From: Cliona cf. orientalis
Lineage: Eukaryota > Porifera > Demospongiae > Clionaida > Clionaidae
Direction: 5' to 3'
NCBI GenBank assembly: GCA_963930775.1
Contig: OZ005707.1
Coordinates: forward strand, 930,001-994,000
DNA: 64,000 bases
Part shown: positions 1-64,000 of the stretch, piece by piece
How the letters are laid out: each line of letters begins with the position of its first letter
Position numbering within the stretch: position 1 is the stretch's first letter
Program-made: the position numbers and the translations under genes
Notes under the pieces: generated by a model
Told to the model about the DNA's origin: nothing
Database searches by the model: none
What the model saw: the letters and a program-made list of their open reading frames with translations, nothing else

Positions 1-90
1 CCATACACCACTGCTGCTGGTGGATAGTGACAGGGCACTTGTGCGTTCTTTTGATGATTTTTGTATGCAAGTCTGGAGGAGAGCACTCAC

Positions 91-2160
91 CGAAAAGGTA
101 TATACTGATTTGGTTAGTAGATGACCATGTGCTCCCTCCAGTATGTAGAGCTGATCACCACAGACTGTTACTGAATGATACTGCAATGGCTCTGGTAGAT
201 CAACAGCAGTAGACCACTGACGATTCTCAATGTTCAGCACTTCAACTGTTGATAGTACTTCTGCACCCTTTCGTCTACCCCCCGTTACAATCAGATCTGT
301 TCTGGTGCACACTGCACTTACGTAATATCTTTTTGTCGGCATGGGCGGGAATTTCTCTGTCCATTTTCCTTCTACAGTGAGGCTCATCAGTTTGTTCGTA
401 CCAATTCCACCAACAGTTGTTGGTAGACCATCAATGAATACAAAGCCAGGGTAGTCATATGGAGCCTCTGAAAGTTGTAACCAACACTTGTCATACTTCC
501 AAAGACGATGGTTGCTATCTAAAATATATACTCTGTTACCATCAACGATGGCATCACACATTCTGTTACTAGCAAACGATGCTCTTCCTCCCTCTCTCCA
601 TCTCAGCTTAATATTGTCCCTCTTATCTACCTTGTCAGCTGCCTTCAGATGTTGTGTCTTCTTTGCCTGATCCCTCACTAGCAGCTGCTCCTCCAGTTCA
701 TGTAGTCGCTTCTCAAGTTCATTTCGTTCCTGCTCTATACTTTCCAATTGCCTTTCTCGTTCACTATCTTTTGCTCTTGTAATTCGCTCGATCTCTTCCC
801 TATGAGTAGCCAATAACTGTTCAAGTTGTCGCTCATTTTCTTCTGCTAAATTTTTCTGAAGTTGGTGCAGCTGCTGTCTCATTTGTCCCCTTGTTTCTTC
901 CCTCTCTCTCGCTGAACTCTGCTGTAGCTGCTGTAGTTGTTCTCTCAGTTGCCCCAGTTGTCTTTCCTTCTCTTCAATTTCCCTTTGCTGTAGTTGTTCT
1001 TTCAGTTGCTCCAGTTGCCTTTCTTTCTCTTCAATTTCCCTTTGTTGTAGCTGTTCTCTCAGTTGCTTCAATTGTCTTTCCTTCTCTTCAATTTCCCTTT
1101 GCTGTAGCTGTTGTAGCTGCTGCAGCTGTTCTCTCAGTTGCTCTAATTGTCTCTCCTTCTCTTCAATTTCCCTTTGCTGTAGTTGTTGTCTCAGTCTCTC
1201 CTGCTGCACAGCTACCACACTATCACTGTACTCTGACCTCTCTTTCAGACTAGCTACTCTTTCACAGAGCTGCTGAGCTGAGGGACGCTCACTATCCTCA
1301 TCTTTCAGGCAATCGAGAGCAATTGGTAGGAGAGGATGGTTTGGATCAACTTGACTGATGTGGTTTTGTCTGCGATCAACTTCAGCTACAAGTACCTCAA
1401 CTAAACCTCGAGGCACTCCTGGGTGGTTTATTGCAATTCTTTGTCGTCGATTTCCAGGTTTAGGGAACTGTCGTGTCAAGGCTTGGATGATGATGACTCC
1501 AAATGAGAAGCAGTCAATCTTTTCAGTGTACACTGGCTCATCTTGAACAGCCTCTGGAGGCATGTAGACATCTGTGCCTGGACACATGGTGAAGGTACGC
1601 TGAGTTGCTCGTGGATTTTGATCAGCCAGCCTTGCCATTCCAAAGTCGGTCACCTTAGCTACAACGCTGCCACGCAGTAAAACATTGTTGCCGGAAAGAT
1701 CTCTGTGGACGATGCCATTGGAGTGGAGAAACGATAGTGCTAGGGTAATATCATGGCATGTATTGACTTGAATGTGATAGGTGATTGGCTGTGGGGAGTT
1801 CTCCAAAAAGTGGTTCAAACTCTCATCCATCAGCTCCATTAGTAGCACTGGAAGGCCAGTGTCAGGATCTTGGTGCATGCACAGGTACTGGATGATGTTT
1901 GGATGTCGTATGGTGCTCAGGAACTCACATTCTTGTTCGAATCTCTTAATCGGTAGCCTGTGCTCTTGTTTGCGTGTAGCTTGAAGCTGTGCAGTTGGGT
2001 CAAAGAGTGTTGGGTGGAGGATTTTAGCAGCACAGAGGAAGTCATCACATTTTGCTTTACAGACAGCTCCATAGGATCCAATCCCCAGGGTTTGGTCTTT
2101 GAACAGCTGCACAGACTTAAAGCCAATCTTTCTCTCTCGATCTGATTGCTGTTGAGCCAT
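91..2160 (-). CDS. Protein kinase with long coiled coil and Kelch-like C-terminus (3' partial)
   Basis: One open exon of 690 codons reads from the ATG at 2160 to a strong donor (TCG|GTGAGT) at 91/90. The frame also stays open to the window edge, so the gene continues to the left. Residues about 20-290 are a kinase domain: glycine loop GIGSYG (26-31), Lys46 in CAAK, catalytic loop HRDLSGNNVLL near 150, DFG in KVTDFGMARL, and a PPE in place of APE. All catalytic residues are present, so it is probably active; the HRDLSxxN loop suggests the tyrosine kinase-like group. Residues about 295-540 are a Gln/Glu-rich coiled coil containing four tandem copies of a unit like QQREIEEKERQLEQL. The rest has Kelch-like strands (TTVGGIGTNKL, LIVTGGRRKGAEVLSTVEVL, QLYILEGAHG). 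There is no signal peptide or membrane segment, so it is probably cytosolic. The substrate is unknown. The fold assignments are firm; the family name is not. Confidence 0.88.
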
Positions 2161-2292
2161 TGCAAAAGCTTCTCAAATTAGCTATAGCTATCAAACAAGG
2201 AATACTGTACGCACACAGAAGATGGTCCTTATTATGACAGGTAGTTGCATGTTGCAACCACAAGAATTTTAGGGAGTGCCCTTATCTACACT

Positions 2293-2345
2293 CTGTAAAT
2301 CCATAGCCTATAATTATTATAGGCTATAAATTCATGGATCTACAG
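2293..2345. repeat. Short foldback element
   Basis: A 53-bp imperfect palindrome. The outer arms CTGTAAATCCAT and ATGGATCTACAG pair with one mismatch, and the inner TAGCCTATAATTATTATAGG pairs with itself. It is probably a tiny foldback or MITE remnant. Confidence 0.7.
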
Positions 2346-3044
2346 ATTATTAATTCATGTATAACCTTCTATACCCAGAGGCTAAGCAATATACATTGTA
2401 CTAGTATGTAAGTCTAATATAGATGAAGGCTATACATGTAGAAGGAAAGAACTAATACGAGTCAAGGAGCATGGCAAATTCCATATCACAAGACTAAATT
2501 AAATGAGCCACATTCAGTACCACTAAATCACCCACAGTTGCACTGGATGATTCTGGTACTGCATCTTGAGGAAACTTACCCTTTAAAAATTATCCAACTT
2601 AAGATAAATAATCACGACTGCATGGGACAAAGTTGGATAATTTTTTCATCATAATGATTAGTATGCAACTTCTTGAATAAAGTTGAAATTATCAATCCAT
2701 AGCCATGATTTGACCATCCTTTATTACAAAAAATACACATGCACACAATTTCCTGCATCCAACACTATGTGTATATCTTATACACATACATGAATGAATG
2801 TATGAAACATAGATATTATTATTTATAAGTGGTCTATATTAATAATAATATCAGGGGTTTATGGGTCTATAATAATATTTCTAGCCTGTTGCTATGTGGT
2901 TACTAAGGTATACAAGGTACTGTATATGTGATACAGTCCCTCCTTGTAGGGCTCAAGTCCATATGTTCACTATTATACAGTTCCTCATACAGTTCTTGGG
3001 GCTAAAAACATGTTTATTGTATCCATGGAAACAATGGGCTAGAA

Positions 3045-3166
3045 AATAGTAATTGACCAATCCCTCGCTTTGTATGCAGTATAGAAGCACTCATCCCTCG
3101 GGTTTTGCCCTCGGGATTTGTGCTTCTATACTGCATACAAACCTTGGGAGTTGATCAATAACTATT
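3045..3166. repeat. Foldback element with about 55-bp arms
   Basis: The left arm, containing TTTGTATGCAGTATAGAAGC, is matched by its reverse complement on the right (GCTTCTATACTGCATACAAA). The outer parts (AATAGTAATTGACCAA and TTGATCAATAACTATT) pair with a few mismatches. The centre is rich in CCCTCGGG. No ORF is present. It is consistent with a non-autonomous foldback transposon. Confidence 0.8.
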
Positions 3167-3201
3167 ACATACATGCAATAATGATATAAGCATGGACATA
3201 C

Positions 3202-6200
3202 TTGGAGTCTTCTACTAGTATCTTGCTGTGCTTGAAGAGCGGAGGGGTGGAGTTGGCCAGGATACGGAGAGCAGGGAGGTAGTAACCCTGCTCAATCAAA
3301 CGATTCAACATCGACAGGCCGCTACCAATGAAATGATCAGTACTGGAGGGAGGGAGGGAGGGAGGGAGAGGAGAGAGAGAATGAGTGAGAAAAAGGGAAG
3401 AAATCTATAGGGAAGCACAAACTATTAATATACGCAAAAATCTGTTCATTGTTACAGTAGCACTTTATAAATTCTGGACTCTAATTAGATCACATCATAG
3501 CACTGCACTTACTCTGTTCCAATACTAGTGATGCACATGGCGACGTAGTACGCCAGAAGTCCTTCATACTTGACAGCATCCCTGAGATCAGCCAGCTCTC
3601 TCTCCCCAGTGCTGGTCAGGTCGGGGAGGATGATCTCGTTCCTGCCCTCGTTGACCTGGACCCAGGACGGCTCCGAGAGATGACTAGGGGCCGCTAATGA
3701 TGTAACGATAAATCAAATATTAAAGACTACACTAGTACTGTAAGCAAAGATAAACTGCATAACTACATGTACATGAATAATATGTTATGCACGAATAAGC
3801 ACGTGACTATGGAGTAAGTTGACTATCTTGACATCATATAAATGTTAGTTCTAAGCGACTCAGGCTATAGGTACATAATTATAGAGGTAGTAAGGGGAGC
3901 TCTGAACTCACTTTGCTGACTGTGCTGTTCGTTGGTTGGGCTGAGCGTCTGCATGAAGCGAGAGAGGAGCTGGTTGGGGTGGAGCTTCAGCATAAGCCCC
4001 ACCTCCCACGCCCACGTCACAAACTCCTGCTGCTCTGATGACATCGTGAATCGATGAAGGGAGGCATACTACATGAATGACATCATTAAGTATATTATGA
4101 TGAGTTTTTCTTACATGTATACATATGTATAACTATGCTACTTGAAATTCAAAAAAGAGTTATATGAATGCCCCCAACTGTCCCTCTTAATCATTACTTC
4201 GGCCCTGGAAACGCTTACATGTACATAGTTGAAACTACCCTATATCAAGTTCATATATCAAGCCAGACGCAGAGGCATAAAGAGAGGGAGGGAGGGAGGA
4301 GGAATACTTACGTTTCTGAGTGAGGATGTCATGGGGACATAGTCCCTTCCCCCCGGCTGTGTGGGGAATAGTTTGGAGTGAGCCTCCACGAGCATCAGAG
4401 CCACTGAGCAGTGCATGGACCAAGGCAGCACAAGCTCACTGGAACCATTCTGTGAATGTCAAGTACGTTTAGGTAATGTAGGGTAATGTACATAGATTTT
4501 TCACTAATATTATTTTATCAGTCATAAAAGTAAAATCCAGCAAAAAATTGAATATTTTGGCATGAAACATTCATAATTTAAGGTAAAAGCATAAAATTAA
4601 TGGTCTATTTACAGCTTCAAACAATGGGTGGGAGGGACACACACAAATAATCATACATGTATATGGTAGTTCAAAACAAAGAATACGCAGTCCAAGAAAC
4701 TTAAGCTACACTGTACATTGTAGTAGTCATAAAATTGTAATCCTTAGCTCCACATACATGCACTCGTGATAACCAACATACAGTATATCTTTAGAATAAA
4801 AAATTAGCAGATTTGCATGTTTTTTGTATCTAAGCTAGCATACTCACCTCTGACTTGGTCCCCCAGTTGAGTCCACTGAGAATGACCCTAGCCAGCAGGT
4901 TCTCAAACGAGCTGAGAGGATGCTCCGTCAGCATGTTGCGGATCACATGTAAGTCATGTGACTCCGGCAGCCAGAGGTGAAGGGGCAGCTCTTTGAACAG
5001 GAGAATAAAGTTCTAAGAGTAAGAAAAGAAGAGATTGGTACACTAATGCTCAGTTGCAGCTATTTACCCAACATTACCCTACAATACCTACAATACCACT
5101 TATTACTTTAAGGTGATAATTATTTGCAGGTACATATTTCCGCTTAGAATACCATTAAATTTTGTGATATATAGGTGAAAATGGTACAGGATCGATAAAT
5201 TCTCCAACATTACCCTATAATACCTACAATACCATACAATACTTACAATACTTTAAGGTGACAATTATTTGCAGGTACATTTTTCTGCTTAGAATACAAC
5301 TAAATTTTGCGATTTGCATATGAAAATGGCACAGGGTCAATAAATTCTCCAACATTACCCTACAATACCTACAATACCTTACAATACCTTACAATACCTG
5401 CAATATACCTTACAATACCTTACAATACCTGCAATATACCTTACAATACCTTACAATACCTACATTACCTTAAGGCGACAATTATTTACAGGTACATTTT
5501 TGTACTTAGAACACAACTAAATTTTGTGATTTGTACGCGAAAATGGTATAGGATCGACAAATTCTCCAACATTACCCTACAATACCTTACAATACTTACA
5601 ATACCTACATTACTTTAAGGTGATAACTATTTGAAGGTACATTTTTCTGCTTAGAAATTTTGCGATTTGTACACGAAAATGGTACAGGGTCGATAAATTA
5701 CCCTACAATACCTTATAATACCTACATTACCTTAAGGTGCCAGTTATTTGAAGGTACATTCTTCTGCTTAAGAATACAAGCATCAACGCAAAGGCAATAC
5801 AACACAATGTATTGTATAGAGCTAGCTGTATTGTGAACCGACCTTAAGACAGGTATTGTAGGGTAATGTAAGGTAATGTAGGTATTGTAGGTATTATTGG
5901 GTAATGTAGGGTAATGTAGGTATTGTAGCTGGTATTATAGGAATTGTAGGGTAATGTGAACCGACCTTTAGTACACGTACAGTACTGAACTGACCTCTCT
6001 TATGCTCCCAGTGGGTGTGGTCGCCCTGTTGAGGAGGTTGGAGACAGTGAACGGGTGGACTATGGCAATGGAGTCAAGAAGAGTGCTACCAGTACGGGAG
6101 TAGGTATCTCGAGCATACTCAACCACATGGGTGCACTGTGAGGTACATGTAGGAAGAAAGACTAAAGATAGGTTTGCTATAGCTATTATTATACATGTAC

Positions 6201-9200
6201 ATGACATTGTCAATATTCCAACGTGGGCACCTGAATACAACCTAATTCATTCAATTACGATGCTTTTATTCATTAATTCGAAAATAGTAAAAATTCTTTT
6301 TTCTTTCTCAAATTTCCACTCCTCCATAATGATCTATCTTACTACCCTCTTCAAGTAAGATTAAAAGTATTGCTAAAATCATTTACAAACCTCGAATATT
6401 TCGAGTACGATTGTGTTAATGAAGTGTCTCTCGTCCTCTGAATCAGCGGGTCTGGCCCGAGCCATGTTGACTAGAGTGGTCAGCAGAAACACGGCCTCTG
6501 AGGTGTAAGTCTTCATCAGACGATCGACAAACTGGTCCTTAAAGTCACCACCTGGATATTAACACATACCGTACTTAATCTAATACCAATGCATGGAATT
6601 TTGAAAAACGTGCATTTTCTGGTAAAGGTCGTCAATCACTCCACATATAAATAATGTACCTCGTATTGCACCCTGGATCTCTTCGGTAGTCGATGGTGAC
6701 ATCGTCCTTGCCCTTGCCCTTTGACCTCCGACCTCTCCTCCTCCTCCTCCCTCTTCTGTGGCAGTAGCAGCTGCTCCTGGTACAGTAGTGATCGTCCCTG
6801 AGCCCTGGTCCTTGCAGTAGATGTTCCAAAAGATCATCCAGGCAGTCTTGAGGGAGATGCTACCATAGGGCATATCGGCTAGGAACTGCCACGCTCCAAG
6901 TCTAGAGAGAAAGAGTTTGGTGTGAATGTGTGTGCCAGTGGGTGGGGGAGGGGGGGGGAAGGAGGAGCAGAAAGAGAAGGGGCTTATAACCTGCTAAAAC
7001 AATCATTCTAAACCTCTGCAAATGTTTCTTCCAATGCTACACTATAGCCAACTCTCATCAACCTGTGCATGGTCTATATTTAATGGGCTCTAAAATATCT
7101 ACTCCATAAAGCAAATTATGTAATACTGATTACATGTTTAGAAGTTTAGAGGCTAAAAATAACTTCAGATATTTTCATACTTGTGTGCAGTGAGGATCCA
7201 CTTGGTTGCTCGCAGGACAAACTGATCAAACTCGAGCTGTAGCCGGTTTAGAGAGTATCGTGGGTCACCGTGTCCCGTATCGGGAGGAAGGGAGGCCATT
7301 GCCTCCCCACAGCTGAGACGATGGGCCTTGTACGTCACCCAGTGGTCCGCTACATACTGCACTGTTAGTCTAAAGGAGGGGGAGAGAGAGAGAGAGGAGA
7401 AAGAGTGAAGGGACATTTAAAACTTACGACGTTGACGACCCTTTACCCATTATCCCAGGCTAATAGATAAAGATCGTCAATTTTCCATGCGGCCTACCTG
7501 ATGGTTCTTCCCACTCTCTTGATGAACTCCTTGTATCTAGCCAGTTTGAGCGTTGAGAAGGCAGCACCCAGCAGTCGAATAAGACAAGTGCAAAAGGCAA
7601 GAAGCCTAAGCATCTGATAGCTGGTGGTAGACTGGACATTGAACTCTCCTGCAAAGAAGAGAGAGAAAGGGAGAGCGAGAGAGAGAAAGAAAAGTATCTG
7701 TATTTCACATACATGTACAACATCATCATGATATACCTTCCATAGGCACCATGAGTATGTACTGGTAGAGGTCGGTGAATGGAAACTGGTCAAAGAAAGC
7801 AATAAAGTCACTCTCCTTTAGCAGATTGGCGTTCCCTTCACAATCAATCTCATCCTGAACACACATACATGTACGTACATGTAGCAAAAACAATATTTGA
7901 CTCTCTAGCTAGACAGGCACAGTGTACATTGTACAATAGAGAATAACAAAATATACTACATGTACATGCATGTACATGTACACCACTTGGGCATTACTGA
8001 CCTCTTCAATGTCTTCCACGAAGACCCACGGCTGAGAGACTGATCTGGAATAGTCTGCCCCACTCTCCACCCGGTCCTGCTGCTGCTGCTGGAGACCAAT
8101 CTCAGGCAGAAACAGATCTCTCTCCCTACAGATACATATGCATGTACATGAATATATGTATGTACGTGTACGTGTAATTATATGCAGCAGAGTGGGCAAG
8201 TAGCTATTATAATATTATTATATTCAAAGAACCATGTTAGATACATACAGTATAGCCGGCAAATTTGGTGGTTTGGCGGTCTATGGTACAACTGCCAAAT
8301 TAAAATCCACCAAAATTTCCTACTCGCATATATACGCTTGGCACCTCATAATCCTGTACCAAACTGCCAAATTTAAATCCACTAATATTCTTGCAATGGC
8401 GATTTTTGGGCTCAATCGCCAAATTTAATTCCCGCCAATAATATTATTTCCGGTTATACGGTACATGTACATACATGTAGTACCGTAGATTACAAATTTT
8501 GTGCAAAGCTTAGCATAGTAAGAATTTGACGATGCTTACTTGATGGGCAGCAGTAGAGTGGCCAACATCGTCATAAAGTGATCAAGCACGGGGCCACCCC
8601 AGTCGCTATGGAGACCAAGCCCCACCCCCCAGTCCTGAGAGTAGCCCATGTCGGCAGTGACAGTACTGAGATCGCGAGGAGGAGCTAATAAAAGAGTGAA
8701 TATACTCAACACATAATGGATGATTGTTACAGTAGAGCATGTGCTAGAACACACACACACTCACACACACACATGCACATATCGTATATAGAAATTTTTG
8801 CCAGGAGAAAATTTTTGCCAATTTTGCCACCTGCCATTATTGGTGAAAAGTTTATTTTTTTGTCCTATGTTAAAGATTGTCTAGAGGATATGGCGACCTT
8901 TACTGCATTGGCTAAGTGAACTCTAGCTGCAATACAAAGATAGCTGGGCTTGGCAAAATTTTCATCCGACGAAAATTTTCATGTATACTGTACACACGTA
9001 CACAAAATACACACCTCTGTTCTGGTACTGAGCTGTGAGAAGCTGTTTTGTTTGGAGAGGAGAGAGGAGGTGAAGGTAAGGAGCACCCCACTTGCCAACT
9101 CCAGGTGGACTGCGAAGAAGATGGTGGAAGATAAACTGATGATCTGTCAGTGTAGCCACTCGAAGTAGGGCACTCAGCTGTAAGGGAGGAGAAGGGAGGG

Positions 9201-12200
9201 AGGAGGGGAGAGAGAGAGAGAGATGGAGAGAGGGAGAGGGAGAGAGAGAGAGAGAGGGGTTGGGGGGGGGGGGGAAAGAGAGAGAGAATGACTGTGTGTA
9301 CATACATGTAAGAGTATTTATGCTACACATGAAGCATTAAATAAACTTGTTTGCGGAAGAAGAAAAGCAAACACAATATTTATTCTAAGAGTTATACAAG
9401 TTATGACAAACACCACGCACTACACAAATTGCACATCAACAATCCACCCACCAAAATGTCCAGCCAATGTCTACAGTCTTCAGAGAACTTAACATCAACC
9501 ACGGGCTTCCTGATAAACATAAACAGCACGGAGATAGAGTCACGAAGGTGGGCGTTGTGGGAGTCCAGGCCACCAGGGGGGCAGTTGGGTACCCAACCTG
9601 CACCGAATCGAGACAGAAACATAAAACTAACAAAGAGTAAAAAAAATTGGCAAAAAAAAGGCTACTCGGTCCAAGGACCAGGAACCAAAGTGAAGAATAC
9701 AGTGGCAAATGTTGGCTAGTGTAAAAGGGAACCGATGGCACCAGAGTGATAATTATAGCGGATCGCAAAGGGGTTAAATATACTTAATTGAGGGGGGGAG
9801 TTGGGGGGAGATCTTCTGCAACCACCATTAACCCCCAACCACCAATTGTATGGGATTGTTAGTCCTTTGAGCTCAAATAACAATACAACTAGGATGTTTC
9901 GGTCCTTGTACTATAATGGGTTAAATATTTAGTTTGGGGAAAAACTGAAATTAGCCAGAAGAAAAACGTGTGCACATGTACTGTATAAAAACATGAATAT
10001 TGTTATACATGAAAATTCAGTAGGTTTATCTTCTACTACCAATCCAAACCTAAGGGGAAAACCATCTCACTGCCTGCTCAGGCAAACCTAATTTAAGCAA
10101 AAGGCAGAGCCACATAGGTGCCTAGCCTTGAGAACTAGGGGTGGTTGTAGTTGCACGCATAATACTAAGCCATACTAGTGGGAGGGGCATCTTCTGTCAT
10201 CCCATTGAGTTCTGGGTAGGACTGCATGAGCTGAAAGAGGTAGTGTTCCACATGGATCCTGGCCAGCTGGCTGGAGTAGGCATGCATACACAGCTCCTAG
10301 ACAATAATATGGAAACAAAAATGAGCTATTTTATTCATTTCTGCAGATCTATAAAATAGTTGTGACAGTCACTATCATTACATTATCAATATAACTCATA
10401 TGCATGTCTCTCTCTCTCTCTCCCCCTCCCTCCCACCTTCTCTCTCCCTCTCCCTCTCTCTCTCTCCCTCCCTCCCTTCCTCTCTCCTTACCTCCTGCAG
10501 TAGCTCCCTTGTCTCCTTGAGTGCTGAAATGACTTGAGCAGCCGACTCACTGTTGAAGGTGGCATACTTGTAGTTATGGCTGTGGGTCACCTTATTCCCG
10601 TCACCACAGCGACCCTGTAATTAGTCACGATAATTACATGTATTTGCATAGCCATGGTCCACCCAGTTAGGGCACTCAATAATTGGTTAATTAAGTAGAA
10701 CACTCCGGGAATGCTAATTACAGAATCAGACGACAGACAGTCACTGCTGGAATCTCAGAAATGCAGTGATACTGCAACAACTGGTGTACATGTATATATG
10801 TACGGAGGTACATTATAAAAGCTAACAGAGAGGGACAACTGTTATAGTACTAAATGTATATTATACAGGTACATGAATGTTATATACATACCATGCTATC
10901 TAAGCTATACTATTTTTGTAAGCACATAATATAAAGAATTCACAAATTCAACAATATGTAGCGGTACTGAGCATGTGCATACATGTAAATGCAGGAAAGT
11001 CACTAAAGAGCGGTAGAGTGGCGCAGCACCACTCTTAATTAAAAGGCCATCTTGCAATTGATGTGGTTTTTAAAACCACAAACACCCTTTAATGTTTAAC
11101 CACAGCACTGCTCTTCGGTTTTGCTCTAGTGACTTGCCTGAAATGTATTACTAAATTCTATGTGTTTTTTTGCTTACAGTGCAGGTGATCTCCTTGGGCT
11201 CAGCATGCCACAGGAGGACCTGGTGGGTGTGGTACTTGCCACGAAGAGCCTCAACATGCTTCTGGGAGTTGGAGAGAGCTTGCATAGACTTGAGGTAGGA
11301 CATTAGCAGTTCATAGAGCTCGTGGTGCTCCTGGTTAGACATCTGATAGGGAGAGAGAGAGAGGGAGAGGGGGGTGGTATGGAGGGAGACGGAGAAAGGG
11401 AGAGAGAGAGAGAGAGAGAGTAGAGGAGAGGGAGAAAGAGATCAAACAGCAGCACCTCCTTTCAATATGGAAACGGACACATGTACGTGTACATGCACAA
11501 TCTTGAGCTTCATGCTTCATCATACCACAACACAAGAACTCACATACAATAAATCCTGGAAGAAATCTGATACTCCTTTTAATTGTAAACAATGCACCAT
11601 AATAACCTTACAATCTCATTCATGCAGGTCGTCATATTAGCTGACTACTGCTAATTTTTTTTTAACAATGCACAATGCATGGGAGGGGGGGAGGCTACTC
11701 TATTGGAGGACAAATTAATATTATTGTTCACTGGCCACAGTCACATCAGTGGAGGTCCTCTCTTCCCAATACTAACTAAAACTAGTTGTTTCAATTCTCA
11801 TCTATCCCACTTCCTAGGAACCTTGCATGCTTCTACACCTAGCTACTCTTCAGACACTAAGCTATAAGACAGTGATTACCTAGTACCCATACCAGATCAG
11901 TAGTCACCATGTACTGATGTAATTTTAATTATCTCCAATTACAGTAACAAGTACATACATGTACTTGTATGTGGTAGTTTCATTATTTTGGGGGGGGGGG
12001 GGGGGGGGGGGGGGTTGAGATCTTCTGCAACCAACATTAACCCCCAAACACCAAAAGTTATAGAAGTATGGTTCTTCGAGCTATAGTCTCGTGAACCAGA
12101 CCACTCCCTCTGCCAGCGCTGGATGTATTGCATTACCAGCACACCGCTTTATGAGACTATTCTAGCTATATACAGGCATCAGGCAGGGTCTAGATCAATA

Positions 12201-14803
12201 ATAGACTGTGGTACATGTAGGTACTGCTACTTAGCTTATACCCTTATGAAAGTGTCTTCCAGAACAGTCTGTGTGTCCAGCTGAGGGTTGGGGTAGAGGA
12301 TGGAGAGGTCCTCTTCAGTGAATGGCTGCATCTCTTCCAAATACTCACTCTCTGATGATAGAGAGATGTATACATGTGCATGTATTGAAAAGAGGGTATT
12401 ATTGCACATGTGTTAGGATTAGGGTACTGCCATATCTCTCTGTTGACACATGTACATGTATACGTGGGTAGTGAATTAGGGTACTAAAACCATCATGTAC
12501 ATAATTATGGGCCATCAAGAAATCAATCAAGAGTTGAAATATGAGATAGCTCCCCTATCTACTCACCATTAACGCACAATCACAAAAATGGAGCTAGGCA
12601 TCTTACAAATTTAACCAGGACACTCCCAACAACATTTTTCAAACAATACCCTGCATGATGCTGTCAAGCCGTGGGTAGAGTATTCTACTGGCATCTTCAG
12701 TCCCTTCAGCACTCATATCCACCGCCACAGCACTAGTAGCAGTATCAGTAGCAGTAGTCACTGGTTGAACATCGGCCACTTGCTCGGTCAACCACTGGGA
12801 TTCATCGGAGAAATCAATTAGTGCAGGGGCAGAGGGTAATACCATCGCAGCAGCTGCTTGTACATGTACAGTCGCCTCAATTTTCTCAACCTGTGACGAA
12901 GTTACAACATTTCTCTCTCCCTCTCCCTCTCCCTCTAGACCACTTTCGATCATTTGAGAAGAACCACCATCTTGAATTTTCAAAGCTGTACCAGAGACTA
13001 CCTCCTCCCTCTCTACAGCACCAGTGGCAGGGGAGGGGGCAATATGGCTGTCATTTGTAGCGGAGCCTGTAAGCTCTGTTGGGTCAGACATGTGGTTGTC
13101 ACTGATGATTTTTGGCTCATTGTTAACAGTGGTGGATACCCCACCGATAATCAAGGTGGTGCTAGCAGGCTTTGTGTCAGCACATTCTGCTTCCTGTTTA
13201 AGTGCAGGCATTGCATTATCTCCAGTCAAGGTGGTGCCACTGTTCTGTACCGTTTCCTTAGGGATTTGGCCTGCAGCAGCTACAGGGTCTGGCTGTCTAT
13301 ATTGGGGGTCCCCTTCCTTTAATGACAGGGGCTTACTCTTTACGATTTCATCAGATTCCTCGGCCACACCCCTCTCAGTAGAAGCAGCTTCTGATTGTTT
13401 ATTCTCGTCTTTTAACGATAGGGGCTTACTCTTTACAACCTCATCAGTCCTCTCGGCAATCTCACTAACACCTGCATCGTCATGTGCGGAATGGGAATCA
13501 GACTTGACATCGCTGGGCTCTTCCAAGCTAGGTGTCTGGTTCAGCACCTCCACGGTTGCTCCACCAGGCGGCTTACTCTGCTGTCCAGCAACTGTTTTGT
13601 CCTGTACAACAAATTTCAAGATCAAAAATGCAGGAAAATGGATGATATTTGAATGCAAAGTGGAGTCCTAAAATTCCCCCAGTTCCTTTAGATCTGGCTG
13701 AGTCTGACAGGGTGGACTTCACCATGCAAATATGCACACAGTAAATAATTTGCCAGAAACCATTTGGTCCCTATAGACATCACACTTCAAGAAATTGCTC
13801 GTCTGACAGGCTGGACAGTGGACTTTGAACCCTCCATTATGCAGGACAATGCGCCTACGTATGTCCCTAGGTCACTCTAAATGAGCTAGATAGCTAGCTA
13901 CTGCAGCTAGGGGCCATAGAATAGCTTCTTTCAGCTAAATACAGATGATTTGTAGTTACTGATAACTATCAATGATACAATGTAAGTGAAAGATGTATTA
14001 TAGACCACCAATAGTCTTGCTAAAATATTCCATTTGGAAAATTTCGTAGCTCACCCTCACAACAAAAATTCAAAAATCTCCCAACCTATGCTAATCACTA
14101 GATAAGGTTGACATTGTGTTTTCATCTTGTATACATGTACATGCATGAGCTGCACATGATGCCCACATGTTATAGACTTAGTTGATGACATGCCATGCCC
14201 AGGCCAAGTGAAGACTATCAAACTAGATCTATACATAGGTCACCTAAATAAGGGGATGGCATTATAATATATTATTATGACCCCCACCATAGCAACGGAA
14301 GCACAATGCTCTTGGGATGAGTGAGATAGAATGCCATGTAATAACACGGAACCATGATGTAATTACTATTGGTCCTAATTATCACGTTGTCATGGTATTC
14401 TGGCTATGGCTAGAAATTTCCATAAATTATTATGGGATTCTGCAGGTTTTGATATGTGTGCAGTTAATGGATTGGTGTAGAGTGATACCAAATACACTAT
14501 AGTGTCTTACAGTTTTTGCCTTTGTCTTCCCTTTACCTTTACCTACAAATTTGAAAGGAATACGATATTCAAGTACTTTGTTCATTACATCATTGTGACA
14601 TCATCACAAATTAATGGATAGATGGATGGACTAAGCACTCTGTAAGGCGTGATACAGTCTACAAGGTGGCAGTCTAAAGAATGCAGTTATTCCTCTCTCC
14701 TTCCCTCTCCCTCTCTCTCCCTCGAGCTCCCCTCTCTTCTCTCCCCCCTCCCCTTACCAGTCGGTTTCTTCTTCAACTTTGGCTTTGGTTTGACTGCCTC
14801 CAT
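3202..14803 (-). CDS. EPG5: Ectopic P-granules protein 5 (EPG5), N-terminal half, 22 exons
   Basis: EPG5 is a Rab7 effector that tethers autophagosomes to late endosomes and lysosomes. Exons (high to low): 14803-14758, 14542-14511, 13601-12650, 12351-12242, 11342-11178, 10614-10492, 10296-10176, 9597-9452, 9177-9015, 8684-8540, 8125-8002, 7854-7737, 7648-7498, 7369-7181, 6901-6660, 6551-6391, 6135-5995, 5012-4848, 4449-4312, 4068-3912, 3693-3513, 3342-3202. All borders are GT-AG and phases join, giving about 1,303 residues. Family landmarks appear in order: N-terminus MEAVKPKPKLKKK, PFTEEDL, ELYELLMSYL, HAYSSQLARIHVEHYL, SISVLFMFIRK, PPGVGKWGAPYL, FKELPLHLW, VILSGLNWG. Human EPG5 has about 2,580 residues, so this is half. 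The last exon ends in phase 2 at a GTATGT donor, and no following exon appears before the kinase gene at 2160. Exon 3 is a long acidic disordered region. Confidence 0.92.
5068..5965. repeat. Tandem array built on ACCCTACAATACC-type words, ending in an inverted block
   Basis: It lies in the EPG5 intron between exons at 5995 and 5012. Five diverged copies of a unit containing AAGGTGACAATTATTTGCAGG begin near 5110, 5255, 5471, 5616 and 5733 (spacing about 117-216). Each is separated by runs of CCTACAATACC/CCTTACAATACC. From about 5850 the run reappears inverted as GGTATTGTAGGGTAATGTA. A short piece of the same TTACAATACC run also occurs near 29955-29990. Confidence 0.85.
8248..8462 (+). mobile_element. 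MITE, copy 1 of a CCGGCAAATTTGG family
   Basis: It sits in an EPG5 intron. The ends read TACAGTATAGCCGG (left) and, reversed, TACCGTATAACCGG (right). The interior is AT-rich with repeated CAAATTT/AAATTTGG words. The same element lies in inverted orientation at 56764-56972. Two short open frames here are by-products of the element. Confidence 0.8.
8781..8993. mobile_element. MITE with AAATTTTTGCC-type inverted ends
   Basis: It sits in the EPG5 intron between exons at 9015 and 8684. The left end ATCGTATATAGAAATTTTTG and the reversed right end TACAGTATACATGAAAATTT form imperfect inverted repeats. It ends about 20 bp from the exon border at 9015. Confidence 0.6.
9788..9848. repeat. Dispersed short repeat, copy 1
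   Basis: It shares GAGATCTTCTGCAACCA and CATTAACCCCCAA with a second copy at 11985-12056. A G-rich left part can pair with the CCCCCAA on the right. It is intronic in EPG5. Confidence 0.6.
10003..10145 (+). mobile_element. SINE-like dispersed repeat, copy 1
   Basis: About 140 bp is nearly identical to 45331-45470, including GTAGGTTTATCTTCTACTAC and CCTAGCCTTGAGAACTAGGG. It has no coding potential and no inverted ends. On the minus strand there is an AGGTTCGCCTGAGC word resembling a Pol III B box, so a SINE is possible but unproven. It is intronic in EPG5. Confidence 0.6.
11985..12160. repeat. Dispersed short repeat copy 2 joined to a TAGTCTCG element
   Basis: A poly-G run leads into a second copy of the 9788-9848 repeat. 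It is followed at about 12083 by a sequence starting TAGTCTCGTGAACCAGACCA and ending TTATGAGACTA, that is, with inverted TAGTCTC ends. A similar TAGTCTCG start is found near 39520 and 23706. Confidence 0.55.
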
Positions 14804-14887
14804 TTCTTATAGTATTCAGCACCAACCACAGCTGTGAAACTGTTGGCAAAATGAAACGACAATCTACCTTGTAGTACCACATACATA

Positions 14888-14942
14888 GTCTGGGTGCCAG
14901 TCCCTTCCTCCCTCTTGTGAAGAGGCTGGCACCCAGGCTACC
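14888..14942. repeat. Foldback just upstream of EPG5
   Basis: The arms TAGTCTGGGTGCCAG and CTGGCACCCAGGCTA pair with one mismatch around a short pyrimidine-rich loop, 85 bp upstream of the EPG5 start codon. Confidence 0.7.
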
Positions 14943-17117
14943 ACATACATGCGTTTATTTCATGGACTACCTTACTCAAAAATCTTGGTATTTCCAATTA
15001 GACGACCACGGAGACGGTCTATTGGCTTGTAAACATCTCTAAAGAGTCGATATTCATTCACAACTACCTTGCTTCTCCAAGAGGCTCAATCACATGACGG
15101 TGGTTCCAATTAATGCGCACCACCAGAATGCCACGCCCACTGATTTTCACTTGTATGCGCTACGCCCGCGCGATTGATTTCCCAATATGCAATGCATGCA
15201 ATCGATACGCGATGATATGATATTATGATCGTGTGGTTTTTACACATCCTATTAGTGCGAAGCCATGCATCGTTATGCGTCATAAACGCCAGCGCCAAGA
15301 GAGGGAGCATCGTTTTGAGTAAAGTGCCAAATATTGTACAGCGATCGGACAAGTCGATTGTGCGAGGTAAGTGCTATCTACCGTGCATGTCGTATGAAAT
15401 GCTAGTTGCCAGTGCGTACGGTTTGCGCATGCCAGAGTGAGCACGCTGTTTCACACCTCGCGTTTGGAAAAGGACATGAAGGTGTAATCGCGTTTATTTT
15501 GGCAGCGAGGCGGCTATTTGTTCAGCGAAGTGTGCTTATACAACTGTCTCGATCACCTACAATTAATTATTCAAGTATGAGCAGTCTGTATTAAAAGGAT
15601 AGCACCTTGCAAATCTGATCAAGATCGATCAATGAAGGGTGGGATATGATATGATATCTACCTAGGTGGTGTTGCATGACCTTTTTTAAATATGGTCGCT
15701 ATGTGGCCCTTTTTATTCCTGACCACTGAATATTGTATGATTATTGCGAGACTGTATTCCAAAATAGTGCTCTGCCCTCCTTAGAATCACAATAGTCAAT
15801 GGTCTTTGTTTCATTATTCGTGCTGTAGCACACACAGCTCATATAGGCCTACACCTGCTTTGGTAACTCGAGACGAAAGACGATAAAAGCTACTCTCATT
15901 AGTTCTCTAGTTGTGAAATGGCACATAATTTGTGTTAATGGTACTTGCTATTAAAGCAGTAAGGCTTGACCTGGAGAAAATTCACCTATTAAATAAGTGT
16001 TACCATTGTTGCCATTTCTTTGTAATGGTACGTATTTTGGAGCATCTATCTTGGCTAGCACCTGTGCATGTAGAACACACAGTAGATTCTAGCTATAGTT
16101 CTCACCTCACTGTGTGACTTGCGCTAATTTGAAGCATACCTTTGCTACCCAATGGCGAACATATTTGGAAGGTCTGTTTTAATCACCTCGGCTACATAAC
16201 TGAGCTAAGCTCTTGCGTGGTACATGTACATACAGTGTGGGTGTGTACTGCATGCACTAGCTGTGCCACTGTTGCTATGGCTTCAGACTGTGTGATATCC
16301 TGTCCTGTACAGCTGCTTTCCCTATCGTTTGTCACCATAATTGTAGTCACTATCTGTTGCTCCGAGTAAGTTTTGGCTAAAATCCTCCTTAAGTACTCCG
16401 TACTTGAATATACTACGTGCCAGCTGTACCAGTGGTTTAATAATATTATTACAATCAGACATTGCATGGTTGTATTGGCCCTCGGGAAATGGACAGCGAG
16501 TGTTTTGTAGCTTGAAAAGATCATCTGATTTGCATTACAAGCACTTGAGTAGTTTCTGCTCTTTTTGACTGATGTGCTTTGCTTGTTCCTTGAGACCCTC
16601 TCAGAATTGTAATGTACTAGTACATCACAAAGATTTGGGTAGGTCCTGTATAATAATAATATGGCATTCACGGAAGTGCTATTTAGGGGGATTTTGTAGG
16701 CAGCTGGTTAGAATCAATATTCATCTGAAGTGGAGAGGAAAGACCTTAAATGATTTAAGTTAACTGAAGAGGATGTAGGTGTAATGGAGAACAAGTCACC
16801 TTAATAACATTGTTATAACTAGCATGCAAGGAAGGAACTATATATCTGATAATGATATTTTGTTGCAAAGGACTATATCATAGGGGCATTATACATGTAA
16901 TAATATATGCTGCATTTTCAAAATTACCTAGCGCATCTTTTAATCAATGGAGTGGAGAGAGTTACAGTGTGCCGATTCCTTTGCTGCAAAACAGCCAAAT
17001 ATATAATTGTCACTGTCACTGGTCTGGGCTAGTTTACATTGAATCAGTACAGCTCGCCGTGTTGACACAACTATTGATATTCAGCCGTCTCCGTTTATAA
17101 TAACAACACCTCAATAA

Positions 17118-17225
17118 TACTAAAGCTCTAACTATAATGCCTTATCTGTTCTGCTAAAGCTCTAATTAATATAAGGCGTTGTCTATTCTGCTAAAGCTCC
17201 TTGCCTGTTCTACTAAAGCATTGCT
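17118..17225. repeat. Short imperfect tandem repeat
   Basis: Three diverged copies of a unit around TTCTGCTAAAGCTC, roughly 40-50 bp apart. Confidence 0.5.
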
Positions 17226-18788
17226 TATACACTGTAACTGTAATAGCTCAAGTGTGCCCATAGCTCTTCTTCTGGTATGCAAGCTCTATGAATTTTATAC
17301 CGTAATTGAACTTTACACCTATACCACCCACAGTGGATGATGGGTGGATGTGACGATGATGACCCCTACATGACCCCTAGAAAGTTCAGTATAATTAATT
17401 TTGCATTGTCCCTGTGGTTTTGGGGTACTTTTCCTGTTTGTTGGCTGGCTATAGGCTTGTAGTGCACTATTACAGTTCTTGATGTCTCAACTGTTCACTG
17501 AATTTGTGTCACAAGCTTCTAGCTTCATGTATTGATCATACTATGTCACTATTTATAAGCAAAGGGTCTATAGGTGTGTTAAGAGTATACATAGATTTGT
17601 CTGTATCAAAATAATTTCAGAGAAAATTGTATCTAGATCCCAGGGATCCCCCCATCCCCCCCCCCCCCCCCCACCCACTCCCTGTAGGCCCAATGTGTAC
17701 AATAGGCTTATCAGATTCCAAATTATCAGTGTATGCTTAAAAACTTATGCCGTTCACATAATATCACCCCTAGCCTGCGATTGGAAAATGTGAAACTGTG
17801 TAAGATCCAACTAGGATAGCATCGATCACATCACTTCTTTAGAGAATGATTGAAGTTTTTTTTATCTTATCAGCTAATACTAATAATATTGACCTTCCCG
17901 TTTCCGTAAAGTCTGATTGAATTCATAGCAAGGATAACTGATCTCGACGATTGTTTTCTCACTATAGCATCGGTTGTGGTATCATTACACTGATGGTTGA
18001 CTCTTTATGGGGTGATGTACTAGAATGCTTGTCTAGAACAATAGTAATTAGGATATCTGTAGTAGAAACATTGCGACAAGCTAATAAATTAATTATAATT
18101 TTAACCGCATAATAATTAATAATATTATGTAGCTGCTTCGGGCTATAATTATGTATGGTAGTAGACAATAGTTAAAATTAATTTATCCCATTCTTGTAAT
18201 ACTATAATATACAGGTGGCAGCAATTAGGCTTAGCATAGTGTCTCGCTTGAGTAAATTAATTAAGACAAAGACTTGTCAACTTCCGCCGCGAGCAATTAG
18301 CTAGGCTGCAGTGGTTCACACCGAAATTCCATTAACTGACTCGCACTCCTCTTATAGTCACTGTACTGTCCTCCCGTATAGAACTACATGTATTATGGTG
18401 TGCATCTAGTGCAGTGCCAAAGCTCAGTGTAAGCACTCTGCTGTTGCTAACTTGGGATAATTGAGAAACTATTTGTCAGAACACGAGAGCTTTAATTCGA
18501 CAAACAACGCTGCCTGATGGAATGACAAATGACCCTACTTCCACTGAGTCTGCTGGCAGCTCTAACAGATCTAGACCATTGTTATAATATTGTAGTAGCC
18601 TCCAGCTTGTCCCCAGGCCCTGTATAGCGCCCAGCTTTTCAATTTTATGTGCAGAAAAAGTGAGAGGCCTGGTAGGTAGGGGAGGTACGTACTGCACACA
18701 TATAATATAGTCCATTATAACCTGCAGATTGATGAGTTTCCCACATCCAGCTATTACGCTTTGTAAAACTGGGCCATGGGGGATAAAG

Positions 18789-18870
18789 CTAGCCTCGTCC
18801 CCAGGCGCCCCGATCTTTTCAACTGCACGCGAGCAGTTGAAAAGATCGGGGCGCCTGGGGATGAGGCTAG
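18789..18870. mobile_element. Near-perfect 82-bp foldback with a 7-bp target duplication
   Basis: Two 38-bp arms (left CTAGCCTCGTCCCCAGGCGC..., right its complement ending GATGAGGCTAG) differ at one base and are separated by about 6 bp. The 7-bp direct repeat GATAAAG flanks the element immediately (18782-18788 and 18871-18877), which supports insertion as a mobile unit. Confidence 0.8.
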
Positions 18871-19096
18871 GATAAAGCCTGTTGCATCATAATAATATTA
18901 TTATGACATTTATTTGTGAGTTTAGATACTGAGGTAGTAGTGCATGGTAGATGAGTTGATTTTCATTCCCAGTATAAACATACCTACAGCTGCGGCCGGC
19001 CGTGGATATTAACTACAATGTCATGTGACTGATTGGGAATTTAAGGCCTTGGTAGAAGGAGGAGGAGGAGGCTTGTGGGAAGTGGTTCATTATCGT

Positions 19097-19365
19097 ACGG
19101 CCTTGCTGTAGTATAGCCAGGGTTCAGTTACTCCTGAATGGAATAAAAATTAATTATCATAATAATATATATAACTTCTCTCTCTGTGTGTAGTAGTACA
19201 AAAAAATGATTAATTATCATGCATGCGGCCTTGCTGTACGTAGTATAGCCACACCCACGTGGGATTCAGTTACCCCTAAATGGAACAAAATTTGTACTCT
19301 GCATTAATTTTTATAATACAACTTCTCTCTATGCGCAGCGGTACAAAACGTATAATTATTACATT
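19097..19365. repeat. Tandem duplication of an about 130-bp unit
   Basis: Two adjacent units share GCGGCCTTGCTGTA (the first copy differs at its start), GTATAGCCA, ATTCAGTTAC, an AACTTCTCTCT run and GTACAAAA in the same order. Confidence 0.6.
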
Positions 19366-22300
19366 TTACACATGTGGTTGTTAGCCTACATGGAACTGAG
19401 ACATTGCTAGCGGAATCTGCTTGTTTGATTGATGCCTTGTAGCGAAGGGTCAATGTAGTCATGGTATTCATATTATTTGTGTTGGTACAAGAAGTGCTGT
19501 CAGTATACACAAAGTGCTTCATTGTGAGTGCTCTACAAGAGAGAGGGTGGCTTCTTCTCATTCACACGCTCAACGACATTATATGTTGTGGGTGTATGTC
19601 TGTCTGTGTGTATGTAAGAGAGAGAGAGAGAGAGGGGGGAGAGAGAAGGGGGGAGAGAGAGAGAGAGAAGAGAGAGGAGAAGGGCAGAGAAGAGAGGGAG
19701 GAAAGGGAGAGAGCAAAAAAAGGGTGGGAGGGTAATGGATAAGGGAGCTACGTACGTACATACCTTGAGAACGTATGCGCGTTGTAATAATTATTAATTT
19801 TTCCATGTTCATTGTGTTCTGTTCTACACGTGTATGTACAGCAAATCTCAGAGCACACGTCGACATCCTATACATCCGACAAATTATTATTAGGATTTTT
19901 AATAGGAGAGAATTAGAGAAAGATAGACCTAGACATGGATTGTTTTATTAAAGGTTTTTTAAGAATCTATTACGCTAAAATTGCATTCTTATTAAATCCC
20001 TTACCCATCATGATGTACATGTGCCCAGTACATGTGCATGTACATGTACATGCATATAATTATGTTGCTTTGGACAAAGTTGGACGGCTTTCACGTGAAT
20101 GCCAGCAATCATTCAATTGTGTTTGAACAAAAGGATATCAGTTACGCGTGCCAAAAATAGTCTACACTATCTCTTTGTGTACAATACTTAAACATACACT
20201 CGTCTCTCTAAAATATTGTAATAGTTATTATTCTTGTGTACCTCTTGTTAATAACAGCTAGTCTGTCTATGTAAATATATTATTATTATGTACAATCGCC
20301 TAATTGTGAATACCTGGTATCTGTTTTGTCCAATTGTTGCCTGGCCTTAGCTTGAGTTGCTTGAAGAGCCATCAAAGGTTTCAATCCTTGAGTTATGGAG
20401 TGGAATCTTGTTTCAGCATAGCTGCATTGCTATGGTGATCTGTGTATTCATTTGCCAGTTATATAATGCTCTGTAATAACCAGCTAGTCTGAGAGTTTCC
20501 TTTTAACTGACCCCTCCCTTTCTCCCCCGAATATATGAAGTTTGTAGAAATTCTGCTGTTAAATAAAAATTGTAGTTTATCTTAATTGCATTAGTTGCCC
20601 TCTCCCTCCTTCCTCCCACAGATAAAAAATATATAGAATTCTGGTGATATTTTTCGCTTATCATTAGTCTGTAATAACTGGCTGTGCTTTAGTTATGCTT
20701 GTTGGTCCCTCCCCCCTCCCCTCCCTCCCCCTGGTGTCAAATTGTGGAATTCCCCCCATTATGTTGTGCTGGAGCTTATCAAAATTAATTAGACATGGTG
20801 TCATTCTCAAGCTTATGGTCATCCCATACTGTTAACCTTTAAATAGTATTCATAACTGGTGCCCTCTCCTCCCACCCCCACCCATCATCAAACAAGCCAT
20901 TGCACTGTCAGTGAAGCTCTCTTTTGATGTCAGCCAATTAAAGATTGCCCTTCCACCTTTCCACCCCTCTTTCCTTCCTTGGTTCCTTCCTGCTGCCTGC
21001 CTAGCCCTATTAATAATATGCTTCCAACAAACCTCAAATCTTGCACATGTATATACTGCATGTTACCAATAGCCTTAGCTACATAGCACCAGCATCTTGT
21101 AGTAGCTATAGCCTCGTGCATAATTATGCTGATAAGATCGTGGAACCTGCATACACATGGCATACTGTAACATGGTGGTGGGGGGGGGGGGTGGACAAGG
21201 CTATGTGGTGGCAGTGTGTTTGATCTTCTCATGAATGAGTATTAGTGCTCCACTTCCAAGAGGAGAGTGCAGCAGGAGATGAGAATGCTGGTTTAACTTT
21301 ACATAGCATTCATGGATCACCTTCCTTCCTGTTTAGTTGACCTAGTGATCAAGCGTACTAGATTGCATAATACCACTGTAACAACCCCCTCTGATCATTC
21401 CTGTTAAGTTTAAGATCACCTTCTATTCCTGCTACCCTAGCTCTATCCCTGCTTAGTTAACCCCATGCATGCAGGTAGTCAAGTCAGTCACCCCGCCAGC
21501 ACACAGGTCGACAATCAAGGTCAACTATTTCAACTGGGAGAGGGGGAGACAGGCTGGGAAGGTTTAGCATTCAGCCATTCATAGGTAGATCACTTCCTTC
21601 CTTCCTTCCTGCTTCAGGTACTGGGTAGTGTCAGCCAGCCTGTGTTACTGACTGCATGAGCAAATTGCACCGCCCTATAGAGAGGAAGATGCCCAGTTAG
21701 CATAATTTGCTACGATATTGATAGTGCATGGTCATTGATGTTGGTTGGTTAGATCACGGCATTTCCTTGTTCCTTATGAAGGTGCCAAGTCTGCAAACAC
21801 TGACTTGGTTCATGCCCTCATTTCTCTTTTCTCCTCTTAAGCTTCTTGGCTTTTTGTGTGGTGTTCTGATGCTCTCTAGCTTGCCTGTAGAGCTTCCATA
21901 TTAGCTTTTTTTGTCTATAAGATTTCATGCTTTTGTTAGCAAAGGACACACATTTAGCATACAGTTAAAATGGAATGAAGTATGTCTCTCTAAGTATGTA
22001 AATGATGATATCCTTTGCACTGATACTAGATCACCTATGAGTTAGTGTGTGGTCCATCTTTTATCTTAGCATTTCCACCCACTATAGTTGTGAAGACTCC
22101 TAGCTAGGTCATCTTCCAATATCCTCTCAGCAATTTCCACCTGATTCACTCTATTTCCTGAGCTATCCATTTCACTGACTTCTGCCTAGTTACTTTCAAG
22201 TTATTGTTCTGACAATTAAATGATTAATTTTCCTCTTCCTCCAACTTGTCCTGAATATCCTCAAGGCAATTTTTGCTTACTTACCTCATTTCCTGAGGTG

Positions 22301-23471
22301 TCCATTTTGCTGCCTATCACCTTTCTTACTTCTTGTCCACTCCTCTCAGTAGCGCCTTGTTTTGCTCTGACTTGGCTGACAATGTTCAACGTTTATCCTT
22401 CAATTATTTTCCCTGCACTAGCCTTAAAAACGTTATAATTGTTATTTCCTGGGACTGCATGTCCAAATATTATATATTTTTGTAACACGTACTCCTCTCC
22501 AGCGGATGGAACCTACGTATGTGCATGTACAGTACATGTACCCCACTTGGCCTTGCCAAATTGTTCTGCAAGTATTTCACAGATCACTTCCCTCACCTTT
22601 TCAACTTTCTCTCCCCTGGAGGCCAAGCACTTAACTACCTAATAACCAACCATCCTTCTGCACATATATGAGTATTGAAAACTATAGTGTTGATTTGGTG
22701 TATCATCTTACCACCAACATCCTGCCACCTTTTTTCCTCAATACCACACTAAAGATGTCCAGTGTTAGTATGTAATGATGATAATAATTATTATAGTGAT
22801 GGATGAAAGCGAGCATCCTTGTTTTGATATATATTGTTAGATTGTGAGGGACATAGTATGAATGTTGTAAGACTGTATTAATAATTGGGGTGCCAGGAAT
22901 GCATGCTCAAATGCACCCCAATTAATGTCTTGCAACAATTTTGTTGGCCTGTGATCCCCTTTCATCATCAATGACCTACCCTGTGATCACCCACATCACA
23001 CCCCTCGCTTGACCTGACCTGATAGCTGGCAATTTGCAACTTTGATTGGTAGAGGGTGGCCAACAGCCAGCAGTGCTTAGTGCACCAATTAGCTAATACA
23101 ATTTTGCTATTTCCCTTGTATTGGTATAAAGGTACTGTCCCCTTAAATTCAATTCCCAGTTCTTCACCAGAGCCTCACTGGGTATATCTGTACCAATTAC
23201 TCCTGAGCAAGTCCTCCCAGACTCTTTGGCACCAAGAATAATTTTTATTGCTAGTGGCTAGCTATAATAATAATACTAGAAAGATGATAATCATCATGCG
23301 GGGCGAGCCTTCGCTCATGGCACGATCAGGTGTTACTGTATTAAACATTTAAATTTTAAGTGACTGCAAACTCTACCACCCTTAGGCTACTGTATGCCAT
23401 TTAGATGCCACTCTAGCACAGTAGCAGTGCCAATTAAAGCACACAGAACAGTAGTAGTTTCAGGCTCTTGT

Positions 23472-23543
23472 CTGAGATCATGGCACAATTCTTGCCTATC
23501 TAGCCGCGGTTACAGTTCAATTCTTTTTGTGCCATGATCTCAG
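23472..23543. repeat. Foldback
   Basis: The 17-bp arms CTGAGATCATGGCACAA and TTGTGCCATGATCTCAG are perfect complements around a 38-bp spacer. Confidence 0.75.
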
Positions 23544-23705
23544 TACAGTAGTTGGTCAAGCATCCAAACTGGAGCAGTTAGCACAGGCTCTCTGTCTGAT
23601 CACAGCATCATTCTTTATATACGTCATTTTAACTATCTCTTACTGCGAGTCTATGGCTCCAACTCAACATGAACAAGTGACTCTGGTCGTATGCTGCTCA
23701 ATAGT

Positions 23706-23760
23706 TAGTCTCGTGGAGCCAGACCCCTATGCGCGGGGAGGGTCTGGCTCCGCGAGACTA
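23706..23760. repeat. Foldback of the TAGTCTCG type
   Basis: The arms TAGTCTCGTGGAGCCAGACC and GGTCTGGCTCCGCGAGACTA pair with one mismatch. Related starts occur near 12083 and 39520. Confidence 0.75.
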
Positions 23761-24473
23761 CTCGATAGTGTGCTCAATGAAGCAGTCTTTGAGCCCACGC
23801 TAGCGCACTGCAGTCAGTCAGCGCGAGCACCATGGCTAACGATTCTGGCGTGCCGAGCCTAGCTTCATTCCTCTGCATAAATGACGACCTTTAGAGAGGT
23901 CACGATCTAACATTAATACGCGCGCTAAATCATTCATAGTGATGATGTAATGCACAAGCATATTGCGCATGCGCTATGAGCACGTGGACGACGTATCGCT
24001 ACATACATACATAGATACATACATACATAGGTACAGCGAATTCGCCATATGTTACTCTTGTATTCGGGGCTCGCTCAGGCTCGCCCCGAATTATATTATT
24101 ATCTCTCCACACGCCCCTACTGTGCTTTGCAAGCCAGTTGTCCAGTGGAAAGGGTAAATAGGCAGTGGCTCTGAAGTGACTTAATCCAGTTATACTAAAA
24201 GCTTTCAGTTTATGTAGTGACAGAGACAGGTGCCATTCCCTAACTTTCCTAGACAACTGACCTGCAAAGCACAGTAGACCCTGCATGCTAGCTGTGCTAT
24301 TGACTTTTGTTTTGTGTACCATATATTGGCTGGCCTGGCACCTGGAGCTACTGTAGGAGGGGATTTTTTCTTTATCCTCGACAGATTAATTAAGAATAGC
24401 CGAGCTAAGCACTTTCATTATCTTTAGCTAATCCCTCTCTCTCTGATCTCTAACTAGATCAGGGTGGATTTCA

Positions 24474-24534
24474 TACAGCTGCTTCCATTCGTGGATGTTT
24501 ACTCGTACAGCTGCTTCCATTCGTGGATGTTTAC
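24474..24534. repeat. Two-copy tandem repeat, period 32
   Basis: TACAGCTGCTTCCATTCGTG followed by GATGTTTAC occurs twice, separated by TCG. Confidence 0.8.
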
Positions 24535-25067
24535 CAGGCTTGGTACACATGACATTGTTACAGTATTATGTATGGATACTATAACATACGCACAAAAATT
24601 GTGTGAACGTAGTGGCCACATCAGAGCTTCCAGTAGACAAGAGGAATTGAAGCCAGTGGAAGATAAGAGTACAGGCAACACAAAGCTTAAAAGCTTAAGG
24701 CCTTGTGTGTGTTAAGTTCGTTTCAATGAGCTAGCAATCGAGAAGGCATTGTGGTCTTTTGTGTTGCTGAAACCAAGCTGGGCCCGGCCTATAGCTGTAG
24801 CCAAGTTTAAGGGAGGGGAGAAGCCCAAGAAAGCCAAGAAGCTTAAGCCTGCATGGAGACGTTTAACGTTATTATGGTCAACACCTACTTGTGAAGCTGC
24901 TACCCCACCCATAGAGTACATACATACATACATGTAGTGGTGTGTGCTATTGGTTGCATGTGTCTCTTTGTGTGTGAGCCAGAAGGCCCTTGAAGCTTAA
25001 TGGTAGACACTACAATCAACAGGTCTACTTGATCCCCCCACCCACCCCCCACCTGCAGTATGCACTA

Positions 25068-25108
<41 letters not shown>

Positions 25109-25574
25109 AACTACTTAGAATTGTGAGTAGCTGCCAAAAAGCAATAAAGATTCTCTAACTGTGTGAGAATCCCCAGCAACTACACTGTATAATATTATAC
25201 TCAATACCAGTTTCCTGCAGTACGTAACATCATAACCACACGGCTCTCAGATAAAGTGACTGTGGTCAGACCCTACTCCTTTGGAACCCATACTTTATAC
25301 ATGTACGTGTACATGTACATGTAGTATTCATGTATGTATGGTATACTATAACACTTAGCTGTGAAGGGAGCCATAGGAGTTGGGCTGTCATGTTTGAGGT
25401 CATAACACAGTTCCCTATATAGTCGGTGGGCGCTTTAGGCAGCTGCTTCCTCGATTGATCGTGTTTACAGGTCTGTACCCTATATAGTCACTGTGAAAAT
25501 GCTTAGCTTAGCGCTTATATGGGGGTTCCTAAGCACTTGACAGTGTAGAGGGAGGGAGGGAAGGAGGGAGGGAG

Positions 25575-25641
<67 letters not shown>

Positions 25642-26553
25642 GTACATGTACATGTGCTAGACTACACACTCTAATCAAACTTTCATCCCATAATTATGTG
25701 CAGTACTCTGACATGGTTGCTATGATCACTAGTCAATATGATACACAAGTAATTATAAGACATTGCACCATTTTAGGGATAGACAAAAATAATTTCCTGG
25801 AATTTCAAACTAGCTAGCCACAAGTTCAGGACTTTTATATTAAATCCTCTTAGCCGTTTAGAATTCTTCGTAGTTGAGGCGTATCTTTATAATTAATAAT
25901 AAACGATCAGAGATATAAAATTAAATTATTTTATTGTGGACGTATACACTGGCATACATATGTATGTCTGAAACGGTAGAAATTGGAGGACTGTTAACGG
26001 CTTGTAAAATGGTGAATTAATGGAGCATATCTGTTCAATTATTACTGGAATGTTTAGGAAACTGTATCATGGTGTTATAGTTTTTGTATGTTCATGCAGT
26101 AACTGCAGTAATGGGTTCCTGGTATTCTCACCTGGGTAATGATTCGTTCTTAAGAATGCACCAACCATGCACTAGGTTTACATAGACCAACACCTTGTAT
26201 ACACAGAATTCTCTACTATTAATGATATTAGTTCATTTATTGAATTCCAGTCATTGATTGATTGAATGATGTTACTACGTATGTATAAGTACTAGTTTAC
26301 ATAACCAATTAATCCCTTATTCGTATCTGTCTCAGCGACGGAAATAGGTACTTTTTTGGAAATCAATCAGTGGGGCATGACATGGTGTACTACTTTGTAC
26401 AGAATGGGCATTTTATATAAAATTTTTCTGATTTAGATCGGAGATGATCTAATTAATTAGTCTGTTAGTAGGCCGCTGTACAGTGTTGGCTTGCTCCATG
26501 GGATGTACTGGCATCATTAATTGCTAATTATTATTGTGACAAATTGAACAGTG

Positions 26554-26891
26554 TATAGAGGGATTCCGCAAATCGATTATCCCGCGGCGCTAATTAGCTA
26601 AGCGGCAGAAGTCGACGTACCACGCCTACTGCCACACCCTTTGTGGGCAAAAAGGCCAATGCTGCATGTTGTTGTATTGAAACGTGTCAAGTTTTTTTCG
26701 AAAACGAGCGACTATTTCGAAGGTCTGAGCAATAAAGCGAAGAATCGATACAAAGAGAAGCTCCAAACAGTCGGTATTGGTATCCAAGACGATCCTTACA
26801 AGCCTGAGAACGGCAGTAGGCGTAAAACGTCGACTTCGGCCGCTTAGCTAATTAGCGCCGCGGGATAATCGATTTGCGGAATCCCTCTATA
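26554..26891. mobile_element. 338-bp terminal-inverted-repeat element carrying a short ORF
   Basis: The ends are inverted repeats of about 65 bp with a single mismatch (outermost TATAGAGGGATTCCGCAAAT). If the outer TA is the target duplication, the repeats begin TAGAGGG, as in TA-targeting DNA transposons. The near identity of the ends suggests a recent insertion or selection on pairing. It lies just upstream of the GPCR gene. The interior contains an ORF (26662-26847), described separately. Confidence 0.85.
26662..26847 (+). CDS. Small ORF inside the inverted-repeat element (transposon-associated N-terminal domain)
   Basis: An ATG-initiated frame of 61 codons plus stop, lying almost wholly inside the element and ending in its right inverted repeat. 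The core DYFEGLSNKAKNRYKEKL followed by an IGIQDDPY-type motif resembles the N-terminal segment of uncharacterised invertebrate proteins (Y-x-x-x-L-S-x-x-A-K-x-R-Y-x-x-K-L ... DPY) that I recall as repeat-associated. The recall is from memory and needs a search. No transposase catalytic domain is present. It is either a decayed fragment carried by a non-autonomous element or a small protein of its own. Confidence 0.45.
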   Translation: MHVVVLKRVKFFSKTSDYFEGLSNKAKNRYKEKLQTVGIGIQDDPYKPENGSRRKTSTSAA

Positions 26892-26972
26892 ATTTGATTG
26901 ACTACGGTATTATAATTAACTTGTTAACAAAATTAAAGTATAGTGATGTTTTATCCCTCTCTCTCTCTTTCC

Positions 26973-27007
<35 letters not shown>

Positions 27008-27025
27008 CAGATTATTCTCTGCATC

Positions 27026-28750
27026 ATGGAGGAAGACTTCAATTTTACCGGCTCTGGCCTAATGGAGAACGTAACGGAGGATAACATTACCTTCAGCTGT
27101 CTCAACAGGGATCTCTTGAGCGACTCGAATATCACCAATACCACATTTTGGAGTATCCGCGAGAGTTTGCACAGCGGAACCCCGTATGTCGCAGTTATAA
27201 TCTTCATCTTCTTTTTGGTCTCGTTCTTCTGGAATCTCTTCATCATTTTTACGTACTTTTTCAAGTACCGCCTTCTCAAGGAGCCGGCAAATATCTTTCT
27301 TTTAAGTCTGGCTTTCTATTATGTCATATCTTCGATATTTCTCACCCTCTTTAGTTTCATCATTACTGTCGAGCGAGAGTACATCTTCGGGAATAACGAT
27401 ATTTCTAGGTGTGCTACGTGTGACATGGTTGGATTCTTCTTTGTGTTTGTGGTTGAGGGGTCCGTTCATCTTTTGATGTTCCTCTCCATTGATCGTTTTA
27501 TCCTCCTCTCCCACCCGCTCCGCTACAAGAATATCATGAAGCGTTGGATAGCTGTGTTGATCGTTATTGGTGTCTCCGTCTTTGCGTTCATAATAGCCAT
27601 CATGCCAATAGCGTTCGGATTTGGTCAGTACGAATTCAATACGTTGTTTGGAATCTGTCTCGCTCGGTTTGGTGGCCAGTCTAGTAATGGCATCAATAAT
27701 CTCTTCTTTTTCACGTTTCTCATCGTTGAAGGTCTCATTCCTCTCATTGTGTTGCTTGCAACAAACGTTTTCACCTATCGTATCGTGCGAAAATTCCTCA
27801 AACGAAACTTTCGACGCAGAAGCACCTATCGAAACAGGGCTAGGGAGATATCGGAGGACACAAGAAAGTACCAGAAACAGCAGAATCAACTTGTGCGCGT
27901 TTTCGGAGCTCTCTTCATCGCTAATGCGATAGCATGGACACCCGTTGTCGTTGTAACACTATTGGGAAATATCTTGGATCCCGACCAATTTCCAGATCAA
28001 GTATACGTGTTTGGATGGATATGCTTTTTGACTATCTCTCTCTTTCATCCGATGCTCGAATCGTTCTTTGTCAAAGACCTGCGCCTGGTTGTCAATCGAG
28101 CAAAGAAGAACGTTCGTCGTGCCAGCACTATCGTTATCCGTCAGTCTTCTAAGTTCTTATTTAGTGGACGCACCGCAAACGCTTTGGATGAGGCCAATGC
28201 CAGAATGGACGAAGAGGAGATGAGCAGATTTGGTACTTCCATGGGTACAGAAGCTTTCGACATGTCTACCGATTTAGACGCCGAACACAGCACAGTGCCA
28301 AATGGCACAGGAAGGCCGCATGATGGCGAAGTTGAGGGAGATGGAGAGGAAGGAGGGGGAGAAAATGGCGGTCCTGAGAGACCGCAAAGCTTGAGAAAAG
28401 TCGGACGTAGTGTCACGTTCTCTGAACAGGTCAACGGTCCAACCATACCTAGTGTAGTTAGTCCCGTCGGCAACCCCACGGGTAAGCCTAACTCTGTCTT
28501 GAAGAAGCGGGGTGGGCCACCAAATGGGAGAAAGCATATGCCACAGAAAAGCCCGTCCCCGGTCGAATCGATCATCGAGGAAGAGGAGGAAGTGTTTGGA
28601 ACGAGCAAGTCGGAGGGGAAAGAAGACAAAGTGGCATTGACTGAAATTGCTGAGTTGGCAGAGGAGCACGTGGAGAACTTGGAAGAAGTGGGGGAGGTGC
28701 CGACCATTAACGGATCAGCAAGTACGTCACAACTGGGAACTGATGTATAG
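27026..28750 (+). CDS. Rhodopsin-like (class A) G protein-coupled receptor, single coding exon
   Basis: 574 residues. I chose the ATG at 27026 because a pyrimidine tract and acceptor (CTCTCTCCAG) end at 27010; the frame upstream of that is low-complexity. The N-terminus has several N-glycosylation sites (NFT, NVT, NIT twice, NTT). Seven hydrophobic segments lie near residues 54-79, 90-114, 133-158, 173-198, 224-253, 295-322 and 328-350. Segment 3 ends SIDRF, a DRY variant. Segment 6 has AWTP at the CWxP site. Segment 7 has HPMLESF where NPxxY is expected. Cysteines C131/C134 could form the usual extracellular disulphide. The roughly 200-residue C-tail is acidic and disordered. It is a plasma-membrane receptor of unknown ligand. 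Sponges and cnidarians have many such lineage-specific receptors. Confidence 0.88.
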   Translation: MEEDFNFTGSGLMENVTEDNITFSCLNRDLLSDSNITNTTFWSIRESLHSGTPYVAVIIFIFFLVSFFWNLFIIFTYFFKYRLLKEPANIFLLSLAFYYVISSIFLTLFSFIITVEREYIFGNNDISRCATCDMVGFFFVFVVEGSVHLLMFLSIDRFILLSHPLRYKNIMKRWIAVLIVIGVSVFAFIIAIMPIAFGFGQYEFNTLFGICLARFGGQSSNGINNLFFFTFLIVEGLIPLIVLLATNVFTYRIVRKFLKRNFRRRSTYRNRAREISEDTRKYQKQQNQLVRVFGALFIANAIAWTPVVVVTLLGNILDPDQFPDQVYVFGWICFLTISLFHPMLESFFVKDLRLVVNRAKKNVRRASTIVIRQSSKFLFSGRTANALDEANARMDEEEMSRFGTSMGTEAFDMSTDLDAEHSTVPNGTGRPHDGEVEGDGEEGGGENGGPERPQSLRKVGRSVTFSEQVNGPTIPSVVSPVGNPTGKPNSVLKKRGGPPNGRKHMPQKSPSPVESIIEEEEEVFGTSKSEGKEDKVALTEIAELAEEHVENLEEVGEVPTINGSASTSQLGTDV

Positions 28751-29403
28751 CTTGGTATTATGACTGATCTGATTTTTTTTTCTAAACTATGCAATCTTTA
28801 AATTTTGTCAACTAGGTAAATCTTCCTTCCTTGTGTTCTGATACGTATGTAGCACTCCACCCCTTCACCACTCATCTGTATCTTTCTCTCTTTTTCGATA
28901 TTTACCCATTTTTTCAGAAGCACAATAGAGTTTTATCTCAATCATCTGCATAAAAATTATCTTTTTTTTACTTTAAAGAAACTTTTATCATAACATTATA
29001 CCATGATTTGTGTGTACTTTAATTTCTTGTACCTATAATTATTCATGACTTGTATCTCTGTCTGTTGTTCAGTGTGCATTACGGTATTATAATACTTCAT
29101 TGTTATTGTGTACTGTATATATACATGTGTATCGTGCATTTTATCAAAAAAAAAAAAATTAGTCTCTGTGCACATGACATGGCATTCAAGAAAAAGATTA
29201 AAATTAATATGTATTTCAAGTATGTAGGAAATATGTAGGATTGACATACGCACAGTTATAGGGAGATGAGCTCAAGACTCTCCGAGTATGTGAACTTTAA
29301 TACTGTGAGTAACTAACTGATACATATTAGCCACCATTCCATGATTATGACATCAAACATACTTAACTTGTTACAAGAATTTTGTCTAACCATTAAATTT
29401 ATT

Positions 29404-29436
29404 ATAGAGTCGGTAGACTCTATAAGTAGGGATGGC
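29404..29436 (+). repeat. Dispersed hairpin motif, copy 1
   Basis: TATAGAGTCGGTAGACTCTA forms a hairpin followed by TAAGTAGGGATG. The same arrangement (loop GGA instead of GGT) occurs at 40867-40898. Confidence 0.65.
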
Positions 29437-29719
29437 ACGGATACTCCATATATGTAATTAATACATTACAAAAATCCAAATATCTCAAAACAGGTAACTT
29501 TGTGAGATTTCTAAGTGTCAAAATCAGAATCTACAGCAAATTATCTTTCTAAGTGTCAAAATCAGAATCTTTGGCAAATTATCTATCTAACAAGACCAAG
29601 ATCATCCATCAACTCAATTGTATATGCCAGAATAGTACGGACAATTGCAAGATAATAAGGAGGGCAATACTGTGAATAATTCATGATTGTTACATAATAT
29701 TAATTTTATGAAAAAAAAA

Positions 29720-29859
29720 TATTCCCAATCATCCCTCCCCCCGGGCCGAGTCGCCGCAGCTTCGGTGATCCGTATGGAGTGACACTGCGGACGTTACCGC
29801 AGGCATGCTTCCAGGGATGGGGGGTATTCGAGGGAGGAGCCTGGGCGACCCCTAAGCCA
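29720..29859. repeat. GC-rich dispersed repeat, copy 1
   Basis: About 140 bp containing CCGCAGCTTCGGTGATCCGT, CTTCCAGGGATGGGGGGTAT and GGGCGACCCCTAAGCCA, repeated in the same orientation at 30083-30227. It has no coding potential. The family was not recognised. Confidence 0.75.
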
Positions 29860-29865
29860 AGTGAA

Positions 29866-29947
29866 ATAGTGGACCACCAACTGATCAATCAGATTCCTGT
29901 AGGTCAGGAATCTGATTGATCAGTTGGATCAGTTGGTGGTCCACTAT
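29866..29947. repeat. Foldback between the two GC-rich repeats
   Basis: Arms beginning ATAGTGGACCACCAACTGAT pair with the right arm ending GGTGGTCCACTAT. The middle CAGATTCCTG/CAGGAATCTG pair closes the hairpin. Confidence 0.75.
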
Positions 29948-30082
29948 GTAGGCTACATTACCTTACAATACCTTACAATACCTAAAATACCCTATAGTTA
30001 TAACAAATACTGTGATCCGATTGGTCACTCAGAGGCACGAGGCTGTAGCATCCTGAGTAAAACAAAGTGAAATAGTGGAAAA

Positions 30083-30227
30083 ATAGTCCCAATCATCCCT
30101 CCCCCCGGGCCGAGGTGCCGCAGCTTCGGTGATCCGTTTGGGAGTGACCCTGCGGACATTACCACAGCTGGCATACTTCCAGGGATGGGGGGTATTCAAG
30201 GGAGGAACCTGGGCGACCCCTAAGCCA
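30083..30227. repeat. GC-rich dispersed repeat, copy 2
   Basis: The second copy of the 29720-29859 repeat, with scattered substitutions. GTGAAATAGTGGA stands just before it, and just after copy 1. Confidence 0.75.
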
Positions 30228-30800
30228 TATATGCCCAGGACCATGTGCAGTTTTCAGCTGCAGGTGCCAGAGGGGATACCCCTGACACCGTCTAGCCCCG
30301 TTATCGATAGTACCTCCCAGAAAATGCTATTTATTGAGCTGGGACAGGGGGTAGCAAAACGCGTATGGTTTTCACGTTGGAATGTATGACGTAATTAAAA
30401 GCAATGAATATCATTAAATCCACACCGCGGCGCGCGCCAAAGTGCATCTCGGCAACGGAAAGAGCTATGGAGCTGGAACAAAAACCAAAATGTAGCTCTT
30501 GAGCAGATGAAAGCAGCTGCCATGGTCTTGAACAAGTTAGACTATAATATATGCCAACATTCCAAACTTATTCAGACACGTCATAGTCTAGTATAGCAAA
30601 AGCATATTATTATCTTTGTACCAATATAGAGTTATGAACTGGAACAAAGACCAAAATGTACGGTCATAATCAACGAAAAATGTTGTTTCAGGCAATCAGT
30701 GTCCTTACCTGGGGGGCATTACTGTGAATAACTCATGTATATTTGTAACATTATCCCATGGTTGGTATAATATTAATCATGTATTATGTAATAGATATTG

Positions 30801-30899
30801 CATGGTAGGGAGTGTATTATGGATTATAAAGCCCATGACCCCGAGGGCGCAGCCCGAGGGGGAGGGGCTTTATAATCCATAATACACGTGCCTACCATG
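30801..30899. repeat. Foldback with CCGAGGGCGCAGCCCGAGGG core
   Basis: Arms of about 34 bp, containing TATTATGGATTATAAAGCCC and GGGCTTTATAATCCATAATA, flank a core that is itself palindromic. The core style resembles that of the foldback at 35682-35823. Confidence 0.8.
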
Positions 30900-31238
30900 C
30901 GACATCTGATATATATCCTGATTGGTCAGATTCTTAGTGGTTGCATTTATCTGGTAGAAGTCGTTGGCTGGCATATTTTTAGCACTATGGTGTTCACAGG
31001 GGATTATAATTGCCTGGGGGAGGTCAATATTTTAGTTATAACACCCCTGTTACCTAGGATACAAGGGTGAATCAGGATATATGTTACTATAAAATTAATA
31101 ATAATTATTATTATTATGACATCATGCTATAAATACACAAACGTGGTATATAATGGGTGTGCCAGTAATTACAAAAGTGTACAAGCAGCAATGGGAAATT
31201 GATTATTGAATTTGGGAGTCATGTGATCAGTCATGTGA

Positions 31239-37913
<6,675 letters not shown>

Positions 37914-40709
37914 ACACTGGCACACAGCTGGGGGATGTAGAGAGATGCTAATTGACCTTTCCTTCCTGTGTGGGTGGAGGGGGGAAGAGAGAGAGAGAGG
38001 GAGAGAGAGAGAGGGAGAGGAAGGAAGAGAAAGAATGAGAGAGAGAGATTATACCTCAATGGTACATAATGGACATGTATGACATAATTATCACCAAGTT
38101 TTCAAACTTCATTAGGTACATCGCTTTCAATTAGCGCCCACACTTCTCCCTCACACATCATTCACTCTCTATTCACACATACAAGTGCACACGTACTTGC
38201 ATCCATCCCTCACAATAATATGATTTAGCTAATGGACATGTATAATTAGTACTACAAAAAGTCTGTACAGGCTAAAAATGTAGCCTAGTGAAGGGTAGAC
38301 TAGGGGCCAGTTAGAGTTCTAGGAGAGAAAAAGGGAGAGAAAGTTGGAGGGTCCAAATGAAATTTCTAGATTTGGAATATTATTACAAACACACATGATG
38401 GGTACATAAACAGGCTATGTACATATGCACACATACCACACACTCTCCCACTCCCATACACACAATACACTAATACACACAAACTTACTCACACTACAAC
38501 AACAAAACTCACTCACAAAAACACACACACACACACGTGCACACACACACACACACACAGGGAGCAGAGAATTGAAGCCAGCAAGATGCCTTCCAGTCAG
38601 TCAGCTGGGATAGCTATGTGACCCCCCACAGAAAACAACAAATTCTGCTTGGCAAGCCAATAGGTGTTTCAATGTTCTATGTAGCTTAGGTTCTGGTATT
38701 GTATACATTGTATGTTCAATTAGTCTCGTTCTTCTCTCCTTCTCTCCGCATCTCCACCCTGCCCCCACAAGCCCTCTCTCCCCAATTTTTGTGTGAAACG
38801 TTAAGAAACTGGGGAGAGGATGAGGCTAATACAAGCTTAACATCTTGGTACTCAGTCACTGGCTCACGTAATGTCATTTACCAAGACTGGAAGGCTATAA
38901 TCTCCTTTAGTACAGCTTCAAAGACAAGTGTCTCCTGGACTCCAGAGGCTAAAACAAGCTCATTTGGCAGCATTAAAGCGAGCGAGTGAGCGATGGGCTG
39001 CCAACAGCACTGATCAAGAATTCCAGCAATACACCTGACCTAGTACACATAATATACATGTACACGTACAGTGGACAAGGCAATAACATGACACATGCTG
39101 CATAGTTTCAGATAGCTTCTTGCCAAACAAAACTACTTCGCACGAAAACGTCAAGCATAACACATTATTTGTAACATAAGAGAAGAACTTCAGAAGGTTC
39201 ATCTTTCACAAGCTACCTCGGGGGCAGCTAGAGGGAACAGAGGACTAGAGGTCGCCAAAAAGGTCTACCTCCACGACGCTTTTGCACCATTAGACACAAC
39301 TTTATCCGCATTGAGAATAAACCTTTTCAATAGAAACAGGAAACCATACTTGGTTTCAATCTATAACGCGTGAACGACCAACACTTACGTGTACATACAG
39401 TGGAAGAAACGAGAACAAGTATTTTGGCTAAACATGCTTTTGCTATCCTAGGCACATTAATTTTTTGCATATTGGGAGATACTAGTGAGCAGTCGTATAT
39501 TCAGTAAGGGGGGGGGGTAGTCTCGAAAACCAGACCACTCTCTTCTATAGCACTGGTATCACCAGCACATTTTTTGGGAAAGGGGGGGGGGGATAATAAA
39601 TAACATTCCTGAAAGAGTATGGCATGCAACTCAATCTAACCATCATCCAAATTAAGCTCCAAGTGTATGCATAAAAAAATCATAATTATGTAAGCTCTAA
39701 TTAATACTATCAGGCAATGCAAACAATCATTTATAGGACATTCCTCTCACCCTATTCATGGCCTACGCAAAAATTAATGTTTTACACCTTGGAAGCTGAA
39801 AATTGAGACTGATTGACAGTAACAAAAACTGCTAACACAAGAATGCCAACTCTACCATACTAGGTACAGTATTTAACTGAACAATTAAAGCACTGAGTGG
39901 GTACATCAGTAGCTGTTAAAGATATTTTTTATGCACGTGTTTGGGGGGGGGGGAGGGGGGAGGGGAAGTTGATTGTTATTTTGGAACCTGAAATTGAAAT
40001 TTTCAGCAGAATAAATATACAAAACATTACACACACACTCTGAACCCCAGCCTATAAAAATTAAATGAATTTTGCTAACATATTAAGCATCTGACAGATC
40101 TTTTCAATCATTACACAATTTGTGATATTCATGACATTGATGAGTGTCTCCACTTCACAGACAGACACATGATCACTAGCCTAGCTTCACACTCAACTGC
40201 GTGTAGCCTTGTATCTAGCTTACCGACACTGGACGACTCAAACTAGACTGTACGCACACGATTATAGTATGGTGCTCTGGTTCAATGTAAAATTTTGTAG
40301 CCATTCTTGAGTGTTTTAATAGAAAATCGTTCTGAACTCACTATCTTTTTGGTTGATTTCCATATAAAAGAAGAATTTAATAGTAGTACTCCTACGGACC
40401 TTTGCTTCCACTGTTTCTGTCTCGCTGAGCTTAGCTTTGTGTTGACGCGCGACACCAAATTGACCGAGCCCATGCCAGGAAACGCTTGGTGGGCGCTTAT
40501 TAGGATACAGTACGGTGACCTTTGCAACGAAAGGAATGTTAATTAATTATTAATTTTGCTGGAAGACCACGCCCTGTTAATTCAATGGATAATCACTGCG
40601 CATGTGCAAACTCAATCAATTGTGGCTCTGCCATAACACGCTACCAACTAAGCTATAAAATTAATAGTGTAATATATTAAATAATTATTGGAAGTTCAAT
40701 AAGTTCAGT
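37914..40709. other. Gene-free stretch
   Basis: Upstream of the CCSER-like gene and downstream of GATM copy 1. It contains (GA)n and (CA)n tracts (about 37980-38050 and 38520-38560), two poly-G runs near 39511 and 39582, a TAGTCTCG-type repeat near 39520, and near 40500 a sequence (on the minus strand TACTGTATCCTAATAAGCGC) resembling the ends of the MITE at 52704. No exon was recognised. Confidence 0.55.
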
Positions 40710-43700
40710 TCAGAAATAGGACTCCAGCTCCCCTCGGCGACGTATATCACAGGTCCAGCAGTGAAATCCACCACCTAGGGAGTTGGCATGACGAAGGGAA
40801 ACCTGCCATAGAGAAATTTAGCTTAATAGTGGCCTATTAGAGTTCAATATTAGACCATCACTTATCATAGAGTCGGAAGACTCTATAAGTAGGGATGACC
40901 CAGATATGCCATAATAATATAATATTATGTAGTGTACTTGTTATACTGATACTCTACACTATCCCATAAATACAGTGTACTATAACAATGTACAGCCATG
41001 AATATTCGACACACTGAGACCTTATCACTAGAATGTTGACTTGGACTTAATGAATAATAGGAGGAAAATACACAGCTTATATAGGAGAATTAGCGGGGAG
41101 AGGCGCACGCTGTCATCCCACTTCATCAGGCTCAAAACGAAACAAATTATTATTATTATGCTGTTCACATCAATAGCTAGTACCTTAACACATTTGATGC
41201 CCAGTTTCTCAAACATCTTAATAGTGGGCTCTTCATTTGCATCGACGACTACACGCTCTGGATCGAGCATCAGTACATTCATAGAGAGCCACTTGGAGGA
41301 CATCCACAGAGGGTGGCTGTCCGGCATAACAGGCTGGGGAGCTGTTACCAACTGTAGAGTGAAAAAAAACAAAAGCAATAAATAGCTACATACATGGCAA
41401 TTTTGCTCCCACCCATGCAGAGGAAAAAGATAGCTATTAAAAGAACTTCTTCTAGCTCTATTATAGTAAGCTAAGCCTAAAATTAATATCATAACTAACT
41501 TTATCATGCTATAATAATTATTGGATTGCATTCAAGCATTCCTGCATGCAGAAGAGAAGAGTGTTTCTCTAGTAAGGGTATGACTGACTCTCACCTTCCA
41601 TCCAGCCTTGCGGAACATATCCAGCTGGTTGCACGGCCTGTTTGGGTTGGTGATGACTAGACCTGGCCCAATGATGTTGAAGGTACCATCAATGTGCATT
41701 GGATTTGGGTCCTTGAAGGAAAGAACATGGAGGCGATATTTATCTCCAAGATGACGTTTCATCCACTCAATACCAAAATAATTGGTAACCTACAAAAATC
41801 AGAATTAGCAATAAAGGCAGATAGATACTCAACTAATAGGCAATAAGGAGGTTAGATTTCAACAAGAGGCATATAGCCAGGTGCCCAGGTGTTGTCATAA
41901 GTCCTTATTTTTATTACTTGACTCCTTTGAACAAAGATATCCCTCCCAGCTCGCATGAAGTCAGCAGCGTCAAAGCATGGCTCAAATTCAGTGGTAAGAA
42001 ACTTTCCCTGAATAGCCAATGCATTCCTCTCCATCACATTGTCTATTGGATACTGATCGTCATAAAGCTGGTCGGCCATCTGTGGTTTAGGGGCGGTGGT
42101 CCACCTGGCTCCCTGCTTGAAGTATTCCTTGATTAGAGGACGGTAGGCTCTGTACTCAAAGAATCGTGAGCGCCAAGTCATCGGGGCTTCAATGATCTCA
42201 TCACCAATTACCATGAGGATGTCCCTGCATAATGATCCACAAAATTAGGTAGATTCCTATAGCTAAATATTATCATGCATGATGATTGCAGAATCCCATC
42301 TGCTCTACTGGCTGCAATGATTGTGCTCCATATAGCTACATGCAGATGATAAGTAACTATATTGCACTAACCTTGGCATTGCTGCATAAAGGCCACTGGG
42401 AGAGTAGAAATCAGGCGTCTTGTAGTCCTCTACAAACTCAATAGGCTCTGGTCGACGCACTCTCACCCCTTCCATTTCCAAAATGTGACAGAATTCCTCG
42501 ATCTCTTGCACGGCCTTCTTCAGGTGTTCAGTGGGAAAGAGGTTACCACCAAATTTCTCATAGAATGTCCATTGCTCTTTAAAAGTGTTGACTTTCACCT
42601 CTGCTGTTAATTTTGGTACACATGCACCTTCAGCTCGACCAACTATGACCTCCTGCAGAGAAAAAAAAATGTTTCAAGTCAAATGACTCGCTTGGCTTAT
42701 ATTGGAGGTCTCGAGTCACTATTATTCAATGCAACAAAATTCCAACTATGACAATAATAATTGTGCTTTAGTAGTGTCCCGGAATTTAATGTGTCCTCTT
42801 TCTTGTATTGTATACAAAACAATTAGAGCAAGAAATTGAGGGACAATGATCATACAAAATTAATTAAACTAGTCAACATGTGGTCCAGGTGAAAGGATAA
42901 TCATTCATTACAGCATCCCTATCGGCCCTGACCGACCCCCCACTCTGCAAAAAAGTATATTGGGTCATATTAACCAAACATGCCATGGATTATCTCACTT
43001 CTAGTCACATGCGAATCAACAAGAAATCTGTGACCATAATATTCTATTGTACACCTACCATTGTTACAATGTCATGATAGTGATTGTTTCCATAGTATTG
43101 ATTGATAAGTACAATACTGCTTTCTATACTTGGCATCATCTAATCTAAGTTCTGAAAAGTGTGTGACTTATCTTCATGTTTTTTTTTTCGGAACTCAAAT
43201 TTAATTTATGGACTGAAACCAATTGCTATCACGCAACAATGGCAAGTGAAGGAAAGGATCTGATGATTCTTGTCGGCTTTTTTGTCAACTCACATGTGCT
43301 AGAAGCAAGTGCAACTCAGATGACCCATGTTAGGTTAATATGATCCACCAGTTTTTGCACAGCATAGTAAGCTCACCACTTGATCACACGTCACACTCCT
43401 TGCATGCTAGCTACTATAGAAAGGGGCTAGCTATGAACACAATGAATTTAATTGGAGAAATCGGTGAAATAATTATTACTCGAGCATGCAAGAATATAGC
43501 CACTATAATAGCTAATTATAGTTACCTCAAGAGGGTCCCACTCATTGTAGGCACAGACGGGAGCAACCTTAGTAGCTGTGATTGCTGCAGTCTTGAGAGC
43601 AGGGGTAGTTGTTTTAGATCTTGACTGCCAAATCTTAGGTGATGGGCGTGACTGCAGGTAGCACAGCATAGGTGAATGAATAGCTTATGTTATGCGACCA

Positions 43701-44072
43701 GCTATGAGATAAGGAACCATTAATTTTGGGACTTTTTTTGCAGTATGTAGCTTTAATATTATTGTGTTGATGGAGTGCTGCAGCTATGGACTGCAGTGTA
43801 ATCCGCTCTGTTTGTGCGAGTCACTCAGTATACAAGTCATTTATAGAAAGCAAATTGCACTTTGTTTCATACTACCATCTTCCCAAATGGTCCCTCAGTT
43901 TTCTCATAGCAGGTCAAATCATAGTAGTAGTAGCTCACGAGTGGAAGGATATAAATATCATATCAGAATATAAATCATGGGCGCTGTTGGCATCAGCTCT
44001 CGATCTATTTCGACTTACCAATATGTTGGCGGCTACCCTCGGCCTCCCACTGAAGATTCGTACGCATAACAT
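40710..44072 (-). CDS. GATM: Glycine amidinotransferase, mitochondrial, copy 1
   Basis: GATM transfers the amidino group of arginine to glycine, giving guanidinoacetate and ornithine, the first step of creatine synthesis. Exons (high to low): 44072-44019, 43651-43526, 42652-42372, 42224-41918, 41789-41595, 41351-41184, 40802-40710. This gives 407 residues (human about 423) with consistent phases. Exon 1, [18 protein letters not shown], is a basic mitochondrial transit peptide that aligns with human MLRVRCLRGGSRG. Catalytic residues are present: Asp in EPCFDAAD, His in NPMHIDGTF, Cys in [10 protein letters not shown] near the C-terminus. Relative to copy 2, exon 2 lacks about 14 residues just before [12 protein letters not shown]. 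It should be active. The gene sits in a tandem repeat unit of about 3.9 kb. Confidence 0.95.
40867..40898 (+). repeat. Dispersed hairpin motif, copy 2
   Basis: ATAGAGTCGGAAGACTCTAT followed by AAGTAGGGATG, in the last intron of GATM copy 1. Its partner is at 29404-29436. Confidence 0.6.
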
Positions 44073-44541
44073 TCAGCCAACTCTCGGAGGGGAGGGGGGC
44101 TGAACTCTTTGATGGTGTAGCTTTAGCCCATGCATAGGTATATCTATAACAGTACTTTAGAGGGGGTTCAGCCCCTCCCCTATTTCTCCGCCCCTGGCAA
44201 GCTCAGCTGTAGCTGCGCTGCACGGTAACCCCACCCCTTTTTGCGCATGCGCACTAGGAGAATGTCGCGCATTAATTTCTTTCATCTGTAAAAAGGCATA
44301 TTAAAGACTCCAGTAGGTCCACCAAAAGAAATAAAGCACGACAGAGAGAAATTTAAACCTGAAGCTATCTGGTCTCAAAAAATAATGGTCATGCAGACAA
44401 TGGCATAAAATAGGAATTTTTATCTTGCCATGCTATTAAAGGGAGATATTTATGCCAATCCCTGCTTGCTGCATCAAGGGAAAATTTTATGCCAAGTCTG
44501 CCTTGCTGTACAGATGTTCCCCCAACACTTCTTTCACCATG

Positions 44542-44790
44542 TCTTTCAATGATTTTTGATGCAATAGGTAATATAGAAATGGGTCTATACCCTACTGTGG
44601 TATCCTTCTCACTGCCAGGCTTAGGAATTGGCACCACCCTGGCCGTCTTCCACTCCCTAGGGAATTTGCCTTTAGAGATTGATATGTTGATAAGTTTAGA
44701 AAGTATTGGTGCAGTGCTTTCAGCAGTCTGCTTCAGCATCCTAGCAGATATGCCATCACAGCTGGTTAATTTTGCAGTGTTGAGTCAGTA
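44542..44790 (-). mobile_element. LINE (non-LTR) reverse transcriptase fragment
   Basis: The minus-strand frame reads a classic non-LTR RT segment: DGISARMLK, then APILSKLINISISKGKFPREW, then WKTARVVPIPKPG and YRPISILPIASKIIER. This is only the early RT motifs (about 75 residues). The frame then runs into unrelated sequence, so it is a short dead fragment. It lies exactly between the two GATM repeat units. Confidence 0.9.
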
Positions 44791-45081
44791 AGAGTCAAAT
44801 ACAGATGCTTCAGTAGAGAGAAGCTGCTCAGGGCATGCAGTCTTCAGGTGGCAATTCCTGTTCATAGTTAGGATATATGGATAGTATGGTGACCTTTGCA
44901 ACCAATTAATTTTTGGAAGACCACGCCCTGTTAACTCAATGATAATCACTGCACTTGTGCAAACTCAATCAACTGTGGCTCTGCCATAACACAGTACCAA
45001 CTAAGCTATAATTATTATAATATAACAATGTCATGCTAAAATATTGAAAGTTCAATAAGTTCAGTTGTTGATGTGTTTAGT

Positions 45082-48000
45082 TCAGAAGTAGGACTCCAGC
45101 TCCCCTCGGCGACGTATATCACAGGTCCAGCAGTGAAATCCACCACCTAGGGAGTTGGCATGACGAATGGAAACCTGCCATAGAGAAATTTAGTTTAATA
45201 GTGTCCAGAATATTATGTATAGCCTATTAGAGTTCAATATTTATATTATATGAGTGTAGAATGAGTATGGTTCAGTTTGGTTGGCCTTCATAATGTTAAA
45301 TTACAGCCTCATTCTCTGACACTCATGAAATTATATGAAAATTCAGTAGGTTTATCTTCTACTACCAATCCAAACCTAAGGGGAAACCATCCCACTGCCT
45401 GCTCAGGCGAACCTAATTTAAGCAAAAGGCAGAGCCACATAGGTGCCTAGCCTTGAGAACTAGGGGTGGTAGGTTGAAAAGCTATTTTGTTCCATGGAAA
45501 CTCTCCCTATTAGCTGGATCTTTTTCTCTAGTAGCTATTTTTAATACATGGAGTGTTGAAATTGGTATAGCTAATTGCACCAGTATTATAATTATTTGCT
45601 CTATACTATCCCATCAGTACATGTACACATGTACTGCAACGATGCACAGCCATGAATATTCGACACACTGAGACCCATCACTGGAATGTTAATTTGGACT
45701 TAATGAATAATAGCACAGGACCAGGGAAATACACAGCTTATGTATTAAAAAAGGTGATAATTAGGGGGAGGGGCGCATGCTCTCATCTCAAAAAATGAAA
45801 CAAATTATTATTATTATGCTGTTCACATCAATAGCTAGTACCTTAACACATTTGATGCCCAGTTTCTCAAACATCTTAATAGTGGGCTCTTCATTTGCAT
45901 CGACGACGACGCGCTCTGGATCGAGCATCAGTACATTCATAGAGAGCCACTTGGAGGACATCCACAGAGGGTGGCTGTCCGGAATAAGAGGCTGGGGAGC
46001 TGTTATCAACTGTAGAGTGAAAAAATAAAAAGCTATAAGTATGGAAATTTTGCTCCCACCCAGAGGAAAAACTTTAAAAGGGTAGCTACTGATTTTAGTA
46101 CTAAAGAACTTCTTCTAACTCTACTGAAGTAAGCTAAGCCAAAAATTAATGTCATAACTAACTTTGTCACTATTGCATTGCAATCAAGCATTCCTGCATG
46201 CAGAAGTGTTTCTTTAGTAAGGGTATGACAGACTCCATAATTCTCACCCTCCATCCAGCCTTGCGGAACATATCCAGCTGGTTGCATGGCCTGTCTGGGT
46301 TGGTGATGACTAGACCTGGTCCAATGACATTGAAGGTAGCATCAATGTGCATTGGATTTGGGTCCTTGAAGGAAAGAACATGGACGCGATATTTATCTCC
46401 AAGATGACGTTTCATCCACTCAATACCAAAGTAATTGGTAACCTACAAAAAGACAGAATTAGCAGTAAAGGCAGACAGATACTCAACTAATAAGCAATAA
46501 GGAGGGTAGATTTCAATAAGAAGCATATGATTATGGCTATAGCCAGGTGCCCAGGTGTTGTCATCAGTCATTATTTTTATTACTTGACTCCTTTGAACAA
46601 AGATATCCCTCCCAGCTCGTATGAAGTCAGCAGCATCAAAGCATGGCTCAAACTCAGTGGTAACAAATTTTCCCTGAGCAGCTAATGCATGCCTCTCCAT
46701 CGCATTCTCCATTGGATACTGATCGTCGTAAAGCTGGTCGGCCATCTGTGGTTTAGGGGCGGTGGTCCACCTGGCTCCCTGCTTGAAGTATTCCTTGATC
46801 AGTGGACGATAGGCTCTGTACTCAAAGAATCGTGAGCGCCAAGCCATCGGAGCTTCAATGATCTCATCACCAATTACCATGAGGATGTCCCTGCATAATG
46901 ATCCACAAATTATAGGTAGATTCGTGATGATTGCAGGATCCTATCTGCTCTACTGGCTGCAATGACTGTGCTCCGTATAGATGATAAGTATAACTATATT
47001 GCACTAACCTTGGCATTGCTGCATAAAGGCCACTGGGAGAGTAGAAATCAGGCGTCTTGTAGTCCTCTACAAACTCAATAGGCTCCGGTCGACGCACTCT
47101 CACCCCTTCCATTTCCAAAATGTGACAGAATTCCTCGATCTCTTGCACGGCCTTCCTTAGGTGTTCGGTGGGAAAGAGGTTACCACCAAATTTCTCATAG
47201 AAGGGCCAGTGCTTTTCATAGGTGTTGGCCTTCACCTCTGCTGTGAATTTTGGTACACATGCACCTTCAGCTCGACCAACTATGATCTCCTGCAGAGAAA
47301 AAATGATGTTTTCAAGTCAAATGCATGACTCGCTTGACTTATATTAGAGAGTCACTATTATTCAATGGAATAAATTTGCATGATCATTGTCACTCAATTT
47401 CTTGCTCTTTTGTATAATAATTATTTGTATATTAAACTGGTCAACATGTGGTCCAGGTGAAAGGATAATCATTACAGCATCCCTATCAGCCCTGACCGAC
47501 CCCGGCTCCATTCCCCACAGTTCAGCTCACCACATGATCACACACTCCTTGCTACTAGAAAGGAGCTAGCTGATACAACACGATGAATTTGGAGAATTTG
47601 GTGAAATAATTATTATACCAAGAATTATAGTTACCTCAAGAGGGTCCCACTCATTGTAGGCACAGACGGGAGTAGTTGGAGATTCTTGAATTCCTTCCTG
47701 CTCCACTTCACCTGCAACCTTAGTAGCTGTGACCGCTGCAGTCTTGAGAGCAGGGGTAGTCGTTTTAGATCTTGACTGCCAACTCTTAGGTGGTGAGCGT
47801 GACTGCAGGTAGCATGGCATAGGTGAATAGTTTATGTTATGCGACCAGCTATGAGATAAGGAACCATTTGGGACTTTTTGTTCGCAGTATGTAGCTTTAA
47901 TATTGTATTGATGGAGTGATGTACTGTAGTGTAATCCGCTCTGTTTGTGCCTATTCACAGTATGCAAGTCATTTGTAGAAAGCAAATTGCACTTTATTTC

Positions 48001-48188
48001 ATACTACCATCTTCCCAAATGGTCCCTTTTCTCATAGCAGGTCAAATATAGTAGCTCACGAGTGGATAGATATAAATATCATATCAGAGGTCGCTGTGGG
48101 TATCAGCTCGCGACCTTTTTCGACTTACCAGTATTTTGGCGGCTACCCTCCCCCTGCATCCTCCACTGAAGATTCGTACGCACAACAT
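45082..48188 (-). CDS. GATM: Glycine amidinotransferase, mitochondrial, copy 2
   Basis: Exons (high to low): 48188-48129, 47802-47635, 47289-47009, 46890-46584, 46442-46248, 46009-45842, 45174-45082. This gives 423 residues, the same length as human GATM. The transit peptide begins [35 protein letters not shown] and FHCWTCD carry the catalytic Asp, His and Cys. Exons 3-7 have the same lengths as in copy 1 (281, 307, 195, 168, 93), and coding sequence is nearly identical, so the duplication is fairly recent; introns have drifted more. It is the likely ancestral-type copy because exon 2 is full length. It acts on the mitochondrial intermembrane side in creatine synthesis. Confidence 0.96.
45331..45470 (+). 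mobile_element. SINE-like dispersed repeat, copy 2
   Basis: Nearly identical to 10003-10145. It lies in the last intron of GATM copy 2 and is absent from the equivalent place in copy 1, so it inserted after the duplication or was lost from copy 1. Confidence 0.65.
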
Positions 48189-49877
48189 TCAGCAAACTCT
48201 CGTTCAGTTTCTTGGAGAGAGAAAGCACGAAGAAGGCAAGTGTTTTCAAGCTCAAGTTTCTGTAGCGCTGCAGCTGCACGGTAACCCCACCCCTTTTTTA
48301 TTGCGCATGCGCACAAGGAGAATCGTTACGCATTAATTTCTTCATAATTATTACGTTGCAAAGAATACTAAAAAGTTTTATGAACACATATTAAAGACTC
48401 CAATAGGTCCACCAAAAGAAATAAAGCACGACAGAGAGAAATTTAAACCTGAAGCTACCTGGTCTCAAAATGGGAGCATTGACAATAACTTTTAATACCC
48501 TATTATTTAGCTGCTAAGACCGCACAGGAAGTGTACATAGAATACCGATATAATTATAGCAAGGTGCCCAAGGATCTTCAACTATAATATAGCTCTCCAG
48601 TTCTGTCTGTGCCCACATTGAATGGCAACCTGATCTTTCTGGTATAATATTATAATATTATTATGACAGTGTATAACTTTACTACACTATTATAGTATAG
48701 ACAGTTTGTGGCTTATGTAGTGCACATAACTGTCGTTGAATCCCCTTCCCCACAGCGGAATCTACACAACTGATACTTCCTATAAATTATATGTAACATA
48801 TATGGACCATTAAGTAATAAGCACACTGTCATGCATTCATTATAAATGGCTGAAGTGATAAAATCACTATATTTGGTGTGGCAACTGTTGTTGTTACAGT
48901 ACTGTTATGATAATAACAAGCAATAGCCACCACTCCAAATCCAAAGCAGTGACCTCAGTCACTCTAAGGTGATAAAGAAAACAAAAACCCTTTTCTTTAA
49001 GCAAGCTATCCCATAGCTGAAATCTATATTACACTGAAAACAGAATCTCTAACTCATGCATGTAAACTGAAACCAGCCGAAGCAATAGTGTACAAAACGT
49101 TGAACAAACTCCATTGAAGTCTCACTAAAAACAGCAGTACTTGGAAGTTGACAGTAATCATACTAGCAGCGGATGCCAGCCATGTCAGACATGAAAGCAT
49201 TGAACCTTTGTGGTCTTTGAAACGTTACTAGGTGACAAACCAAAATTCAATTAGGCGATGAACATAATAATAATAGTGTCGAATTTTTATCACCATCTGG
49301 CAGCCTATGAACGGCTTTTCATCTTTACAACATTCCTTAAGAATCGGCAGTTGCCAAGATAGCCCTTGCTTGTATATTAGGTTACATAGCTAGCAGTCAT
49401 ATGAAGCCATATTATTGGCACTTCAGTACATTCCGGCAAACCCTCTAGTCATCACTCTCATGCACTATTATATTATATGATATCATAAAGCCACAAAGTT
49501 AAAGATCTACAAAATTAATGTTGTAACTACCTAGATCATGATACACCAACAAGGCATCAATAATGGAAAATAATTTGTTGGTGTATACATCATAATCTAT
49601 AGCTAGTTACAGCATGTCATATATTCCCAAGTTCCGAAAATTCAGTCACTGAAAAGAAAAATGCTCTATCTACTAGCGGCCACTATAGCTAGACCCTCCA
49701 TTACTGATCTAGCTACATGAAAATCCATCTATCTCAGCCTGAAGAAAGCATAAGCTGGGAGTTAATTATTTCAAGTAGAAAGCCAGCCCAAGTAGTTACG
49801 CAGCCCCTTAGTAGATAGCTATTTCACTCTATATAGCTCCAAATTTGCCACGCCGATCAAAACGTACAAGAATCTAC
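48189..49877. other. Stretch between GATM copy 2 and the orphan GATM exons; no exon seen
   Basis: The first part (to about 48470) matches the sequence upstream of copy 1 (about 44140-44385), including CACCAAAAGAAATAAAGCAC, marking the end of the duplicated unit. The remainder is AT-rich, with nothing resembling GATM exons 3-7 on the minus strand. Confidence 0.65.
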
Positions 49878-50357
49878 CTCTAAAGGATTCCATTCATTAT
49901 AGGCACAGACAGGCTGAGATGTTGAAGACCCTTGGGCACCCCGCTGCTTGAGCGCTGATTCAGCGTGCCGGTACACATCCTGCTCTGCAGTCTGAGTAGC
50001 GATTAGGCCTACAGCAGCTGCCACTTTGAGGTCAGTCCGTGTGTTGGTTGTTTTTGATCTGCCCGACTGCCACAGAACTTGCTTCTCCGCAGATGGACAC
50101 ACCGCCTGCGTGATAAGATATTAAAGAAGTTTCAAAAGTATACACTCTTATAGAGCCCCCCTTCATCAAAATTCTTTTGTTTAATAATAGTTAATAACCT
50201 ATGATAATTTCATCTTGGCCTAGCTATAGTGTCTAACGAGTTGATGTGATAGTATACATTTATATCACTGACGGCATGCTTTTTTTTTTGCGCTCACCGT
50301 TAGCCTTTGGGCAACCCTCCCCCGACATCCACCTCTGAAAATTCGCACACACAGCAT
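49878..50357 (-). CDS. Orphan first two exons of a third GATM copy
   Basis: Exons 50357-50298 and 50105-49878, both in phase 0. Exon 1 encodes the transit peptide [20 protein letters not shown]. Exon 2 (76 codons) ends [12 protein letters not shown] at a GTAGAT donor, the same border as in the two full genes. No exons 3-7 follow before copy 2 begins at 48188. The pair could splice into exon 3 of copy 2 (47289), giving an alternative N-terminus, or it is a leftover of a truncated copy. The open frames, good borders and a GATM-like transit peptide speak for use. Confidence 0.75.
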
Positions 50358-50680
50358 TCCGCCGATCGTCCGTAAGTGGTATCCTCTTGAAAAAAAGCCT
50401 CGACAGCATGCAGCTTCATTTAGCGATCCACCAAGAAACCACACGCCGTCCACTTTGGAATGTCTTAATTGGATCGTGGCATACGTAGATCTACATGTCC
50501 ACTGTACTGTTGATGTCATGTTCAATGTTACATCCGATATGCGATATCGCGCTGAGCACTGGGCATGCGCAAGAGGGGTACGGGTCCGGGTACCCGGGTA
50601 TTCGTCACGTACGTACGCACGTGCAGCTCGATCCGCCCATTTTTGCGGTTAATTAGATAAAAAAAATTTGCAGCGACAAG
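50358..50680. promoter_or_regulatory. Presumed bidirectional promoter between GATM orphan exon 1 and DCTN6
   Basis: 323 bp separates the two divergent start codons. The right half has a CpG-rich patch (about 50550-50640, including GGGTCCGGGTACCCGGG). No TATA box was identified with confidence. The call rests on the head-to-head arrangement. Confidence 0.5.
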
Positions 50681-53034
50681 ATGACGTCCAGGCCGTCTAA
50701 GAAAAGCTCAGGGTATTTTTAATAGCTCTTCAATCTCCCTCTATACACCTTCAAACTCATTAAATTATATTTATCTGAAACCAACAGGACTTTCAAGATT
50801 GCTAAAGGTGCTGTTGTATGTTCAGAGGCACTACTTACTGGTGACATCACAATAGGTATGAATCACTGATCAGAGTCAGGATCTCGGAACAGTTATGATA
50901 CTCGAGTGCCAGCAGAGATTACTTACTTTACTAGGGACACACGTGAGTGCAGGAATTTCCTCGCTCAGCGCGCGCACAAGCCAATAATCGGTTAGGCTAT
51001 AGGATGAGCTTATCGGATTTAGCGTTGCACCACAAGGCAAGCGCAAGTACAAGTAGGACGAGCGCTGGGTGGGGCTAGCCGCTGGCCTCGTGCTTGGCAC
51101 GTGCCAAGGCACGAGGCTCGAGGCTCTAGCTAGGGTGGGGCAAGGTTACCTCAATACGAGCCAGACGGTGCTAAAATCCTTGCGTTCTGTAGATCTATTT
51201 GACCGTCTCTGGCGAGGCGCTAGTTAAGACTAGGAGTCTAAAAGTTTAGTATTGGATAGGTACCGGCTTTAGACACCTCCTATGTTTGTGAAGGAGCTGG
51301 CAAAGGGACTACAGGATATGTGCAAAAAAGTCCACGGACGCAACATTACGCCCACACAGTAAGTCCAATTTTTAGCTAGGTTGTCAGTCTGACATGTTCA
51401 AAGAGTGGGCCGATTGTCAGCCAATCTGTGAGTAGTAATGAAGTTGGGGTCACAACTGTGACAGTGGAGTGCGAGCTTTAAGGGAGGCGCACAATTTTTC
51501 AAATGGGGTACATACACTTAGGCAAGACGAAGCATTGCACGGCTTTGTGACACTCGGTAGCAGGTTAGCAATCTGATCAACAGTTGATAAACTGCAAAGG
51601 CTGGCCTATGATGCTCTAGAGGCCGAGAGCGAGATTTTCGAAATTCGGGAAACCATGCAAGTGTCACCAGGACCCGAGTGGGAACCTCGCTTCGCTCGGA
51701 ATTACTTGAACTCATAGACAACGGGTCAGGGGTGAGGAAGCTAAGTTTTATAATACAGATCTGGGCCATGATTCAGTCCAACAGTTATAGCCAGCCCTCT
51801 GAATTATTTTTTTAACATATTGAAACATCGTCCATCAAGACCTTTATCTGTCAGCTAGGTTTGCATCTCGGTCACTGTGTTTCAGAAATATAAGGATTGT
51901 GTAATATATTAATCATGCACTTATGAATAATTAGAGAGTCACTCTAGATGTTCTGTACTTACAGGAACTCAGACTGTTGTTCAGCCAGGTGCCCAAATAT
52001 TAGCAGAAGGTGGGCCAATCGTGATAGGAGAGGGCAACCTCATTCAGGAACAAGCTACCATTATTAATAGGTCAGTCACTTTGATATACTATTTTTAGTA
52101 TGCGTACATGTATGCATCCTGGTAGTGTATATGACATTGTATGGTGTGTTCTGTCTCTTCCAGGAAATCAGAAAATGGAGAACAGAAGACGCTTGAAATC
52201 GGGAATGGGAATGTGTTTCATGTTGGAGCCCGTATCCTTCTCAGCAGTGTATGTATTAATTTGTTATATTATAGCTAGCACAGTGTATGTGAATACTTCT
52301 TGACTCAAGTATTTAGTCTGCGAGAGCTACTCAGTTGGGAGCCAGAATACATTCGAGGCAAAAAGTAAGGGAAATAGGGAGGCAGAGAGAGAGAGAAACT
52401 AGAATACATTTGATACAAAAAGAAGAGAGAGAGAGGAGGAAGAGAGGGAGAAGAGAGAGAGTGAGAGTCAGACTACGTATAGATTATTAATGACGACAGA
52501 TGCGTTTATATGAAACTTGGCAGGTCACATTGGCAGCAGTGTGATTGTCAGTGACCGTTGTGTGATTGGAGCTGCCTGTGAGGTGTGCTCTAGCGAGACT
52601 CTGTCTCCAGATACCATCATCTACGGCTCTGACTGCAGGAGGTACACTAAGACAACACCAATGCAGGTACACATGCATGTCAGCTAAGTGAGCAGCATGC
52701 ACATACTGTAGTTTCCTGGGTAAGCGTCCATGGGCACTTAAACATACATCGCAATTTTGGCCTGCATGGGCACTTACTCGGGACATAATTTCCATATGTT
52801 TGTATAGAAGCTGCTATAATGACCCCTTGAAATGAGGTACATGGGTGCTTACCCGGGAGTGGGCGCTTGCCCGGGATACTACGGTACTCTAGTTAACAGA
52901 CGTGCTGCAGTCAGTATGTATTTTTTAATCCATTGCATACATGAATGCATGAATGATAGACAAGTAATCAACAGCAGTTGGAGTATCTGATAAAAGTGCT
53001 ACCAAACTATCATCATTTAACTAAATCCTCATAA
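50681..53034 (+). CDS. DCTN6: Dynactin subunit 6 (p27)
   Basis: DCTN6 is a left-handed beta-helix subunit of the pointed-end complex of dynactin, the dynein cofactor. Exons: 50681-50712, 50788-50855, 51965-52070, 52164-52231, 52317-52364, 52524-52666, 52978-53034; phases join, giving 173 residues (human 190). Matches to the family run in order: [51 protein letters not shown], then [30 protein letters not shown] and the C-terminal [11 protein letters not shown]. Hexapeptide repeats of the beta-helix are visible. The gene is head-to-head with the orphan GATM exons and tail-to-tail with the receptor cyclase gene (126 bp between stop codons, so the 3' UTRs probably overlap). Confidence 0.95.
52704..52886. 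mobile_element. MITE in the last DCTN6 intron
   Basis: The left end TACTGTAGTTTCCTGGGTAA and reversed right end TACCGTAGTATCCCGGGCAA form inverted repeats. Inner GGGCACTTA/GGGCGCTTG words recur. Confidence 0.75.
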
Positions 53035-53160
53035 AACTATATAACTTCACCAATAATAATTATTGTCGATACTAATTTTGTCACTACAATAGTTATTTAT
53101 ATCTGAAGTATATTAATCTACATTACAATGCAGTTGTTCTTCTATGCTAGTGACAAAGTT

Positions 53161-56100
53161 TCACGCCATAAACACACTGTCCTCCTCAATGAGAACACGA
53201 CTTACATCGTGTGGCTCAGATACTGTGCTCCAAGTGCGACCTAACCTACCAGTACGTGCATGGGTGATCACTACAGTCGTAGACCTGGCACTAGCACTCT
53301 CTGATCTTTGATTTTGGGGGCCTCCCCCTCCTCTCCCTCCTCCTCCTCCTCCTCTAGGGGACAGGAAAGCTGCCGTGGGTATTGCTGTATCTGGCCTTGA
53401 GGTCAAATTGGGAGTGGGGTTGCTCTTTCTGCGAGGAGCGGTGGACATAGAGCTGATTTTTGGGGCGGTCGACGTGAATCGTTGCACGGTGCTTTTTCGC
53501 ATGCGCGATTTGATGGTGACTCGGGAGTCTGCGTGGGCCACGGATGGTGCAAGGATGTTGCTTTGCGTGTTGGAGTCCTCCTCGATCCAGTATGTGGCCC
53601 TGGTAGTGTTCTAGAGAGGTTGTGTATTATTGATTTTTAAAACATGCGAGTGTTGTTACAGTATAGTAGTCTAGACATTGCAAGATAGCTATGTGCCACA
53701 TTATTTGGGATTCAAATTTTGTATCATAACTTACCACAAACTCAGTATCCTTGTTATAAGTTACAATGAATCCCTGCTCTTTCTCTAGCTCCTTAGCCAC
53801 TGCCTCACTTGCAAGAATCTTACCATCTGTTATTATTATGTATATGTATCATAAAAATTAATATCATTAATAGTTTTGTCCTCCCTGACAGTGTCTCAAG
53901 TGTATGACAGTGGTTTCATAATCTGTTATAATGTACGTACCTTTGCTTGCTTGCATCAAGTGTTTGGTGTACTCTATGTTCTCCCCATAAGCAACAAACT
54001 GGGGGACAGGGTCCTCCAAAACTCCACAAGTGAAGTCACCTAGTATACAACAACTAACCGTTTAATAGCATGGGCAATATGAATGCAAAATAAATATTAT
54101 GTCCTAAATTAAAATTATTACCAGCATGAAGGCCCAAGCGTAGGGTGGGGTGCATAATATCAGTAAGGCCCGGTAGAAAGATTCCACTGAAATTTTCTAT
54201 AATTGCAATAGCAGCATTGACAGCTTCACTGGTAGGATTGGATGCCGTGCCCTCCTGGAGAACTGTGGCAAGTATCCCTGCATGCAATAGAGAATGTGCA
54301 TCACCACTGAGTCTGATTCCTTTAGTGTAAGAAAACATACATGTTGTTCCAGTTGAGTATAACTTTTGAATGTGAAAGGAGCGAGTGACCCCTTCAATAG
54401 CCTTCTGCATGGTAATGATCACTTTCTCTGCCACTTCTGGACTCAAATGCTGTAAAAGTAGCTCAGTATTCGTCATCTCCCTATGATAATAATAGTACAG
54501 TCGTTACTATTAATAGAATGATCTAGCACTAATTATGACTTGTAAGTTTACAGGGAAAGAAGTGTCTTGTTAGTTTGCTGAGAGAGGGGGATCTTTTTTC
54601 CTGCTTGAATAGCTGTTGCCAACTTTCTTGGGAGGTAATCTGTATAGGGGCAAGTCGATTGATCGATTTTAAACGTACTGTCAAAATGATAGTATGTACT
54701 TTGCATGAAATCATTGCTGTGTTCCTTTTCCTGTTGTAGCAGTTGTGATAACCAATCTACTTTTTCCTCCAGTTTGCGGGTATACACTTGTAACTGCATT
54801 ACAATCAGCGAGAACACAGTAATATCCATGCATTAATACAAACACATTTCAACCCCACTTTCAATCTATATATTGTAGCTATAATATTATGCATGTGTAC
54901 AAGGCTAATCCATAGAACATTGCGAGCTGGAATGACTCTGTATCACATTACTTCCTGTTTGCTCACAATTCCTTTATGCTCATTATCTTTTGATGTTGAG
55001 AAATGCTTTGACATCTGACGAAGCTCAATCTTTATGTCTTCAAAGGACGGCCTGTGTTGGGGTTCGTTTTTAAGGCACCTCTGCTGCAGCTAGAAAATGA
55101 ACAAAATAATGAAGTTTATCTACTTTTTACTTCGCTTCCATGCAATCTATATTATTTTTATCGACAAAATTAATGCTGGTGAATTAAGTAGTTCCATTGA
55201 CTCAGAGCCTTAATGAAGCCTAATTTGGTCTGAATAGAGAAATTTTGGGAGATTTTATGAAACCCACAAGTGCTTTAGGACACCAAGCTAATTTAAGCCC
55301 CTTGCATGCATGGTGCCTTAGGTCTTTTGTTGAGGTGGCTGGCCCACCTAGCTAGTGCTGCACTGCACTGGTGAGGCCCAATTAGCCCGAAACAGCTATC
55401 TGCAGTTGCACTGTTGGCACCTACTTTTTGAAAGTTGTGCAGCTGGCTACCCTATTTTTAGCCGACCTCTATAGTGTTATACATGTCTACTTCTACACTC
55501 AGAAGCTTACATGTACCTTTATAAATTTATCAGATTCTTGATTTCGAAAGCTTCCCTGAGTGTTTATTCGTAGAGGCCTAATACTGGGCAATGCCATGTC
55601 CCTACTACTTCTTTCAGTGCCAGCTGGTAAGCTCTTTATGACAGAGAGGTCCTCCAGAATGTGTCCATAAGCATACACATCACTAGCCGGGGAGCCAGTG
55701 TCACCCAACCTTCGAATTTCGGGCGCAATTTTATTCCTTGGTGTTTTCCTTGAGACGTGGCCATGGGCATGTGTGTTGCCGGCCTGGGAGTCAGTGTGGA
55801 CCAAGTTTCGAAGTTTGAGTGCAGTTTTGTTCCATAGTGTCCTCCTTGAGTTCCACTGTAAATGCATGCATGAAGAGAGATAGCGAGAGGGGAGGGGGGA
55901 AGGAGGGAGAGAGACAGACAGGGAGGGGGGAGGAGGGGGAGGGAGAGAGAGAGAGAGAGAACAGGCATATGAAGCCATGCTCTATAAACTTAGCTAGCTG
56001 CTTACTGTGTCCTTCACCGCGCGCAATGATTGCAGCCCATAATCTGTTGAAAGATGGTGGTGAATGGTTTATGTCACATCTGGTGAATCAAACTCCCAAC

Positions 56101-59100
56101 AATTAGCTACTGAGAGGCTCGCTGAAACATTCACCTTGTATTTTCAGTGTCCACTCTTCATTTATCATACAGTTGCCTGAACTCAATCTCCCGTGGATGA
56201 TCTTCTTTGAGTGAAGGAACGCCATAGCCTGTGCAGCGTCTAAGGCAAACGATAGCTTGAAGATCCAGTCAAACTGGATATCCGAGCGAAGGAGTATGCT
56301 CTCGAGACTGCCTCTTGTACAGTGTTCAAAGAGAAGGGAAATGCAAGACTTCCTGAAGAGGCAGCCATGAAACGTGCAGATATTCTGATGCTTGAGATCC
56401 CTATATTATATAGTACATAGTACGAGCAGGGATTAATACATACGTGATTAAAAGTACATTCTATGTACATTAGGAGATTGGCTTCTTCATAGGCTTTTCT
56501 TGTGAGTATATTTTTCTCCAAATCGAAATCAATCTTGATAACGTCCACTATTGCACCTCCATGCTTTCTAAAAATAGCATAATTTATTATTGGACATCAT
56601 AATAGTGTATATAGCTGAGTGAGTGAAAGAGCTGTCCTTACATTCGTGCTATATTCTCCTGTCCTTTCTTGCCAAATCCTGACCGCAATGCTTGAACATT
56701 GATCAGTCTGCCTCGAATCCCTTGTTCCTCTGTCATGCAGGCCAGGAATAATAATAATAATATATACCATAATTATAGCCAGAAATATTGGCGGGAATTA
56801 AATTTGGCAGTTGAGCCCAAAATCACTATTGCAAGAATATTGGTAGATTTAAATTTGGCGGTTCGGTACGGGATCACCATACGTATATATATGCGAGTAG
56901 GAAATTTTGGCGGATTATAATTAATTTTGGCAGTTGTAATATCGACCACCAACCGCCAAATTTTCCGGCTATTCTCATTCAGTTTGTTGTACCATTAAGT
57001 ATTTAATTAGGAGAAGTACTGTACCAAGCTGCAGCCCGACAATGGCAGTGTGCTTATACACCCACTGTACCTCCTACCCTTTGGTAGACTACTAGCTAGT
57101 ATTATTATTATCAAGCTACCGTATCCGATCTAATTAACGCACCTCTCTAATAGATGCGCCACCTCGGCCTAAAGTACAATTTTCACGTTCTATTTAAATG
57201 CGCCCAGCCACGCGTCCCTATACGTTTGTGTACAAATTTTGCGCGCCACCTGGTCGCAAAGGATAATTTTCACGCTCTAATGGCGCGCCACACAGCACTC
57301 GTAATTATTTTTTCAAGGCGCATTAATTAGATCGGATACGGTATATCATTCTAGTATGTGACCATAACACTTGATTACCTTGTAAGAAGTCGATATCTTC
57401 TTCATGTTGAATCCAGTTGCTGTTATGAAGCAAAGCCTTTCTGTCCTCAAAGTAGATGAATGTAGCATATCCCGCCACGCTGACTAGGAAGACCAGTGAG
57501 CTGATTATCGTTGTGAGAATCACTCTCGTATTACCTATTATAGGTAATAATTAATACCTCAATCTTTGGACTCGTTATTACGCTGTCGATCAGTAGTATA
57601 TTGCTATATAATTTAGCATTTAGTATTCTCTAGATGTACATGTAGGATAGAAACCAACCTCAGGCATGTGAAGTACGTACCTACATGTGCTCCCTATAGC
57701 ACCCTCTAATTATCCCTGCTAGCTAGAGTTCTATAATAATATTTATTATGAGATTGTATTAATACTTACTGCGGACAAATATCCTATAAGGTCTATCAAG
57801 TGGAACATTGGTCGTCCCATCATGAAAAACAATAGTAGGTACTTCGGATCTGTTTCCATTTTCATCGAAGTAGAACAGATTAATTTGCCCATCTGTCAAT
57901 ATTTCCAAGCACAGTCGAATTTGAACCTTCCATGGATCTTCAGTTAGTGACGTATTCACGGAGAAATTGGCATTATCGATGGGTACAAAATTCCTCAGGT
58001 CCACCTGAGACACTAGTCTTCTGCCAAATTGTGTAAAGCTGACGTTACCTGTGACTCCACCATAAAAGGCCAAATTTCTTAGTTTGTGTGCTAAAATACT
58101 GCGATCGCCCGCAACAATTTCAATCTGTTCTGTTGTCACATTTAGTTTGGCAGCTTTCGCATTTATTAGCTCATCGAGAGCATCTGCGATCACGTGTAAG
58201 GAGTCATGAATATAGGGTGTCTGTAGAAAATGCTGATGGTGCAGGTATATATCATCCCCAGTTATACGAAAAGCCTCTTCGTGAAAGTCCGTGAGAAAGT
58301 GTTCACGTTCCGGTCCCATTCCTTCACTGATACCAAGCAGCAGGGAACCTCTAAGAGCATTCTTCAACTTGAAGATAGTTTCATTGCTGTAGTGACACCA
58401 CACGTTTGAGTACTCTTCGGGAAACACCACATTGTGGTAGGGAAATATCCACACATTACTGTAGTACATAGGATAGGATTAGTACTTTAATCACCGACAA
58501 TAAATTTTAACTTACGATGCTTCTTATTTTTCTGCAAAATAATTATATTAGTGGCAGTATTCTTTCTTTCTATTAATAACTAGCTAAATCTGGAGCTTAT
58601 GTTTTAATTCAGAGTTCGTAGCTACTGAGTGAAAATCTTACTCATTTCCAACAAATCCATATCCCATTGCTTCATTTAGAACATCCAAGTATGAAGGGGG
58701 AGGGCCATGGTACACCATAATCTTAATCTCACTCTTGAACAAGGCCTCAAACGTCACATAGGGGTTTGACTCCACATACTGCACCAGCACCATTCTGCAT
58801 GTATCATGAATGAATCATCAAACTGCAGTTTCTGTTACTTAATTTTTATTATTGTAATAATACCGGTAGCCTCATAAAATAGCCTCACCTCCAGGCGACT
58901 CCCAAATTTTCAACATTGAAAAACCGGGAGTGCATGGTCTGGGGACAAGGCCAATAGTACTAAAATATGCCACGAGTTCTCATCAGTTTTGTGCTAGACC
59001 ACTAACACTTACTAATTAGATGTAGACTTACCTTATGTTTCCGAAGTATAATTCTTGTGTATCAACCTGTGTAGCATCACTGTTGGCTATAATGATACCA

Positions 59101-60215
59101 ATATGTTTCCAGCCCAGTTCTCTAGCTAAACCACACAGAGCTTTTATTGGAATGGTTGTATCGGGACCAACTGAGAAAAGATACTGATTTATCAACATTT
59201 GGAGGACATCTTCAGACTGCTGGTTTGAATCACGCCTGGATCTCTCTTGAAATACTTTAATAAGCTCCTCAGTTGTTGCAAAATCCATTTCATTGGTTGT
59301 ATGTCGAACAAGAGGCACTTCATGTGGTAGCAGTAGACCTTGCAAAATACCCAACCAACTATTTGGTGCAACGTCAATTACTACTGGTGTTTCACTGTGG
59401 ATTATATCTTCCAGTGTGGTTGATATCAATTGGGAGATGTCTGGAGAGATGGCTAGTTGGAGACAAATGTGATGATGGGGTAGAATTTCTGGGTCGTCGT
59501 TTATCTCTTGAGCTGCAATCCATAGGGTTATGAGATACTCTGAAAAAAAAAGAAAGAAATGGGGTAAAGGATATGTATACACTGTACAGATCAGCTGCTC
59601 TCAATACAGATGTATATAGCCAGCTATCAGGTTAACCAAAGGATCTGTTACAGTGTTATGCTCCAGATCTAGCACGTACATGTTTTATCAACACAGTCAT
59701 TCATGAAAAGCCCTTTATTAAGCTAAGCCTCGAATCATGGGTCAAAGCTATATTGGATACACACTACTGTGTATTATACCTGGGACAGGTGGGAAGTATC
59801 CTGCAAGATGGAGAGCATCTGAGCAGTTCAAAGAAACATTGTCAGAGTGATGGCCTTTCAGTGCGTTCTTCTGTTCTTTGGTGTACTGAGCGATCAGGGG
59901 GTCCAGCCTACAGCCCACTGCCCCTACAATTATCCGATTCCTTTTGTAAGAGCTGCCAAGATTAGACGTAGGGCATAAGAGCTGTCCAGGTCGAAGGTCA
60001 GTGTCGTTGATCCCAAATGCGATGAGAGCATTAAGAATGGCATCGTTGACACTCAATTCAATATCTTTTTGCAGTATACCACTGGTAATTACGTAGTCAT
60101 CTACTCTTTCTGGTTCAGTTGCCACTACTTCTAGTATCTGTTCCTCGGAGTTTTGATCATGTGCTCCACCAGTTCCAAGCAGCAGCAGCAACAAAAAAAG
60201 TGACGACAGCTGCAT
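53161..60215 (-). CDS. Receptor guanylyl cyclase-like protein with inactive kinase and cyclase domains
   Basis: Exons (high to low): 60215-59780, 59539-59032, 58794-58642, 58458-57770, 57534-57379, 56729-56642, 56567-56469, 56400-56135, 56043-56006, 55855-55517, 55089-54952, 54793-54700, 54639-54552, 54480-54122, 54039-53941, 53826-53735, 53610-53161. Phases join, giving 1,363 residues. A signal peptide (MQLSSLFLLLLLLGTGG) precedes an ANF-receptor-type ligand-binding region (to about 595), one membrane helix (about 600-624), a kinase-homology domain with the receptor-cyclase signature HGRLSSGNC and a DYG in place of DFG, a coiled coil (KLEEKVDWLSQLLQQEKE), and a class III cyclase-like domain (LRLGLHAG, FVAYGENIEY). 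Both metal-binding Asp sites are lost (IGDAY reads STGTT; DIVGFT is not recognisable), and the NTASR segment reads EYTKH. A Gly/Arg-rich tail ends it. It is probably a ligand-binding scaffold or a decoy partner. Confidence 0.88.
56764..56972 (-). mobile_element. MITE, copy 2 of the CCGGCAAATTTGG family (inverted)
   Basis: The reverse complement of the element at 8248-8462, with the same GAGCCCAAAAATC-type and TATATATGCGAGTAGGAAAT interior words. It lies in a receptor-cyclase intron. Confidence 0.8.
57117..57343. mobile_element. MITE with perfect TACCGTATCCGATCTAATTA ends
   Basis: Inverted repeats of about 21 bp are perfect at both ends, and TA could be the target duplication. The interior has repeated CGCGCCAC and TTTTCACG words. 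It lies in the same receptor-cyclase intron, 36 bp from the exon ending at 57379. Confidence 0.85.
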
Positions 60216-60789
60216 GGTTGCTTCTTTGGGTACTACATGTACCTTAATACATTATAGAGAGTGGTCCACACATGTATATGCAGCTTTGTGGGCTAAGGTG
60301 ATTGCAACTTATTGCTGGCTCGATCCTTATATACCACACTATACCTGGCTAGCTGGTTTAAAAAAGTGTGAAGTTTCGAATACCCACAATGTTAGTGACA
60401 ATTGTACAAATGTTGGCCATGAACAGAAGAGATGGGATGCCTGCTACGCTTGCCAAGTCTTTCATGCTGAAGTGTAAAACCCTCTGAAGTTATAATTAAT
60501 GCATTACTATAAATAATATTACATCTGTGAATTTTTAATAGTTCTCAATAGTTACTCACAAGCACCCTCCCCACCCTAAATAATTTGTGAATCGGATAAT
60601 CAAAAACATTACAAGTATCCTGTACGCATAAATTCAATTGTCAGTACCAAATTATTGGTCAAAAAATTTTTAGAATACACAAAATTAGTAATTGTATAAG
60701 ATATTGATGTGTGGTGTGGTGAGAATGTCTAGCGAGTTTTCACTGAATCAGATGTGTAAATCATAATTATTAGACTTGCTCAAGTGGTG
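60216..60789. other. Intergenic stretch
   Basis: 574 bp between the receptor-cyclase start and the stop of the YWTD receptor gene. It should hold the cyclase promoter and the 3' UTR of the next gene. No other feature was seen. Confidence 0.6.
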
Positions 60790-63700
60790 CTAAACGGCAT
60801 CATCCGGCTCTAACGGAGTGAAAGCATTGGACTTTAATTTGAAGTGGATCTTTTCACTCCCCGATTCATACGAGACTGCTTCATTTCCGAGCTTTTCTTT
60901 TTGCTCGTACGAGTCCAGCCTTGGTTTCAGCTCACCAAAGGTGCCAAATGTGCTGCCAGTTTCTGATTCCGTATCACTCCTATAAGTATTGAGTATTAAA
61001 TGGACAATGTCATAGAGTAATAGAGGCTATTATAGGCTTAGGTATAATGTAGATCTCTACATCACAAAGGCATTATAGGCAAAAATAACCTAACTCTAAA
61101 GTAATGATGAATTCTTGTGCGTATATACTCACTCGAACAATCCATAAGCCTGGGCGTCTTTGACCTTCCTCTTTTTGACGATACAGACCACTCCCACTAT
61201 GAATACAGCCACTAGGATGAGTGCCAGAATCACCAGTATGAGAGCTCCAGCAATAATCCCACCGTTAACCCTTCTGGAGCTGACGACAGCAACAGTCGGT
61301 TCTATAGAGAGGGGAGAAGGTGTTTTCACAGTAGTTAGCTACTACTTAGATATACCGTATAGCGGAAAACTTTCGAGGGAGAAAACTTTCACGAATTTCG
61401 CGATTTTTCCGCCATCCGCCATGAAATTCTAGGCATGCCACACCCATTATGCGACCAGTTTTAACATTCCACGAAAGTTTTCTCTGTGAAATGCTCCTTT
61501 CCTACCGATCCGCAAAAGTTTTCTCCCTCGAAAATTTCCTGCTATACGGTATGATAAGGATTATTATTCATAACTAGCTGAGAATTTGGCAGACCACCAG
61601 TCCATTCTATATTCTAGCTACCAGTATGTCAGATCCATAAGCTATAATATCTTATAGCTAGATCATACATGCAAAGTCTCCTAGGGATATATCAGATGCT
61701 ATAGATACCTTCCGTAGTAGTCGGTATTATTGATGGAGTGGGTGGAGTCTTCACTTCTGTGGGTGTGGCTATAGGTGTGACGCTTGCTGATGATGAAATT
61801 GTAGGGGTAGACAGTGGGACAGATGAATTTGAGGGAGGTACTATGGGGAAAATTTTTGATAAGTAATTATTTTTGTGGCAATTATATACTGTACAGCTCT
61901 TATTGCTGTACTTCAAGACACTCACAGCAGATGACTCGAAAGTCATCACAGCAGTCACCAAGGATTTCACAGTCTTGTTCACAGAAACAGGTAGCGGGAT
62001 ATCCAGCACAGTAGCCACCGTCACAGCAGTCCATGTACCCAGCAGCTGCACAAGAGCCTGAAAGGAAATTGTGCAGCTTTAGTTTATACCTATTAAACAC
62101 TGAGAAGTAGAATAATTAGCTGTGATGATGGATTGACCTATAGATATAATATATGGGTACTGTACAGACTGTATAAAGTAACATGGAAGTGGGAGAGGGT
62201 GTTGTCCACAGTTCACTAATTCAAAATCCATGAAGAAACCCAGCCAACTTGATGCATGCATGTGCTTGCATGGACACACCTAGCTAACAAGTTACATACA
62301 ATATATTATGTGATTCACACAAAAACATGAGCCACTTTGGTACCTATAAGCTAGCCTTGAGAACAATAAAGTTATTACTAGGTGGTAACTGTGATAGAAT
62401 TTTGGTTATTAAGGAGTTTTAAGCCTCAGGCTGAGTATGACTTGTATGATAATAATATTATAGTATACCTCTCTGAGGAGGTGCTATGGTGACGTTGGTG
62501 ACCTCAGAACAACTAACTCCATCCCCCAAAAGAGAAGAGCCCTCTGGACAGGCACAGGTGTAGTTTGTAGGAGAAGTTGCACTCAACAGACAAAGGTGGC
62601 TGCACGGACTCCCTTCACAGTAGTTAGTGACTACATAATCATAACAATTTGATAATATAGTTTTAATTTGTACACGGATATTTCTTACTGTTTATCCATT
62701 GGCGATTAGGATCAACGGCCTCAATACCATTTAGAGGCAGAATAATACTAGTGTACACTGAAAGAGGGCTACCAGCTGCTTGCTTGTGTGCTGTGTAGAT
62801 GGTGAAATTTGCCCAGTCTGTCCAGTAGACCTGGTCCCCACTGATAGTGATGGCAAATGGGTGATGGAGACCAGTGGCAACCGTTAAGAGAATCTCTCGT
62901 CCAGTTCCATCGACGCTGGAATATTCGATCCTGTCAGTGAATGCATCAGCCCAGTACAGCCTCTGTAGCTGGTAGTCAATGGCCAAACCATTAGGCCATG
63001 TCAGACGAGTATTATGGAGAACTATTCGATTGCTGCCATCCATGGAAGCTCGCTCAATCTTAGCAGGTTCCCCCCAGTCAGTCCAATACATGTACCTGTA
63101 AGAGTTATAATATGATGACACATTGACAGAATAATAGTAACATTAATTTTCATACATATACCTTGTGCTTGGGTCAACAACTATAGCTTTAGGTGCGGAA
63201 TGGGCGTCGGTACGCAACAGCTCAGTTTTGTATTCCAAATCGATATCTAATACTTCCAGTCTGCGATTCAGTGTGTCAGTCCAGTAGAGGTTATTGGTAA
63301 TCCAGTCCACAGCCAGATCCTCTGTAAGTAAAAGTTCAAAAAATTAATGGTGTATAATTGTCTTGGGCTTGTCAGATCATTTTCGTGCTAACAATTTTCA
63401 TGATTGACGATCCCTGCATGCTATGGACCAATTAGCTATAGACTATGCTTGCCCTTACCTCACTGTATACTATAATCATTAAACACTTAGCATATTATTG
63501 TATTATCGTATATTATTGCATTACCTATAAATTGGAGACTCGGTATGCTAGCGGCAACCAAAGTTTCTGAAGTGGAACCGTTGAATCCCACTCTTCCGAT
63601 CAATCCTTGTCCAATGAGATCAGAATAGTAGACGTACTGATTTCTATGTTAATACATTGAAATAACATGAGTATCATTACATTATATATAGCTATTAATG

Positions 63701-63847
63701 CATACCTGTAGTCATAGTCTAGTGCCACGTAATGAGAGGGAAAGAAGTTTGGGACAGGCAGAAGTGGTAGAGATGATGATCCGTTGGTACTGATTTTTAA
63801 GATTTGGAATGAGTTTGCCACAATCAAGAATGTTTCATTGAGTCCTC
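60790..63847 (-). CDS. YWTD/EGF/somatomedin-B single-pass receptor (5' partial), LRP-like
   Basis: Exons (high to low): 63847-63706, 63643-63525, 63321-63162, 63095-62689, 62630-62469, 62057-61926, 61840-61709, 61301-61133, 60979-60790. Phases join, giving about 537 residues; the start lies beyond the right edge. Domains in order: LDL-receptor class B propeller blades (YVYYSDL, NNLYWTDTL, YMYWTDWG, RLYWADAF, VYWTDW), an EGF module (CEGSPCSHLCLL, CACPEGSSLLGDGVSC), a somatomedin-B module with eight Cys (CCDGGYC, CFCEQDCEILGDCCDDF), a Ser/Thr/Pro stalk, a membrane helix (ALILVILALILVAVFIVG), stop-transfer KKRK, and a roughly 75-residue acidic tail with Tyr residues but no NPxY. It is probably a cell-surface endocytic or signalling receptor. 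Its ligand is unknown, and the exact family cannot be set without the N-terminus. Confidence 0.9.
61352..61552. mobile_element. MITE with TACCGTATAGC ends
   Basis: The left end ATACCGTATAGCGGAAAACT and reversed right end ATACCGTATAGCAGGAAATT continue as inverted repeats through TTTCGAGGGAGAAAACTTT-like words. It lies in an intron of the YWTD receptor gene. Confidence 0.85.
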
Positions 63848-64000
63848 CTGTACATACAAAAAGGCATTAATAGTGGAGTAGCTAGCTATAATTATAGAAT
63901 AATCCCGTTTTCGTAATAACATTATCTCAAATTGTCATGTAAAATTCATGTGCACCATGGAATTCAAATAGTGAGAATTCTATCTCTCAAGCTCTAATAG
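63848..64000 (-). other. Intron of the YWTD receptor gene
   Basis: The exon ending at 63847 starts after an acceptor (GTACAG) in phase 1, so this edge piece is intron. Nothing else was seen. Confidence 0.6.

Follow-up and report, generated by a model that had tools for sequence, protein, structure and literature searches.

Can a receptor guanylyl cyclase be kept in a genome once its cyclase domain has lost the residues on which catalysis depends? In such receptors, sensing and cGMP synthesis are by definition the work of a single chain, and the question is raised by a gene in the window, a stretch of 64,000 nucleotides from the sponge Cliona cf. orientalis (contig OZ005707.1, positions 930,001 to 994,000). 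Here the minus strand from 60215 to 53161 holds one receptor guanylyl cyclase gene, modelled as 18 exons and 1342 codons with 0 internal stops (Table 1). On balance, the product is probably a pseudoenzyme receptor descended from receptor guanylyl cyclases, with the cyclase fold apparently kept and with a use that would be negative or passive.

Table 1. Features of the receptor guanylyl cyclase gene, in window positions; L031 and L032 are paralogs in the same genome.
Feature	Position	Strand	Evidence
Exon 1, start codon, hydrophobic signal-like N-terminus (MQLSSLFLLLLLLGTGG), ectodomain start	59780..60215	-	Gene model, hydropathy
Exons 2-4 (59539-59032, 58794-58642, 58458-57770), ANF-receptor-type ligand domain	57770..59539	-	PF01094
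Exon 5, single strong predicted membrane helix, residues 600-618	57379..57534	-	Hydropathy
Exons 6-8 (56729-56642, 56567-56469, 56400-56135), part of kinase-homology domain		-	PF07714
Exons 9-11 (56043-56006, 55855-55517, 55089-54952), part of kinase-homology domain		-	PF07714
Exons 6-11 together, kinase-homology domain	54952..56729	-	PF07714
In-frame tandem duplication within exon 10, 96-nt offset	55661..55845	-	Base identity
Exon 12, 94 nt, coiled-coil linker	54700..54793	-	Length and phase as L031, L032
Exon 13, 88 nt, cyclase fold start (NYLPRKLATAI...KTLLS)	54552..54639	-	Length and phase as L031, L032
Exon 14, 140 nt, first metal and IGDA segments replaced	54341..54480	-	Length as L031, L032
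Intron 14, 63 nt, GTATGT...GCAG	54278..54340	-	L031-query alignment, PF00211 gain
Exon 15, 156 nt, cyclase fold (WILATVLQ...LRLGLHA)	54122..54277	-	Gene model
Exon 16, 99 nt, purine Cys and NTASR sites replaced	53941..54039	-	Residue table
Exon 17, 92 nt, cyclase fold end	53735..53826	-	Length as L032 exon
Exon 18, fold end (TYW), 137-residue tail, stop codon	53161..53610	-	Gene model, codon usage

Exon edges were picked by hand and by spliced alignment from the DNA, with GT-AG borders and an open frame among the criteria, so that the GT-AG ends found in 17/17 introns of the 18-exon model are, like the open frame, partly built in. Support independent of these criteria comes from a spliced alignment with NPR1 as query, which recovered unchanged the edges 56469, 56400-56135, 55089-54952, 54793-54700, and 54639-54552 and likewise 54480, 54122, 54039-53941, and 53826-53735; alignment and model part ways where exon 7 starts, where exon 9 ends, at each end of exon 10, and where exons 14 and 15 meet. 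The gene and its coordinates are as given in the initial annotation, whereas the exon count is 18 instead of 17. Two shorter models were dropped despite their open frames: one of 16 exons, which reads both 54699-54640 and 54340-54278 as coding, and one of 17 exons, in which 54699-54640 is removed and 54340-54278 is still read as coding. Both introns are backed by intron positions in the paralogs L031 and L032. Removing 54340-54278 leaves a preceding exon of 140 nt, as in both paralogs, and lowers the E-value of the PF00211 match from 2.7e-8 to 4.2e-11; with L031 as query, the intron falls at the position of the GDA/Y intron of L031 and L032, whereas the NPR1 query yields a different intron, 54363-54313. 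This 63-nt stretch is best taken as an intron. Given that the 16-exon frame is also open, isoforms retaining 54699-54640 or 54340-54278 are possible.

The full receptor-cyclase plan proposed at the outset is borne out, as PF01094, a membrane helix, PF07714, and PF00211 were all matched in their expected places. PF01094 is matched at residues 263-522 (E 6.9e-12; 45.5 bits vs a cut-off of 25.4) in an ectodomain that holds nine N-glycosylation sequons, and the top 19-residue hydropathy, 2.15, stands well above the runner-up of 1.46, predicting a single membrane helix. In a comparison by sequence with solved structures, the ectodomain has no significant relative (best E 0.63), nor did a loose tblastn detect any resemblance to the other cyclase loci compared from the same genome (best E 2.9). 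A ligand shared with active receptors, which would favour a silencing role, is therefore unsupported. A PF01094 profile search of the sponge's own genome gave 110 matches (335 candidates, 110 scored). Whole-protein spliced alignments to L031 and L032 also proposed extracellular exons, which were judged spurious.

The kinase-homology domain is matched by PF07714 (E 4.4e-27), and in it the HRD loop reads HGRLSSGNC (from 56195) and DFG reads DYG. For the inside part of the protein, the best 4 of 1253 solved-chain matches are NPR1 (three sequences, E ~1e-35) and GC-C (E 1.6e-27), with LIM kinase behind; each of these E-values combines two matched stretches, the strongest being query 69-183 and 70-190, both in the kinase-homology domain. 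The domain is 32.9% identical to that of L031, compared with 34.6% between L031 and L032, and keeps 41/63 invariant columns. A dead kinase-homology domain is described as the usual state in receptor guanylyl cyclases (PMC1435932), so that, of the two inside domains initially annotated as looking dead, both do, the kinase-homology part is ordinary, and the unusual part is the cyclase.

An in-frame tandem duplication within exon 10 went unmentioned in the initial annotation. Its copies share 60/89 bases (highest value in 5000 Markov shuffles, 41), with mismatches of 9, 9, and 11 by codon position, and only the C-terminal-side copy retains APE and SDVYAYG. Splicing out of the first copy seems unlikely, as the acceptors noticed at the second copy in a by-hand look do not match the phase of the exon 9 donor.

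In class III cyclases, the two metal-binding Asp of a site come from one chain, and the purine, transition-state, and phosphate residues come from the other. At the C-terminus of the protein, PF00211 is matched with 43.2 bits (E as above; cut-off 21.9), and the class III fold is apparently kept. All seven catalytic positions checked (7/7) are replaced (D>E, E>Y, D>T, C>V, N>E, R>H, and K>V); none of the residues by which an active enzyme is recognised, namely the two metal Asp, the purine Glu and Cys, the transition-state Asn and Arg, and the phosphate Lys, is present. In exon 14, the first metal Asp is Glu (codon 54479-54477), SDIVGFT aligns gap-free to LEMTNTE, and VETIGDA reads LYSTGTT, with Tyr for the purine Glu (54359-54357) and Thr for the second metal Asp (54347-54345). 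In exon 16, Val replaces the purine Cys (53995-53993), and NTASR reads EYTKH, with Asn to Glu at 53974-53972 and Arg to His at 53962-53960; the phosphate Lys is Val in the last codon of exon 17 (53737-53735), and the ERT of the coil signalling helix in exon 12 is replaced by WLS. The readings STGTT for IGDAY and EYTKH for NTASR, already reported for this locus, are the same in the 18-exon model, in which STGTT is followed by W after intron 14. Judged from these replacements, guanylyl cyclase activity is very probably absent. Given that Asp to Glu is a conservative change, weak metal binding may occur at the first metal site.

The DIVGFT segment, previously called unrecognisable, is alignable after all, as the position and phase of the preceding intron and the flanking exon lengths are conserved relative to the two paralogs. 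Because L031 and L032 have exons of the same lengths (94, 88, and 140 nt) and phases as this gene, SDIVGF has been substituted (LEMTNT), not spliced out; deletion of DIVGF by a shifted acceptor is disfavoured, since an alignment free of gaps and an exon of 140 nt fit substitution. The 92-nt exon 17 likewise equals an L032 exon in length; the L031 counterpart is modelled at 123 nt, with its end uncertain. These comparisons bear on whether an active cyclase is merely hidden by an error in the gene model or the assembly, which we regard as hardly credible. The exons were indeed picked by hand and spliced alignment from DNA only, the first open model lacked two introns, and the aligner's edges around 54364-54278 vary with the query. 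Against this, around the first metal motif the exons have the length and phase of those in paralogs whose motifs are intact, and the intron preceding LEMTNT, at 71 nt, leaves no room for a missed exon. When six frames of 61500-52000 were screened with six regex patterns modelled on SDIVGF, GDAY, and NTASR, the sole match was NISSR at 58603, which lies outside the cyclase; the screen restored neither DIVGFT nor GDAY, and the dead-cyclase call withstood this check for a different splice choice between 54552 and 54480.

L031 and L032 keep their active-site motifs, and no second copy of the gene is among the matches listed for the 217-Mb genome. Over the coil and cyclase, identity to L031 is 21.2%, compared with 59.5% between L031 and L032, and 27/116 invariant columns are kept; in these alignments, it is the output domain that has diverged most. 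The cyclase alignment to L032 and NPR1 contains two one-residue indels only, ahead of the final residues. As expected, no relative was found in prokaryote DNA (genome_contigs) scanned with the 17-exon inside part or in viral DNA (viral_contigs) scanned with the 18-exon inside part.

Such divergence might be that of a pseudogene, recent or dying, with function lost, the cyclase end drifting, and an open frame owed to luck or recency. This is improbable, even though 89/116 invariant coil and cyclase columns are changed, the mismatches of the exon 10 duplication are evenly spread over codon positions, and the codon score discriminates weakly (kinase-homology exons, 0.132 in frame vs 0.117 in one wrong frame). 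The 1342 codons run without a stop, three exons are length-identical to those of the paralogs, and neutral drift to 21% should, we infer, have broken the frame; the splice sites of all 17 GT-AG introns are intact, in a model chosen partly for these. Moreover, hydrophobic columns are kept at 47/68 (expected 23.0; 0/20000 shuffles reach 47), and the codon-usage log-odds of the cyclase exons are clearly higher in frame (0.142) than in the other frames (-0.034 and 0.052). Six of the 13 invariant glycines are lost. Because hydrophobic positions and some coding bias persist, a maintained pseudocyclase is the preferred reading: the protein is likely maintained, with a gene that is not dying, and persistence over time is suggested by the open frame, the hydrophobic pattern, and the modest coding bias. 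The exon 10 duplication, with its evenly distributed mismatches, and the replaced coil ERT could reflect relaxed constraint.

A maintained pseudocyclase of this kind would reach the surface, bind an extracellular ligand, and dimerise through its ligand domain, kinase-homology domain, coil, and cyclase fold, making no cGMP. It might pair with an active receptor cyclase, such as L031 or L032, to give a dimer without a working site, or it might serve as a sink or scaffold in the shape of a receptor, retaining ligand or binding partners. Since the chain lacks both residue sets, a mixed dimer would have no complete site, and pairing with an active partner should silence that partner instead of making cGMP. 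The initial suggestion of signalling through dimerisation with an active partner is accordingly disfavoured if signalling means making cGMP, both residue sets being lost, whereas the accompanying claim that the output domain is inactive while the rest of the gene is sound stands at the level of sequence (7/7 positions replaced, open model). A silencing partner, a clearance-type receptor, and a scaffold are all possible. Use as a silencing partner or ligand sink is proposed tentatively, and with somewhat more reserve still a lineage with the receptor plan and without cGMP, in which both inside domains would be pseudoenzymes and the protein a silencer of active cyclases or a cGMP-independent scaffold.

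A receptor that signals independently of cGMP, whose kinase-homology domain and basic Ser/Pro-rich tail recruit proteins while the cyclase fold serves as a dimer clamp, is a somewhat less likely alternative. It would fit a kinase-homology domain held near the identity seen between the paralogs, with its 41/63 invariant columns, while the cyclase was released, and the tail (137 residues, Ser/Pro/Arg/Gly-rich, exon 18) has the highest in-frame codon log-odds, 0.224 vs 0.071 and 0.152. However, an unsystematic look noticed no interaction motif, and the exon 10 duplication lies in the kinase-homology domain.

Far less probable is a half-site partner, which would complete a heterodimer site with a cyclase missing the opposite half. 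Precedent exists in C. elegans, where ODR-1 and DAF-11 are described in a review as monomers that each supply essential catalytic residues (PMC5225109), and incomplete receptor cyclases are explained as mutually complementing half-sites (PMC8045692). A candidate complement is the divergent cyclase L042 of the same genome, which keeps DIVGF and, in a by-eye alignment, an Asp at the GDA position, and has lost NTASR. Nevertheless, in the chain encoded in the window both metal Asp are missing, as are the purine, Asn, Arg, and Lys residues, so that it can complete neither half; L042 would need a half that is also missing here, and the 9.9 kb covered for L042 yielded no kinase-homology domain. Another locus, L043, resembles a soluble-adenylyl-cyclase-like gene.

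If a member that completes neither half is maintained, the cyclase fold would be useful without catalysis. A pseudocyclase and a pseudokinase would then stand side by side in one receptor, and co-expression would be predicted to lower, not raise, cGMP from active receptors; as an isolated case in one species, it would be a modest curiosity. Among the titles and abstract openings listed, no publication dealt with a receptor cyclase whose cyclase domain is dead throughout, or with sponge receptor cyclases of such a type.

Several known systems offer comparisons. The trypanosomatid prozyme, described as an inactive paralog that regulates an active enzyme (PMC5201418), is likewise a dead paralog alongside active relatives in one genome, whereas any partner or regulatory effect of the present protein would be hypothetical. 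ODR-1 and DAF-11 are likewise receptor cyclases with incomplete catalytic sets; as described (PMC8045692, PMC5225109), the losses there are complementary, whereas both halves are lost in this chain. NPR1/GC-A and GC-C share the signal-like N-terminus, ANF-receptor domain, membrane helix, HGxLxSxNC pseudokinase, coil, and class III fold; they differ in that the sponge protein has seven catalytic positions and the coil ERT replaced, an exon 10 duplication, and an ectodomain without a significant solved relative. Possible use as a ligand sink without cGMP recalls NPR-C, a clearance receptor that lacks kinase-homology and cyclase domains, whereas the protein described here matches both (PF07714 and PF00211).

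The receptor guanylyl cyclase-like gene lies in C19:930001-994000 of a 217-Mb assembly of 149 contigs. Its 18-exon model has a sole, terminal stop and GT-AG borders at 17 of 17 introns, both of which are partly built in, as an open frame and GT-AG served as model-building criteria. Readings of 16 and 17 exons, in which two short introns are taken as coding, were set aside for the 18-exon model because its exons match those of two paralogs in length and phase. The second short intron was proposed by the aligner when the query was the paralog L031; an NPR1 query led it to place a different intron, 54363-54313, instead. Most exon edges of the inside part (kinase-homology domain, coil and cyclase) were recovered independently by spliced alignment with an NPR1 query. 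Upstream, same-strand open frames adjoin the gene (61338-60790, minus), one containing a stretch that resembles a membrane helix (GGIIAGALILVILALILVAVFIVGVVCIVKKRK) and the last stopping at 60790, 575 bases before the start codon.

Receptor guanylyl cyclase-like gene, its internal duplication and its substitutions at catalytic and coil positions
Feature	Location	Strand	Basis or detail
Gene	60215-53161	minus	18-exon model, 1342 codons
In-frame tandem duplication, 96-nt offset	55845-55661, exon 10, kinase-homology domain	minus	60/89 bases identical
First metal Asp to Glu	this gene		alignment
Second metal Asp to Thr	this gene		alignment
Purine Glu to Tyr	this gene		alignment
Purine Cys to Val	this gene		alignment
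Asn to Glu; Arg to His	this gene		alignment
Phosphate Lys to Val	this gene		alignment
Coil ERT to WLS	this gene		alignment

The 16-exon protein matches the Pfam families ANF_receptor (6.9e-12), PK_Tyr_Ser-Thr (4.4e-27) and Guanylate_cyc (8.9e-7), with one strong membrane helix predicted from hydropathy at residues 600-618. For the cyclase part alone, Guanylate_cyc scores 2.7e-8 in the 17-exon reading versus 4.2e-11 in the 18-exon reading; the L031 counterpart scores 2.7e-62. The solved chains nearest to the inside part (17-exon reading) are NPR1 (~1e-35) and GC-C (1.6e-27), which make up the top 4 of 1253 matches, LIM kinase and B-Raf ranking below. The cyclase part alone (16-exon reading) has weak solved relatives, the best (0.0018) being a nucleotide cyclase, and sequence search gave no significant relative of the ectodomain among solved chains. 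Elsewhere in the genome (G000), PF01094 has at least 110 matches (the best 110 of 335 candidates) on many contigs; many of these lie in clusters and within one uninterrupted frame of 730-970 codons each, a pattern suggestive of a sizeable intron-poor class C receptor family.

A PF00211 search of the same genome gave 31 exon-level matches, the gene itself being absent among them, and 14 stretches spanning these places were extracted. Probed with the inside part of NPR1, L031 (C15:3.43 Mb) and L032 (C14:8.08 Mb) each showed a clear kinase-homology match adjoining a cyclase, and both, once spliced, contain SDIVGFT, VETIGDAYM and VNTASR. L031 is also the best non-self protein match of the inside part in the 16-exon reading (E 2.9e-22, 49% over one exon). 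No second dead copy appeared among 82 own-genome protein matches (the best 78 of 732 candidates scored), and a DNA search with the gene returned only itself and a repeat in intron 5 (the best 40 of 2957 candidates), which a close second copy would outrank, though diverged copies could escape. The repeat (57117-57343, ~230 bp) has ends that read as inverted repeats (CCGTATCCGATCTAATTAA...TTAATTAGATCGGATACGG), recurs at 90-95% match in at least 39 other genome places and looks like a MITE. A further divergent cyclase-like frame with a coil upstream (L042:2163-2993, minus; C5:7.71 Mb) retains SDIVGF and, by eye, an Asp within ERTSDGC, and reads RYVSN at the NTASR segment; no kinase-homology domain was found within the 9.9 kb examined. 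A kinase-like stretch at 1591-1965 of the window (minus), weakly matching the gene's kinase-homology domain (23.8%, E 5e-4), is probably an unrelated protein kinase.

Alignment of the gene with L031, L032 and NPR1 gave the substitutions in the table, the roles of the compared positions being those known for class III cyclases. From the coil on, exons of 94, 88 and 140 nt are identical in length in the gene and both paralogs, followed by 156+99 nt in the gene versus 252 nt in the paralogs, and then by a 92-nt exon in the gene and L032 (the last modelled cyclase exon of L031 is 123 nt, its end uncertain); phases are concordant. The intron 5' of SDIVGF in the paralogs is that 5' of LEMTNT in the gene, and the first metal motif has therefore been replaced in place. 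The initial annotation had named a splice choice restoring DIVGFT and GDAY as what would overturn a dead cyclase; this is ruled out, since six regex patterns run in six frames over 61500-52000 found no SDIVGF- or GDAY-like peptide, the sole match being the NTASR-like NISSR at 58603.

Judged by sequence, it is mainly the output domain that has lost constraint. Kinase-homology identity to the gene is 32.9% (82/249) for L031 and 29.3% (71/242) for L032, and 34.6% (84/243) between the two, and the gene keeps 41 of the 63 columns that do not vary among the three reference chains; over coil and cyclase the corresponding values are 21.2% (47/222), 16.7% (39/233) and 59.5% (132/222), with 27 of 116 invariant columns kept (coil 5/11, after the coil 22/105). 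Hydrophobic residues occupy 47 of the 68 cyclase columns hydrophobic in all three references (expected 23.0; 47 reached in 0/20000 shuffles), 7 of 13 invariant cyclase glycines are kept, and two one-residue indels, both ahead of the final residues, account for the difference in cyclase length to L032 and NPR1. What was kept appears to be the fold rather than the chemistry.

Codon-usage log-odds per codon, with the gene's own introns as background and two long open frames from loci L043 and L044 (2640 codons) as training, are 0.142 in frame versus -0.034 and 0.052 out of frame for exons 12-17. The measure has limited discriminating power, with the ligand part at 0.127 (0.081 and 0.054 out of frame) and the kinase-homology domain at 0.132 (0.074 and 0.117 out of frame). 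The gene would not obviously be a dying one. The exon 10 duplication exceeds the highest identity in 5000 Markov shuffles (41 versus 60); its downstream copy retains APE and SDVYAYG, and its upstream copy lacks APE and SDVY. Mismatches are spread evenly by codon position (9, 9, 11) and the copies share 12 of 29 residues, so that one of them has probably escaped constraint, which counts as a sign against a maintained gene.

A class III site is composed of a metal Asp pair from one chain and the purine, Asn, Arg and Lys residues from the other. Supplying neither half, the chain would form no complete site in a homodimer or any mixed dimer, and the receptor would thus be expected to dimerise without output. 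It could tentatively be regarded as a silencing partner or ligand sink or, somewhat less probably, as a scaffold acting via the kinase-homology domain and tail. Receptor cyclases that lack part of the catalytic set are already known; loss of both site halves in one chain with gene structure kept had no precedent in the titles, abstract starts and passages searched, although such absence is unproven. Some C. elegans receptor cyclases are described, in a passage crediting Morton 2004, as lacking residues that a complementary partner would provide (PMC8045692). In ODR-1/DAF-11, essential catalytic residues come from each monomer, as a passage of a review states (PMC5225109); in contrast, the chain described here would give neither half.
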